A DNA stretch of 64,000 nucleotides from Mycobacterium barrassiae (GTDB lineage: Bacteria > Actinomycetota > Actinomycetes > Mycobacteriales > Mycobacteriaceae). Position 1 is the first letter of the stretch; each line of letters starts with the position of its first letter. The notes below the pieces were generated by a model. That model was not told the DNA's origin. It searched no databases and saw only the letters and a program-made list of their open reading frames with translations. The stretch spans positions 22,615 to 86,614 of the forward strand of contig NZ_JACKUK010000017.1 of NCBI RefSeq assembly GCF_025822765.1, written 5' to 3'. The translations under genes were made by a program, and so were the position numbers. Positions 1-64,000 of the stretch are shown piece after piece.

Positions 1-2
1 AT

Positions 3-2789
<2,787 letters not shown>

Positions 2790-2793
2790 AAGG

Positions 2794-4413
2794 TCAGGCC
2801 TTCTCCTCCACAACCGGTTCGGGCTCAGATTGGGGCGCGGAAGCCGCGTCCTCCGGTGACACCAGGTTCAGCGGCCTCGCCAATTGTGTGGGGGCCACCC
2901 GCCCGCGCAGTTCGACGATCTCGCCGACGTCCCAGCACAGTGCCTCCGCGTCCAGCGCCCCGCTGACCGCGATGGCCGACGCGAGCACATGCCCCGGCTC
3001 GAGCTTGGCCAACTCGGTCAGCCGCGCGGCCTCGTTGACCGGGTCGCCGATGACGGTGTACTCGAATCGGGCCTGCGCACCGATGTGTCCGGCGATCGCG
3101 CGGCCGGCCGACACCCCGATGCCGAATTCGGTCTGGCCCAGCACCTGGATCAGTTCGTCGTGCAGCTCGCGCGACGCGGCCAGCGCAGCGCCACACGCGT
3201 CGGGGTGCTCGATCGGTGCGCCGAAGATGGCCAGCGCCGCATCGCCCTGGAACTTGTTGACGAAGCCGCCATGGCGGTTGACCGTGTCGACGACCACCCG
3301 GAAGAAGTCGTTGAGCAGGTTCACGACCTCGCCGGCCGGGATTGTGGCCGCCAGCTGTGTCGACCCGACGAGGTCGACGAACAGCACGGCCACATCGCGC
3401 TCCTGGCCACCGAGCTCGGTGCCGCGTTCCAGCGCCCGCCGGGCGACGTCCTCGCCGACGTAGCGGCCGAACAGGTCGCGTAGCCGCTGTCGTTCGGCGA
3501 GGTCACGCACCATGTCGTTGAAGCCCGCCTGCAGCAGGCCCAGCTCGCTGGCGTCGTAGATCTGCATGTGGGCGTTGTAGTTGCCGCGCTGCACCTCGCC
3601 CAGCGCCCACCGCAGCTGGCGCAGCGGGTCGGCGATCGACATCGCGACCAGCACCGTGCCGAACAGCCCGATGACCAATGCCGCGATGGCCAGCAGCAGG
3701 ATCGGCGTGGTCAGCTTGTCCGCAGGCGCGGTGAGCACCTCGAACTTGCTCGCCACCAGCGCCAGCACGATCGCCAGGATCGGCACGCCGGTGGACAGCA
3801 CCCACGTCATCACCTGGCGCTGGATCACCCCGGGGGCGCGGAAGTTCTCGGGCACCCCGCCACGCAGCGCGGCGACGGCGACGGGCCGCAACACCCGCTC
3901 CGACTGCAGATATCCGATGATCGCCGTCGCCGTGGCGCCCAGCCCGCTGGCGACGAACACGACCGGCGCCGACTTGCTGGCCACCGGCCAGCTGGCGACG
4001 ATGAACACGACCGACCCCAGCAGCCAGTTCGCGACGTTGATCATGGTGCGGTAGTAGGGCATCTTCAGCGCGCGGACGCGGGCCAGCTCGGTCACGGCCG
4101 GGTCGGTTTCGGTGAGCAGCGTGTCGCGGCGCTGCCAGCGGATCACAGGGATCAGCAGCCGCAGGCTCATATACGAGGCCGTCGTGAACGAGATGAAGAG
4201 GAAACCCAGGAACACCGCGAGGTTGAACGCCGGTAGATCCTGCAGCTGGATGCGGTCCTCGGGCGGCAGTCCGAACCGTAGGAAGCTCAGGACCAGCAGG
4301 GCGCCGATGATGTCGGCCTGCAGCATCCCGAGGGTGAACACCGGCCACGGCGTACGCGCGACCCAGCGGACGAATGCACCGATTCGTCTGATGGGGATGG
4401 CCGAATTGGTCAC
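2794..4413 (-). CDS. Membrane adenylate cyclase with HAMP and class III catalytic domain
   Basis: Predicted inner-membrane class III nucleotide cyclase making cAMP, 539 aa. About six hydrophobic segments lie within residues 25-260, followed by a HAMP region at about 258-312 and a catalytic domain from about 340. Visible catalytic residues are metal Asp D347 (FVDLVGST), K387 and D391 (NKFQGD), and D457, N460 and R464 (GDPVNEAAR), so it should be active. Architecture and position beside topA match Rv3645 of M. tuberculosis. The GTG start at 4413 lies 6 nt behind a TACGGT hexamer, which suggests a leaderless mRNA. It is divergent from holB. Confidence 0.95.
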   Translation of the reverse strand: MTNSAIPIRRIGAFVRWVARTPWPVFTLGMLQADIIGALLVLSFLRFGLPPEDRIQLQDLPAFNLAVFLGFLFISFTTASYMSLRLLIPVIRWQRRDTLLTETDPAVTELARVRALKMPYYRTMINVANWLLGSVVFIVASWPVASKSAPVVFVASGLGATATAIIGYLQSERVLRPVAVAALRGGVPENFRAPGVIQRQVMTWVLSTGVPILAIVLALVASKFEVLTAPADKLTTPILLLAIAALVIGLFGTVLVAMSIADPLRQLRWALGEVQRGNYNAHMQIYDASELGLLQAGFNDMVRDLAERQRLRDLFGRYVGEDVARRALERGTELGGQERDVAVLFVDLVGSTQLAATIPAGEVVNLLNDFFRVVVDTVNRHGGFVNKFQGDAALAIFGAPIEHPDACGAALAASRELHDELIQVLGQTEFGIGVSAGRAIAGHIGAQARFEYTVIGDPVNEAARLTELAKLEPGHVLASAIAVSGALDAEALCWDVGEIVELRGRVAPTQLARPLNLVSPEDAASAPQSEPEPVVEEKA

Positions 4414-4419
4414 TGGTCA

Positions 4420-4425
4420 ACCGTA
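4420..4425 (-). promoter_or_regulatory. -10 hexamer for leaderless cyclase mRNA
   Basis: TACGGT on the minus strand ends 6 nt before the GTG at 4413. This fits the TANNNT consensus with transcription starting at the start codon. No convincing -35 was seen. Confidence 0.5.
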
Positions 4426-4491
4426 TCGGTCGGCGCGGACTCGAAAAGGCGCAAACGAGCCCTGTGGGGCTGACGTGTCGCTTCGCAGCAC

Positions 4492-4497
4492 TACTGT
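4492..4497 (+). promoter_or_regulatory. -10 hexamer for holB
   Basis: TACTGT lies 8 nt before the ATG at 4506 and no Shine-Dalgarno sequence is present, which is consistent with leaderless holB mRNA. Confidence 0.45.
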
Positions 4498-4505
4498 TAT
4501 CTGCG

Positions 4506-5723
4506 ATGACCGGTGTTTTTTCACGTCTGGTGGGCCAGCAGGCAGTAGAAGCGGAATTGGTGGCAGCTGCACAGGCCGCCCGGGGTGATTCGTCTCACAC
4601 TTCTGGGTCCGACTCCGCCGGGCACACCATGACCCACGCCTGGCTGATCACCGGGCCGCCCGGATCGGGCCGATCGATCGCGGCGCTGTGCTTCGCCGCC
4701 GCGCTGCAGTGCACCAGCGACGGGGTGCCCGGCTGCGGTGAGTGCCGCGCCTGCTCGACGGCGATGGCGGGCACCCACGCCGACGTGCGGCGCATCGTCC
4801 CCGAAGGCCTGTCCATCGGGGTCGACGAGATGCGCACCATCGTGCAGATCGCGTCGAGACGGCCGAGCACCGGACGCTGGCAGATCGTCGTGATCGAGGA
4901 CGCCGACCGATTGACCGAGGGCGCGGCAAATGCGCTGCTGAAGGTCGTTGAGGAGCCGCCGCCGTCGACGGTGTTCCTGCTGTGCGCACCGTCGGTCGAC
5001 CCCGAGGACATCGCGATCACCCTGCGGTCGCGCTGCAGGCATGTCGCGCTGGTGACGCCGCCGGTCGATGCCATCGCTCAGGTCCTGATCGACACCGACG
5101 GGCTGGCGCCCGACGAGGCCCGCTGGGCGGCGTCGGTCAGCGGCGGCCATGTCGGGCGGGCGCGACGACTGGCCGTCGACGACGAGGCCCGTGAGCGCAG
5201 GCAGCGGGCCCTGGCGCTGGCCCGTGACGCGGCGACCCCGTCGCGCGCGTATGCGGCCGCCGAGGAGCTGGTCGCCACCGCCGAGGCGGAGGCGGTGTCG
5301 CTGACGGTCGACCGCAACGAGCTCGAGACGGAGGAGTTGCGCACCGCGCTCGGTGCCGGCGGCACCGGCAAGGGCACTGCTGGCACGATGCGCGGTGCGG
5401 CGGGGGCGCTCAAAGATCTTGAGCGACGGCAGAAGTCGCGTAAGACGCGGGCGTCACGCGACGCGCTGGACCGGGCGCTGATCGACCTGGCCACGTACTT
5501 CCGGGATGCACTGCTGGTGTCCGCCGGCGCCGACACCATCGCCCCGAACCACCCCGACATGAGTGAGCGGGTCGCCGCGATAGCCGCGCACGCGTCACCG
5601 GAGAAGCTGCTGCGCTGCATCGAGGCGGTGCTGGACTGCCGCGAGGCGCTGGATATGAACGTGAAGCCGAAGTTCGCGGTCGACGCGATGGTGGCCACCG
5701 TCGGCCGTGCTCTGCGTGACTGA
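4506..5723 (+). CDS. holB: DNA polymerase III subunit delta'
   Basis: Clamp-loader AAA+ subunit, 405 aa. The start chosen is the ATG at 4506 (MTGVFSRLVGQ), because mycobacterial homologues begin there and a -10 hexamer lies 8 nt upstream. The longer frame from 4464 would begin inside the promoter. The P-loop reads GPPGSGRS (about 50-57) with Arg in place of the catalytic Lys, as expected for a non-hydrolysing delta'. Cys 69, 77, 80 and 83 form the zinc module. A degenerate Walker B (IEDADRL) and an LRSRC motif follow. The tRNA-Thr gene lies just downstream. Confidence 0.95.
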   Translation: MTGVFSRLVGQQAVEAELVAAAQAARGDSSHTSGSDSAGHTMTHAWLITGPPGSGRSIAALCFAAALQCTSDGVPGCGECRACSTAMAGTHADVRRIVPEGLSIGVDEMRTIVQIASRRPSTGRWQIVVIEDADRLTEGAANALLKVVEEPPPSTVFLLCAPSVDPEDIAITLRSRCRHVALVTPPVDAIAQVLIDTDGLAPDEARWAASVSGGHVGRARRLAVDDEARERRQRALALARDAATPSRAYAAAEELVATAEAEAVSLTVDRNELETEELRTALGAGGTGKGTAGTMRGAAGALKDLERRQKSRKTRASRDALDRALIDLATYFRDALLVSAGADTIAPNHPDMSERVAAIAAHASPEKLLRCIEAVLDCREALDMNVKPKFAVDAMVATVGRALRD

Positions 5724-5776
5724 GTTGGGCCCTCGGTGTGCCCTGTCGTAGACTCGTGCCGCCCCGAAACGGGCAC

Positions 5777-5852
5777 GCCACCTTAGCTCAGTCGGTAGAG
5801 CGATTCACTCGTAATGAATAGGTCAGGAGTTCGATTCTCCTAGGTGGCTCCA
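5777..5852 (+). tRNA. tRNA-Thr (anticodon CGU)
   Basis: A full cloverleaf can be drawn. The acceptor stem GCCACCT (5777-5783) pairs with AGGTGGC (5842-5848). The D-arm contains AGCTCAGTCGGTAGAGC, the anticodon loop CTCGTAA carries CGT, and the T-arm is AGGAG-TTCGATT-CTCCT. The discriminator is T at 5849 and CCA is encoded at 5850-5852. The same tRNA sits beside holB in M. tuberculosis. Confidence 0.97.
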
Positions 5853-5871
5853 GCTACCAGCGGCGCGTCCG

Positions 5872-6246
5872 TCAGCTCTTGGCGCCGAACAGCTCACCCG
5901 CCACCCGCAGGGCTGAGTTGGCCGCCGGGAATCCGGCATAGCCCGTCGAGTGGTAGATCACCTCGGCGATCTCGTTTTCGGTCAGGCCGTTGTTGCGCGC
6001 GATCTGGACGTGAATCTGCAGCTCGTCGGTCGCCCGCGACGCGATGAGGATGCCGAGCGTGACAAGGCTGCGGTCGCGCCGGCTCAGCCCGTCGCGGGTC
6101 CACAACCTGCCGAAGACGTTGTCCATCACCAGCGGCAGCATCTCGCTTCCGAATGACCCTTCCGGGATCTCGACGTCGCCCTCCGGCAGCACGCCGGGAA
6201 GCAGCTCGCGGAAAACCTCGAATCCTTGCTCACGCACATCTGTCAT
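5872..6246 (-). CDS. Carboxymuconolactone decarboxylase-family protein
   Basis: Small all-alpha CMD-fold protein, 124 aa. The conserved core is RDRSLVTLGILIA, then HVQIARNNGLTENEIAEV, then GYAGFPAANSAL. There is no CxxC, so it is of the gamma-carboxymuconolactone-decarboxylase type and not the AhpD peroxidase type. The substrate cannot be deduced: no protocatechuate-pathway genes are nearby. It stands alone between the tRNA and the galE operon. A hydrolase or regulator-associated CMD paralogue is equally possible. Confidence 0.85.
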   Translation of the reverse strand: MTDVREQGFEVFRELLPGVLPEGDVEIPEGSFGSEMLPLVMDNVFGRLWTRDGLSRRDRSLVTLGILIASRATDELQIHVQIARNNGLTENEIAEVIYHSTGYAGFPAANSALRVAGELFGAKS

Positions 6247-6271
6247 GGGGGACAGCGTGACACGCGGCGGC

Positions 6272-8056
6272 CTATCTGGGAGCGACGAACCCGACCGGTC
6301 CCGGCGAGATGCACACCGACAACGCCGCGGTGTTGGCCCGGACGTCGATCGCGTCGCCGGCGCCTGGGAGCCGGACGAAGACCCGGTTCAGGCCTGGCCG
6401 CACCGGCACCTTCACCTCGACCCCCTCCGTAAGCGACATCGTCAGCGATCCATCGCTGTTGGCCAGGTAGTTGATCTCCGCGGTCCAATCGGCGGGCAGC
6501 AGCGGGCCGTCCAACGGCATCCGCACCGGGAAGTCCGGTTGCACCAGGTAGCCGCATTGCGGCTCGGGGCCGTCGACGATGCTGCGGACCCAGGTGACCT
6601 TCGCATCCACCAATCGACCGGAACTGTCCAGCATGCGCAAGTCCGTTGTGGCCGAGGCGAACTCGGGCCGGTGGCGCAGCAGGGCGAACATGTGGCTGGC
6701 CCGGTTTTCGGGTCCGACCACGCGCTGCAACACCAGCGGGTCGACCTCCTGGTCGAGCATCGCAGCGCTGGATTCCAACGACGCGGCGGCCAGTCCCGCT
6801 ACGGCATTCTGCAGGTAGGGCTGGGCCGGGTTGTCCCGCCAGCTCGTCAGGAACGTCATCGTCGAGTACAAGCTGCTCGCCATGAATGCGGTTGTCGCGA
6901 CGACGATTACGGCCGTCCTGGCGCGTGATGCGTCAAGCCACTCCGCACCCTCGCGGTTGGGTGCGCACAGACCGACGGCCGCCAGCAGTGCCAGCACGAT
7001 CACGAGATCGGGCAGGTACCGCAGGGTCTGCGCCAACTCGAGGGCGGTGTACTGCGACGACCGCATCAGGTAGATCGGTATCTGGCATGCCACCGCGTAG
7101 CCGACCGCGACGAGCCACACCGGGCCGATGCGCCGCTTGCGCGCAACCGTCACCGCCACCACGACCGCCAGGGCCACCCAGCCCAGAACCATCACGGTCA
7201 GCGGCGGTGTACCCCAAGGCGACGCCGGCGCCCAGCGTTGCCAATCCCACGGCCCGCCATCGAGTCCTGGCACGATGCCGTGCGTCACCGAGCGACTCAA
7301 CAGATCCCAGGTCATCGACCAGTCGAGGGTCCACCGTTTCTGGTCGACGACGGCGAGATAGACGGCGATCCACGCCGCGGTGACCGCGAGGGCCGAGACC
7401 CACAGTCGAATCCCGCGACGCCACACCGTCGTCAGTGATCCGGTGCCCGTGACGTGCGCGAGCAGAGCGACGATCGCGAACGCGACAAAGGGGATGACGG
7501 CCGCCTTCTCGAAGAACAACAGACCGCCGAAATAGACCAGCAGACCCGACACGGCATAGCGTTGATTTCCGGTGCGCACCAACAGAACAGCGTCCCCGCA
7601 CACCCAGGCCAGCGCCGCCAGCATCGGCAGCGAGTTCAACGCGGCAGCCCACCAGGCGAAGCCGGGTACGGCCAACGGGGTGAACAGCGCGAAGGTCAGC
7701 GGAATGAGCAACACGGGCCGCCAGCCCAGGATCACGTGCAGCGCCCGCAGCAGCGCCAGCGACGCCAGCAGCTGCAGCACGATCAGGCTGATCGCCGGTA
7801 GGAACCACTGCAGCGGGGCGACCCGGGTGATGGCGCCGGCGACCAGGAACGCGCCGGGCATGACGTGACCGTCGTGGTCGTCGAACAGATAGTTCACGGA
7901 CAGCAGGTTCTGGGTGCCCGCACGGCCGATGAGGATCAGGTCGTCCCAGTAGAAATAGCCGTTGAAGGCGAGCACCGCGCGGATGACCAGTTGCACCGCG
8001 ATCAGCGCGGCTGCGGTGCGGGCGACCCAGTTGGCTTGGCTCGTAGTGCTTTTCAC
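6272..8056 (-). CDS. Polytopic membrane protein, possible GT-C glycosyltransferase
   Basis: Membrane protein of 594 aa with roughly ten hydrophobic helices and a soluble C-terminal domain of about 200 residues. The first periplasmic loop carries YFYWDDL, an acidic pair placed as in GT-C glycosyltransferases that use polyprenyl-phosphate sugars. Its GTG start at 8056 overlaps the galE stop as GTGA, so it is translationally coupled to galE. I infer a role in moving a galactose-type sugar onto a cell-envelope acceptor. The acceptor is unknown and the enzymatic assignment is tentative. Confidence 0.8.
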   Translation of the reverse strand: MKSTTSQANWVARTAAALIAVQLVIRAVLAFNGYFYWDDLILIGRAGTQNLLSVNYLFDDHDGHVMPGAFLVAGAITRVAPLQWFLPAISLIVLQLLASLALLRALHVILGWRPVLLIPLTFALFTPLAVPGFAWWAAALNSLPMLAALAWVCGDAVLLVRTGNQRYAVSGLLVYFGGLLFFEKAAVIPFVAFAIVALLAHVTGTGSLTTVWRRGIRLWVSALAVTAAWIAVYLAVVDQKRWTLDWSMTWDLLSRSVTHGIVPGLDGGPWDWQRWAPASPWGTPPLTVMVLGWVALAVVVAVTVARKRRIGPVWLVAVGYAVACQIPIYLMRSSQYTALELAQTLRYLPDLVIVLALLAAVGLCAPNREGAEWLDASRARTAVIVVATTAFMASSLYSTMTFLTSWRDNPAQPYLQNAVAGLAAASLESSAAMLDQEVDPLVLQRVVGPENRASHMFALLRHRPEFASATTDLRMLDSSGRLVDAKVTWVRSIVDGPEPQCGYLVQPDFPVRMPLDGPLLPADWTAEINYLANSDGSLTMSLTEGVEVKVPVRPGLNRVFVRLPGAGDAIDVRANTAALSVCISPGPVGFVAPR

Positions 8057-9042
8057 GCGGGATAGTTGTCGCCGGCCCGGCTGCGCGCCTCCCACGCCGA
8101 GGCCACCATCTCGCGCAGCGAATGCCGCATCTGCCAGTCCAGGTCACGCTTGGCCAGGTCGCCCGACGCGACGATGCGGGCCGGGTCTCCCGGCCGCCTG
8201 GGTTTGATCGTCGGTTCGAAGTCGATCCCGGTGACGTCCCGGATCGCCGTCATGATCTGGCGCACCGACGTGCCGTCCCCGCTGCCGAGGTTGTACACCG
8301 GCTCGACCGGCTCGTTGGCGACGAGCCGTACCGCGGCGGCGACGTGAGCCAGCGAAAGGTCGGTGACGTGGATGTAGTCGCGCACGCATGTCCCGTCCGG
8401 TGTCGGGTAGTCGTCACCGTTGATGTGTGGCGTCTCGCCCCGGAAGAGCGCGTTGAACACCAACGGAAACAGGTTGTGCGGACTGGCGTCGAACAGTTCG
8501 TCCGAACCGGAGCCGACCACGTTGAAGTAGCGCAGGCTGGTGTGCCGCAGACCAGAGGCGCGGCCGGCGTCGCGCAGCAGCCACTCGCCGATCAGTTTGG
8601 TCTCACCGTAGGGCGACTCCGGTCGCGTCGGGGTGTTCTCGGTGACGATGTCGACATCCGGGGTGCCGAAGGTGGCCGCGCTGGACGAGAACACCATCTT
8701 GTCGACGCCCGTGGCCTCCATCGCCTTGAGCAGCGTCACCATTGCCGAGACGTTCTGCTCGTAGGTGTGCAGTGGCCGCTGGACCGACACTCCGGCGTAC
8801 TTGAACCCGGCGATGTGAATGACGCCGTCGACGTGGTGGTCGCGCAGGGTCTGCGTGACGAGGTCCCCGTCCAGCAGGGTGCCGCGCACGAACGGCACCG
8901 ATGCGGGGACGAACTGCTCCAGCCCCGTGGACAGGTCGTCGATGACAACCACCTGGATGTCGGCGTCCATCAGGGCGCGGACCACGTGGGAGCCGATGTA
9001 GCCAGCTCCGCCAGTCACCATCCACGTCATCGGAGCCGCCAC
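8053..9042 (-). CDS. galE: UDP-glucose 4-epimerase
   Basis: Extended short-chain dehydrogenase that interconverts UDP-glucose and UDP-galactose. The NAD-binding Rossmann motif TGGAGYIGSH is at the N terminus, followed by SSSAATFG (catalytic Ser/Thr region) and YGETK (YxxxK). The start is ambiguous. GTG 9042 sits 7 nt behind a perfect TAGACT -10 hexamer (leaderless). ATG 9030 (MTWMVTGG) matches the usual family N terminus. I chose 9042. It is first gene of a two-gene operon with the polytopic membrane protein. Confidence 0.92.
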   Translation of the reverse strand: MAAPMTWMVTGGAGYIGSHVVRALMDADIQVVVIDDLSTGLEQFVPASVPFVRGTLLDGDLVTQTLRDHHVDGVIHIAGFKYAGVSVQRPLHTYEQNVSAMVTLLKAMEATGVDKMVFSSSAATFGTPDVDIVTENTPTRPESPYGETKLIGEWLLRDAGRASGLRHTSLRYFNVVGSGSDELFDASPHNLFPLVFNALFRGETPHINGDDYPTPDGTCVRDYIHVTDLSLAHVAAAVRLVANEPVEPVYNLGSGDGTSVRQIMTAIRDVTGIDFEPTIKPRRPGDPARIVASGDLAKRDLDWQMRHSLREMVASAWEARSRAGDNYPA

Positions 9043-9049
9043 CGGGGTG

Positions 9050-9055
9050 AGTCTA
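9050..9055 (-). promoter_or_regulatory. -10 hexamer for galE
   Basis: TAGACT on the minus strand lies 7 nt before GTG 9042. This supports that start and a leaderless transcript. Confidence 0.5.
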
Positions 9056-9116
9056 GTAAGCGGCGCGCGGCTGCTCGCGGTGTCGTCCTGCCTGCGGGTA
9101 CTTTCAAAGGCAAGAA

Positions 9117-9138
9117 AGATTGTGAGTACTTACTTTCT
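9117..9138. promoter_or_regulatory. Palindromic operator upstream of amidohydrolase-tetR
   Basis: Imperfect 22-bp palindrome AGATTGTGAGTACTTACTTTCT. The core GTGAGTAC/TTAC is symmetrical about 9127/9128 with one mismatched pair, and AGA/TCT flanks match. It ends 4 nt before the -10 hexamer at 9143, so it covers the -35 region. It is the natural binding site for the TetR protein encoded at 10939. Confidence 0.6.
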
Positions 9139-9142
9139 GTTG

Positions 9143-9148
9143 TAAGGT
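9143..9148 (+). promoter_or_regulatory. -10 hexamer for amidohydrolase operon
   Basis: TAAGGT lies 7 nt before ATG 9156, a leaderless arrangement directly downstream of the palindrome. Confidence 0.5.
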
Positions 9149-9155
9149 CGCCGTC

Positions 9156-10937
9156 ATGACCTACGACGTGATCGTTCGCAACGGCCTCTGGTTCGACGGG
9201 ACCGGTGCCGCCCCGCAAGTCCGCACCCTGGGCATCCGCGACGGAATCGTGGCGACCGTGTCGGCCGGCCCCCTCGACGAGACGGGCTGCCCCGACGTGA
9301 TCGATGCGACGGGCAAGTGGATCGTGCCCGGCTTCATCGACGTGCACACGCACTATGACGCCGAGGTGTTGCTCGATCCGGGCCTGCGCGAGTCGGTCCG
9401 TCACGGCGTGACGACGGTGCTGCTCGGCAACTGCTCGCTGTCGACGGTCTATGCCGATGCCGATGACGCCGCCGACCTTTTCAGCCGCGTGGAGGCGGTG
9501 CCGCGCAAGTTCGTCCACGGCGCCCTCGAAGCCAAGAAGACGTGGTCCGACCCCGCCGAGTACGTGCGTGCACTCGACGAACTTCCGCTGGGTCCGAACA
9601 TCGGCTCGATGCTCGGCCATTCCGACCTTCGCACCAGCGTCCTCGGGCTGGACCGCGCGACGACCGAGGGTGTCAAGCCGACACCTGCCGAGCTGGACCG
9701 GATGGCGGCGATGCTCGAGAAGGCGTTGGACGCAGGGCTTCTCGGGTTGTCGGGCATGGATGCACCGATCGACAAACTCGACGGCGATCGTTATCGGTCA
9801 CGGGCACTGCCGTCGACGTTCGCCACCTGGCGTGAGCGACGCAAGCTGATCTCGGTGCTGCGCAAGCACCGTCGCATTCTGCAGAGTGCGCCGAACACCG
9901 TGAAACCGATGTCGGCGCTGATGTTCTTCCTCACCAGCAGCGGGTGGTTCGGTCGTCGTCCCGGTGTCCGGGTGAGCCTGCTGGTGTCGGCGGACGCCAA
10001 GTCCGCGACGGGAGCGGTGCACGTACTGGGGCCCGGCGTCAGGCTTCTCAACAAAGTGCTGGACTCGTTCGTGCGTTTTCAGCATCTGCCCGTTCCGTTC
10101 GAGCTGTACTCCGACGGTATCGACCTGCCGGTGTTCGAGGAGTTCGGTGCCGGCACCGCCGCACTGCATCTGCGTGACCAGATCGAGCGCAACGAACTAC
10201 TGGCCGACACCGAGTACCGGCGCCGGTTCCGCCGCTCCTTCGACAAGAAGAAGCTCGGACCGTCGTTGTGGCACCGGGACTTCCATGACGCGACCATCGT
10301 CGAGTGCCCGGACAAGTCGCTGATCGGGAAGAGCTTCGGTCAGATCGCCGACGAGCGCGGGTTGCATCCGCTCGACGCATTCCTCGACGTACTCGTCGAG
10401 AACGGTGAGCGCAACGTGCGGTGGACGACGATCGTGGCGAACCACCGGCCCAAGTATCTCGACCGGCTCGCCGCCGACCCGTCCGTCCACATGGGGTTCT
10501 CCGACGCCGGTGCCCACCTGCGCAACATGGCGTTCTACAACTTTCCGTTGCGTCTGCTCAAGCGCGTTCGTGACGCCGAGCTGGCGGGTCGCCCGTTCCT
10601 GTCGGTGCAGCGGGCGGTGTACCGGCTCAGCGCCGAGGTGGCCGAATGGTTCGGCCTTGCCGCAGGCACTCTCCGTGAGGGTGAACGTGCCGACTTCGTC
10701 GTCATCGATCCCGAACACCTCGACGACTCGGTGAACGGCTACCACGAAGAGAGCGTGCCGTTCTACGGCGGGCTGAGCCGCATGGTCAATCGCAACGATT
10801 CCACCGTGGTGGCGACCGCCGTCGGCGGCAAGGTCGTGTTCCGCGAGGGTGAGTTCTGCGAGGGTTACGGCATGACGGTGAAGTCCGGCCACTTCCTGCG
10901 AGCGGGCACCACTTCGCACGCGAAAGCGCTTGCCTGA
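9156..10937 (+). CDS. Amidohydrolase, N-acyl-D-amino-acid deacylase type
   Basis: Metal-dependent TIM-barrel amidohydrolase, 593 aa. The N-terminal composite beta domain (DVIVRNGLWFDGTG) is followed by FIDVHTHYDAE, whose HxH supplies metal ligands, and by HLRNMAFYNF near an Asp-containing FSDAGAH motif. The C-terminal ERADFVVIDP and VNGYHEESVPFYGG are typical of the D-aminoacylase branch, whose members are often annotated without a known substrate. It is followed after 1 nt by a TetR regulator and preceded by a palindrome, so it is probably induced by its own substrate or product. Confidence 0.88.
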   Translation: MTYDVIVRNGLWFDGTGAAPQVRTLGIRDGIVATVSAGPLDETGCPDVIDATGKWIVPGFIDVHTHYDAEVLLDPGLRESVRHGVTTVLLGNCSLSTVYADADDAADLFSRVEAVPRKFVHGALEAKKTWSDPAEYVRALDELPLGPNIGSMLGHSDLRTSVLGLDRATTEGVKPTPAELDRMAAMLEKALDAGLLGLSGMDAPIDKLDGDRYRSRALPSTFATWRERRKLISVLRKHRRILQSAPNTVKPMSALMFFLTSSGWFGRRPGVRVSLLVSADAKSATGAVHVLGPGVRLLNKVLDSFVRFQHLPVPFELYSDGIDLPVFEEFGAGTAALHLRDQIERNELLADTEYRRRFRRSFDKKKLGPSLWHRDFHDATIVECPDKSLIGKSFGQIADERGLHPLDAFLDVLVENGERNVRWTTIVANHRPKYLDRLAADPSVHMGFSDAGAHLRNMAFYNFPLRLLKRVRDAELAGRPFLSVQRAVYRLSAEVAEWFGLAAGTLREGERADFVVIDPEHLDDSVNGYHEESVPFYGGLSRMVNRNDSTVVATAVGGKVVFREGEFCEGYGMTVKSGHFLRAGTTSHAKALA

Positions 10938-10938
10938 C

Positions 10939-11541
10939 ATGGCACGAACTCAGCAGCAACGTCGGGAGGAAACGATCGCGCGGCTGCTCGACGCCAGCAT
11001 CGACACCATTGTCGATGTCGGATACGCACGGGCGTCGGCGGCGATGATCGCCAAGCGCGCCAACGTATCCGACGGTGCGCTGTTCCGCCACTTCCCGACC
11101 ATGGGTGACTTCATGGCCGCCACCGCCCAGGAGGTGATGCGACGGCAACTGGGACTGTTCTCGAAGCGGGTGGCCGAGATACCGGCCAACGAGCCGGCGT
11201 TGGAGGCCGCGCTCACCATCCTGCGCGACGTCACCGGTAACGCCACCAACACCGTCATGTATGAGCTGATGGTCGCGGCGCGCACGGACGAAAAGCTCAG
11301 GGGCACTCTGAGAGAGGTGCTCGCCGAATATGCGGCGAACATCTACGAGGCCGCAAGGGCGCTTCCCGGCGCCGAGCAGATTCCGGACGAGACCTTCATC
11401 GCATTGGTGGCGATACTCACCAACGCCTTCGACGGCGCGGCGATCGTGCGTGCGGTGCTGCCGCAGCCTGAACTCGAGGACAAGCGAATCGAGCTGCTGG
11501 CGGCGCTGCTCAGCGGGACGTCACCGACGCTACGGGCGTAA
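10939..11541 (+). CDS. TetR-family transcriptional regulator
   Basis: 200 aa, start ATG 10939 (MARTQQQRREE), 1 nt after the stop of the amidohydrolase. The N-terminal helix-turn-helix contains ARASAAMIAKRANVSDGALFRHFPTMGDF, summarised here by its ANVSDGALFRHFP recognition segment. The C-terminal ligand domain is unassigned. It is likely an autoregulator of the operon through the palindrome at 9117-9138. Its last 12 nt overlap the convergent flippase gene. Confidence 0.93.
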   Translation: MARTQQQRREETIARLLDASIDTIVDVGYARASAAMIAKRANVSDGALFRHFPTMGDFMAATAQEVMRRQLGLFSKRVAEIPANEPALEAALTILRDVTGNATNTVMYELMVAARTDEKLRGTLREVLAEYAANIYEAARALPGAEQIPDETFIALVAILTNAFDGAAIVRAVLPQPELEDKRIELLAALLSGTSPTLRA

Positions 11542-12783
11542 CCCATCTGAAGCCCTAGCGAGCGCGGCGAGGTGCACCGCGATCCCCACCAGTGGCCCGC
11601 ATGTCAGCGCGACCACGGTGCGCGTCTCGAGGCTCATCGGCAGGAGGAGAAGCGCCGCTGCCGCGACGGTCGCCGAGACCCAGCCCAGCGAGTACGCCCG
11701 GTGCAGTGCCGCCGCCACCGTCGCGGCGCCGGTCAGGGTCAGCAGTGCGATGACGATTGCCGCTGCGGTCAACCACGCCAACAGTGACCCGGTGGCGACG
11801 TAGTCGGCACCGAATGCGCTGCGGAGCAACCACGGTCCGAAGATTCCTGCGGCCAGCACGCCGAGCAGCCCGACCGCCAACACCACTGCGGTAGGTGTGA
11901 TGAGCGCCCGCAGCCGGCGCGTGCGCTGGTCGACGAAATAGGCGATCAGGTTGCCCTGCATCGCGGTGAGCGGTACCAGCAGCGGGGCGCGCGTAAGCGT
12001 CACGGCCAGAATGACGACCCCACCCGTCGCACCCAGATCACCGGATGTCGCCTTGAGTAACACCGGGAAGCCCATCACCAGGACAGCGCTGGCGCCTGCT
12101 GCGGCGATCGAGTGCGCCGTCCCGCGCAGGAACGCGGCCGTGCCGCCGGGTGTCATCAGGTTCGCCGCGGTTCTGGTGGCCGGGGAGACGATCAACATGA
12201 TCAGCCAGGCGATCGAGCCCGCCACCGTCGCCCACAGGTATCCGATCAACCCCCAACCCACCAAAAACGTTGTCGTGGCCACGATCACCCGCAGCACAGC
12301 GTCGGTCACCATCAGCGAGCCGTACGCCGTCCACCGGTTCAGCCCCGCGAGCACGCCCATCAGCGTGGTGTGAAGGCAGAAGCCCGCGAGGCCGACGGCC
12401 AGCAGCGCAACCGACGGCCACCGCTCGTCGGCGAACACATATCCCGACCACAGCGGTGAGCTGCCCGCGATCACGACCGCAGCGGCGACTCCGACGAGCG
12501 CGGCCACCCGCATGGGATGGGCCTGCGGGCCGGTGACGACCTCGCTGTAGTCGGCCGAGCGCACCTCACGCGTCGTCTCCTGCAACAGACCGAACGCGGC
12601 ACCGGTGGCGAGGCCGAACGCCCCCCAGAAGACACCGAATGCCGCGAACCCGGCCGGTTCGAGGTCGCGCGCGGCGAGGTAGAGCACGGCGTAGCCGCAC
12701 AGCGCGGTCAGCGCGGTGGCGGCGCCGACCCGGGCAACGCTCGCTCGCGCGGCGGGACCGGCCGGGGTGCCTGCGTCTGTCAC
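11530..12783 (-). CDS. Flippase-like (MATE/polysaccharide-export type) membrane protein
   Basis: 417-aa protein with about 12 predicted membrane segments and charged loops, resembling oligosaccharide-flippase/MurJ-MATE fold transporters. Clear helices include LTLTGAATVAAAL and ALLLLPMSLE near the end. The GTG start at 12783 overlaps the preceding peptidase stop as GTGA. As third gene of the synthetase-peptidase operon it is a good candidate to export the product or its lipid-linked form. Transport substrate is unknown. Confidence 0.82.
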   Translation of the reverse strand: MTDAGTPAGPAARASVARVGAATALTALCGYAVLYLAARDLEPAGFAAFGVFWGAFGLATGAAFGLLQETTREVRSADYSEVVTGPQAHPMRVAALVGVAAAVVIAGSSPLWSGYVFADERWPSVALLAVGLAGFCLHTTLMGVLAGLNRWTAYGSLMVTDAVLRVIVATTTFLVGWGLIGYLWATVAGSIAWLIMLIVSPATRTAANLMTPGGTAAFLRGTAHSIAAAGASAVLVMGFPVLLKATSGDLGATGGVVILAVTLTRAPLLVPLTAMQGNLIAYFVDQRTRRLRALITPTAVVLAVGLLGVLAAGIFGPWLLRSAFGADYVATGSLLAWLTAAAIVIALLTLTGAATVAAALHRAYSLGWVSATVAAAALLLLPMSLETRTVVALTCGPLVGIAVHLAALARASDGLRP

Positions 12784-14117
12784 GACGAGACATCCAGGGC
12801 GGGTAGCTCGGGGGAGTAGAGCCACGCTGCCCACAGCGGCCTCAGGGAGTCGTTGGTGTAGTTCGACGCCAGCCCGGTGAAGTCGTCGGTGACCACGGTG
12901 CTGTGCCGGTGTCGTGCCGTCCAATCACGAAGCAGGGCAAAGAAGTTGTCGTCACCGAGGCGCCGCCGCAGCACGTGCAGGGTGAGCGCACCGCGCTTGT
13001 ACACGCGGTCGTCGAACATGTCGCGCGCGCCCGGGTCCGCCAGGATGAGGTTCTGCGGCGAATCCGCCAGTCGCTGGTAGTAGTGCTGCGCCCATTCGTC
13101 GGCGCTGCGACCGCCCGAGTGCTCCGACCACAACCACTCGGCGTAGCAGGCGAAGCCCTCGTGCAGCCAGATGTGGCGCCAACGCTGGGCGGTCACCGAA
13201 TTGCCGAACCACTGGTGTGCGAGTTCATGGGCGATCAATCGCTCGGCGCTGCCATTGCCGTCGCAGTGATTCGCCCCGAAAATCGAGATACCTTGCGCCT
13301 CAAGCGGTATCTCCAAGTCGTCGTCGGTGACCACGACGGTGTAGCCGGTCGCCAGGGGATAGGGTCCGAACAACTTGACGAACAGCTTCATCATCTTCGG
13401 CTGATCGGCGAAGTCACGATCGAAATTGTGCCGCAACCGATCCGGCAGGACCGCGTGCATCTGGACGCCGTTTTTCGCCATACGGTGACGGTTGTACATC
13501 CCGATCTGCAGCGTCACCAGATAGGTCGACGTAGGCTCAGCCTGTTCGTATGTCCAGGTCGTCATGCCCGCCCGCGCGCGCCGCGACACCAGCTCACCGT
13601 TGGCCAGTGCGTAGTACGGGCTCTCGGTGCTGATGCGGATGGCGAAGATCGCCTTTGCGCTGGGGTGGTCGTCGCAGGGGAACCACGAGGCCGCACCGTT
13701 GGGCTGCCCAGCCACCAGGACGCCCTCGGTCAGTTCTTCGAAACCGACCTCCCCCCAAAGGGAGTGGATCGGCTTGGGAGTGCCGCCATACCGCACGACG
13801 ATCGACATCGCCGCGCCGGCGGGCAGGGCCTCTGACAGGCCGATGTGCAGCTTGTTCTGCGACGACCTGAACCGCTCCGGCCGTCGGCCATTGACGGTCA
13901 CCTTCGTGACCGTGAACGCATGCGACAGGTCGAGGGTGAAAGTGCGCAGTGCGGCCAGCGTTACCGCGGTGATGGTGGCCGTCCCGGTGAGCCGGTTGAT
14001 CGCCACCTTGTACTCGAGGTCGAGTTCGTAGCGCGACACTCGGTAGCCGAAGTTGCCGTTGGCCGGGAGGTAAGGGTCGATGACCGGTGGGTTGCCCTTC
14101 TTCTTGCTCCCGGTCAC
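12780..14117 (-). CDS. M1-family zinc metallopeptidase (aminopeptidase-like)
   Basis: 445-aa gluzincin. HELAH at residues 297-301 with E320 in WLHEGF gives the HExxH-x18-E zinc site. The substrate-N-terminus-binding GAMEN motif is replaced by a LEAQGIS segment, so exopeptidase specificity is uncertain. No signal peptide was seen, so a cytosolic or membrane-associated location is likely. Start GTG 14117 overlaps the synthetase stop (GTGA). From memory, M1-type enzymes that degrade epsilon-poly-lysine are encoded next to pls in producing Streptomyces, which makes this neighbour meaningful. Confidence 0.92.
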   Translation of the reverse strand: MTGSKKKGNPPVIDPYLPANGNFGYRVSRYELDLEYKVAINRLTGTATITAVTLAALRTFTLDLSHAFTVTKVTVNGRRPERFRSSQNKLHIGLSEALPAGAAMSIVVRYGGTPKPIHSLWGEVGFEELTEGVLVAGQPNGAASWFPCDDHPSAKAIFAIRISTESPYYALANGELVSRRARAGMTTWTYEQAEPTSTYLVTLQIGMYNRHRMAKNGVQMHAVLPDRLRHNFDRDFADQPKMMKLFVKLFGPYPLATGYTVVVTDDDLEIPLEAQGISIFGANHCDGNGSAERLIAHELAHQWFGNSVTAQRWRHIWLHEGFACYAEWLWSEHSGGRSADEWAQHYYQRLADSPQNLILADPGARDMFDDRVYKRGALTLHVLRRRLGDDNFFALLRDWTARHRHSTVVTDDFTGLASNYTNDSLRPLWAAWLYSPELPALDVSS

Positions 14118-17100
14118 GCGGCGGCGTCTTCTGCCGTCTTGGGCGTGGTGACACCGCTGTCCTTCTTGCGGAACAGATTCCACGGCGCGATCGGATTGCC
14201 CAACCAGCGCGTCGATGGTGGTACCTCGTCACCACGCATCACCAGCGAGGCCGGGCCGACCGTCGCACCCGCGCCGATCCGGGCCGCGGGCAACGCGACA
14301 CAGTGCGGACCCAGAGTCGAACCCTCCTCAAGCACCACGGTGTCCATCCGCATGATGCGGTCGTGGAACAGGTGCGTCTGGACCACACAGCCGCGGTTGA
14401 CGGTCGAGCCATCACCGAGGGTGACCAGATCGGCCTCGGGCAGCCAGTACGTCTCGCACCACACGCCGCGGCCGATGGACGCGCCGAGCGCCCGCAGCCA
14501 CAGGTTCATCACCGGTGTGCCGGTCGCGGCGCGGGCGAACCACGGCGCTGCGACGGTCTCGACGAACGTGTCCGACACCTCGTTGCGCCACACGAACGCT
14601 GACCACAACGGGTGCTCGATCGCGCGGATACGGCCCACCACAAGCCATTTCGCTATCACCGCGACAGTGCCTGCGATCGCACCCGCCACCAACAGGACGA
14701 CGCCGCCCGTCAGCGCCGGCCACAGCCAGCCGAAGGTCGCCGCCAGCCACTGAAGCGTCAGCAGCACGGCGACACCGATCGCGAAGGTGACGATGAGCGG
14801 AACGAGCCGGCAGGTCTCGACCAGTCCGCGCAGGATCTTCAGCCGCCCCGAGGGATGGAAAGTGCGCAGCGTGTCGGCCGCGGTCGGCTTGCGCCGCAAC
14901 CGAACCGGCGGGCTACCGAGCCACGACGACCCCGCCTTCGCCTTGTGCGGTGTGGCCGACAGTACGGCGACGAGCCCGTCGTCGGGCACTTTGCGGCCCG
15001 GTTGGGTGATGCCGGAGTTACCGAGGAACGCGCGCTTGCCGATGGTCGCCTGCGCGACATGAATCCAGCCGCCTCCCAGTTCATAGGAGGCGACCATGGT
15101 GTCGTCGGCCAGGAAAGCACTGTCCTCGATGACCGTGAACTTCGGCGTCAGTAGCGCCGTCGAAATCTCAGTACCCCGGCCCACTTTCGCTCCGAGCGCG
15201 CGCAGCCACCACGGGGTCAACAGGCTGGCATACAGCGGGAAGAGGTAGTTCCGCGCGGCATCCATCAGTCGTTCGGTCGCCCATATCTGCCAGCCGACGC
15301 GACTGCGCACGGGATGATAGCCCTCGCTCAGCCACAGCGAGAGCACCCGCACCCCGATCACCGTCAGCAGTGCGTACGTCAACACGGCGGCCACCGTCGC
15401 CACCGGGGTCCACAGCGCGGCGGGTGCGATGGCCTCCGACACCGTCTTCGCGTCACGCACGCCCCAACCGATGACGGCGAGGCCGACGCCCAGCGCCAGC
15501 AGTGGAAGGGCACCGAGCAGCAGAGACGTCACGCCGTAGACGGCCACCCACAGCGGTGCCCGTGGCGGGCGGTGATCCGGCCACGGATGGCGGGCCTTGC
15601 CCGACTTCACCGCGGGCGAGCCCTTCCAGTATTGGCCGTTCTTGACCTTGCCGACCACGCCGGAACCCGGGGCGACGTCCGCGTTCTTGCCGACGACCGA
15701 GCCGGGCAGCAGGGTGGTGCGGGCACCGACGGTGGCGTCGTTGCCGATGGTGATGCGACCGACGTGGAAGTTGTCTCCGTCGATCCAGTGTCCCGACAGA
15801 TCGACCTCGGGCTCCACGGAACTGCGGTGGCCGAGCTTCAGCATGCCGGTCACCGGAGGAGCCGAGTGCAGGTCGACGCCCTTGCCCACCTTGTTGCCGA
15901 GCGCGCGGGCGTAGTACACCAGCCACGGCGCCCCGGCCAGGTTCTCCGCCCCACTTGCCTCCGCGAGACGTTCGGCGAACCACACCCGCAGGTGCACCGC
16001 GCCGCCACGAGGGTAGGTGCCGGGTTCCAGCCCGGACAGCAGCATCCGCGCGAAGAGCGCCGCGATGCCCATCCGGCCTAGTGGTGTGACGAACACCAGG
16101 AAGCCCGCAGCGACCCACCACCAGCCAAGCGGCCTCGCCCACGGCACGAGGTCCAGTTCGGCCGCGACATTGTTGGCAAGGGCGAGCCAGACGACCCATT
16201 GCAGCGCGGTCAGCGTGGCCAGTGGCAGCGACAGGGCCATCTGAACGGCTTGGGCGAGCCGCGGCGTCGGTTTGACCACACGTGTCTGTACCCGCGGCGG
16301 TGGTTTCAACTCGTCGAGGTAGGTGGCCAGCGATCCGAGGCGGGGATGGTCGTAGAGGTCGGCGACCGTCACCTGGGGATATCGCTGACGCAGCGCGGCC
16401 ACCAGCTGCGCGGCGGACAGCGATCCGCCGCCGAGCGCGAAGAAGTCGGCTTCGGGCCCCTCGATCGGCGCGGCGAGGACGTCCCGCCACAGGCTGGCCA
16501 CCCAGCCCATCGTCCCTGCAAGGTCGGAGGCGTCCTCGGCCACGGGTTCGCCGGGAGGTGGCCACGGCAGTGCGTCGCGGTCGACCTTCCCCGACGTGCG
16601 GGTGGGCAGTTCGGCCACGAGCACCAGGCGCGGGACCAGGGCTGCGGGCAGCGCTTCGGCCAGCCTCGCGCGGGCCGCGGCGAGGTCGAACGACGGGTCA
16701 GTGCTGGCGATATAGCCCACCAGCAGTGGGGTGCCGCTGGCCGTGCGGCGCACCGCCGCCGCCCCGCCGCTGACGCCCGGGAGGTTGACCAGCGCCGAGT
16801 CGACTTCGCCGAGCTCGATCCGGCGGCCGCCGACCTTGACCTGGTCGTCGGCGCGGCCCTGGAAGTAGAGGCCGTCGCTCTCCAGGCGAACCAGGTCACC
16901 GCTTCGGTAGCAGCGATCCCACCCCAACGTGGGCATCGGGGCGTACTTCTCGGCGTCCTTCTCCGGATCCAGATAGCGGGCCAACCCGACGCCGCCGATG
17001 ACGAGTTCACCGACCTCGCCATACGACACCGGCACGCCGTCGCGGTCCACCACCGCCAGATCCCACCCGGGCAGCGGCAGCCCGATGCTCACCGGACCCC

Positions 17101-18034
17101 AGGCGCGCAGCCGCGCCGCGCACGCCACGACCGTCGTCTCGGTGGGGCCGTAGGTGTTCCACACCTCGCGACCCTCGACCGCAAGACGCTCCGCCAACTC
17201 GAGAGGGCAGGCCTCACCGCCGAAGATCAGCAGCCGCACCGACTCGAGCGCCTCGGCAGGCCACAACGCCGCGAGCGTCGGCACCGTCGACACCACCGTG
17301 ATGTCCCGCGACACCAGCCACGGACCCAGATCCATACCGCTGCGCACCAGCGATCGTGGTGCGGGCACCAGGCACGCGCCGTTCCGCCACGCCAGCCACA
17401 TCTCCTCACACGACGCGTCGAACGCAACGGACAGACCGGCGAGCACCCGGTCGCCGGGACCGATCGGGTTGTCCTGCAGGAACATTCGTGCTTCCGCATC
17501 GACAAACGCCGCCGCACTGCGGTGCGTGACCGCCACCCCTTTCGGGGTGCCGGTGGAACCGGAGGTGAAGATGATCCAGGCGTCGTCGCGTCCGAGGGGA
17601 GATGCCGCGCGCCACCCGCGTGAGGAGCCCTGCGCGCGGATCAGTCCGGCCTCGGTGATGATGGCGACCACCCCGGCCTCGCTGAACACCAGGTCGGCCC
17701 GTTCGTCGGGGTCGTCCGCGTCGACGGGAACGTAGGCGGCACCCGTGGCCAGGGTCGCGAGGATCGCCACGTACAGCGCGTAGCTGCCCGACGGCATCCG
17801 GATCCCGATGCGGTCGCCGCGCCCGATGCCCCTGGCGGCCAGCCAGTCGACGCTCTCCTCGATGTCGGAGATCATCTCCGCGTAGGTCAGCTGGACCTCG
17901 CCGTCGTCGATGGCCGGCGCGTCGGGATGACGGGCCGCCGTGTCGTAGAGGATGTCGATCAGTGTGCGGGGCTCGGGTGCGTGCCGGGACCGCTCGTACT
18001 GCGCGGGTATCGCGCGTGAAAAGGCCCCAGTCAC
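14114..18034 (-). CDS. Pls/PosA-type NRPS-like synthetase (A-T domains plus membrane LbH domains)
   Basis: 1306 aa from GTG 18034. The adenylation domain (about 20-490) has IIFTSGSTGTPKG, NTYGPTETT, YRSGDL, GRADDQVKVGG and catalytic K483 (RTSGKVDRD). A thiolation domain follows with phosphopantetheine Ser 538 (GGGSLS). There is no condensation or thioesterase domain. The remainder alternates hydrophobic segments with three left-handed beta-helix (hexapeptide-repeat) blocks at roughly 720-800, 930-1050 and 1180-1285. This is the architecture of epsilon-poly-lysine synthetase relatives (TIGR02353 type). Aligning with GrsA gives specificity residues D-A-E-S-I-G-T-V-V-K, close to a lysine code. 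First gene of a coupled three-gene operon. Confidence 0.92.
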   Translation of the reverse strand: MTGAFSRAIPAQYERSRHAPEPRTLIDILYDTAARHPDAPAIDDGEVQLTYAEMISDIEESVDWLAARGIGRGDRIGIRMPSGSYALYVAILATLATGAAYVPVDADDPDERADLVFSEAGVVAIITEAGLIRAQGSSRGWRAASPLGRDDAWIIFTSGSTGTPKGVAVTHRSAAAFVDAEARMFLQDNPIGPGDRVLAGLSVAFDASCEEMWLAWRNGACLVPAPRSLVRSGMDLGPWLVSRDITVVSTVPTLAALWPAEALESVRLLIFGGEACPLELAERLAVEGREVWNTYGPTETTVVACAARLRAWGPVSIGLPLPGWDLAVVDRDGVPVSYGEVGELVIGGVGLARYLDPEKDAEKYAPMPTLGWDRCYRSGDLVRLESDGLYFQGRADDQVKVGGRRIELGEVDSALVNLPGVSGGAAAVRRTASGTPLLVGYIASTDPSFDLAAARARLAEALPAALVPRLVLVAELPTRTSGKVDRDALPWPPPGEPVAEDASDLAGTMGWVASLWRDVLAAPIEGPEADFFALGGGSLSAAQLVAALRQRYPQVTVADLYDHPRLGSLATYLDELKPPPRVQTRVVKPTPRLAQAVQMALSLPLATLTALQWVVWLALANNVAAELDLVPWARPLGWWWVAAGFLVFVTPLGRMGIAALFARMLLSGLEPGTYPRGGAVHLRVWFAERLAEASGAENLAGAPWLVYYARALGNKVGKGVDLHSAPPVTGMLKLGHRSSVEPEVDLSGHWIDGDNFHVGRITIGNDATVGARTTLLPGSVVGKNADVAPGSGVVGKVKNGQYWKGSPAVKSGKARHPWPDHRPPRAPLWVAVYGVTSLLLGALPLLALGVGLAVIGWGVRDAKTVSEAIAPAALWTPVATVAAVLTYALLTVIGVRVLSLWLSEGYHPVRSRVGWQIWATERLMDAARNYLFPLYASLLTPWWLRALGAKVGRGTEISTALLTPKFTVIEDSAFLADDTMVASYELGGGWIHVAQATIGKRAFLGNSGITQPGRKVPDDGLVAVLSATPHKAKAGSSWLGSPPVRLRRKPTAADTLRTFHPSGRLKILRGLVETCRLVPLIVTFAIGVAVLLTLQWLAATFGWLWPALTGGVVLLVAGAIAGTVAVIAKWLVVGRIRAIEHPLWSAFVWRNEVSDTFVETVAAPWFARAATGTPVMNLWLRALGASIGRGVWCETYWLPEADLVTLGDGSTVNRGCVVQTHLFHDRIMRMDTVVLEEGSTLGPHCVALPAARIGAGATVGPASLVMRGDEVPPSTRWLGNPIAPWNLFRKKDSGVTTPKTAEDAAA

Positions 18035-18041
18035 GGCTACA

Positions 18042-18047
18042 AAACTA
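18042..18047 (-). promoter_or_regulatory. -10 hexamer for synthetase operon
   Basis: TAGTTT on the minus strand lies 7 nt before GTG 18034. This decides the start and predicts a leaderless transcript for the operon. Confidence 0.5.
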
Positions 18048-18137
18048 CTAAGCGGCGCCGGTCCCGCATACGCGCCGCACGCACCGTGTTTCGATTCCGG
18101 GATTTCGGTCAATCGCGGTTACCTGGCAGAATCAGAT

Positions 18138-18263
18138 GCGGAGGGGAGTATTCCTTCGCCGTAGCGTCGTCATCACGTCGACCTCCATCGGACGACCGGT
18201 GCTGCGGACCGCGCGGTCGTCGCGGTGGAAGAGACCTCCGGCGTTTTGACGACCGGAGGCTTT
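18138..18263 (+). promoter_or_regulatory. yybP-ykoY (Mn2+) riboswitch
   Basis: Hallmarks of the manganese aptamer are present in order: AGGGGAGTA (18142-18150), GTCGTCATCACG, an internal ACCGGTGCTGCGGACC, and closing GAGACCTCCG (18231-18240). GGAGG (18140-18144) can form P1 with CCTCC (18235-18239). The same CCTCCGG (18235-18241) can instead pair perfectly with CCGGAGG (18253-18259), which holds the ribosome-binding site of terC. I infer a translational ON switch in manganese. Confidence 0.85.
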
Positions 18264-19301
18264 GTGAACGTTTCTCAACTCGAGTGGATCATCACGCTGG
18301 GCGTGACGATCGCGATCCTGGTGTTCGACGTGATCGTGATCGGGCGTCGTCCGCACGAACCGACGAAACGTGAAACCGGGACCTACCTGACGATCTACAT
18401 CACGCTCGCGGTGGCCTTCGGGGTGTGGGTGTGGTTCTTCCACGGCGCACAGTTCGGCCTCGAGTTCTTTGCGGGGTGGCTCACCGAATACAGCCTGTCG
18501 GTGGACAACCTGTTCATCTTCCTGATCATCATGGCCAGCTTCAACGTGCCGAGGAAATTCCAGCAGCAGGCGCTGCTCGTCGGCATCATCCTGGCGTTGA
18601 TCTTCCGCGGCATCTTCATCGCGCTCGGCGCGGTCGCGATCAACCAGTTCTCCTGGATCTTCTACGCATTCGGCGCCTTTTTGGTTTACACCGCCATCAA
18701 CCTGGTGCGCGACACCGACCACGACGACGACGCCGACAACTTCGTGGTGCGCTTCGCGCGCAAGCACCTCAGCCTCACCGATGAGTGGCACGGCCTGAAG
18801 ATGTGGATCAAGGAAAACGGCAAGCGGCTGATGACGCCGATGTTCCTCGTGATCGTCGCGCTCGGCACCACAGACCTGCTCTTCGCGCTGGACTCGATAC
18901 CCGCGATCTACGGCCTGACCCGCGAGCCCTACCTGGTCTTCGCGGCGAACGTGTTCGCCCTGATGGGTCTGCGCCAGCTGTACTTCCTGCTGGGTGATCT
19001 GCTGCGCCGCCTGGTCTACCTGTCGCAGGGGCTGGCCATCATCCTCGCGTTCATCGGTGTGAAGCTGATCCTGCACGCGCTGCACGAGAACGAGCTGCCG
19101 TTCATCAACGGCGGCGAGCATGTGCCGGTGCCGGAGATCCCGACGCTGGCCAGCCTCGGCGTGATCATTGTGACGTTGCTCATAACCACCGCGGCGAGCC
19201 TGTACAAAACGCGCGTGCACGACGTGAAAAACGGCAGGCAGACGCCTGAAAATGAGGCTGAGAAGCCCGAGGGGTCCGCAGAGCACTTGGACTCGCACTG
19301 A
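18264..19301 (+). CDS. TerC-family integral membrane protein, likely manganese exporter
   Basis: TerC/Alx-type membrane protein, 345 aa, about eight to nine helices. Conserved acidic membrane motifs are LSVDNLFIFLIIMASF and LFALDSIPAIYGLT, typical metal-coordinating segments. The start chosen is GTG 18264 because GGAGG (18255-18259) precedes it by 4 nt. A GTG at 18225 lies inside the riboswitch aptamer. TerC proteins are linked to manganese export and metal stress, and control by a manganese riboswitch agrees with that role. Confidence 0.93.
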   Translation: MNVSQLEWIITLGVTIAILVFDVIVIGRRPHEPTKRETGTYLTIYITLAVAFGVWVWFFHGAQFGLEFFAGWLTEYSLSVDNLFIFLIIMASFNVPRKFQQQALLVGIILALIFRGIFIALGAVAINQFSWIFYAFGAFLVYTAINLVRDTDHDDDADNFVVRFARKHLSLTDEWHGLKMWIKENGKRLMTPMFLVIVALGTTDLLFALDSIPAIYGLTREPYLVFAANVFALMGLRQLYFLLGDLLRRLVYLSQGLAIILAFIGVKLILHALHENELPFINGGEHVPVPEIPTLASLGVIIVTLLITTAASLYKTRVHDVKNGRQTPENEAEKPEGSAEHLDSH

Positions 19302-19333
19302 TCGCAAGGATCGACGGCGATCCTGGCCGCGCC

Positions 19334-19339
19334 TAGCGT
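19334..19339 (+). promoter_or_regulatory. -10 hexamer for hypothetical gene
   Basis: TAGCGT lies 6 nt before GTG 19346, a leaderless arrangement. Confidence 0.4.
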
Positions 19340-19345
19340 GACAGT

Positions 19346-19741
19346 GTGCGGCTTTTCGTGGCGGACGGCGCTGACGGACACTGGAGTGAGTTGACCGACG
19401 GTGTCGAGCCGGCTGTGCGCGTCGTCGCCGACGACCTGCTGCAGGCGAAGCGGGCTCGCAACCGGATCCGGGCCGATTCCGACGACGTCGCCGTCATCCT
19501 CGACCTCACTGTTGCGGTGGCAGCCGACTTCCGTTCGGCGCGAACCGAACTCGAATCGACCGACGGCGTTCGCTACGCGGGCACTGTCGACGGCCTGGCC
19601 GGGTTGATCGCCGATATCAAAACGGCAGGCGTGGCCGACGGTGTCACGCTGATTGCGGCGTCACCGCATCAGGATCTCCGCGCACTGGGTCTGGACGTGC
19701 TCGACTGGCTGGCCATCCGGGGTCAGGCGAGGGCCTCGTAG
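19346..19741 (+). CDS. Hypothetical protein, 131 aa
   Basis: I do not recognise the family. The protein is acidic and soluble, with no signal peptide or membrane segment. The sequence alternates short strands and helices ([44 protein letters not shown]), which could be a small alpha/beta fold. Support for a real gene is a leaderless promoter in register, mycobacterial codon use with strong third-position GC, and no competing frame. Its last 19 nt overlap the convergent serine hydrolase. Confidence 0.65.
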
Positions 19742-20868
19742 ATCAGCCTGAAGTAGCGGTCGGTGCGCGCCGACCCCTCGATGCCCGGCCCCATCTTGTT
19801 CATCACGTAGGCGACGGTGGTACGACGGTCGGGGTTCATGGTCTCCCACGATCCGCCCCAACCGCCCCAGAAACAGATCCGTCCTTCGGGGACGAACGGG
19901 ATCGATTCCGGTTGCGGGAGCCCGAAGCCCAGCCCGAATCTCAGCGGGTGATTGAGCAGAACGAGATCCGTTCCGTCGGACTGGACTTCGAAAATCCTGT
20001 CGATGGTCTGCGGGCGCAGTAGCTCGACGCCGTCCACCGTGCCGCCCAGCGAGATCGCCGACAGGATGCGGGCCAGTGACCGGGCGTTGCCATGGCCATT
20101 GGCGCCGCCGATGTCTGCAGCCCGCCACCCATCGGTGTTGGCCACGGCGGGATCCGGCGCCGGCCCTGTGAAGGTCTTCAGCATCGGGGCCGGCCACTGA
20201 TCCATCGGCGGCAGGTCGAGCGGGTCGGTCGCGGGGATGATCTCCGCGATCCGGTCGGCATCAGCGGGCGTCGCGCCGATCTGGAAGTCGGCACCGAGCG
20301 GACCTGCGATCTCGTCGCGCACGAACTCCTTCAACGGCTTTCCGGTCACCCGGCGCAGCACCTCGCCGATGAGGTGTCCGTAGTTCAGGGCGTGATACCC
20401 GGACGCGGTCCCCGGCTCCCACCACGGCGCCTGGGCGGCCAGCGCGGCCGTCGACTTCGCCCAGTCGAAGACGTCCTCGACGACGACCGGCTGGTCCCAG
20501 CCGGAAACACCCGATGTGTGCGACATCAGATGACGAAACTCGATGTGCTGCTTGCCGTTCGCTGCGAACTCGGGCCAATACGTCGCCACCGGGGCATCGG
20601 GTTCGACCAGACCCCGGTCGATCAGCATCAGCGCAGCGAGCGCCGTGACCGTCTTGGTCGACGACCACACGTTGACGATCGTGTCCCGCGTCCATGGCAC
20701 GGTTTTGGCGGCGTCGGAGTGTCCGCCCCACATGTCGACGACGAGTTCGCCGTCGATGTCGATCGCGATCGCGGCACCGACCTCCTCACCGCGGGTGATC
20801 TCTTCGGCGAGCGCCTCGGCGACCTTGTCGAACCCTGGATCCCAGTGCCCGTGCAGTAGCTCATGCAT
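19723..20868 (-). CDS. Beta-lactamase-fold serine hydrolase (EstB-like)
   Basis: 381-aa cytosolic class C-like serine hydrolase of the esterase/D-aminopeptidase type. The nucleophile motif is SSTK ([10 protein letters not shown]), followed by the conserved [13 protein letters not shown] segment carrying the catalytic Tyr, and a C-terminal WGGWGGSWE. No signal peptide is visible, which argues against an antibiotic beta-lactamase. Natural substrates of this mycobacterial group are mostly unknown; lipid esters are typical test substrates. Confidence 0.9.
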
Positions 20869-20937
20869 CGGACCATCATGCTGCGGGACACGACGCTTTG
20901 TTCCGGCAATTGGGAAGTGGTTTCAGCGTCGGCGCGG

Positions 20938-20943
20938 TACCTT
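20938..20943 (+). promoter_or_regulatory. -10 hexamer for small secreted protein genes
   Basis: TACCTT lies about 38 nt before ATG 20981. Initiation near 20950 would leave a short leader holding the AGAGGAG ribosome-binding site. Confidence 0.35.
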
Positions 20944-20980
20944 CTGCATGACCCGGTGTCAATGTCGCAGAGGAGCACCT

Positions 20981-21214
20981 ATGCACAAACTCACGATGGC
21001 GGTCGCGGCGGCCGCACTCATGGCGGGACCGATTCTGACAGCGCCGACAGCAGCGGCGGGATCGGTCCAGGACACGACCTACACCTCACCTTCACTTCCC
21101 GCTGTTCCCAAGGTGGTCGCACTCGACTGCGAAGGCACCACGGGCAACATGGGCTGTGGTCCCGGCTGGTTCTGGCGCGATGGCTGGCGCGGATGGGCGT
21201 GCTACCCATGCTGA
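20981..21214 (+). CDS. Small secreted Cys/Trp/Gly-rich protein
   Basis: 77 aa, start ATG 20981 with a good AGAGGAG site 6-7 nt upstream. A cleavable signal peptide (MHKLTMAVAAAALMAG... TAAAG) leaves a mature peptide of about 50 residues. Its C terminus, CGPGWFWRDGWRGWACYPC, is rich in Trp and Gly; with one more Cys at LDC it has four cysteines and could form two disulfides. No family recognised. The stop overlaps the start of the next gene by 7 nt. The size and composition suggest an exported structural or interacting peptide; function unknown. Confidence 0.75.
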   Translation: MHKLTMAVAAAALMAGPILTAPTAAAGSVQDTTYTSPSLPAVPKVVALDCEGTTGNMGCGPGWFWRDGWRGWACYPC

Positions 21215-21747
21215 CGACGAAGAGGTATGCGAAGGCGGCAGGAGCGTTCGCCGCCATGGCCGTTGCGGCGACGATCGGCGGGTTGGGTTCTGCCGCAGCG
21301 CAATCCAACGATCTCAGCACGCTGCCGGTGGACCCGAACCTCCTCACGGATTCGCTGGCGTACAGCGCGGCGCCGTTCGTCATCAATCCGAACGGCCAGC
21401 AAGGCATTCAGGCCGAGTACACCCACCGCGAAGGCGGCACCCGTTCGATCACCACCACGATCCTGCTCTATCCCAACGAGGAGGCAGCGGCTGCATCGCT
21501 TTCGGCCGCAGCGGATCAGGTGGCGGCGCCGAGGAAGGTGGCCGCCGGGGTGGGCGCCAACGGGAATCTGTTCTCGGGGACGACGCTCGACGGCACGCAG
21601 TCGACGAGCGTGCTGACGTTCACTCAGGGCAACGCGGCCACGACGATTCAGTTCGACGGTCCGCTAAACGATCCTGCGCCAGAGGAATTCGTGATCGACC
21701 TCGGCAAGAAGCAGGACACGGCGATTCTGGACTGGCAGGGGGTTTAG
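21208..21747 (+). CDS. Secreted protein, 179 aa
   Basis: Start ATG 21208 (MLTTKRYAKAAG) overlaps the upstream small gene by 7 nt, so the two are translationally coupled. An upstream in-frame ATG at 21193 is possible. Signal peptide with a hydrophobic core (AGAFAAMAVAATIGG) and likely cleavage after SAAA. The mature part is Thr/Ser rich and beta-strand rich (TRSITTTILLYP, STSVLTFTQG, ATTIQFDGPL), without lipobox or cysteines. It resembles other mycobacterial exported proteins of unknown role. Confidence 0.78.
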   Translation: MLTTKRYAKAAGAFAAMAVAATIGGLGSAAAQSNDLSTLPVDPNLLTDSLAYSAAPFVINPNGQQGIQAEYTHREGGTRSITTTILLYPNEEAAAASLSAAADQVAAPRKVAAGVGANGNLFSGTTLDGTQSTSVLTFTQGNAATTIQFDGPLNDPAPEEFVIDLGKKQDTAILDWQGV

Positions 21748-21753
21748 CCCCCC

Positions 21754-22269
21754 TCACCAGTTGTCGTAACCGCCCTCGGGGCCCAGCATGCGTTCGAGGC
21801 GGGTGCGGTTGATCCGCGCGAGTTCGTTGCGCACGACCTTGCGCTCGGTCTCGGTGTCGTTGTGCAGACGGTCGGACATCGTCGCAAGCACGTCCTGTGC
21901 GGTGTAGCCGTTGATGAACATGACGAAGCCGAAGCCGAAGTGCTCCAGATAGCGCTTCGACGCCTGGCCCAGTTGATCCATCACGTCGGGCTGATCGCAC
22001 CAGATGGCGCACTGCTCCGCGGCCGACTTCTCGCTGCCGGGCCTGCGACCGATGTCGGGGTAGGCCTGCAGGATCGTGTCGATCGACTCCTCGGCGAGCC
22101 CGAACAGCAGCGCGTCGGCCGCTCGGAAGAGTTCGTCGTGGTTGGCGAACGGCCGACTGCGGCACAGATCGGCTGCCAGCGGGACGCTGTAGCAGCATTC
22201 GAAGATGGCGTGCACCGCTCGCCGCATCGGCATTGCGTTGAACGCCTCGAGGCCGATCCCCTGATGCAT
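21754..22269 (-). CDS. uraD: OHCU decarboxylase (uricase pathway)
   Basis: 2-oxo-4-hydroxy-4-carboxy-5-ureidoimidazoline decarboxylase, third step from urate to S-allantoin. All-helical protein of about 171 aa. Recognisable segments are RPFANHDELFRAAD, GFVMFINGYTAQDVLA and NDTETERKVVRNELARI. The ATG at 22269 (MHQGIGLEAFN) is preferred over GTG 22275 because family members begin near MHQGIG. No uricase, HIU hydrolase or allantoinase is adjacent, so the rest of the pathway, if present, is elsewhere. Confidence 0.88.
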   Translation of the reverse strand: MHQGIGLEAFNAMPMRRAVHAIFECCYSVPLAADLCRSRPFANHDELFRAADALLFGLAEESIDTILQAYPDIGRRPGSEKSAAEQCAIWCDQPDVMDQLGQASKRYLEHFGFGFVMFINGYTAQDVLATMSDRLHNDTETERKVVRNELARINRTRLERMLGPEGGYDNW

Positions 22270-22330
22270 CAACACGCCGTCATCATCGAAGGCGCAGGGT
22301 ACGCCCGCGTTACCGAATGTTACGGCGATG

Positions 22331-22360
22331 AAAAATCACGGCCCGAAAGGAGCCGGGCCG
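22331..22360 (-). terminator. Rho-independent-like terminator of ppa
   Basis: On the minus strand CGGCCCG (22360-22354) pairs with CGGGCCG (22345-22339) across an 8-nt loop, followed by TGATTTTTC. It lies 15 nt after the ppa stop. Confidence 0.75.
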
Positions 22361-22374
22361 GCAACAGCGGGGGG

Positions 22375-22863
22375 TCAGTGACCGGCGTTCTTGAACCGCT
22401 CGATCGAGGCCTGAAGTTCGGCCTCGGCCTTCTCGCGACCCACCCAGTCCGCGGCCTTGACGTACTTGCCGGGCTCGAGGTCCTTGTAGTGCACGAAGAA
22501 GTGCTTGATCGCGTCGAGTTCGTAGGCAGGTACGTCTTCGAGGTCCTGGATGTGGTCCCAGCGTCCGTCGCCGGCAGGCACGCACAGCAGCTTGTCGTCG
22601 CCGCCGGCCTCGTCGGTCATCTGGAACATCGCGACCGGACGTGCCTCGACGATGCAGCCCGGGAACACGGACTCCGGCAGCAGGACCAGCGCGTCGAGCG
22701 GATCGCCGTCCTCGCCGAGCGTGTTCTCGAAAAAGCCGTAATCGGTCGGGTAGCCCATCGCGGTGTAGAGGTAGCGGTCCAGCTTCACCCGGCCGGTGTC
22801 GTGGTCCACCTCGTACTTGTTCCGCGAACCCTTCGGGATCTCGATGACTACGTCGAACTCCAC
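22375..22863 (-). CDS. ppa: Inorganic pyrophosphatase
   Basis: Family I soluble pyrophosphatase, hydrolysing PPi to drive biosynthesis; 162 aa. Start GTG 22863 follows AGGAAGG. Signature residues are visible: [19 protein letters not shown], the metal-binding [11 protein letters not shown] (three Asp), and [13 protein letters not shown]. Near-identical in layout to Rv3628. Single-gene unit with its own terminator, convergent with nothing and divergent from the DUF6159-like gene. Confidence 0.97.
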
Positions 22864-22920
22864 GGCGGTGCCTTCCTGCCCTGTACTGAGGTATTGGGGA
22901 CGGCATCACCCTAATCTGCC

Positions 22921-22926
22921 TACGAT
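22921..22926 (+). promoter_or_regulatory. -10 hexamer for membrane protein gene
   Basis: TACGAT lies 25 nt before ATG 22952. It leaves a short leader containing GGGAGG. Confidence 0.35.
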
Positions 22927-22951
22927 TCTCGCCACCTACTCGGGAGGCGCC

Positions 22952-23806
22952 ATGGGCAGAATCTCTACCGGCTGGGCTCTGACGAAGCAGAGCTGGGCTG
23001 TTCTGAAGAACGACCGGTCGCTGGTGATCTTCCCGATCCTGTCGGCGGTGTTCGCGAGCATCGCGGTCGTCGTGATCATGGTTCCGGCGGCGTTCGCCGA
23101 CGCCATGGTGCAGGGCGGGGCGAACAACCAGGAAGGCATCATCGCTGCCGTCGGCGCGGCCGTGACCATCTATGTGTCCACGTTCTTCGCCATTTTCTTC
23201 AATGTGGCGCTGGCCGCATGTGCTGCGCGCTCGCTGCGGGGTGAGGACACCAAGGTTGGTGAAGGTATCTCGGCTGCGATGCGCCAACTCGGGCCGATCC
23301 TGGGATGGACCGTCGTCGCGGGGACCGTCGGGGTGATCCTGCGGGTTCTGGAGAACCGCTTGCCGCTCCTGGGGCAGATCGCGACGGCGATAGCCGGGGC
23401 CGCGTGGTCGGTCGCAACGTTCTTCGTCGTTCCCGTGATCGCGATGGAGGGCACGGGACCGTTTGCCTCGTTGAAGCGGTCGGTGCAGGTCATCAAGGCC
23501 AAATGGGGTGAGGGTGCGACCGGGCAGATCGCGATCTCTGCGGCGACGGGGTTGATCGTGTTCGCGATCGTGTTCGGCGGTGGCGGAATCGCCGCTGCCC
23601 TGGTCGCCATCAAACTGCAACCGGTCGCCATCGCGGTCGGGGTCGTCACGGTGGCCGCCGTGATCATCGTCGCGGTCGTCTCCAGCGCGATGAACTCGAT
23701 CTTCCGCGTCGCCGTCTACCAGTACGCGATCACCGGTCAGACGCCTGTCGCGTTCGACCCCCAGTTGGTGCAGGCGACGTTCGGTGCACGCGGCCGACGG
23801 GCGTGA
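22952..23806 (+). CDS. DUF6159-like integral membrane protein
   Basis: 284 aa, start ATG 22952 preceded by GGGAGG (spacing 5). MGRISTGWALTKQSW leads into about six hydrophobic segments (for example VIFPILSAVFASIAVVVIM and GIAAALVAIKL), with the conserved cytosolic SLRGEDTKVGEGI and EGTGPFASLKRSV. I assign the DUF6159 family from this pattern, with moderate certainty. Function is unknown. The next gene, dacB, begins 25 nt downstream behind its own -10 hexamer. Confidence 0.82.
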   Translation: MGRISTGWALTKQSWAVLKNDRSLVIFPILSAVFASIAVVVIMVPAAFADAMVQGGANNQEGIIAAVGAAVTIYVSTFFAIFFNVALAACAARSLRGEDTKVGEGISAAMRQLGPILGWTVVAGTVGVILRVLENRLPLLGQIATAIAGAAWSVATFFVVPVIAMEGTGPFASLKRSVQVIKAKWGEGATGQIAISAATGLIVFAIVFGGGGIAAALVAIKLQPVAIAVGVVTVAAVIIVAVVSSAMNSIFRVAVYQYAITGQTPVAFDPQLVQATFGARGRRA

Positions 23807-23820
23807 TCGGGGTCAACGGA

Positions 23821-23826
23821 TACCCT
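23821..23826 (+). promoter_or_regulatory. -10 hexamer for dacB
   Basis: TACCCT lies 5 nt before ATG 23832, a near-leaderless arrangement with slightly short spacing. Confidence 0.35.
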
Positions 23827-23831
23827 GAGCT

Positions 23832-25211
23832 ATGCGGCCAACCAGATGGGGGCGTTCCACCCATGCGTTGATCGCGGTGGCGGTGCTGGTGCTGGTCGCC
23901 GCCGTCGTCGCGGTTTCGGCCATGGTCACGGGCGGCGGCTCCCCCGATGCGGCGGCGGTCAAGCCGCCACCCCCGGCGGCGACGGCGAACCCGGGCATCG
24001 TGCCGGTTTCCGACTCAGCCCCCAAGCCCACCAAGGACCGGCTGGCCGCCGTGCTGGCGCCCGTGCTCGCCGATCCCAATCTCGGCAAGTTCACCGGTCG
24101 CATCACCGACGCGATCACCGGCGCGGAGCTCTGGTCGCAGGGCGCCGACGTGCCGATGCAACCCGCGTCGACCAACAAGACGCTGACCGCCGCCGCGGCA
24201 CTGTTTACCCTCGACCGGGACGCCCGGCTGACCACCCGGGTGTTCAGCACCGACAAACCGGGTGTGGTGGTCCTCAAGGGCGGCGGTGACCAGACGCTGT
24301 CGGCGGCCAAGCCCGGCGATGCCACCTGGTACCGCGATGCGGCGCGTATCAGCGATCTGGCCGAGCAGGTGGAGGCCGCCGGGATCGACCCCACCGCCGT
24401 GCAGGTCGATGTGAGCCAGTACAGCGGCCCGACGATGGCGCACGGCTGGGATCCGGCCGACATCGACGGCGGTGACATCGCACCGATGGAATCGGTGATG
24501 CTCGATGGCGGCCGCACCCAGCCCGTCAGTGTCGACTCCACGCGATCCAAGACACCGGCGCTCGACGCCGGCCGCGCGCTGGCCGTCGCGCTCGGCGTCG
24601 ACCCTGCCAAGGTGACCGTCGTGCCGGGGGCCGCTCGCGGTGGCCAGGAGATCGGGTCGGTGCAGTCGCCGCCGCTGATCGATCGGCTGCGCGACATGAT
24701 GAACGCCTCGGACAACGTGATGGCCGAGTCGATCGGCCGCGAGGTGGCCGCCAAACTCGGCCTCCCGCAGAGCTTCGACGGCGCGGTGCGGGCGGTCCTG
24801 CGCCAGCTCGAAGCCGCCAAGATCGACACGACGAACGCCAGGCTCTTCGATGCCAGCGGGTTGTCCGTCGATGACCGGCTCACCGCGGAGACCCTCGACG
24901 AAGTCGTCAACGCCGCCGCGGGCAACGACCAGCCCAAGCTGCGTCCGCTGGTCGAACTGCTGCCGATCGCCGGTGGTAGCGGCACGCTGTCCAATCGCTA
25001 CCTCGGCACCGATGCCCACCGGGCCGCTGCCGGTTTCCTGCGGGCCAAGACCGGATCGCTCACCGGAACCAACTCGCTGGCCGGCATCATCACCGATGCG
25101 AGCGGACGCGTCCTCACCTTCGCGTTCATCTCCAACGACGCGGGGCCGACAGGTCTGATCGCCCTGGACAACTTCGCCGCCACACTGCGGTCGTGCGGAT
25201 GCAGCGCATGA
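23832..25211 (+). CDS. dacB: D-alanyl-D-alanine carboxypeptidase (PBP4, S13 family)
   Basis: Periplasmic class C penicillin-binding protein that trims peptidoglycan stem peptides; 459 aa, ortholog of Rv3627c. An N-terminal uncleaved or cleavable hydrophobic segment (ALIAVAVLVLVAAVVAV) and a Pro-rich linker precede the catalytic domain. All three motifs are visible: SxxK in PASTNKTL, SDN in MNASDNVMAE and KTG in AKTGSLTGT. The stop overlaps the next start as ATGA, beginning a coupled dacB-protease-tilS-hpt operon. Confidence 0.95.
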   Translation: MRPTRWGRSTHALIAVAVLVLVAAVVAVSAMVTGGGSPDAAAVKPPPPAATANPGIVPVSDSAPKPTKDRLAAVLAPVLADPNLGKFTGRITDAITGAELWSQGADVPMQPASTNKTLTAAAALFTLDRDARLTTRVFSTDKPGVVVLKGGGDQTLSAAKPGDATWYRDAARISDLAEQVEAAGIDPTAVQVDVSQYSGPTMAHGWDPADIDGGDIAPMESVMLDGGRTQPVSVDSTRSKTPALDAGRALAVALGVDPAKVTVVPGAARGGQEIGSVQSPPLIDRLRDMMNASDNVMAESIGREVAAKLGLPQSFDGAVRAVLRQLEAAKIDTTNARLFDASGLSVDDRLTAETLDEVVNAAAGNDQPKLRPLVELLPIAGGSGTLSNRYLGTDAHRAAAGFLRAKTGSLTGTNSLAGIITDASGRVLTFAFISNDAGPTGLIALDNFAATLRSCGCSA

Positions 25212-26269
25212 GTTCAGAAACCGTGACTGCGCCCAACGTCGGCCGCGCCGTCGATTGGAAGTTCGCCACCGAGGTCGGCGAGAAGCTGGTGCGACCTGGT
25301 CCGGCAGCTTCCGACTACACCCGTTGTCAGGTCATCGAGCAACTGCCGGAGGCGTCCCGGCAGGCCGAGGTGCCGGTGCGCGAGGTCACCGGTCTCAACG
25401 AAGGCGGCGAGATCCCCGAAGCACGAATCGTCGACCGCCCGCAGTGGATTCACGCGGCGGCGCAGTCGATGCGGGTGATGACCGGCGGCACCGACAAGCC
25501 GAAGGGTTTCATCAGCGGGCGGATCGCGGGCGCGCAGACCGGCGCCGTGCTCGCGTTCGTCTCGCAGGGGATCCTCGGACAGTACGATCCGTTTGGCCGC
25601 CAGGGCGGTGAACTCCTGCTGGTGTATCCGAACGTGATCGGTGTCGAGCGCCAATTGCGGGTCCAGCCAAGCGATTTCCGGCTCTGGGTCTGTCTGCACG
25701 AGGTCACCCACCGGGTTCAGTTCCGGGCCAATCCGTGGCTGGCCGAACATATGTCGCAGTCGCTGGCGGTGCTCACCCAGGACGCCGGGGACGACGTCGC
25801 CCAGATGGTGGGCCGGCTCGCGGCGTTCATCCGCAGCCGTCGCGACTATGTCATCGACGCTGACACGGAACCGAATTCGACGGGAATGATCGGTCTGATG
25901 AGGGCCGTGCAGGCCGAACCGCAGCGTAAGGCGCTGGACCAACTGCTGGTCTTGGGCACGCTCCTGGAAGGCCACGCGGACCACGTGATGGATGCCGTCG
26001 GACCCAAGGTGGTGCCGTCGGTGGCGACGATCCGCAAACGCTTCGACGAACGGCGCCAACGCAAGCAGCCTCCCCTGCAGCGAATCATGCGGGCGCTGCT
26101 CGGGATCGACGCCAAACTGCTCCAGTACACGCGCGGCAAGGCGTTCGTCGACCACGTGGTGTCACGGGTCGGGATGACGCGGTTCAACGCTGTCTGGTCC
26201 AGCCCCGAAACCCTGCCCCTGCCAACGGAAATCGACAAGCCGCAACGGTGGATCGACAGAGTCCTGTAG
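25208..26269 (+). CDS. Zinc-dependent metalloprotease, DUF2342 family
   Basis: 353-aa protein, ortholog of Rv3626c. HExxH is seen as HEVTHRVQF in LWVCLHEVTHRVQF, with a downstream GTLLEGHADHVMDAVG segment that likely supplies further ligands. Members are often labelled 'coenzyme F420 biosynthesis associated' on phyletic grounds; no direct role is established that I know of. ATG 25208 overlaps the dacB stop, and the 3' end overlaps tilS by 22 nt. Confidence 0.9.
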   Translation: MSSETVTAPNVGRAVDWKFATEVGEKLVRPGPAASDYTRCQVIEQLPEASRQAEVPVREVTGLNEGGEIPEARIVDRPQWIHAAAQSMRVMTGGTDKPKGFISGRIAGAQTGAVLAFVSQGILGQYDPFGRQGGELLLVYPNVIGVERQLRVQPSDFRLWVCLHEVTHRVQFRANPWLAEHMSQSLAVLTQDAGDDVAQMVGRLAAFIRSRRDYVIDADTEPNSTGMIGLMRAVQAEPQRKALDQLLVLGTLLEGHADHVMDAVGPKVVPSVATIRKRFDERRQRKQPPLQRIMRALLGIDAKLLQYTRGKAFVDHVVSRVGMTRFNAVWSSPETLPLPTEIDKPQRWIDRVL

Positions 26270-27210
26270 CCGCACTGCGGGCGGCCCTCAAGGCGTTCGT
26301 ACGCGAGTACGGCGATACCGATTCGCGGTGGTGCGTCGCGCTGTCCGGGGGACCCGACTCGCTGGCGTTGACCGCGGTGGCGGCCGAGGTGAAACCGACG
26401 ACCGCCCTGATCGTCGACCATCGCCTCCAGGCCGGCTCCGACCAGGTGGCTGCGACCGCGCGTGAACAGGCACTCGTGTTGGGATGTGTTGATGCTCAAG
26501 TGCTTTGCGTCGATGTCGGCACCGAGGGCGGTCCCGAGGCCGCTGCACGTACCGCCCGCTACCGGGCGCTGGAGGCCGCGCGTGGCGAGGCGCCGGTGCT
26601 GCTCGCACACACCCTCGACGACCAGGCCGAGACGGTGCTCCTCGGCCTTGGCCGCGGCTCGGGCGCACGCTCCATCGCGGGTATGCGCCCGCACGATCCG
26701 CCGTGGTACCGGCCGCTGCTCGGCGTCCGGCGCGCGGTGACGCACGCGGCGTGCGAGGAGTTGAACCTCACACCGTGGCACGACCCGCACAACACCGACC
26801 GCCGGTTCACCCGGACCCGGCTGCGCACCGAGGTACTCCCGCTGCTGGAAGACGTGCTCGGCGGCGGTGTCGCCGAGGCGCTGGCCCGCACCGCCGCTGC
26901 GCTGCGCGAGGACAGCGAGACGCTCGACGAGCTGGCGGCCCGCGAACTCGCCGAGGTGTCCGTCGCCGACGGCCTGGACACCGCGCGACTGGTCAAGCTG
27001 CCGGATGCCGTCCGGCGCAGGGTGATTCGAGGCTGGCTGTTGGCCGGCGGCGCCAGCGCCCTGACCGACAAGCAGATCCGCGGCGTGGACACCTTGGTGA
27101 CGGCGTGGCGCGGGCAGGGCGGTGTCGCGGTCGGTTCGCCGTTGCGCAGCAGGCGGCTGATCGCGGGTCGCCGCGGCGGGATGCTGACCCTGCACACCGA
27201 GCCGGTGTGA
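26248..27210 (+). CDS. tilS: tRNA(Ile)-lysidine synthetase
   Basis: Converts C34 of the CAU-anticodon tRNA-Ile to lysidine so that it reads AUA, an essential step. 320 aa; the PP-loop ATP pyrophosphatase motif SGGPDS is near residue 34, with HTLDDQAET and the [14 protein letters not shown] segment typical of the family. The short C-terminal region agrees with mycobacterial orthologs (Rv3625c). GTG 26248 lies within the end of the protease gene; its stop overlaps a possible hpt GTG as GTGA. Confidence 0.95.
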
Positions 27211-27224
27211 AAACATGGCACGCT

Positions 27225-27815
27225 GTGCACGTGGCCGCGGAATCCACCGACATGTACCCCGGTGATATCAAGTCGGTGCTCCTGTCGTCGGACGAGATCC
27301 AGGCGAAAGTCGCCGAGCTGGGACATCAGCTGGGCGAGGACTACCGCGACGCCATCGTCGGGGGCACCCAGGACCTGCTGCTGATCACGGTCCTGAAGGG
27401 CGCTGTCTTCTTCGTGACCGACCTGGCCAGGGCGATCCCGCTGCCGACGCAGCTCGAGTTCATGGCGGTCAGCTCCTACGGGTCGTCGACATCCTCCTCG
27501 GGCGTGGTGCGCATCCTCAAGGACCTCGACCGCGACATCAACGATCGCGACGTGCTGATCGTCGAGGACATCGTCGACTCCGGGTTGACGCTGTCATGGC
27601 TGCTGCGCAACCTCGCGACCCGGCATCCGCGGTCGTTACGGGTCTGCACGCTGATGCGCAAACCCGAGGCCGTCCGCGCCGACGTCGACATCGCCTACGT
27701 CGGGTTCGACATCCCCAACGAGTTCGTCGTCGGGTACGGCCTCGACTACGCCGAGCGCTATCGCGACCTGCCTTACATCGGCACTCTGGACCCAAAGGTG
27801 TACGAGCAGGCGTAA
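27225..27815 (+). CDS. hpt: Hypoxanthine-guanine phosphoribosyltransferase
   Basis: Purine salvage enzyme making IMP or GMP from PRPP. The PRPP loop [13 protein letters not shown] is intact, with [13 protein letters not shown], the [20 protein letters not shown] base-binding region (truncated here) and a C-terminal RDLPYIGTL. 196 aa from GTG 27225 (VHVAAEST). GTG 27207, overlapping the tilS stop, is a close alternative and would add six residues. The M. tuberculosis protein starts with MHV at a similar distance. Confidence 0.95.
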
Positions 27816-27834
27816 TCGGCGCACGATGTTGGGC

Positions 27835-30054
27835 ATGACGCATACAGCCCTGCGGATCTGCCCCCTGTGCGAGGCCACCTGCGGCCTTACCCTGACGATC
27901 GACGACGGCCGGCTGACCGGTGCGCGCGGCGACCGCGACGACGTGTTCAGCCACGGCTTCATCTGCCCCAAGGGGGCGAGCTTCGCCGAGCTCGACAACG
28001 ATCCCGACCGGTTGGCGCGGCCGCTGGTCCGGCGTGACGGCGTGCTGACCGAGGCGAGCTGGGACGAGGCGTTCGCCGCGGTCGCCGAGGGCCTCGGTGC
28101 CGTCGTCGCCGAGCACGGCGGCACGTCGGTCGGGGTGTACCTCGGCAACCCCAATGCGCACACCGTTGCGGGCGCGCTGTATCCGCCGGTCATCATCCGC
28201 GCACTCGGCACCCGGCAGGTGTTCAGCGCGAGCACGCTCGACCAGATGCCCAAGCACGTCGCGCTCGGCCTGATGTTCGGCAGCCCGGTCGCGTTCACCG
28301 TGCCCGATCTCGACCGCACGGACTACCTCGTCGTCATCGGCGCGAATCCCCTTGTGTCCAACGGCAGTCTGGCGACCGCACCCGATTTCGGGGGCAAGCT
28401 GCGGGCCCTGCGCAAGCGCGGCGGCAAGCTCGTCGTCATCGATCCCGCCCGCACGCGCACCGCCGAGCTCGCCGACCGTCACCTCGCCCCCCGGCCGGGC
28501 ACCGATCCCGCGCTGATGCTCGCCGTCGTGCACGTGCTGTTCGACGAGGGCCTGGTCGACCTCGGCACTGTCGCCGATCACGTCAACGGTGTCGACGATG
28601 TCCGCGCGGTCGCGGCCGACTTCGGACCGGACGCCGTGACCGAGTACTGCGGAGTCGCCGCGGACGACATCCGCGTGCTGGCCCGCGAGCTCGCCGCAGC
28701 GCCGACCGCCGCCGTGTACGGGCGGATCGGCACCTCCACGGTCGAATTCGGGACGTTGGGCAGCTGGCTGGTGGACGTCATCAACGTGCTGACGGGCAAT
28801 CTCGACCGGCTGGGCGGCGCGATGTTCCCGCTCGGTGCGACGGCGCCCGCGCCCCGCCCGCCGAAAGCCGGCCGCGGATTCGGCGTCGGCCGCTGGCACA
28901 GCCGGGTCTCGGGCTACCCCGAAGCGCTGTCCGAATTTCCGGCGGCCGCGCTCGCCGAGGAGATCGACACCCCCGGCGACGGGCAGATCAAGGCGATGAT
29001 CACGATCGCCGGAAACCCCGTACTGTCCGCCCCCGACGGCGACCGCCTCGGCCGTGCGCTCGCAGGCGTCGAGTTCATGGTGAGCATCGACCCGTACCTG
29101 AACGAGACGACCCGCCACGCCGACGTCATCCTGCCGCCACCGCCGCCGTCACAGAGCCCCCACTTCGACTTCGCCCTCAACAATCTCGCGGTGCGCAACA
29201 ACGTCCGCTATTCGCCGCCCGTGCTGCCGACAGAAGGTCGGCCCGACGAGGCGGAGATCCTGTCGCGGATCGCGCTCGTGCTGTTCGGTGCCGGCGTCGA
29301 CGGTGATCCCTCCGTCGTCGACGAACAGGTCATCGCAATGACGTTGGCGAAGGAGACCTCCGATCCCGGCTCACCGGTCGCCGGTCGCCCCGTCGCCGAA
29401 CTGACCGCGATGCTGCCTGCGGGTCCGGGGTACGAGCGCCGCCTCGACATGATGCTGCGGCTCGGCGCCTACGGCGACGCGTTCGGCGCCAAGCCGGACG
29501 GCCTCACGCTGCAGCGAGTCAAGGAGTCCCCGCACGGCATCGACCTCGGCCCGCTGCGGCCGCGGCTACTGGAGGTCCTGCGAACACCAACGGGCAGAAT
29601 CGAACTCGCGCCGCCGCCCCTGCTCGAGGAGGCGGCGCGACTGCGGGACGCGCTGGACCGTCGGGCGGATCGGTTCGTGCTGATCGGGCGACGTCACCTG
29701 CGCTCCAACAACAGCTGGATGCACAACGTGCCCGCATTGGCAGGCGGCACCAACCGCTGCACACTGCGCATCCATCCCGACGACGCCGCCGAACTCGGCC
29801 TCACCGACACCGCGGTCGTGAAGGGCCCCGGCGGCGAGCTGCTGGCTCCGATCGAAATCACCGACGGCATGCGGCGCGGTGTGGTGTCGCTGCCGCACGG
29901 CTGGGGTCACGACCGCGACGGCACCGGCCAGGAACTCGCTTCGCGTAATCCCGGGGTCAACGTCAATCAGCTCAACGCAGGCAATCAGCTCGACCCGTTG
30001 TCCGGCACGGCGGTGCTGAACGGAATCCCGGTCGACATCGCGCCCGCGGGCTGA
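27835..30054 (+). CDS. Molybdopterin-dependent oxidoreductase with 4Fe-4S site
   Basis: About 739 aa, DMSO-reductase/formate-dehydrogenase superfamily. The N-terminal cluster ligands are ICPLCEATCGL plus a later C in FICPKG (CxxCxxxC...C). The molybdopterin domains (VIGANPLVSNGS, FGTLGSWLVDVINVLTGN) and the C-terminal dinucleotide-binding RRHLRSNNSWMHN and NQLDPLSG follow. No selenocysteine codon is present. No partner subunit or Tat signal is nearby, so it is a cytosolic single-subunit enzyme with unknown donor and substrate. ATG 27826 is an alternative start. It lies between hpt and lpqG, where M. tuberculosis has other genes. Confidence 0.9.
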   Translation: MTHTALRICPLCEATCGLTLTIDDGRLTGARGDRDDVFSHGFICPKGASFAELDNDPDRLARPLVRRDGVLTEASWDEAFAAVAEGLGAVVAEHGGTSVGVYLGNPNAHTVAGALYPPVIIRALGTRQVFSASTLDQMPKHVALGLMFGSPVAFTVPDLDRTDYLVVIGANPLVSNGSLATAPDFGGKLRALRKRGGKLVVIDPARTRTAELADRHLAPRPGTDPALMLAVVHVLFDEGLVDLGTVADHVNGVDDVRAVAADFGPDAVTEYCGVAADDIRVLARELAAAPTAAVYGRIGTSTVEFGTLGSWLVDVINVLTGNLDRLGGAMFPLGATAPAPRPPKAGRGFGVGRWHSRVSGYPEALSEFPAAALAEEIDTPGDGQIKAMITIAGNPVLSAPDGDRLGRALAGVEFMVSIDPYLNETTRHADVILPPPPPSQSPHFDFALNNLAVRNNVRYSPPVLPTEGRPDEAEILSRIALVLFGAGVDGDPSVVDEQVIAMTLAKETSDPGSPVAGRPVAELTAMLPAGPGYERRLDMMLRLGAYGDAFGAKPDGLTLQRVKESPHGIDLGPLRPRLLEVLRTPTGRIELAPPPLLEEAARLRDALDRRADRFVLIGRRHLRSNNSWMHNVPALAGGTNRCTLRIHPDDAAELGLTDTAVVKGPGGELLAPIEITDGMRRGVVSLPHGWGHDRDGTGQELASRNPGVNVNQLNAGNQLDPLSGTAVLNGIPVDIAPAG

Positions 30055-30063
30055 TTTTCTTCC

Positions 30064-30127
30064 CGCGAGCAGACGTGAAAACCCCCAATTTCCGTGCAAA
30101 AAAGGGGGGTTTTCGCGTCTGCTCGCG
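30064..30127. repeat. Long inverted repeat (GAGCAGACG family), possible bidirectional terminator
   Basis: Arms at 30064-30086 and 30105-30127 match over 23 bp with one T/G wobble, around an 18-nt A-rich loop. The stem contains CGCGAGCAGACG and ends in a C5/G5 block. It sits exactly between the convergent oxidoreductase and lpqG genes. A diverged second copy lies at 63781-63840. Confidence 0.85.
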
Positions 30128-30131
30128 AGGG

Positions 30132-30884
30132 CTAGGTGAGCTCCCAGATCACCGTCACGTTGAACCCGACGGTCTGCTGGCCAGGTTGGAGCGGCACCGG
30201 TGCGGCGGCCATGTCGGCGCGTGGACTCTGAAACGGGACGGGCGGCTGGGTGCCCGCGACCTCCGAAATCGAGATCACGCTGCCAAGGGTGAGTCCGGAC
30301 AGTTGGGCGTACTGCTCGGCGCGTTCCTTGGCGTCGCCGAAGGCGCGGCTGCGGGCGTCGCGGACGAGTTGCGAGTCGTCCTCGATCGAATAGCTCACGT
30401 TGTTGATCCGGGTGGCATTGCCGCCGGTGCTGATGATCAGCGCGAGGGCCTGCGAGGCCGCGTCGAGCTGGCGGATCTTCACGTCGATCGTGTTGCTCGC
30501 GCGGTAGCCGACGATCGTGGTGCTGTCGGTGGTCGCGAACTGCGGCTGCAGGCTCACCTCGGTGGTGCTGATGTCGTCGCGGTCGACGCCGGCGTCGACC
30601 AGTGCGTTGATCACCCCTAGCTGACGATCGCTGACCTGGTTCATCGCGCCGGTCACATCAGGGGCGGTGAATTCGATCGACGCGCTGACGTTCAACGTGT
30701 CCGGAGTGCCCTTGACTTCACCTGAACCCACGACGGTGACCTGCCGGACTTGCGGCTCGGCGGCCGTGGTCGGGGCCGCGATCGGACCCGACGAGGCGTC
30801 GCAACCCGACAGTGTGACAACGAGTCCCGCGGCGGCGAGAACGAGGAGCCGGATGGGAAACTTCGCACTCGCTGCGATCGACAT
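30132..30884 (-). CDS. lpqG: SIMPL-domain (DUF541) lipoprotein LpqG
   Basis: 250 aa, ortholog of Rv3623. Lipoprotein signal peptide ends in LSGC (Cys 28), so it is tethered to the outer face of the membrane. The mature SIMPL domain has QVTVVGSGEVKGTPD, IVGYRASNTIDV, ARSRAFGDAKERAEQYA and a final VGFNVTVIWEL. Biochemical role is unknown. The ATG at 30884 is supported by a TATGGT hexamer 7 nt upstream (leaderless) and by the correct signal-peptide length. Confidence 0.93.
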   Translation of the reverse strand: MSIAASAKFPIRLLVLAAAGLVVTLSGCDASSGPIAAPTTAAEPQVRQVTVVGSGEVKGTPDTLNVSASIEFTAPDVTGAMNQVSDRQLGVINALVDAGVDRDDISTTEVSLQPQFATTDSTTIVGYRASNTIDVKIRQLDAASQALALIISTGGNATRINNVSYSIEDDSQLVRDARSRAFGDAKERAEQYAQLSGLTLGSVISISEVAGTQPPVPFQSPRADMAAAPVPLQPGQQTVGFNVTVIWELT

Positions 30885-30891
30885 GTGAGGC

Positions 30892-30897
30892 ACCATA
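30892..30897 (-). promoter_or_regulatory. -10 hexamer for lpqG
   Basis: TATGGT on the minus strand lies 7 nt before ATG 30884. It fixes the start codon among three in-frame candidates. Confidence 0.5.
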
Positions 30898-30935
30898 CCG
30901 TCAGCCAGCATCAAGATCGTGCAGTGCGCGTCGGG

Positions 30936-31844
30936 CTAGGCTCGGGTCTCCACTTCGCGCAGGAACGCCAACAGGATTCGGTTGACCTCCTCGGGCCGCT
31001 CCTGCTGGACCCAGTGCCCGGCACCGTCGATCCACGTTTCGGTGTACGGCCCCGCGACGACCTCACGCGCGCGGGCGGGATTCATCGTCGGGCCCACCGG
31101 ATCGGCCGTACCTCCGACGAACAGCGCGGGCACCGTGGTCTGCGCACCGGCCAGGTGTGGCGTCGTCTCCCAGTTGCGGTCGTAATTGCGGTACCAGTTC
31201 AGGGCGCCGGTGAAGCCGGTCCTGCCGAACTCTGCGACGTAGTGGTCGAACTCGTCGGAGCCGATCCAGTCGGGCAGCGGCGCGTCTCCCTCGAGCAGAC
31301 CGGCGAACATTCCCCGCATCGTGACGGCCACATCGGCGGCCATCTCGGCGTCGGCGACCCCAGGTTCCTGGAACCGCAGCATGTAGAAGTCCTCGCCGAA
31401 CTTCTCCCGCCAACGCTCGGTGGGACGGGACCTGGCCCGCGGGATCGGTGGCACGCTGAGCCCGGCGGCTGCGCGGACCCGGTCGGGGTGCAGCAGCGTG
31501 GTGTGCCATACGACCATCGCGCCCCAGTCGTGGCCGATGAACACCGCCTGCTCGACGCCGGCGCCGACTTCCGAGTCGAGCAGGCCCACGAGGTCGCCGG
31601 TCAGCGCGTGGATGTCGTAGTCCTCGACGGCAGCGGGCCGGCTGGAACCGCCGTACCCGCGCTGATCGGGGGCCAGCACGTGGTAGCCGGCCTCCGCCAG
31701 CACCGGGATCTGGTGGCGCCACGAGTAGGCCAGTTCGGGGAAGCCGTGGGCCAGCACCACCAGCGGTGCATCGCGGTCGCCGGCCTCGATGACCCGAAGA
31801 GCCACCCCGTTCGTCTCAACCAGCCGCACGGTCGTCGTGAGCAC
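30936..31844 (-). CDS. ephA: Alpha/beta-fold epoxide hydrolase
   Basis: 302 aa, ortholog of Rv3617. HGFPELAYSWRHQ gives the oxyanion-hole HGxP motif, GHDWGAM the nucleophilic Asp elbow, and GAGHWVQQE the catalytic His. A cap-domain Tyr lies in the NWYRNYDRNW region. It hydrolyses epoxides to diols in the cytosol; natural substrates in mycobacteria are uncertain, with lipid epoxides suggested. GTG 31844 lies 6 nt behind TAGGCT, a leaderless arrangement. Confidence 0.93.
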   Translation of the reverse strand: MLTTTVRLVETNGVALRVIEAGDRDAPLVVLAHGFPELAYSWRHQIPVLAEAGYHVLAPDQRGYGGSSRPAAVEDYDIHALTGDLVGLLDSEVGAGVEQAVFIGHDWGAMVVWHTTLLHPDRVRAAAGLSVPPIPRARSRPTERWREKFGEDFYMLRFQEPGVADAEMAADVAVTMRGMFAGLLEGDAPLPDWIGSDEFDHYVAEFGRTGFTGALNWYRNYDRNWETTPHLAGAQTTVPALFVGGTADPVGPTMNPARAREVVAGPYTETWIDGAGHWVQQERPEEVNRILLAFLREVETRA

Positions 31845-31850
31845 AGCACG

Positions 31851-31856
31851 AGCCTA
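31851..31856 (-). promoter_or_regulatory. -10 hexamer for ephA
   Basis: TAGGCT on the minus strand lies 6 nt before GTG 31844. Confidence 0.45.
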
Positions 31857-32007
31857 TCCAGCGTCGACTGCGCGATCGGTGCACGCCATCGGGGAGATCT
31901 GCTGGCTGGGCGGGAACCTTAGTTCGTTGGTCTAGCGGTAGCCTTGAGGTTTCTGACTGCGCTCAACAGGAAGTCGACGACGGACATTTGATGAACCGGA
32001 CTCACGT

Positions 32008-34329
<2,322 letters not shown>

Positions 34330-34357
34330 TTGGCGTGCAGGCTCACAGGAGGCTTCA

Positions 34358-34966
34358 ATGACGCAGTCGCAGAACAACTCTGTGAAATTCCAACCGGTGG
34401 AGTTCGACCAGGCGCGCGCGGAAGCCGCCGTGCGCGAGCTGCTGATCGCGGTGGGGGAGGACCCCGATCGCCACGGTCTCGAAGACACGCCCGCCCGGGT
34501 GGCGCGCGCGTACCGGGAGTTGTTCGCCGGTCTGTACACCGACCCGGACACGGTGCTCAACACCACCTTCGACGAGCAGCACGACGAACTGGTGTTGGTC
34601 AAACAGATCCCGATGTACTCGACGTGCGAACACCACCTCGTGTCATTCCACGGGGTGGCACACGTCGGCTACATCCCCGGCGAGGACGGCCGGGTCACCG
34701 GTCTCTCGAAGATCGCGCGGCTGGTGGATCTGTACGCCAAACGGCCGCAGGTGCAGGAACGGCTGACCGCGCAGATCGCAGATGCGTTGATGCGCAAGCT
34801 CAATCCGCGCGGCGTCATCGTCGTGGTCGAGGCCGAGCACCTCTGCATGTCAATGCGCGGCGTCCGCAAACCCGGTGCGGTGACGACGACGTCGGCGGTG
34901 CGTGGACAGTTCAAGACCGACAACGCATCCAGGTCGGAAGCACTGGACCTCATCCTGCGCAAGTGA
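34358..34966 (+). CDS. folE: GTP cyclohydrolase I
   Basis: First committed enzyme of folate synthesis, GTP to 7,8-dihydroneopterin triphosphate. 202 aa, ATG 34358 with a strong AGGAGG site. Zinc ligands are visible in [13 protein letters not shown] and [15 protein letters not shown]; also [16 protein letters not shown]. Its stop overlaps folP as GTGA, heading the folE-folP-folB-folK run. Confidence 0.97.
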
Positions 34967-35781
34967 GCCCACCCAGCGTGCAGGTCATGGGGGTTGTGAA
35001 CGTCACCGACGACTCCTTCTCCGACGGTGGGCTTTTCCTCGACCGCGACCGTGCCGTCGCCCACGGTCTCGCGCTGGCCGCCGAAGGAGCGGCGATCATC
35101 GACGTCGGCGGGGAGTCGACACGGCCCGGCGCGACGCGTATCGACCCGCAGGTGGAGACTTCGCGAGTGGTTCCGGTGATCAAAGAGCTTGCCGGACAAG
35201 GGCTTACGGTGAGCATCGATACGATGCACGCCGCGGTCGCGCAGGCCGCACTGGAAAGCGGCGCACGGATCGTCAACGACGTCTCCGGTGGTCGTGCCGA
35301 TCCGGCGATGGCCCCGCTGCTCGCGGACGCCAAGGTGCCGTGGGTGCTGATGCACTGGCGCTCAGTCGGTGCGGCCCGCCCGCACGACGTGCCCGCCTAC
35401 CGCGACGTGGTCGCCGAAGTCCGCGACGAACTCATGGAGAGTGTCGACAGCGCGGTGGCCGCAGGCGTTGATCCGGCGAACGTGATCGTCGACCCGGGCC
35501 TGGGTTTCGCCAAGACAGCGGAGCACAACTGGGCGCTGTTGCGGGCGCTGCCCGAGTTCGTCGGCACCGGAATCCCCGTACTGGTCGGCGCATCCCGTAA
35601 ACGCTTCCTCGGCTCGCTGCTCGCGGATGCGGACGGTGAACCGCGCCCGCCCGACGGCAGGGAGACCGCGACCGCGGTGATCTCCGCGCTCGCCGGCTTG
35701 CACGGCGCGTGGGGGGTCCGGGTGCACGACGTGCGGGCGTCGGTCGATGCGCTCAAGGTGCTCGGGGCCTGGACCGGTTGA
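34963..35781 (+). CDS. folP: Dihydropteroate synthase
   Basis: Condenses 6-hydroxymethyl-dihydropterin pyrophosphate with p-aminobenzoate; the sulfonamide target. 272 aa from GTG 34963 ([15 protein letters not shown]). TIM-barrel motifs: [37 protein letters not shown] and GASRKRFLG. It belongs to the functional FolP1 type by its position behind folE. The start overlaps folE (GTGA); folB follows after 2 nt. Confidence 0.96.
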
Positions 35782-35783
35782 GC

Positions 35784-36164
35784 ATGACTGATCGAATCGA
35801 GTTGCGCGGGTTGACCGTTCGCGGTCACCACGGTGTGTTCGAGCACGAGCGGCGCGACGGGCAGGACTTCGTCGTCGACATCACGGTGTGGCTCGACCTC
35901 GACGTCGCGGCGGCGAGCGACGACCTTGCCGACACCCTCGACTACGGCACACTGGCGCTGCGCGCCGCCGACATCGTTGCGGGTCCGCCGCGCAACCTGA
36001 TCGAGACTGTGGCCGGTGAGATCGCCGACGACGTCATGTCCGATGAACGCGTGCACGCCGTCGAGGTGGTGGTGCACAAACCGTCCGCGCCGATACCGCT
36101 GAGCTTCAGCGACGTCTCGGTGGTGGCGCGTCGGTCGCGGCGAGGCGGACGGGGCAACCCGTGA
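35784..36164 (+). CDS. folB: Dihydroneopterin aldolase
   Basis: Cleaves dihydroneopterin to 6-hydroxymethyl-dihydropterin. 126 aa, ATG 35784. Family motifs [11 protein letters not shown], the DTLDYGTLA segment, [12 protein letters not shown] and the C-terminal [14 protein letters not shown] with its catalytic Lys are visible. A basic tail [11 protein letters not shown] ends the protein. Overlaps folK by four bases (GTGA). Confidence 0.96.
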
Positions 36165-36673
36165 CGAGCGTGGTGCTGTCCATCGGGTCGAACCTCGGCG
36201 ATCGGCTGGCGCGACTGCAGTCTGTCGTCGACGGCCTCGGTGGTGCCGTACGCGCGGTGTCGCCGGTGTACGAGACCGATCCGTGGGGTGGCGTCGAGCA
36301 GGGCGCGTTCCTCAACGCCGTGCTGCTCGCCGACGACCCCGCCCTCGATGCTCGTGGATGGCTGCGCCGAGCGCAGGAGCTGGAGCGGGCGGCCGACCGG
36401 GTGCGCGAACAGCGGTGGGGTCCGCGCACCCTCGACGTCGACCTCGTCATGTGCAGCGAGGACGGTCGCGAGGTCACCTCCGGCGACGAAGAGCTGACGT
36501 TGCCGCATCCGCGGGCCCATGAGCGCGCATTCGTACTCGTGCCGTGGCTCGCCGTCGATCCCGCTGCGGTCCTGACCGTCGCCGGTGAGCGGCGCTCCGT
36601 CGAGAAGCTGCTCGCCGAACTCGATCCTGCCGAGCGCGACGGCGTCCGGTTGACCGACTCGGTGCTGCGCTGA
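36161..36673 (+). CDS. folK: 6-hydroxymethyl-7,8-dihydropterin pyrophosphokinase
   Basis: HPPK, 170 aa, transferring pyrophosphate from ATP to the hydroxymethyl pterin. Motifs: [28 protein letters not shown], the metal-binding [12 protein letters not shown] (two Asp) and [19 protein letters not shown] 36161 overlaps folB, and the stop shares one base with the next start (TGATG). Confidence 0.96.
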
Positions 36674-37149
36674 TGGGTCCGACCCGCAAACGCGACCTCG
36701 CCGCCGCGACCCTCCTTGCCGCTGTCGTGGGCTACCTGCTCGTGGTGGTGCTGTACCGCTACTTTCCGCCCATCACGCTGCTGTCGGGGGTGTCGCTGTT
36801 GGCGGTCGCCATCGTGGAGGCGGGCTGGGCCTTCTACGTGCGGTCCAAGATCAACGACGGGCAGATCGGTGACGGCCCCGGCTGGCTGCATCCGCTCGCC
36901 GTCGCCAGATCCGTGTTGATCGCCAAGGCCTCGGCGTGGGTCGGGGCGCTGGTGCTCGGCTGGTGGCTCGGCGTGCTCGGCTACCTCTTGCCGCGGCGCT
37001 CGACGTTGCGTGTCGCGGGCGAAGACACCCCCGGCGTCGTGGTGGCCGCCGCGTGCGCGCTGGCGCTCGTCGTCGCCGCGTTATGGCTCCAGCATTGCTG
37101 CAAGTCTCCGCCGGAACCGCCCGACAACCCTGACGGCGCAACGGAGTAA
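36673..37149 (+). CDS. DUF3180 integral membrane protein
   Basis: 158 aa with four hydrophobic helices (for example LAAATLLAAVVGYLLVVVLY and SAWVGALVLGWWLGVLGYL, given in part) and a short charged tail. Ortholog of Rv3605c. The family is encoded almost always beside folK in actinobacteria, but no function is established. Translation is coupled to folK through TGATG. Confidence 0.92.
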   Translation: MGPTRKRDLAAATLLAAVVGYLLVVVLYRYFPPITLLSGVSLLAVAIVEAGWAFYVRSKINDGQIGDGPGWLHPLAVARSVLIAKASAWVGALVLGWWLGVLGYLLPRRSTLRVAGEDTPGVVVAAACALALVVAALWLQHCCKSPPEPPDNPDGATE

Positions 37150-37213
37150 CTGGTTCGACCGTCGCGCGGCCGAATCGCCGCCTAGGACGACACGCGGAGT
37201 GACCAGTGACGGG

Positions 37214-37219
37214 TACAGT
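37214..37219 (+). promoter_or_regulatory. -10 hexamer for DUF6779 gene
   Basis: TACAGT lies 6 nt before ATG 37226, a leaderless arrangement starting a new unit after the folate genes. Confidence 0.5.
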
Positions 37220-37225
37220 CGCCCC

Positions 37226-38512
37226 ATGACCGAACCGACCCGCAGCGCCAGGCCTCGGCGCAGTGCGCGTCGGCCCGGTTGGGTGCTGCTGACGGTGTTG
37301 CTGGTACTCGCAATCGGATCCAGTTCTGCCCTTGTGTTCACCAATCGGGTCGAGTTGCTGAAACTCGCCGTCATCCTTGCGCTCTGGGCGGCTGTGGTGG
37401 CGGCGTTCGTATCGGTCATCTATCGCAGACAGAGCGACATCGACCAGGCGAAGGTGCGCGACCTGAAACTGGTCTACGACCTCCAGTTGGATCGCGAGAT
37501 CTCCGCGCGCCGCGAGTACGAGCTGTCGGTGGAGACGCAACTGCGTCGCGAACTGGTGTCCGAACTGCGCGCCCAGGCGGCCGACGAGGTGGCCGGCCTG
37601 CGGGCCGAACTCGCCGCGCTGCGCGCCAACCTGGAGATCCTGTTCGACGCCGACCTCTCGCACCGGCCTGCGCTGGAAACCGACCGGGACGCCGCCCGAT
37701 CCTACGACGGTTGGGCGCCCACCCCCGAACCCGCAGGCCGGGTCACCGCCAGCCGCATCGACACCGAAGATCACGTCGACACCGACTTCCACACAGACGA
37801 AAGCCCGATCATCGACGTGCCGGAGGAACCGCATCCGCCCGAGTACGAGTGGGTGCCGCCGGCCAGCGCGGGAGGTGCGCACCGCAGGGCGGGCGAGGCG
37901 GAACGGGAAGCCGCGCACTATGTGTCCACGCCGCCGGTCCCGCCGCCCACCGACAACGAGCGGACCACCCAATTCTCCTGGCCGCCAGGGCAAGAACCCC
38001 CGAAGGCGCCCGAGCCGGCGCCTCCGCCGGCGCCTGAGCCCGCGCCTCCGCCGGCACCGGAGCCCGCCCCGGTTTCCGACTGGCAGCCCGCGCCGGCCGA
38101 GGGCCGCTGGATTCCAGCGGGCGCACCGGGCAGCAACTGGGTGGCGCCCGCGGAAAAGCCCACCGACAACGGATCCGCCGAGGAGTACGTCGGCAGGCGA
38201 CGCGCCCCCGCACCGGAGGACCATCCACAACCGGCGATGTCGACACCGCCGCCCGAGCCACCCCGCCGCGGCAGGCATTCGGTGGGCCCCGAGGTCGTCG
38301 ATCCGGGCAGACCCACCCCGCCGCCGACCCTGGCCACCGAATCGGCCCAGCCACCGCCTCACGCGGAGCCTGAACCGCCCGAGGAGCCGCCCAGGTCACG
38401 ACACCGCAGTGCCGACGACGAGGGCAGCGGTGGACAGACGGTGGCCGAGCTCCTGGCGCGGCTGCAGGCCACCCCCTCCGGGGGCGGGCGTCGTCGCCGT
38501 CGCGAAGAGTGA
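37226..38512 (+). CDS. DUF6779-type membrane protein with Pro-rich tail
   Basis: 428 aa, ortholog of Rv3604c. Basic N terminus, two membrane helices (about 19-36 and 45-65), a coiled-coil-like segment (about 70-130, many Glu/Arg heptads), then a long low-complexity region rich in Pro/Ala/Glu (APEPAPPPAPEPAPPPA repeat) and a basic end RRRRREE. Probably a cell-envelope or divisome-associated scaffold; that is inference. The repeat at about 37998-38070 may vary in length between strains. Confidence 0.88.
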   Translation: MTEPTRSARPRRSARRPGWVLLTVLLVLAIGSSSALVFTNRVELLKLAVILALWAAVVAAFVSVIYRRQSDIDQAKVRDLKLVYDLQLDREISARREYELSVETQLRRELVSELRAQAADEVAGLRAELAALRANLEILFDADLSHRPALETDRDAARSYDGWAPTPEPAGRVTASRIDTEDHVDTDFHTDESPIIDVPEEPHPPEYEWVPPASAGGAHRRAGEAEREAAHYVSTPPVPPPTDNERTTQFSWPPGQEPPKAPEPAPPPAPEPAPPPAPEPAPVSDWQPAPAEGRWIPAGAPGSNWVAPAEKPTDNGSAEEYVGRRRAPAPEDHPQPAMSTPPPEPPRRGRHSVGPEVVDPGRPTPPPTLATESAQPPPHAEPEPPEEPPRSRHRSADDEGSGGQTVAELLARLQATPSGGGRRRRREE

Positions 38513-38592
38513 GCTAGGCTTCGGTGACCGTCCGGTACCCGCATTGCAGGACCGGAACGAAGAAACTTTCGACATTCAGCGAGGTCGTCTGC

Positions 38593-39525
38593 GTGGTTTC
38601 GATGGGGACCCCCTCTGACGGATTCCGCCCGGCGCGGCTCACGATCGGCATCGTTTCCGCTGGTCGCGTGGGTACTGCGCTCGGTGTGGCATTGGAGCGC
38701 GCCGAACACGTCGTCGTCGCGTGCAGCGCCATCTCGCATGCGTCGCGCGAGCGTGCGCAGCGCCGCCTGCCCGACACCGCGGTGCTACCGGTTGACGAGG
38801 TCGCAGGCCGCGCCGAACTGCTTCTGCTGGCCGTGCCCGACGCCGCGCTGCCCGCACTGGTCTCGGGGCTCGCGGCCACCGGCGCGGTACGTCCGGGGAC
38901 GATCATGGCGCACACCTCGGGGGCCAACGGCATCGGGGTGCTGGCGCCGCTGACCGAACAGGGGTGCATACCGCTGGCGATTCACCCCGCCATGACCTTC
39001 ACCGGCGGCGACGAGGACATCGACCGCCTGTCCGAAACCTGCTTCGGGGTCACGGCGGCCGACGAAGTCGGATACGCGATCGCACAGTCGCTGGTGCTGG
39101 AGATCGGCGGCGAACCGTTCCGCATCCGCGAAGACGCGAGGACGCTGTATCACGCTGCCCTGGCGCATGCGAGCAACCACGTCGTCACCGTGCTGCTCGA
39201 CGCGGTCGAGGCGCTGCGTTCCGCGCTGTGGGGTCAGGAACTGCTCGGACAGGAGATCGTCGGCGACGCACCGGGAGGCATCGCCGAACGGGTCATCGGT
39301 CCGCTGGCGCGGGCGTCGCTGGAGAACGCGCTCGTGCGCGGTCAGAGCGCGCTGACCGGTCCGGTCGCCCGCGGTGACGCCGACGCGATCGCACGGCACC
39401 TGGAAGCGCTGACCGAGGTCGATCCTCAACTCGCACAGGCATATCGGACGAACTCGTTGCGTACCGCCCAACGTGCGCACGCTCCCGACGAGGTGTTCGC
39501 GGTGCTCACCGAGGCGGCACGATGA
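38593..39525 (+). CDS. Rossmann-like plus DUF2520 protein
   Basis: 310 aa, ortholog of Rv3603c. An NAD(P)-binding Rossmann fold ([16 protein letters not shown]) is followed by AIHPAMTF and DUF2520 helices ([18 protein letters not shown]). Similar to ketopantoate reductase/ProC-like dehydrogenases, and always upstream of panC in mycobacteria, so a role in pantothenate metabolism is plausible but unproven. GTG 38593 ([10 protein letters not shown]) matches the N terminus of the M. tuberculosis protein; ATG 38602 is an alternative. Confidence 0.9.
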
Positions 39526-40457
39526 TCACCGCCGCCAAGCCTCAGTTCAATGCGGGCGAGCTGAACGTCTACTCCGCCCCGCGGGACGTCTCGAACGTCG
39601 CGAGAGCGCTTCGTGCGACGGGTCGCAGGGTGATGCTGGTGCCGACGATGGGTGCCTTGCACGAGGGTCATCTGACGCTGATCCGGTCGGCCAAACGGGT
39701 CCAGGGCGCGGTCGTGGTGGTGTCGATCTTCGTGAACCCGTTGCAGTTCGGCGTCAACGAAGACCTCGACGCATATCCGCGCACCCTCGAGGAGGACCTC
39801 GCCGCGCTGCGGGAAGAACGGGTCGAGATCGCCTTCACCCCGACCGTCGCCGACATGTACCCGCAGGGCACACGCACGTCGGTACATCCGGGCGCCCTTG
39901 GTGAAGAGCTCGAAGGAGCTTCGCGGCCAACGCATTTCGCCGGTGTGCTCACCGTCGTACTCAAACTGCTGAACATCGTCCACCCCGACCGCGCGTTCTT
40001 CGGCGAGAAGGACTACCAGCAGTTGACGCTGATCCGGCAGATGGTCGCCGACCTCGACATCGACACGCAGATCGTCGGAGTGCCGATCGTCCGCGAAGCC
40101 GACGGCCTGGCGATGTCGTCGCGCAACCGCTACCTCGACGACGTCGAACGTGAACAGGCCGGGGCGCTGTCGGCGGCGCTGCTCGCGGGAATGTACGCGG
40201 CGGGTGAGGGTCCGGCCGCCGCGCTGGACGCCGCCCGCGCGGTGCTCGACGAGGTTTCGGCCATCGATGTGGACTACCTGGAGGTGCGCGACCCGATGCT
40301 GGGGCCCGCACCCTCCGAGGGCGCTGCGCGCATGCTCGTCGCCGCGCGGCTCGGGGGAACCCGACTGCTGGACAACATCGCCATCGACATCGGAGTGCCA
40401 TCCGGACCAGGGCCCCATGTCGAGTATGACGAGCACGAACTACCTTGGAGGAACTGA
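39522..40457 (+). CDS. panC: Pantothenate synthetase
   Basis: Joins pantoate and beta-alanine via a pantoyl adenylate; 311 aa. Nucleotidyltransferase motifs [31 protein letters not shown] and the KMSKS-like SSRNRYL are intact. ATG 39522 overlaps the preceding stop as ATGA, and the stop shares one base with panD. Active against substrates produced by the adjacent panD. Confidence 0.97.
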
Positions 40458-40864
40458 TGTTACGGACCATGCTCAAGTCGAAGATCCACCGTGCGAGGGT
40501 GACTCAGGCCGATCTGCACTACGTCGGCTCGGTGACCATCGACGCCGATCTGATGGACGCTGCCGATCTGCTCGAGGGCGAGCAGGTCACGATCGTGGAC
40601 ATCGACAACGGTGCGCGACTTGTGACTTATGCAATCACCGGCGAACGCGGCAGCGGAGTCATCGGGATCAACGGTGCGGCAGCGCATCTGGTGCATCCCG
40701 GCGATCTGGTTATCCTGATCGCCTACGGTTCGATGGACGACGCCGAGGCGCGCAGGCACCAGCCGCGAGTGGTGTTCGTCGACGCCGACAACAAGCAGAT
40801 CGACCTCGGTCACGATCCCGCGCATGTGCCCGCGGATGCGGCCGAGCTGATGTCGCCGCGGTGA
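40457..40864 (+). CDS. panD: Aspartate 1-decarboxylase (pyruvoyl enzyme)
   Basis: Makes beta-alanine from aspartate. 135 aa, ATG 40457 with GGAGGAA upstream. The self-processing site is Gly24-Ser25 in YVGSVTID, generating the pyruvoyl Ser25. [16 protein letters not shown] and [12 protein letters not shown] are conserved. In mycobacteria PanD is the pyrazinoic-acid target; the C-terminal tail here is of normal length. Coupled to panC by TGATG. Confidence 0.97.
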
Positions 40865-40867
40865 TTC

Positions 40868-41683
40868 ATGCTGCTCGCAATCGACGTTCGTAACACCCAC
40901 ACCGTCGTCGGACTGGTGTCGGGTTCGGGTGATCACGCAAAGGTCGTGCACCACTGGCGGATTCGCACCGAATCCGAAGTCACCGCCGACGAGCTGGCGC
41001 TGACCATTGACGGCCTCATCGGCGACGACGCCGAACGGCTGACCGGAGCCGCCGGACTGTCGACGGTGCCGTCGGTGCTGCACGAGGTGCGGCTGATGCT
41101 CGAGCAGTACTGGCCGTCGGTGCCGCACGTGCTTATCGAGCCCGGCGTGCGCACCGGCATCCCCCTGCTGGTCGACAACCCCAAGGAGGTCGGCGCAGAC
41201 CGAATCGTCAACTGCCTCGCCGCCTACCACAAGTACGGCACCGCGGCGATCGTCGTCGACTTCGGCTCCTCGATCTGTGTCGACGTGGTTTCGGCCAAGG
41301 GTGAATTCCTCGGCGGCGCAATCGCTCCCGGTGTGCAGGTGTCCTCCGACGCGGCAGCCGCGCGGTCGGCGGCGTTGCGCCGCGTCGAGCTGACCCGGCC
41401 GCGGTCGGTCATCGGCAAGAACACCGTGGAGTGCATGCAGGCCGGTGCGGTGTTCGGATTCGCCGGTCTGGTCGACGGTTTGGTGAACCGCATCCGTGAG
41501 GACGTCGACGGCTTCGGCGGGGACGACATCACCGTCGTCGCCACCGGACACGGCGCGCCGCTGGTGCTTCCGGATCTGCACACCGTCGAGCACTACGACC
41601 GGCATCTGACCCTCGACGGCCTGCGGTTGGTGTTCGAGCGCAACCGCGACAGCCAGCGCGGCCGCCTCAAGCAGGCCCGCTAA
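40868..41683 (+). CDS. coaX: Type III pantothenate kinase
   Basis: First step of CoA synthesis, 271 aa. ASKHA-fold motifs: N-terminal [13 protein letters not shown] (phosphate-binding), [28 protein letters not shown] and [14 protein letters not shown] 40868 is 3 nt after panD, completing a pantothenate-to-CoA run. In M. tuberculosis CoaA (type I) is the functional kinase and CoaX appears inactive; whether that holds here is unknown. Ends just before an inverted repeat. Confidence 0.95.
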
Positions 41684-41686
41684 TTC

Positions 41687-41741
41687 AGCGATTTCGGCGT
41701 GCTGGGTCACGCTCAGCGAGACTGAGCACGCCGAAATCACT
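41687..41741. repeat. Inverted repeat with GATTTCGGCGTGCT arms
   Basis: Perfect 14-bp arms at 41690-41703 and 41725-41738 (19/21... in part extended by further matches outward) enclose a 21-nt loop that has a secondary hairpin. It sits between the convergent coaX and aldolase-like genes and touches the stop of the latter. Probable bidirectional terminator or repeated intergenic element. Confidence 0.75.
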
Positions 41742-42975
41742 AGAAAAACGTGCGGATCAGGTCGACGACGCGGCCATCCCCGTCGAGCACCGGGATCATC
41801 GGCCACTTGTCGAACACCGTGCACGGGTGACTGATCCCGAACTCCAGCCAGTCGCCGACCTCCACCGGCTCGTCGCCCAGCCGTAGGTACGCATGCTGGT
41901 CGTTGAGCTTGACGACGCGTGCGGTCGGAAGACCGTCGGGGAGAGGCAGGTCCTGATCGAAGGAGACGTCGCGGCGCCCCATCGTCAGCACCGCGAGGTC
42001 CGGCTCCGGACGCGATACGACCTGCGCCCACACGCTCATCGCCGGCCGCAGCCCGTCCCGCAACGGCGACGTGCGTCGGTAGAGGCCGTCGTCGTGCGTC
42101 AGGTAACACCCGCTGCGCAGCACCGTCTGCACGCGCAGCCCCGCAGGCCATCCGGTGAGCTCGTCGGCGACCACATCGAAATACGTGCTGCCGCCCGCCG
42201 TCGCGATCACGTCGTCGGTTTCGAAGATCGCCGCCAGCCGTAGCACCGCGGCGCGGATATCGGCCAGATACGACCTGACGGCGGCCACGGCCTCGGCGGT
42301 GACGTCGTGACCGAGCGCCGCCTCGTAGCCCGCCACGCCGACCAGCCGCAGCCGCGGCGATGCGACGACCGCGCGGGCGACTTCGTCGACGGCGTCCAAC
42401 CCTCGACAGCCCGTACGACCGCCAGTCATGCCCACCTCGACGCACACGTCCACCGGCCGCACAGCACCCGCCGACGTCAGCGCCGCGGTCATCAGCTCCA
42501 CGCCGCGCACCGAGTCGGCCCAGCACACCAGCGCGAAGTCCGGATGCGCGTCGAGTTCGGCGGCCAGCCAGCGCAACCCCGCCTCGTCGACCAGCTCGTT
42601 GGCCAGCACGACGTCGGTCACACCGAACGCACGGAAGATGCGGGCCTGGCTGACGGTGGCAACCGTGACCGCGCACGCGCCCGCCTCGAGCTGCCGTGCC
42701 AGCAGCTGAGGGGACATATGCGTCTTACCGTGCGGCGCCAGCTCGACCCCGTGCTCTTGGCACCACTGCGCCATGGCGGCGAGATTGTGAGCCAATGCGT
42801 CCGCGCGCAGTACGCACACCGGGCCCACAGCGCCGTCGTCCAGCAGCCGGGGTGATGCCGCGCACACGTCAGCGGGGGTACGGCCCCACCACGTCGCAGG
42901 CAGAGCCTTCAAGCGCCAGTCGAGTGGCTTCTCGGCGAGAGCGTCGACCGCCGCTGCGTTGATGGGGGTGGCCAC
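41740..42975 (-). CDS. D-threonine aldolase / D-serine dehydratase-like PLP enzyme
   Basis: 411 aa. Fold type III (alanine racemase-like) N-terminal barrel with PLP Lys in [10 protein letters not shown], followed by a beta-domain ending [17 protein letters not shown], whose His and Cys are the metal-site residues of the DSD1/D-threonine aldolase family. Likely acts on a D-amino acid; the exact substrate cannot be told. GTG 42975 is divergent from lysS with only 23 bp between start codons. Confidence 0.88.
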
Positions 42976-42984
42976 GAGTTGATT

Positions 42985-42990
42985 TAAGCT
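42985..42990 (+). promoter_or_regulatory. -10 hexamer for lysS
   Basis: TAAGCT lies 8 nt before GTG 42999. The 21 bp from this hexamer differ at one base from those at 61417 before cysS. Confidence 0.5.
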
Positions 42991-42998
42991 GGCCAGTC

Positions 42999-44507
42999 GT
43001 GACCGCACCTGACCCGCCCGAAACTGATATCCCTGAGCAGTACCGAATCCGCCAGGGCAAGCGGGAGCGTCTGCTGGAGCAGGGGCGCGATCCGTATCCG
43101 GTCGAAGTCGCCAGGACGCACACCCTGGCCGAGATTCGCCAGACCTATCCCGATCTCGAGCCGAACGAACAAACCGGGCTCATTGTCGGAATAGCCGGCC
43201 GCGTGATGTTCGCGCGCAATTCGGGGAAATTGTGTTTCGCGACACTGCAAGAGGGCGACGGCACGCAACTGCAGGTGATGATCAGCCTGGACCGGGTCGG
43301 TCAGGAATCGCTGGACTCGTGGAAGTCCGACGTCGATCTCGGCGACATTGTCTTTGTCCACGGCGAGGTGATCAGTTCGCGGCGCGGGGAATTGTCCGTG
43401 CTGGCCGATTCGTGGCAGATCGCGTCCAAGGCATTGCGGCCGCTTCCGGTCGCTCACAAGGAGATGAGCGAAGAGTCCCGCGTGCGGCAGCGTTACGTGG
43501 ATCTCATTGTGCGCCCGGAGGCCAGGACCATCGCGCGCCAGCGGGTCGCCGTGGTGCGCGCCGTGCGTTCGGCGCTGGAGCGGCGCGGGTTCCTGGAGGT
43601 CGAGACGCCGATGCTGCAGACGCTGGCCGGCGGGGCGGCGGCCAGACCGTTCGTGACGCATTCCAATGCCCTCGATGCCGATCTCTACCTTCGTATCGCC
43701 CCGGAACTTTTCCTGAAACGCTGCCTAGTAGGTGGTTTCGAGCGTGTCTTCGAGTTGAATCGCGTGTTCCGAAACGAAGGCGCGGATTGGACGCATTCTC
43801 CGGAATTCGCAATGCTCGAGACTTATCAGGCATATGGAACGTATGACGATTCCGCCATCGTCACCCGCGAGTTAATTCAGGAGGTCGCTGACGAGGCGAT
43901 CGGCACCAGGCAGGTGCCATTGCCTGATGGGAGCGTGTACGACCTCGATGGTGAATGGGAATCAATTCAAATGTATTCATCGCTGTCGGAAGCGCTTGGG
44001 GAGGAGATCACCCCCGAAACGACGGCCGAGTACTTATGGGCGATCGCCGATCGGCTGGAGGTGGAGATCCCACGAGACCGCGGCTACGGGCACGGGAAAC
44101 TGGTCGAGGAACTGTGGGAGCACACCGTCGGCAGGAAACTGTGGGCACCGACCTTCGTCAGGGACTTCCCGGTCGAAACCACGCCGCTCACACGGGCACA
44201 CCGCAGCATCGAAGGCGTAACCGAGAAGTGGGACCTATACATTCGACGTGTCGAACTGGCCACCGGCTATTCGGAGCTCATCGACCCCGTCGTGCAACGC
44301 GAGCGGTTCGAAGCCCAGGCGCGCGCCGCGGCCGCCGGTGACGACGAGGCGATGCAGCTGGACGAGGACTTCCTCGCGGCCCTGGAGTATGCGATGCCAC
44401 CCTCGACAGGGACCGGAATGGGTATCGATAGATTGTTGATGGCTTTGACGGGACTCTCGATTCGCGAGACAGTTTTGTTCCCGATTGTTCGTCGGCATAG
44501 CAACTGA
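42999..44507 (+). CDS. lysS: Lysyl-tRNA synthetase, class II
   Basis: 502 aa, ortholog of Rv3598c. The OB-fold anticodon-binding domain (about 60-170, [17 protein letters not shown]) precedes the class IIb core: motif 1 around [13 protein letters not shown], motif 2 [14 protein letters not shown], motif 3 [16 protein letters not shown] 42999 appears leaderless. Codon use is less GC-biased than in neighbouring genes, with several TTA/ATT/GAA codons between about 43860 and 44040. Followed by an AT-rich gap and lsr2. Confidence 0.97.
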
Positions 44508-44569
44508 TCAGCCAAATTTCTGATCTTGTTGAATGCTTTGTCCCAATATGGCAGATTGATGCGGGGGAC

Positions 44570-44575
44570 TAAAGT
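44570..44575 (+). promoter_or_regulatory. -10 hexamer upstream of lsr2 micro-ORF
   Basis: TAAAGT lies 6 nt before ATG 44582 in an AT-rich stretch. It predicts a transcript beginning at that ATG. Confidence 0.5.
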
Positions 44576-44581
44576 TATTCA

Positions 44582-44620
44582 ATGAACCAGGGTGTTGCCG
44601 AGAAGGGCGTGGTGGGGTAA
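44582..44620 (+). CDS. 12-codon leaderless upstream ORF of lsr2
   Basis: ATG at 44582 opens [12 protein letters not shown] and stops at TAA 44618-44620, whose last A is the first base of the lsr2 ATG (TAATG). The ORF starts 6 nt behind a good -10 hexamer, the spacing seen at many leaderless genes here. I infer that ribosomes loading on the leaderless ATG reach lsr2 by termination-reinitiation. No homolog can be checked here; short ORFs can arise by chance. Confidence 0.45.
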
Positions 44621-44961
44621 TGGCGAAGAAAGTGACCGTCACGTTGGTCGATGATTTCGACGGCGAAGGTGCCGCGGATGAGACCGTCGAATTCGGCCTC
44701 GACGGCGTGACCTACGAGATCGACCTTTCTTCGAAGAATGCCGCAAAACTGCGTAGCGACCTGAAGCAATGGGTCGAGGCCGGACGCCGGGTCGGCGGTC
44801 GCCGGCGCGGGCGCTCGGCAGGGTCTGGACGCGGACGCGCGGCGATCGACCGCGAGCAGAGTGCCGCGATCCGCGAATGGGCCCGCCGCAACGGCCACAA
44901 TGTGTCGACCCGCGGGCGGATTCCTGCGGACGTCATCGACGCATTCCACGCCGCGACCTAG
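44620..44961 (+). CDS. lsr2: Nucleoid-associated protein Lsr2
   Basis: Xenogeneic silencer that bridges AT-rich DNA; 113 aa. The N-terminal dimerisation domain ([20 protein letters not shown]) and a basic linker ([15 protein letters not shown]) precede the DNA-binding domain with the AT-hook-like RGR in [17 protein letters not shown] 44620 overlaps the upstream micro-ORF stop. Followed by a 17-bp palindrome two bases after its stop. Confidence 0.97.
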
Positions 44962-44962
44962 C

Positions 44963-44979
44963 GTTCGCGGGCCGCGAAC
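44963..44979. promoter_or_regulatory. 17-bp perfect palindrome between lsr2 and clpC1
   Basis: GTTCGCGGGCCGCGAAC, 8-bp arms around one base. It could be an operator for a stress regulator of the Clp system (ClgR sites are GC-rich palindromes, but the match was not verified) or the stem of an lsr2 terminator, though no T-run follows. Confidence 0.45.
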
Positions 44980-45108
44980 CCTCTCCAGCGAAACGACGGA
45001 AACAAACCTGCCGCTCGAACGTTGGTAACTACGAGCGCCTGGGTACGCCAACCGAACACTTCCGCTCACAGCAGACCGGGAGGCGGGGCACCCAAGACCG
45101 TCGCCCAT

Positions 45109-45114
45109 TAGAGT
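45109..45114 (+). promoter_or_regulatory. -10 hexamer for clpC1
   Basis: TAGAGT; initiation about 7-8 nt downstream would give a leader of roughly 60 nt before ATG 45185. Confidence 0.4.
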
Positions 45115-45128
45115 GGATGGCAGGTGCG

Positions 45129-45146
45129 TGCACTTCTACAAGTGCA
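45129..45146 (+). promoter_or_regulatory. Hairpin near the 5' end of the clpC1 leader
   Basis: TGCACTT (45129-45135) pairs with AAGTGCA (45140-45146) around CTAC. It would lie a few bases from the predicted mRNA 5' end, so an mRNA-stability element is possible; a protein-binding palindrome is the alternative. Confidence 0.45.
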
Positions 45147-45184
45147 AGGCGCCGAGTCTATTGATGGAGAGCAGGTAACCACCG

Positions 45185-47725
<2,541 letters not shown>

Positions 47726-47753
47726 AAGAATCGGCCCGATAATTGAACGGCGG

Positions 47754-47784
47754 AGGCCCCGAGACCATCACGGTTTCGGGGCCT
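47754..47784 (+). terminator. Rho-independent terminator after clpC1
   Basis: AGGCCCCGA (47754-47762) pairs with TCGGGGCCT (47776-47784) around 13 nt, followed by TTGTCAT. 29 nt after the clpC1 stop. Confidence 0.8.
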
Positions 47785-47825
47785 TTGTCATGACAGCCTT
47801 CAAGGTCCGGTCGCAGAACGCTGGA

Positions 47826-47968
47826 CCGTCTGCTTAGGATGCTGATGTAATCGACGGGCGAAGGAATCTGGTGAGAATCCAGAACGGTCGCGCCACTGTG
47901 TGAAGTCAGACCCGACGTCAGTCGTCAACACCTGAAGCTGGGACGCGCAATCCCGGGAAGGATTCTGA
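47826..47968 (+). promoter_or_regulatory. Cobalamin riboswitch
   Basis: Core motifs in order: GGAATCTGGTGAGAATCC (about 47867-47884), AACGGTCGCGCCACTGTG, then GTCAGACCCGAC and a terminal CCCGGGAAGGATTC which holds the GGAAGG ribosome-binding site of cbtB. This is the B12-element pattern. Repression of cobalt uptake when adenosylcobalamin is plentiful is the expected effect. Boundaries are approximate. Confidence 0.88.
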
Positions 47969-47971
47969 TCA

Positions 47972-48196
47972 ATGACCTCTCCAGAGGCCCGCAAGACCCT
48001 GACATCTCAGGCCCGCCCAATCGACTTCTCCGCCACCAAGGCGGCGGTCTGGCTGACGCTCACCGCATTCTTCGCCCTGTTGGTCATGTACTTCATCGGG
48101 ATGGATCAGGGCGCGACATCGGTGTTCGGCAGCAACACCATGGTGCACGAGTTCGTGCACGACGCCAGGCACCTGCTCGGCTTCCCCTGCCACTGA
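47972..48196 (+). CDS. cbtB: CbtB-family cobalt transporter small subunit
   Basis: 74 aa, one membrane helix (AVWLTLTAFFALLVMYFIG) and the conserved histidine-rich C terminus HEFVHDARHLLGFPCH, likely metal-binding. ATG 47972 preceded by GGAAGG at the end of the riboswitch. CbtB and CbtA are predicted cobalt importers repeatedly found under B12 control. cbtA starts 7 nt downstream. Confidence 0.92.
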   Translation: MTSPEARKTLTSQARPIDFSATKAAVWLTLTAFFALLVMYFIGMDQGATSVFGSNTMVHEFVHDARHLLGFPCH

Positions 48197-48203
48197 CGCC
48201 GGC

Positions 48204-49007
48204 ATGGAAAAGCAGATCATTTGGCGCGGCCTGCTGGCCGGCGCCCTTGCCGGAGTGCTTTCATTCATCTTCTCCCGGATCTTCATCGAGCCGACGATCG
48301 AGAAGGCCATCGATTACGAGGACGGCATCGGTGCGGCGCGTGAGGCGCTGTCGGGGGCGGCGGCCGACCATCATCACGGCGGGGACGGGGCCTTCGAAGG
48401 TTTCACCCGCGCCGTCCAGATGAACATCGGGATGGGCCTTGGCGTACTGCTCTTCAGCATCGCGATCGGCGCGCTGTTCGCGGTGGTGTTCGCAGTGGCC
48501 TACGGCAGGGTCGGAGCGGTCTCGGCGCGCCTGCTGTCGCTGTCCGTCGCGGGCGGAATGCTGCTGAGCCTCTTCATCGTTCCGGCGCTGAAGTACCCGC
48601 CCAGCCCGCCCGCGCTCAGCCTCGACGAGACGATCCGGCAGCGCACGATGCTGTACCTGTTGATGGTGGTGCTGTCGGCGGCGCTGTTGGTCGGCGCGGT
48701 GTATCTCGGCAGGCGGCTCAGCGACAGGCTCGGGGCGTGGAACGCGGGGCTGGTGGCCGCGGGTTCGTACATCGCGGCCACAGCCGTCGTGATGCTGGTG
48801 CTCCCGACCATCGACGAGACGCCGGGACCGCTGCTCGACGACGCGGGCACCATCGTCTACGAGGGCTTCCCGGCGGATGTCCTCTACGACTTCCGGTTGT
48901 TCGCACTGGGGAACCAGGTCGTCATCTACGCGACGATCGGCCTGGCTTTCGGTGCGATGGCGGCGAAGCTGCTCGGCGACAAGCGGCAGGAGCGCATCGC
49001 GGCGTGA
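48204..49007 (+). CDS. cbtA: CbtA-family cobalt transporter membrane subunit
   Basis: 267 aa, five predicted helices (WRGLLAGALAGVLSFIFSRI, VLLFSIAIGALFAVVFAVAY, YLLMVVLSAALLVGAVYLG among them). Histidine cluster ADHHHGG in the first loop and conserved LPTIDETPG and YDFRLFALG motifs. Predicted with CbtB to take up cobalt for B12 synthesis. Next gene begins 7 nt downstream. Confidence 0.92.
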   Translation: MEKQIIWRGLLAGALAGVLSFIFSRIFIEPTIEKAIDYEDGIGAAREALSGAAADHHHGGDGAFEGFTRAVQMNIGMGLGVLLFSIAIGALFAVVFAVAYGRVGAVSARLLSLSVAGGMLLSLFIVPALKYPPSPPALSLDETIRQRTMLYLLMVVLSAALLVGAVYLGRRLSDRLGAWNAGLVAAGSYIAATAVVMLVLPTIDETPGPLLDDAGTIVYEGFPADVLYDFRLFALGNQVVIYATIGLAFGAMAAKLLGDKRQERIAA

Positions 49008-49014
49008 GGCCCTG

Positions 49015-49566
49015 GTGAGTGAGGTCGTCCGGCTGACACTCGTATCGCATGCCATGACCGATGCGATGGCGGCCGGACGCTTCCCCACCGACGAGCCGCT
49101 GAACTCGATCGGCCACCGCCAGGTCGACGCCTCGATCGAACTCGGGGTCACCGAGCGCGCCTACTGTGGACCCGAGAAGCGCACCCGACAGACCGCGGAA
49201 CTGCTCGGTCTGCACGCAGCCGTCGACACCCGGCTGGCGGACCTCGACTGCGGCCGCTGGCGCGGTGATGTGCTCAGCGGGGTGGACTCCGCCGAGTTGG
49301 CGATCTGGCTGACGGACCCGACGCGCGCGCCGCATGGTGGCGAGTCCGTGGTCGATCTGATCGATCGGGTGCGCGGCTGGATGGATTCGCTCACGGCGCG
49401 CCGGGCCAGGCTGGTCGCAGTCACGCATCCGGCGGTGATCCGCGCCGCGATTGTGATCGCGCTGGATGCACCGCCGAAGTCGTTCTGGCGCATCGATATC
49501 GAGCCGGTGAGCCGGACGGTGATGCACTTCCGTGGCCACGCGTGGTCACTGCGATCGAACCGCTAG
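49015..49566 (+). CDS. Histidine-phosphatase-superfamily protein, RHG motif altered
   Basis: 183 aa, GTG 49015. The phosphoglycerate-mutase fold is indicated by EKRTRQTAELLG, LDCGRWRG and AVTHPAVIRAA (second His). The signature RHG is LVSHAMTDA, keeping His but losing the Arg. As third gene of the cobalt/B12-regulated unit it may be a CobC-type alpha-ribazole phosphatase relative; loss of Arg makes catalysis doubtful. Converges with lpqF, overlapping 4 nt. Confidence 0.85.
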   Translation: MSEVVRLTLVSHAMTDAMAAGRFPTDEPLNSIGHRQVDASIELGVTERAYCGPEKRTRQTAELLGLHAAVDTRLADLDCGRWRGDVLSGVDSAELAIWLTDPTRAPHGGESVVDLIDRVRGWMDSLTARRARLVAVTHPAVIRAAIVIALDAPPKSFWRIDIEPVSRTVMHFRGHAWSLRSNR

Positions 49567-50930
49567 GAAGCCACCGGGATCAGATCGAAGGTCCGCTGCG
49601 CAACCGACAGCAGCCAGCCCGCAGCGGTCTGACTGCGAAAGCGCGGCCAGTTCAACTGGAAGCTGACCACCCAGGGTTGTCCGGTGCGGTCGATCGCATA
49701 CCAACTGAACGTCAAGTCGCCCGGCAGATTTCCGCCCTTCGCGCCGATATAGGACCACTTCGACTCGTCCAGTGAGATCCCTGGGATCGCGGAAAGTATG
49801 TCGCGCACCGGGCCGGCCTCGTCGACTGCCGCGGCCTGCAGCGCTGCGTGCACGCGGCAGATGTCGGAGGCGCTGCCGTACCACTCGGCGCCGTACTCCG
49901 ATGCCGGGGTGTTGGTGCGCACTGGATCTGGTTCGTACGGACGGGATTTCGTCTGCTGCAGCAGCTGCGCCCGCACCTGCGGCGTCGCATGCTTCCACTG
50001 CTCGCGAAGGTCCGGCTTGCCCCAGCCGATCGAGAACAGCTCGTGCATGGTCGGGAACGGCGTCATGCTCGCCGGATCGTGATGACCCGCGGTCACCAGG
50101 GCGCGCTCGACGGCGCCTGGGCCCAGCCGTGCGATCAGCAGGTCGGTCGCCATGTTGTCGCTCGCGGAGATCATCTCCTGCGCCGCCTTGCGCACCGAGA
50201 CGTGGGCGCCGGGCGGAAGCTCCTCCAGGCGCGCCGATCCGACGGCTTTCGCCTCCTCGGTGATCGTGAGCTGGTCGTCCCACTCGAGGGTGCCTGCCTT
50301 GACCGCGTCCGCAACCGCAAGCAGCACATAGAGTTTGAAGATCGACGCCAGCGGTAGCGAGAGCTCGGTGTTCGCACCCGCGACGGTTGAACAGTTACCG
50401 TCGTCGACCCTCGACACCTGGTATGAATACCGCGCACCCGTCTTCGCCAGCTCGGTTTCGATGTCGTGCCAGGTCTTGATCGCCGGCTCCTGCAGCCTCA
50501 CCTCGAAGCGGTCGACGAGACCTTCGGCATTGGTGCGAAGTTCGATGTCCTGCGCGACGCCGTAGGACGTCAGGACATGCAGTGTGGCCTCGCCTGCCCC
50601 GATGTCGATGCCCGCGACCGTGATCGGGCGGTCCAGCCACAGGTTGCCCATTGCCGACGTGACGCCGTTGACCTGTTCGGGGGCCGCCAGCGTGCGCACG
50701 CCGACCGTACCGATGGGCCACTCGGAGTTGAGCATGTCCAGGGTCTGCTTGGCGCGCAGGCCCTGCGGGGTGTTGATCTCGATCGGCACGCCGTATGTGG
50801 CGTCGGCCGCCGGGACCGGAGTGGCGCTTTTGGTACAGCCGCTGGCGAGCGCGACCACCGCCGCGACGGCAACCAGTAGGTGCGTCGCGCGGTGCGCGCT
50901 ACGCCTTCTGGCCCGCAACGTCCAGGACAA
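49563..50930 (-). CDS. lpqF: Lipoprotein LpqF, beta-lactamase-like fold
   Basis: Ortholog of Rv3593, 455 aa. Signal peptide with lipobox LASGC; an N-terminal domain of about 130 residues; then a class A-like serine hydrolase domain with SxxK (PLASIFKLYVL) and SDN (ISASDNMATDLL). The KTG box reads AKGGNLPGD. It may bind penicillin or have lost hydrolase activity. Only TTG starts are available: 50930 (GAGG directly abutting) or 50918. Overlaps the 3' end of mhuD by 32 nt, so coupled with it. Confidence 0.88.
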   Translation of the reverse strand: MSWTLRARRRSAHRATHLLVAVAAVVALASGCTKSATPVPAADATYGVPIEINTPQGLRAKQTLDMLNSEWPIGTVGVRTLAAPEQVNGVTSAMGNLWLDRPITVAGIDIGAGEATLHVLTSYGVAQDIELRTNAEGLVDRFEVRLQEPAIKTWHDIETELAKTGARYSYQVSRVDDGNCSTVAGANTELSLPLASIFKLYVLLAVADAVKAGTLEWDDQLTITEEAKAVGSARLEELPPGAHVSVRKAAQEMISASDNMATDLLIARLGPGAVERALVTAGHHDPASMTPFPTMHELFSIGWGKPDLREQWKHATPQVRAQLLQQTKSRPYEPDPVRTNTPASEYGAEWYGSASDICRVHAALQAAAVDEAGPVRDILSAIPGISLDESKWSYIGAKGGNLPGDLTFSWYAIDRTGQPWVVSFQLNWPRFRSQTAAGWLLSVAQRTFDLIPVAS

Positions 50931-51210
50931 CCTCGAACTCCAGCAGCGATGCGCCGGTGGCTACGGGGTTGGCTGACTGTCCCTTGTGGGCCTCGATGGC
51001 GGGACCCGACGCCCACGCCTGGAACGCCTCTTCGGACTCCCACTGGGTCACCACGAAGTAGCGGTCCTCGCCCTTGACGGGGCGCAGCAGTTGAAAGCCC
51101 AGGAATCCGGGCTGGTTGTCGACGGCGTGCGCGCGGTGGGCGAACCGTTTCTCCAGCTCGGGACCCGCGTTGGGCGGTACTTCGATTGCGTTGATCTTCA
51201 CCACAGGCAT
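50899..51210 (-). CDS. mhuD: Heme-degrading monooxygenase (mycobilin-producing)
   Basis: 103 aa, dimeric ferredoxin-like ABM fold; opens heme to mycobilin and releases iron without CO. The residues reported for M. tuberculosis MhuD are retained: Asn7, Trp66 and heme-ligand His75. Motifs VVKINAIEVP and GFLGFQLLRPV. ATG 51210 lies 7 nt behind TAGCCT. Upstream partner of lpqF in a two-gene unit; divergent from the hydrolase at 51278. Confidence 0.95.
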   Translation of the reverse strand: MPVVKINAIEVPPNAGPELEKRFAHRAHAVDNQPGFLGFQLLRPVKGEDRYFVVTQWESEEAFQAWASGPAIEAHKGQSANPVATGASLLEFEVVLDVAGQKA

Positions 51211-51217
51211 GCGGTTC

Positions 51218-51223
51218 AGGCTA
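51218..51223 (-). promoter_or_regulatory. -10 hexamer for mhuD
   Basis: TAGCCT on the minus strand lies 7 nt before ATG 51210. No IdeR-like box was recognised. Confidence 0.45.
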
Positions 51224-51277
51224 CCGAACAGCCCGCTGGCCGTTCGACGGCCTGAACGTCGAGGGCATTATTGCGGC

Positions 51278-52057
51278 ATGCAACTGTCCGCAGAAAGCGG
51301 CCTGACCGCCCGCGGCGGGCAGGGCGAGCCGCTGGTGCTGGTGCACGGTCTGATGGGCCGGGGCAGCACGTGGTCGCGGCAGCTGCCGTGGCTCAGCCGG
51401 CTCGGCGCGGTGTACACCTACGACGCACCCTGGCACCGGGGCCGCGACGTAGCCGATCCGTATCCGATCAGCACCGAACGATTCGTCGCGGACCTCGGGG
51501 CGGCCGTCGAGACGCTGGAGTCACCGGCCGTCATGGTCGGTCACTCGATGGGTGCGCTGCACTCGTGGTGCCTGGCGGCCAGCCGGCCGGAGCTGGTGCG
51601 TGCGCTCGTCGTCGAAGACATGGCCCCCGACTTTCGCGGCCGCACCACCGGTCCGTGGGAACCCTGGCTACATGCGTTGCCGGTCGAATTCGACTCGGCG
51701 CAAAGGGTTTACGACGAGTTCGGCCCGGTCGCCGGGCAATATTTCCTCGAGGCGTTCGACCGCACCGCGACGGGCTGGCGACTGCACGGCCATACCAAGA
51801 CCTGGATCGAGATCGCCGCGGAATGGGGCACCCGCGACTACTGGGAGCAATGGTCTCGAGTGCGGGTGCCCACACTGCTGATGGAGGCCGGCAACTCCGT
51901 CACGCCCGAAGGGCAGATGCGCAAAATGGCGGAAACCGGCTACCGAACCACGTATCTGCACGTGCCCGGTGCCGGTCACCTCATCCACGACGACGCGCCG
52001 CGGGCCTACCAGGACGCGGTCGAGTCGTTCCTAGCGGCCCTCGCTCAGCGCGCCTGA
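51278..52057 (+). CDS. Alpha/beta hydrolase (Rv3591c-like)
   Basis: 259 aa, ATG 51278 (MQLSAESGLTARG). The nucleophile elbow GHSMGA, oxyanion region LVHGLMGRGSTW, Asp-containing LMEAGNSVTPE region and catalytic His in VPGAGHLIHDD are all present. Cytosolic; substrate unknown. Same neighbour relation as Rv3591c beside mhuD. The 3' end overlaps the small convergent gene at 52031 by 27 nt. Confidence 0.92.
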   Translation: MQLSAESGLTARGGQGEPLVLVHGLMGRGSTWSRQLPWLSRLGAVYTYDAPWHRGRDVADPYPISTERFVADLGAAVETLESPAVMVGHSMGALHSWCLAASRPELVRALVVEDMAPDFRGRTTGPWEPWLHALPVEFDSAQRVYDEFGPVAGQYFLEAFDRTATGWRLHGHTKTWIEIAAEWGTRDYWEQWSRVRVPTLLMEAGNSVTPEGQMRKMAETGYRTTYLHVPGAGHLIHDDAPRAYQDAVESFLAALAQRA

Positions 52058-52282
52058 GACCGGCCAGAACGGCTGCTGTTCGAACCGCGTGCGGACGGCT
52101 TCGGCGTCGTGGTCGACGCGGATGGCATCGCGGTCGTCGTCGAAGCGCCCCGACATGGGTCCGGCCAGCCGGAACTGGTCGAGCCGCAGTCGTAGCGCGC
52201 CGTTGCGGTGGGCGGCCCAGCTGATGGCCGTTGCCACCACAACGGGGGAGATCAGGATCAGGAAAGTGAGTGCAGTGGTCAT
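52031..52282 (-). CDS. Small single-helix membrane protein, hypothetical
   Basis: 83 aa from ATG 52282 (MTTALTFLILISPVVVATAI), one N-terminal helix then a charged cytosolic tail (GRFDDDRDAIRVDHDAEAV). GGAGC about 8 nt upstream is a possible ribosome-binding site. Codon use is mycobacterial. Divergent from the GlxA regulator and convergent with the hydrolase. Function unknown. Confidence 0.65.
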   Translation of the reverse strand: MTTALTFLILISPVVVATAISWAAHRNGALRLRLDQFRLAGPMSGRFDDDRDAIRVDHDAEAVRTRFEQQPFWPVSGALSEGR

Positions 52283-52341
52283 GGCAGTAATGCTCCGCTG
52301 ATAAAGATCCAGCCAACAGTGGCAGGAAGGACACCTTGCGA

Positions 52342-52347
52342 TAAAAT
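52342..52347 (+). promoter_or_regulatory. -10 hexamer for GlxA-family regulator
   Basis: TAAAAT lies 6 nt before ATG 52354, one of the best -10 matches in the window. Confidence 0.55.
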
Positions 52348-52353
52348 GCTGCC

Positions 52354-53331
52354 ATGGCAATAAAGAGCGTATCGGCGCTGGTGCTGGACGGTCTAGCGAT
52401 TTTCGAGTTCGGCGTCATCTGCGAGGTCTTCGGAATCGACAGGTCCGCGGACGGGGTGCCGAACTTCGACTTCAAGGTGTGCGGGCCCGAACCCGGCAAG
52501 CCGTTGCGGACTTCCGTCGGCGCGACACTGATCCCTGAGCACGGACTCGACGACCTGGTTGGCGCGGACCTGGTGGCGATCCCCGCCATCGGCGGTTCGG
52601 ACTACCTGCCCGAGGCGCTGGAGGCCGTGCGGAAGGCCGCGGACTCCGGGTCGATCATCCTCACGGTGTGCTCGGGAGCCTTCGTCGCGGGCGCCGCCGG
52701 ACTGCTCGACGGCCGGCCGTGCACCACGCACTGGATGCATGCCGACGAGTTGGCCCGCCAGTATCCGACCGCCAAGGTCGACCGCAACGTGCTGTTTGTC
52801 GACGACGGAAATCTGATCACCAGCGCGGGCACTGCGGCGGGCATCGACGCGTGTCTGCACCTGGTCCGTCGCGAACTCGGCAGCGAGGTCACCAACAAGA
52901 TCGCGCGCCGGATGGTGGTGCCGCCACAACGTGACGGCGGTCAACGCCAGTACATCGACCAGCCCATACCGGTGCGGTGCTCGGAACGCTTTGCGCCGCA
53001 TCTGGATTGGATCCTGGCGAACCTCGACAAGCCGCACACCGTTGCGAGTTTGGCTGCGCGCGCGCATATGTCGGCTCGTACGTTCGCACGCCGATTCGTC
53101 GAGGAGACCGGACGCACACCGATGCAATGGGTGACCGATCAGCGTGTGCTCTACGCGCGCACCCTGCTGGAGGAGACGGACCTCGACGTCGACCGCATCG
53201 CCGAACGGTCCGGTTTCGGAACGGCGACCCTGCTGCGCCACCACTTCCGCCGGATCATCGGGGTGACGCCGTCGGACTACCGACGCCGGTTCTCCTGCGC
53301 CGACACCGAGGACGAGGCCGCCAGCGCCTGA
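52354..53331 (+). CDS. GlxA-family AraC-type regulator with DJ-1/PfpI domain
   Basis: 325 aa. N-terminal class I amidotransferase-like domain with the nucleophile-elbow Cys in LTVCSGAFVAGAAGLL and partner His in CTTHW (positions about 110-130), then AraC helix-turn-helix (MSARTFARRFVEETGRTP and IAERSGFGTATLLRHHF, both in part). Probably a ligand-sensing activator; the likely target is itself or the divergent small membrane gene. A 7-bp inverted pair ATGGCAG/CTGCCAT spans the two start sites. Confidence 0.93.
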   Translation: MAIKSVSALVLDGLAIFEFGVICEVFGIDRSADGVPNFDFKVCGPEPGKPLRTSVGATLIPEHGLDDLVGADLVAIPAIGGSDYLPEALEAVRKAADSGSIILTVCSGAFVAGAAGLLDGRPCTTHWMHADELARQYPTAKVDRNVLFVDDGNLITSAGTAAGIDACLHLVRRELGSEVTNKIARRMVVPPQRDGGQRQYIDQPIPVRCSERFAPHLDWILANLDKPHTVASLAARAHMSARTFARRFVEETGRTPMQWVTDQRVLYARTLLEETDLDVDRIAERSGFGTATLLRHHFRRIIGVTPSDYRRRFSCADTEDEAASA

Positions 53332-53338
53332 CCGCGAC

Positions 53339-54697
53339 TCAGTCGCGGACGAGCGCGTACACCCGCCACTGGCCCGGCACACCCTTGAGGTCGTGCTCGC
53401 CGCGGTCGTCGAAACTCAGCCGGGAACCCGTGACGATCTCGCGGACCGTCGAGGACACCAGCACCTCGCTGGCCCCTGCGAGCGCCGACACCCGCGCGCC
53501 GATATGCACGGCCATCCCGGCGATGTCGTCACCGCGCACCTCGACCTCGCCCGCGTGGATGCCGACGCGCACCTCGATGCCGAGCACCCGGATGGCGTCG
53601 ACGATCGCCGAGGCGCACTGGATGGCCGCGCTGGGGCTCGGGAACATCGCGACAAATCCGTCGCCGACGGTGTTCACCTCGATGCCCCGGAATCGCTCGA
53701 GTTCGCGACGGACCAGGGTGTCGTGGTTGTCGAGCAGGGCGTGCCACCGGTCATCGCCGAGCGCCGCCGCGCGCTGCGTCGACCCGACGATGTCGGTGAA
53801 AACGATTGTGGTCAAGACACGTTCGGCTTCCGCACCGCCACGCGAACCCGTGATGAACTCTTCGATCTCGTCGATGATCGGTGCGCTGTCGCCGACCCAG
53901 TAGAGCGCGTCGGCGCCGGGCAATTCGACGTAGCGTGCACCCGGGATGTGCTCGGCGAGGTATCGGCCGTGGCCCGCGGAGACGAACGCCGTGTCCCGTC
54001 GATGCAGTATCAGCGTCGGCGCCGTGATGTCGGCCAACTTGTCACGCACATCGCCCTCGGCAAGCGCCGCGCTGGATCGGCGGGCCATGCTCGGCGACGC
54101 CGCACGATTACCCGCTGCGTCCCACCAGGTGCGGAAGGCGGCGTCGTCGGCCACCGATGGTGCGAGGTAGGCCAGCACGTCGAATCCGCGCTCGACGGCA
54201 TCGGGTTCGATCGCGACCGTCGTGAACGGACTCGCCGCGGTCGACCGCGAACCCACCTCGTAGTCCGGCGCCCACAGCGCCCGCGCGGCACCGTTGACGA
54301 TCACCAGCTTGGACACTCGCTCGGGCCGGTCGCCCGCCAGGAACAGTGCGCTCATCGCCGTGAACCCCGACGCGAAAATCGTTGCCTGCTCTGAGTCGAC
54401 GGCGTCCATCACCGCGACGACGTCCTCGGCCCAGCAGGCCGGGGTGATCCTGTCGGACCCGATCCGCGACGACATCCCCATGCCCCGGTGATCGAACCTG
54501 ATCAGCCTGCAGAACGACGCCACCCGGCGGTGGAAGCGGTACATCGACGGCTCCGCGTCGATGGAGTCGATCGGGATGAAGGGCCCCGGCATGAAGACCA
54601 CATCGACAGGGCCGTCGCCGAGTACCTGATATGCGATGTCCAAGTCGCCACGCGATGCGTAGCGAGTCCGCGGCGCCCCCGATCCGGTAACTGCCAC
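53339..54697 (-). CDS. Adenylate cyclase fused to degenerate alpha/beta-hydrolase domain
   Basis: 452 aa. Residues 1-270 form an alpha/beta-hydrolase fold, residues 290-452 a class III cyclase. Cyclase metal sites D in [11 protein letters not shown] and D in [11 protein letters not shown] are present; the usual Asn is His ([10 protein letters not shown]), as in related mycobacterial cyclases. In the hydrolase domain the elbow reads FASGFTA (Ser replaced by Gly in alignment) and the catalytic His is replaced (LPGADALYW), so it is probably a ligand-sensing domain. GTG 54697, leaderless-type promoter. Confidence 0.92.
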
Positions 54698-54703
54698 GCA
54701 ACC

Positions 54704-54709
54704 AGGTTA
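54704..54709 (-). promoter_or_regulatory. -10 hexamer for hydrolase-cyclase gene
   Basis: TAACCT on the minus strand lies 6 nt before GTG 54697. Confidence 0.45.
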
Positions 54710-54710
54710 A

Positions 54711-55580
54711 CTAGTCGCCTTCTCCCGCAAGAGCGAAACGCCCGTCTGCGGTCTGCTCGACTAGCCCGTCGACCAGTAGCGAGTCCAGCGCGCGGTCCCG
54801 CTGTGCGGTGTCGGTCAGCCATGCCATGTCGAGCTGCGCCCGGGATACCGGAGAATTGTTGTCGCGCAACACATCCAGTAGTCGTCCGCGTACCTGGCGG
54901 TCGGTTCCGGCGTAACGCTGAACCCGTCGAACAGGTTTCCCCGCTTCGGGAAATCCGTTGGACCGCCAGGAGCACGAAGTCAACGGACACAGGCCGCAGC
55001 GCGGCGAGCGCGCGGTGCAGACCGTCGCGCCGAGTTCCATCAGCGCGACCGAAAACTGTGGTGCGTCAGGGCCGTCGGGCAACAACGCGTCGACGTCGTC
55101 GAGGTCGCGCGCGGACGGCGGGGAATCGGCGCGGCCGTGGACCACCCTGGCCACCACCCGGCGGACGTTGGTGTCCACGACGGGCACCCGCTGGTGGTAG
55201 GCGAAGCAGGCGACGGCCCTCGCGGTGTAGGCGCCGATGCCCGGAAGCGTCAACAGCGTTTCGACATCGGACGGCACCACGTCGCCGTGCTCGGTGGCGA
55301 TCACCGTCGCGCACTCGTGCAGCCGCTTGGCGCGGCGCGGATAGCCGAGCTTGCCCCACGCGCGCAGCACGTCGGCGGCGCCGGCCGCCGCGGTCGCCGA
55401 CGGGGTGGGCCAACGCGCGATCCATGCCAACCAGATCGGCTCGACGCGTGCAACGGGTGTCTGCTGCAGCATGAACTCGCTGACCAGGATCTGCCACGGC
55501 GTGACTCCCGGCCGTCGCCACGGCAGGTCGCGCTGTGCGGAGCGGTACCAATCGAGCAGCTGGGGCACAATGTCGGTCAT
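54711..55580 (-). CDS. mutY: A/G-specific adenine glycosylase
   Basis: Removes A mispaired with 8-oxoG; 289 aa. Helix-hairpin-helix with catalytic Asp: LPGIGAYTARAVACFAY...VVDTNVRRV, and the 4Fe-4S cysteines CTARSPRCGLCPLTSC. The C-terminal domain is short. ATG 55580 (MTDIVPQLLDW) overlaps the start codon of divergent canB by two bases. Confidence 0.95.
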   Translation of the reverse strand: MTDIVPQLLDWYRSAQRDLPWRRPGVTPWQILVSEFMLQQTPVARVEPIWLAWIARWPTPSATAAAGAADVLRAWGKLGYPRRAKRLHECATVIATEHGDVVPSDVETLLTLPGIGAYTARAVACFAYHQRVPVVDTNVRRVVARVVHGRADSPPSARDLDDVDALLPDGPDAPQFSVALMELGATVCTARSPRCGLCPLTSCSWRSNGFPEAGKPVRRVQRYAGTDRQVRGRLLDVLRDNNSPVSRAQLDMAWLTDTAQRDRALDSLLVDGLVEQTADGRFALAGEGD

Positions 55581-56199
55581 GCCCAACACCAGCCCAGTGA
55601 CCGCGTGGAAAGCACTCAAAGAGGGTAACGAGCGCTTCGTCGCGGGTAAGCCGTTGCACCCGAGCCAGGGGATCGAGCACCGGGCCAGCCTGGCCACCGG
55701 CCAGACGCCCACGGCCGTGGTGTTCGGCTGCGCCGACAGCCGGGTGGCCGCGGAGATCATCTTCGATCAGGGGCTCGGCGACATGTTCGTGGTGCGCACC
55801 GCGGGCCATGTCATCGACTCCGCGGTGCTCGGCTCGGTGGAGTACGCGGTGACAGTGCTCGAGGTGCCGTTGATCGTCGTCCTCGGCCACGACAGCTGCG
55901 GCGCGGTGAAGGCGACGCTGTCGGCGCTCGACGACGGCGCGGTGCCCGGCGGCTACGTCCGCGACGTCGTCGAGCGGGTGACCCCGTCGATCCTGCTGGG
56001 CCGCCGCGACGGGTTGACCAGGGTCGACGAGTTCGAAGCGCGACACGTCATCGAGACGGGCACTCAGCTGTTCAACCGCTCCACCGCGATCGCCAAGCGG
56101 ATCGAAGAGGGAACCCTGGCGATCGTCGGACTGACCTACCACCTGGCCGACGGCCGCGCGGTTTTGCGGGAGCATCTCGGCGACATCGGCGAAGGCTGA
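55579..56199 (+). CDS. canB: Beta-carbonic anhydrase
   Basis: 206 aa, ortholog of Rv3588c (MPNT N terminus retained). Zinc ligands C51, H104 and C107 (GCADSR and GHDSCG), with the Asp53-Arg55 dyad. Interconverts CO2 and bicarbonate in the cytosol, supporting carboxylases and pH control. The start codon at 55579 shares bases with the mutY start on the other strand. Confidence 0.96.
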   Translation: MPNTSPVTAWKALKEGNERFVAGKPLHPSQGIEHRASLATGQTPTAVVFGCADSRVAAEIIFDQGLGDMFVVRTAGHVIDSAVLGSVEYAVTVLEVPLIVVLGHDSCGAVKATLSALDDGAVPGGYVRDVVERVTPSILLGRRDGLTRVDEFEARHVIETGTQLFNRSTAIAKRIEEGTLAIVGLTYHLADGRAVLREHLGDIGEG

Positions 56200-56246
56200 G
56201 GCGCGACACGCCGAGCGACCTCGGCCGAACAGGCATGACCTGGGCT

Positions 56247-56252
56247 TACCGT
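56247..56252 (+). promoter_or_regulatory. -10 hexamer for Rv3587c-like gene
   Basis: TACCGT lies 7 nt before GTG 56260. Confidence 0.45.
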
Positions 56253-56259
56253 GTGAATT

Positions 56260-57018
56260 GTGCTGGATCTAGAACCGCAGGGCCCACTCCCCACGCAGAT
56301 TTACTGGCGTCGCCGAGCACTGGCGCTGGGCATCGCGGTCGTCGTGATCGGCCTGATCGCGACGCTGATCGTCGTGATCGTGAAGACCACGACAGGTACC
56401 GAGAACACCGCCGCTGAGCAGCCGGCCCCGCCCGCCGCCGCACCCCCCACCCCGCTGCCGGGCGAGAACCCCGAAGTCAAGACCCCGATCCAGCCCCCGC
56501 CGCAGGATGCGCCGCCGCCGACCCCGACGCCCACCGCGGCCGTGACACCGCCGCCGGTCCTCAACGAGGGCGACGACTGCCCGGACTCGACGCTGGCCGT
56601 CAAGGGCATCACCAATCAGCCGCAGTACGTCGTCGGCGATCAGCCCAAGTTCACGATGGTCGTGACCAACATCGGCCTGGTGGCGTGCAAGCGCGACGTT
56701 GGAGCAGCGGTCCTGGCCGCCTACGTCTATTCGCTGGAGAACGCCCGGCTGTGGTCGAACCTGGACTGCGCGCCATCCAACGAGACGTTGGTCAAGACGT
56801 TCCAGCCCGGCGAGCAGGTCACGACCGAGGTGACCTGGACGGGTATGGGTTCGGCGCCGGGTTGCCCGCTGCCGCGTCAGCCGATCGGGCCTGGGACATA
56901 CAACCTGATTGTCCAGCTGGGCAATCTGCGCTCGGCAACGGTCCCGTTCATGCTCGCCGAGCCCGCTCCGGCTCCGCCGCCCGCCGAGGGTGCGCCGCCG
57001 CCGGCCGCGGTCGGCTAA
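56260..57018 (+). CDS. Membrane-anchored protein with Pro-rich linker (Rv3587c-like)
   Basis: 252 aa. A single N-terminal membrane helix (about 22-43) is followed by a long Pro/Ala/Thr linker (about 50-105) and an extracytoplasmic Ig-like domain with cysteines in [28 protein letters not shown] and APGCPLPRQ, probably two disulfides. Ends in a second Pro-rich tail. Role unknown; likely cell-wall spanning. Its stop overlaps the disA stop (convergent). Confidence 0.88.
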
Positions 57019-58133
57019 GCCAGTCGGTCGGCGATCGTCGATTCGGCCAACTGCGACAAGCCTTCCCGGATGTGGCGCGCCCACATCGACCCGATGCCTT
57101 CGACGTTCTGCAGATCGGTCGCGCTCGCGGCCAGCAGGCCCTGCAGTGAGCCGAACGAACGCACCAGCAGGTCGACGTGGGCGAACTGCAACCGCGGAAT
57201 ACCGGCCATGGCGCGATAGCCGCGTGAGCTCATCGCCGAATCCTGCGCCTCAGCCGTCGACGGGTAGCCGAAAACCCTTGCCAGCACGGTGAAGTCGAGT
57301 AGCTCGTTGTCGGAGAGCTGATCGAGCTCCTCCAGCGTCGCGGTCACCTGGGCGGCGGTCGGCGGGTCCGGGTTGGCGTGGTAGTCACGCACGATCAGTT
57401 CACGCGCGGTGTCGTTGTCGCCGACCAGTTCCTCCAGCTGCAGCTTGAGCTGGCGCCCGTCGGTTCCGAGTTCGACTACGTAAGAGTCGATTTCGAGGCT
57501 GATGCGCCGCACCATCTCGAGTCGCTGCACGAGCGTCATCACATCGCGCAGGGTCACGAAGTCCTCGATCTCGGCCGTCGAAAGCTGCCTGCTGACCTCG
57601 TCGAGACGAGCCTTGTAGCGCTCCAACGTGTCGATGGTCTGGTTGGCGCGCGAAAGGATGGTCGCCGAATCCGGGATAACGTGGCGTTCCCCGGCCACGT
57701 AGACCGTCACGATGCTCATCGAGTGACTGACCGAGATCACCGGGTAGCCGGTCTGGATGGCGGTGCGCTCGGCGGAGCGGTGCCTGGTGCCCGATTCCTC
57801 GGTGGGGATCGACGGGTCGGGTACCAGCTGGACGTTGGCCCGCAGGATGCGGCTACCGTCGCTAGACAACACCACAGCGCCGTCCATCTTCGACAGCTCG
57901 CGCAGTCGCGTCGGCGCGTAGCGGACGTCGAGTTCGAAGCCGCCGTCGCAGATCGCCTCGACACTGTCGTCGTAGCCGATGACGATCAGCGCGCCGGTGC
58001 GGCCGCGCAGAATGCGCTCGAGCCCGTCGCGCAACGCGGTCCCGGGTGCGAGGCGGGCGATTGTCTCGCGCAGGGTGGGCCGGGCCAGCTGCACAACGGT
58101 GCGGTTCGACCGCCCACCCGTTTTCACGGCCAT
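57015..58133 (-). CDS. disA: DNA integrity scanning protein / diadenylate cyclase
   Basis: 372 aa, makes c-di-AMP from two ATP; ortholog of Rv3586. DAC domain with DGA ([12 protein letters not shown]) and RHR ([11 protein letters not shown]) motifs, helical linker, and a C-terminal helix-hairpin-helix ([16 protein letters not shown]). ATG 58133 follows AGGAGG. Probably cotranscribed behind radA (10 nt gap), matching the known functional link between RadA and DisA. Confidence 0.97.
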
Positions 58134-58143
58134 GGTGCCCCTC

Positions 58144-59538
58144 CTAGGATCGGCCGTTATTCTGCGCGATCTCCCGCAGCACCCGCAATGCCGCACCGAT
58201 GTCGTCCGCCGGGATCGCACGCAGTCCCGCGGGCACGGAGGTCACCCCTGGGGGAACGATCGCGGACGTGAAGCCCAGCCTGGCGGCCTCGGCAAGCCGC
58301 CGATCCATGCCGGTGACGCGGCGCAGATCGCCGGCCAGGCCGACCTCGCCGATCGCCACCGCCGAGGCCGGCATCGGCAGGTCCATGCACGACGAGGCGA
58401 TGGCCAGCGCCACCGCCAGGTCCGCGGACGGATCCGTCAACCGCATGCCGCCCACGGTGGACAGGTAGATGTCGTTGGCGGCGACGGGCAGTCTCGCCCG
58501 CTTCTCCAGCACGGCGGTGATCATCGCCGCGCGCGACGAGTCGATGCCGCTCACCGCGCGCCGTGGTGATCCGTTGGCCGGCGAACCGATCAGCGCCTGC
58601 ACCTCACCGATCAACGGTCGCTTGCCGTCGAGCGCGACTGTGACCGCCGTGCCCGACACCGGCTTTGGACGCTGATCGCGGAACAGGCCCGAGGGATCGG
58701 ATACACACTCGATTCCGTTGTCGTGCAACAGAAAGCAGCCGACCTCGTCGGCAGCGCCGAAGCGGTTCTTGATGCCGCGGACCATGCGCAGCGACGTCTG
58801 ACGGTCGCCCTCGAAATGCAGAACGACGTCGACGAGGTGCTCGAGTGAGCGCGGCCCCGCGATAGCACCGTCCTTGGTGACGTGGCCGACGAGGATCATC
58901 GCGACACCAGATGTCTTGGCCGCCATCGTCAGTGTCGTGGTGACCGCGCGCACCTGGGTGACACCGCCGGTGACGCCCTCGGCCTCTGTCGTGGACATGG
59001 TCTGCACGGAGTCGACGATGACCAGGCTGGGCCGCACCTCGTCGATGTGGCCAAGGGCCATCTGCAGATCCGATTCGGCGGCCAGATAGACCTCGTCGTG
59101 CGCGCAGCCGGTGCGTTCGGCCCGCATCCGGATCTGGCCCGCCGACTCCTCGCCCGACAGGTACAAGGCGCGTTTGCCCGCCTGCGCCCACCGGTGGGCG
59201 ACCTCGAGCAGCAGCGTCGACTTCCCGACTCCGGGATCGCCGGCGAGCAGCGTCACCGAACCGGGCACCACCCCGCCGCCGAGAACCCGGTCCAGCTCGG
59301 TGATTCCGGTGTGGAAGTGCCGGGTTTGGCCGGGGTCGATGGAGCTGATCGGTACCGCGGGAGAGGTCGGGGCGACCGCACGCCGCATCGACGAGCCGTT
59401 GATGGCGGAGAGCACCGCGACCTCGTCGACCGTGCCCCAGGTACCGCAGTCCGGACAGCGGCCCACCCATTTCGGGGTGACGTGGTGGCACTCCGAACAG
59501 CGATATTGCGAACGCGCCTTGGTACCACCTTTGGGCAT
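58144..59538 (-). CDS. radA: DNA repair protein RadA
   Basis: 464 aa branch-migration protein. Zinc finger CSEC...CPDC, RecA-like ATPase with Walker [10 protein letters not shown], the KNRFG motif and a Lon-like C-terminal domain ([19 protein letters not shown], in part). ATG 59538 ([14 protein letters not shown]) is chosen since the family begins just before the zinc finger; a longer frame upstream is spurious. Confidence 0.96.
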
Positions 59539-59605
59539 GCGCTGACCGTAGCCGTCAAGACCGACAGGAACTCCCTGCGCGCCGCCGTGTCGCGGAGTTA
59601 AGCAG

Positions 59606-60157
59606 TCAGTGACCGCCGGCGCCGCCGCCAGACCCGGCTTCTTCGCGCCGGGGGCTTTCACCGGCCGAGATCGGCACCGCGAAGGTGCCCTGGCCGGACT
59701 TCTCGAACGTGAAGGTGAAGTTGTACGTCAAGCCGTTGGTGATCGGCTTCGACAACTGCACGACGGCCTCCGCGGCATCGGCTGTCTCGACACTCTCCAG
59801 CGCCGTGATTTGCCCGTCGGGCTCGCCGACGACGAGTGTGCCGTTCGCGGGCAGGCTGGTGTCCCCTGTCAGCGACACCGTTCCGACGTCGGAGGTGATC
59901 GAGACCAGCTTGTCGTTGACGTCCGGCGAGTCGTTGGAGGCGACGAACAGCAGTTCGACCTCACTGCCGGGCTGGACGTAATCCGTCGTCTGGGTGGCCC
60001 GCAGATGGGCGTTGCGCACCGCGATCTTGCCGATGTTCGCGCTGGTGCCGTTGACCGCGGGCTCCTGGGTGGCGGTCTGGGAGACCTGCCCGGACCCACA
60101 GCCGCTCAGCAGGACTACGGAAGCCAGCCCACAGGCGGCCAGTTTGAAGCGGTCCAC
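59606..60157 (-). CDS. lpqE: Lipoprotein LpqE
   Basis: 183 aa, ortholog of Rv3584. GTG 60157 preceded by AGGAGG (5 nt). Lipobox LLSGC. The mature domain is beta-rich ([30 protein letters not shown]), reminiscent of copper-chaperone PCuAC-like folds but lacking a clear Met/His copper motif. Ends in a Gly-rich tail GSGGGAGGH. Function unknown. Divergent from carD. Confidence 0.92.
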
Positions 60158-60358
60158 ACATGCCTCCTGCTCAACCGGCGGGGCGGCCGGGATACCGGTC
60201 GCCGGGTTCGACGGGGTTCGACTATGGACTGTAGTAGGTGTGCCTTGCGGGCGGTAGCTGAGGGCCGATGCTGCGTCGCCAGTTTCGGAGATGGCACCAG
60301 CGTGAGGCACGTATTTAGTGCCCTGTCAACCCCCAGTATCCACGTGCGGTGCCCCTGA

Positions 60359-60916
<558 letters not shown>

Positions 60917-60930
60917 CGGCATCGACGTCG

Positions 60931-61410
60931 GTGAAGAGCCTGCCCAGAGTCGGGCTCGGCACCGACGTACACCCGATCGAGGCCGGTAGGCCCTGTTGGC
61001 TGCTCTGCCTGCTGTTCGCTGATGCCGACGGCTGCGCAGGGCATTCCGACGGTGACGTCGCGGCTCATGCGTTGTGTGACGCGCTGCTCTCCGCCGCCGG
61101 ACTGGGGGATCTCGGAGAGGTGTTCGGCACCGACCGTCCCGAGTGGCACGGGGCCAGCGGCGCGGACATGCTGCGCCATGTGCGTGATCTGCTGACGGCG
61201 GCGGGCTTCGCCATAGGCAATGCAACCGTCCAGGTCATCGGCAATCGGCCGAAGGTGGGTCCGCGCCGTACCGAGGCGCAGACGTTGCTGTCCGAGCTGC
61301 TCGGTGCCCCGGTGACGGTGTCGGCGACCACGACTGACGGCCTCGGATTGACCGGCCGGGGCGAGGGTTTGGCGGCCATCGCGACGGCATTGGTAATTCG
61401 ACGCGAATAG
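60931..61410 (+). CDS. ispF: 2-C-methyl-D-erythritol 2,4-cyclodiphosphate synthase
   Basis: MEP-pathway enzyme, 159 aa. Metal ligands: Asp and His in GTDVHPIEA and His in [17 protein letters not shown]; also [21 protein letters not shown] 60931. Normally behind ispD; absence of ispD between carD and ispF is unusual. Cotranscribed with carD by the 14-nt gap. Confidence 0.96.
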
Positions 61411-61416
61411 GCCCGG

Positions 61417-61422
61417 TAAGCT
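61417..61422 (+). promoter_or_regulatory. -10 hexamer for cysS
   Basis: TAAGCT lies 8 nt before GTG 61431, in a 20-nt gap after ispF. Nearly identical to the lysS promoter at 42985. Confidence 0.5.
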
Positions 61423-61430
61423 GGCCCGTC

Positions 61431-62831
61431 GTGACCGAACTGCGGCTGTACGACACGATGGCGGGCGCCGTCCGCGATTTCGTGCCCGTGCGCCCCGGCC
61501 ACGTATCGATCTATCTCTGCGGCGCCACCGTGCAGGGCCTGCCGCACATCGGGCACGTCCGTAGCGGGGTGGCATTCGACGTGCTGCGGCGCTGGCTGAT
61601 GGCGAAGGGCTACGACGTCGCGTTCATCCGCAATGTCACCGACATCGACGACAAGATCCTCAACAAGGCCGCCGATGCGGGCCGGCCGTGGTGGGAATGG
61701 GCCGCCACCTACGAGCGCGCCTTTTCGGCCGCCTACGACGCGCTGGGCGTCCTTCCCCCGTCTGCTGAGCCGCGGGCCACGGGCCACATCACCCAGATGA
61801 TCGAGTTGATCGAGCGACTGATCGAGCGCGGCCATGCGTATGTCGGGGGTGGCGACGTCTACTTCGACGTGTTGAGCCTGCCCGAGTACGGAAAGCTGTC
61901 GGGCCACCGGATCGACGATGTGCACCAGGGCGAGGGTGTGGCGACCGGTAAGCGCGACGAACGCGACTTCACGCTGTGGAAGGGCGCGAAACCCGGTGAA
62001 CCGTCATGGCCGACCCCGTGGGGGCGCGGACGTCCGGGTTGGCACACCGAATGCGTCGCCATGTGCGAGGCGTACCTCGGTCCCGAGTTCGACATCCACG
62101 CCGGCGGGATGGATCTCGTGTTCCCCCACCATGAGAACGAGATCGCCCAGGCCGAGGGTGCAGGCGATCGGTTCGCCCGCTACTGGCTGCACAACGGCTG
62201 GGTGACCATGGGCGGCGAGAAGATGAGCAAGTCGCTTGGCAACGTCCTCGCGATACCTGCTGTGCTGCAACGGGTCCGGGCCGCCGAACTGCGCTACTAC
62301 CTCGGCAGCGCGCACTACCGGTCGATGCTGGAGTTCTCGGAGACGGCACTTCAGGACGCCGCGAAGGCCTACACGGGCATCGAGGACTTCCTGCACCGGG
62401 TGCGGAACCGGGTCGGGGCGGTGCTGCCCGGCGAGTGGACGCCGAAATTCGCGGCTGCGCTCGACGACGACCTCGCCGTGCCGATCGCGCTGGCCGAAGT
62501 CCACTCCGCACGCGCCGAGGGGAACCGCGCACTGGATGCGGGCGACCACGAAACGGCGCTGACGCAGGCGATGTCGATCCGGACGATGATGGGCATCCTC
62601 GGCGCCGATCCCCTCGACGAGCGTTGGGAGTCCAAGGACGAGACCTCTGCCGCGCTGGCAGCCGTCGACGTACTGGTACAGGCTGAGGTGCAGCGGCGCG
62701 AAGACGCACGGAACCGACGTGACTGGGCGGAGGCCGACGCGATCCGCGACCGCCTCAAGGAGGCCGGTATCGAAGTCACCGACACCGCCGACGGCCCGCA
62801 ATGGACACTCCTCGACGGTTACACCAAGTAG
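61431..62831 (+). CDS. cysS: Cysteinyl-tRNA synthetase
   Basis: 466 aa class Ia synthetase. Zinc Cys and HIGH-type motif in [17 protein letters not shown], further zinc ligands in [10 protein letters not shown] and FPHHENE, and the KMSKS loop [14 protein letters not shown] 61431, leaderless-type. rlmB starts at the next base after the stop. Confidence 0.97.
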
Positions 62832-63773
62832 ATGGCCGGAAACTCGAAACGCCGTGGTGCGGTACGCAAGCCCGGCACCAAAAAAGGGCCGACCGTCGGT
62901 TCGGGCGGTGTGCGCCGTCGCGGTCTCGAGGGCAGGGGCGCGACGCCGCCCGCCAAGGAGAGGGCCAACCACCCGGCCGCGAAACGGGCCGCGAAGGCCG
63001 CCAAGCAGCATCGCAGTCGAGCCCGCAAGACCGACGACGTCGAGTTGGTGCTCGGACGCAATCCCGTCGTGGAATGCCTGCGCGCAGGTGTCCCCGCGAC
63101 CGCCCTGTACGTCGCGCTCGGTGCCGAATCCGACGAGCGCCTGACCGAATCGGTCACGCGGGCAGCCGATTCCGGCATACCCATCCTCGAGGTGCAGCGA
63201 CACGATCTGGACCGGATGAGCACCAACGGCCTGCACCAGGGCATCGCGCTACAGGTGCCGCCGTATGCCTACACGCACCCCGACGATCTGCTCAAGTCGG
63301 CGACGACGGACGTCGCGCCCGCTCTATTGGTGGCGCTGGACAACATCTCGGATCCCCGCAACCTCGGCGCCATCGTGCGGTCGGTGTCCGCGTTCGGCGG
63401 CCACGGCGTGTTGATTCCCCAGCGCCGGTCGGCGTCGGTGACCGCGGTCGCCTGGCGTACCAGCGCGGGTGCGGCGGCCCGGCTGCCGGTGGCTCGGGCG
63501 ACGAATCTCAATCGCACACTGAAGGATTGGAGCAAGGCCGGTCTGCAGGTGGTGGGCCTGGACGCCGGTGGCGACATCACGGTCGACGAGCTGGACGGCT
63601 CTGGCCCGATACTCGTTGTGGTCGGCTCTGAGGGCAAGGGGCTGTCCCGCTTGGTGCGGGAGAACTGTGACGCCGTGGTGTCCATTCCGATGGCCGGACC
63701 GACGGAATCGCTGAACGCCTCGGTGGCCGCGGGCGTGGTGCTCGCGGAGATCGCTCGCCAGCGCCGGGGTTAA
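62832..63773 (+). CDS. rlmB: 23S rRNA 2'-O-methyltransferase (RlmB/SpoU family)
   Basis: 313 aa; ortholog of Rv3579c. Basic unstructured N-terminal extension (about 70 residues, rich in Lys/Arg), a substrate-binding domain, and a SPOUT knot domain with [26 protein letters not shown] and [18 protein letters not shown] motifs. Methylates G2251 equivalent or a related site using SAM. ATG abuts the cysS stop. Confidence 0.94.
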
Positions 63774-63780
63774 TCACACG

Positions 63781-63840
63781 GCGACCAGACGCAAACTGCC
63801 CCAACACGCCCAGCGAAATGGGCACTTTGCGTCTGCTCGT
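63781..63840. repeat. Inverted repeat, second GAGCAGACG-family copy
   Basis: Arms 63781-63801 and 63820-63840 match at 18 of 21 positions around an 18-nt loop; both contain CAGACGCAAA. It starts 8 nt after rlmB and likely ends its transcript. The outer arm sequence matches the element at 30064-30127. Confidence 0.8.
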
Positions 63841-63852
63841 GAGAGGTGTCTA

Positions 63853-64000
63853 GTGTCCTGAGTCATTAATTGACCGTTAGCGGTTAGACTTGGTGGGTGC
63901 CGAACCCTGTTGCGCCGGTTGTGCGCTTGACCGAGGATGAGCGTTCTGAGTTGGTGTCGTGGTCGAGGCGGTCGAATAGTGCTAATGCCTTGGCGATGAG
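63853..64000 (+). mobile_element. Left end of an IS630-like insertion sequence (cut by window)
   Basis: After TA at 63851-63852 the sequence changes to GTGTCCTGAGTCATTAATTG and less GC-rich DNA, then a transposase start. Insertion at TA is typical for IS630/Tc1. The right end and the terminal repeat partner lie outside the window. Confidence 0.7.
63897..64000 (+). CDS. IS630-family transposase, N-terminal fragment
   Basis: GTG 63897 opens VPNPVAPVVRLTEDERSEL and SWSRRSNSANALAM before the window ends (34 codons). This resembles the N terminus of IS630-family transposases, which continue with a helix-turn-helix and a DDE domain. Codon use (AAT, GCT, TTG) is weaker in GC than the host genes. 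Confidence 0.7.
   Translation, partial: MPNPVAPVVRLTEDERSELVSWSRRSNSANALAM

Follow-up and report, generated by a model that had tools for sequence, protein, structure and literature searches.

We conclude that ORF1 and ORF2, two adjacent minus-strand genes in the window (the whole stretch of 64,000 nt of Mycobacterium barrassiae DNA that was analysed), probably constitute a mycobacterial pls–pldII operon that would make and trim epsilon-poly-L-lysine or a near relative of it, and that the third gene behind them, ORF3, is probably a separate envelope gene. In the proposed pathway the adenylation (A) domain of ORF1 would activate L-lysine as lysyl-AMP, the thiolation (T) domain would load it on its phosphopantetheine arm, and the membrane-embedded triple beta-helix domain would join the lysines through isopeptide bonds; the zinc M1 peptidase encoded by ORF2 would cut the polymer, thereby protecting the cell and setting the chain length. 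ORF3 would encode a MOP flippase that shares a message with the pls–M1 pair here simply through its position, and the gene that usually accompanies it in relatives probably encodes a polyprenyl-phosphate-sugar synthase (GT2, PpgS-like).

Gene organization and flanking sequences

ORF1 (14114–18034, minus strand) encodes a Pls/PosA family NRPS-like synthetase of 1306 aa that starts with the GTG at 18032–18034; its residues are numbered from a translation that begins at 18037, and the GTG start is hence residue 2. It is followed on the same strand by ORF2 (12780–14117), which encodes a PldII-like M1 zinc metallopeptidase of 445 aa, and by ORF3 (11530–12783), which encodes a putative MOP-superfamily flippase-like membrane protein of 417 aa. 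The preliminary description of this DNA had three genes joined by GTGA overlaps behind one leaderless promoter. All three were found, and both junctions do read GTGA, the stop overlapping the next GTG start in each case. A putative promoter, the −10-type box TAGTTT at 18042–18047 (minus strand), lies 7 bases 5′ of the ORF1 GTG; by eye, an AGTA-type box is present at this position in 12 of 23 relatives and a TAGGAT box in four, and no box is visible there in the remaining seven, for one of which (L053) the stretch inspected is not the upstream region. The spacing of TAGTTT and the boxes in relatives fit a leaderless start, which is likely for ORF1. The span originally given for the operon, 11530–18047, does hold the genes, but its right edge is this promoter-type box and not coding sequence.

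To one side of the operon (42–9042) are topA, a cyclase-like gene and a DNA polymerase III subunit-like gene (names assigned by eye), a tRNA, a membrane gene and galE, and to the other side (22375–25211) an inorganic pyrophosphatase gene and an S13 carboxypeptidase gene with an Rv3627c_N domain; we take this gene order to be that of the region Rv3627c–Rv3646c. The pls–M1 pair lies here within the topA-to-carboxypeptidase region, and in one other genome (G031) it sits elsewhere.

The window also contains two RNA elements. The divergent terC gene has a strongly conserved structured leader (18138–18263, plus strand) with a GGAGGGGAGUAUUCC hairpin and a long helix, in which up to three standard pair types occur per position among 23 distinct aligned sequences; the leader also occurs at five further loci, Mycolicibacter included, which were left out of the alignment, a script having found no expected ribosome-binding motif in them. 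CCUCCGG/CCGGAGG complementarity is predicted to mask the terC ribosome-binding site. A search of Rfam with this leader gave no match at gathering and only weak unrelated matches at E-values up to 10. The leader may be akin to a yybP-ykoY manganese riboswitch that has diverged. A cobalamin riboswitch is located at 47839–47964 (plus strand), with 51 bits against a gathering score of 50.

The Pls/PosA-type synthetase

ORF1 matches TIGR02353, the curated Pls/PosA model, with 754.5 bits (757.1 bits in the genome-level search) against a cut-off of 423.1; among 14 control genomes the model gave weak matches in 13 and one above the cut-off. The A domain (16568–17968, residues about 24–490) matches PF00501 and TIGR01733 (323.3 bits), and the T domain (16316–16504, residues 512–574) matches PF00550 (E-value, 6.9e-14), with its phosphopantetheine site in LGGGSL. 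Behind these lies a putative membrane polymerization domain (14189–16246), with six transmembrane helices in the predicted model arranged as three long-helix pairs, each followed by a beta-helix block (C1–C3), and neither a condensation nor a thioesterase domain was found in ORF1 by a Pfam scan at E-values up to 0.001. Pfam and the predicted model thus agree with the domain order read from the sequence in the preliminary description, and the same A–T and C-terminal membrane layout is described for Pls/PosA synthetases (PMC10522769, in part).

The further suggestion, that this is the layout of an epsilon-poly-lysine synthetase, is strengthened by the A domain. With this domain as query the S. 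albulus epsilon-poly-L-lysine synthase structure 7wew is the sole solved sequence below 1e-100 (7wew_A; E-value, 4.3e-193), and in a comparison confined to the A domain 318 of 480 residues are identical to S. albulus Pls (66%), as is the entire pocket, DAESIGTVVK. The same pocket is present at 133 of 134 fetched loci, a set that counts the locus of the window itself and has some genomes in duplicate; at the last one (L004) the sequence is cut off. PosA of Acinetobacter baumannii, a delta-poly-L-ornithine synthetase, shares the family model and the C-terminal architecture (PMC10522769, in part), but its pocket is DMEHNGTVSK, and a Met to Ala pocket change is reported in the same source to favour lysine. 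Since ORF1 has the lysine pocket of Pls, we did not retain a specificity for ornithine (PosA-like) or for another diamino acid.

The C-terminal domain has an acyltransferase fold, and several acyltransferases of this kind act on nucleotide sugars. This would suit an enzyme that activates lysine and then hands one residue, or a few, on to an acceptor in the envelope rather than making a free polymer, as would the wide conservation of the gene within the genus and its position beside a flippase gene and, in relatives, a GT2 gene. We nevertheless think such a transfer unlikely: the characterized relatives make cationic homopolymers (PMC10522769 and PMC8117764, each in part), and an M1 partner suits a polymer substrate. 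Polymerization of lysine thus remains the activity that we favour for ORF1.

The M1 peptidase and its co-conservation with the synthetase

ORF2 consists of PF17900 and PF01433 domains, and the site residues are HELAH (297–301), Glu320, Tyr373 and, at the GAMEN position, Glu273. His297, Glu298, His301, Glu320 and Tyr373 have the zinc-ligand and catalytic roles familiar from M1 enzymes, and these five and Glu273 are invariant in all 111 rows of an alignment of the window with 110 fetched loci, one of which (L001) repeats the sequence of the window itself. As first described, ORF2 lacks a literal GAMEN motif; in its place is a nearly invariant I-P-x-E-A-Q that retains the glutamate. The nearest solved structure is 6a8z, a zinc metalloprotease of 474 residues (E-value, 1.7e-43); at 445 aa, ORF2 is too short for the helical domain that larger M1 enzymes carry at the C terminus. 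Its reading frame is full length at all 110 fetched loci and, this being so, the M1 matches in the genus survey that contain one stop probably overrun the gene end. The preliminary description had pointed to an M1-type degrading enzyme encoded beside pls in epsilon-poly-lysine producers, and ORF2 is the M1 partner to be expected from pls–pldII as it appears in parts of PMC8117764 and PMC9223678.

The two genes are strongly co-conserved. Among 198 genomes of the genus (this genome included), a full synthetase, counted from match places above the TIGR02353 cut-off, is present in 148 and the M1 gene in 150, with both together in 147; the single synthetase-positive genome that has no M1 gene is G182, and all three M1-positive genomes that lack a full synthetase carry partial synthetase matches. 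M1 positions were taken from tblastn, as gene clustering split M1 into several clusters, apparently through wrong strand choices in high-GC DNA. One genome (G030) has two full Pls/PosA synthetases (C21 and C82), and the automatic tally of the search accordingly stands at 149 against our count of 148. The arrangement extends well beyond the genus: in the best 80 named loci of at least 546 confirmed, which come from mycobacteria, Rhodococcus, Nocardia, Williamsia, Tsukamurella, Dietzia and others, the synthetase has M1 downstream of it in 78, at less than 1 kb in 77, and the other two loci stop at a contig edge. Class-wide, the S. albulus Pls A domain has a match at E-values up to 1e-150 in 95 of 394 genomes.

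A tree of 82 synthetases, built by a quick method, follows families, and its 40 mycobacterial and mycobacterium-like rows form one fully supported group, which fits a mainly vertical descent of the synthetase. That both genes are remnants of a secondary-metabolite cluster, silent and functionless at present, is very improbable in the light of this agreement with taxonomy, of the invariant pocket and catalytic residues, and of the synthetase places displayed for the genus, in which there is no stop codon (one was met in a match of the tree set, L106). Against this, 50 of the 198 genomes are without a full synthetase, and C. variabile, which has the genes, gave no detectable epsilon-PL in culture according to the cited part of PMC8117764, so that gene presence does not ensure product. 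We also note that, for an antibiotic gene, a distribution over 148 of 198 genomes is wide; the role of a functional pls–pldII operon in mycobacteria may be a different one.

The flippase-like gene and the wider setting of the operon

ORF3 is predicted to have a MOP fold, in keeping with its initial description as a multi-helix flippase-like protein. An informative relative came from the predicted structure alone: Pfam, NCBIfam, PHROGs and PDB sequences gave none by sequence, and no MOP family in Pfam matched any of 19 ORF3 family members at E-values up to 10. Identity to the WzxE lipid III flippase is 15%. Synteny places ORF3 at Rv3630 of M. tuberculosis, to which it presumably corresponds, although in contrast to the Rv3630–Rv3631 (ppgS) region a GT2 partner was not found in this genome. 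MATE-like matches have been reported for Rv3630 (PMC8562490, in part). In relatives the ORF3 homologue often adjoins a GT2 glycosyltransferase gene (26–45 bases apart in 19 rows of the 20 at the head of the list, the other one lacking a listed ORF3 position), the order in this region being galE, membrane gene, MOP gene, GT2, PhyH, pyrophosphatase and carboxypeptidase. In many Mycolicibacterium-type genomes four genes follow one another as synthetase, M1 peptidase, flippase and GT2.

Co-conservation of all three genes had been put forward as a check on the operon; it holds for synthetase and M1 and fails for the flippase, which occurs without the synthetase. Homologues of ORF3 are found in 195 of the 198 genomes of the genus, in 48 of the 50 that are synthetase-negative as well as in 147 of the 148 that are synthetase-positive, and this distribution, with the frequent GT2 neighbour, sets ORF3 apart from the synthetase pathway. 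The idea of one make–trim–export unit, in which the MOP flippase would carry a lysine polymer, free or lipid-linked, across the membrane, accordingly retains its synthetase–peptidase pairing and loses the flippase, and as a whole it has little probability. The GTGA overlaps speak for it, as do the predicted MOP fold and the lipid-linked or cationic cargo that MOP proteins carry. So does the position of the homologue directly after the peptidase in 29 of the best 80 named loci, some of them from Williamsia, Speluncibacter and Dietzia, an adjacency across families that argues for a flippase–peptidase link of more than accidental kind. Further points against a single unit are that in G031 some 215 kb separate the homologue from the synthetase, that it is present in just 37 of 121 genomes and 8 of 31 genera at the family level, and that none was found in any Rhodococcus or Nocardia locus among the best 80, within the limited stretches around each synthetase.

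A more far-reaching proposal is that epsilon-polylysine or oligolysine is part of the envelope in most species of the genus, which would make it themselves, and that, in part of the order, the synthetase, M1, flippase and GT2 form a four-gene pathway that would put lysine chains on a polyprenyl-linked amino-sugar, to be flipped and to decorate arabinogalactan. We regard this as quite a long shot, and prefer a two-gene pls–pldII operon with ORF3 as a separate envelope gene.

The pls–pldII operon of S. albulus is the closest parallel. It shares with this locus the A–T–membrane C1–C3 layout, the lysine pocket and the A domain similarity given above, and it has a zinc peptidase gene adjacent downstream (PMC9223678, in part); it differs in that the MOP flippase gene is an addition at this locus and that the product here is predicted. 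PldII itself is likened to ORF2 by description, and the closest proxy compared, the M1 peptidase encoded next to a synthetase with 78% A domain identity to Pls, shares 41.5% identity with ORF2. According to the same part of PMC9223678, translation of pldII is coupled to that of pls, and the pldII product degrades epsilon-PL and affects polymer length. C. variabile has the same two-gene operon as ORF1–ORF2, and coryneform Pls pockets are reported to be identical or highly similar to that of Pls, but in C. variabile the product has been demonstrated, solely by heterologous expression, and the account of the operon in the results and discussion mentions neither a flippase nor a GT2 (PMC8117764, in part).

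Homologues of Pls were noted in Nocardia in 2014 (PMC4035055, in part) and reported in coryneforms in 2021 (PMC8117764, in part). The preliminary description knew of no such product in mycobacteria, and this is uncontradicted by the open-licence literature, in which we found no paper describing either a polylysine product or a pls–M1 operon in mycobacteria; the genes themselves are not new, however, since the Pls/PosA family name already appears in the NCBI annotation of M. intracellulare and M. avium plasmid records. The M. intracellulare plasmid NZ_CP023152.1 (7878–11858) encodes a Pls/PosA synthetase with the lysine pocket and no M1 in the stretch examined; its gene (L140) overlaps a PLP-dependent cysteine-synthase-type gene, large NRPS, PE/PPE, WXG100 and SagB-type genes are nearby, and similar matches are present on four M. 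avium plasmids.

The machinery is thus known from other bacteria, and the interest lies in its wide presence in a genus for which we found no report of the product. If ORF1 and ORF2 act like their relatives, about three-quarters of the sampled species (148 of 198) could make a polycationic antimicrobial, and such a polymer would be relevant both to competition in soil and water and to the charge of the envelope.
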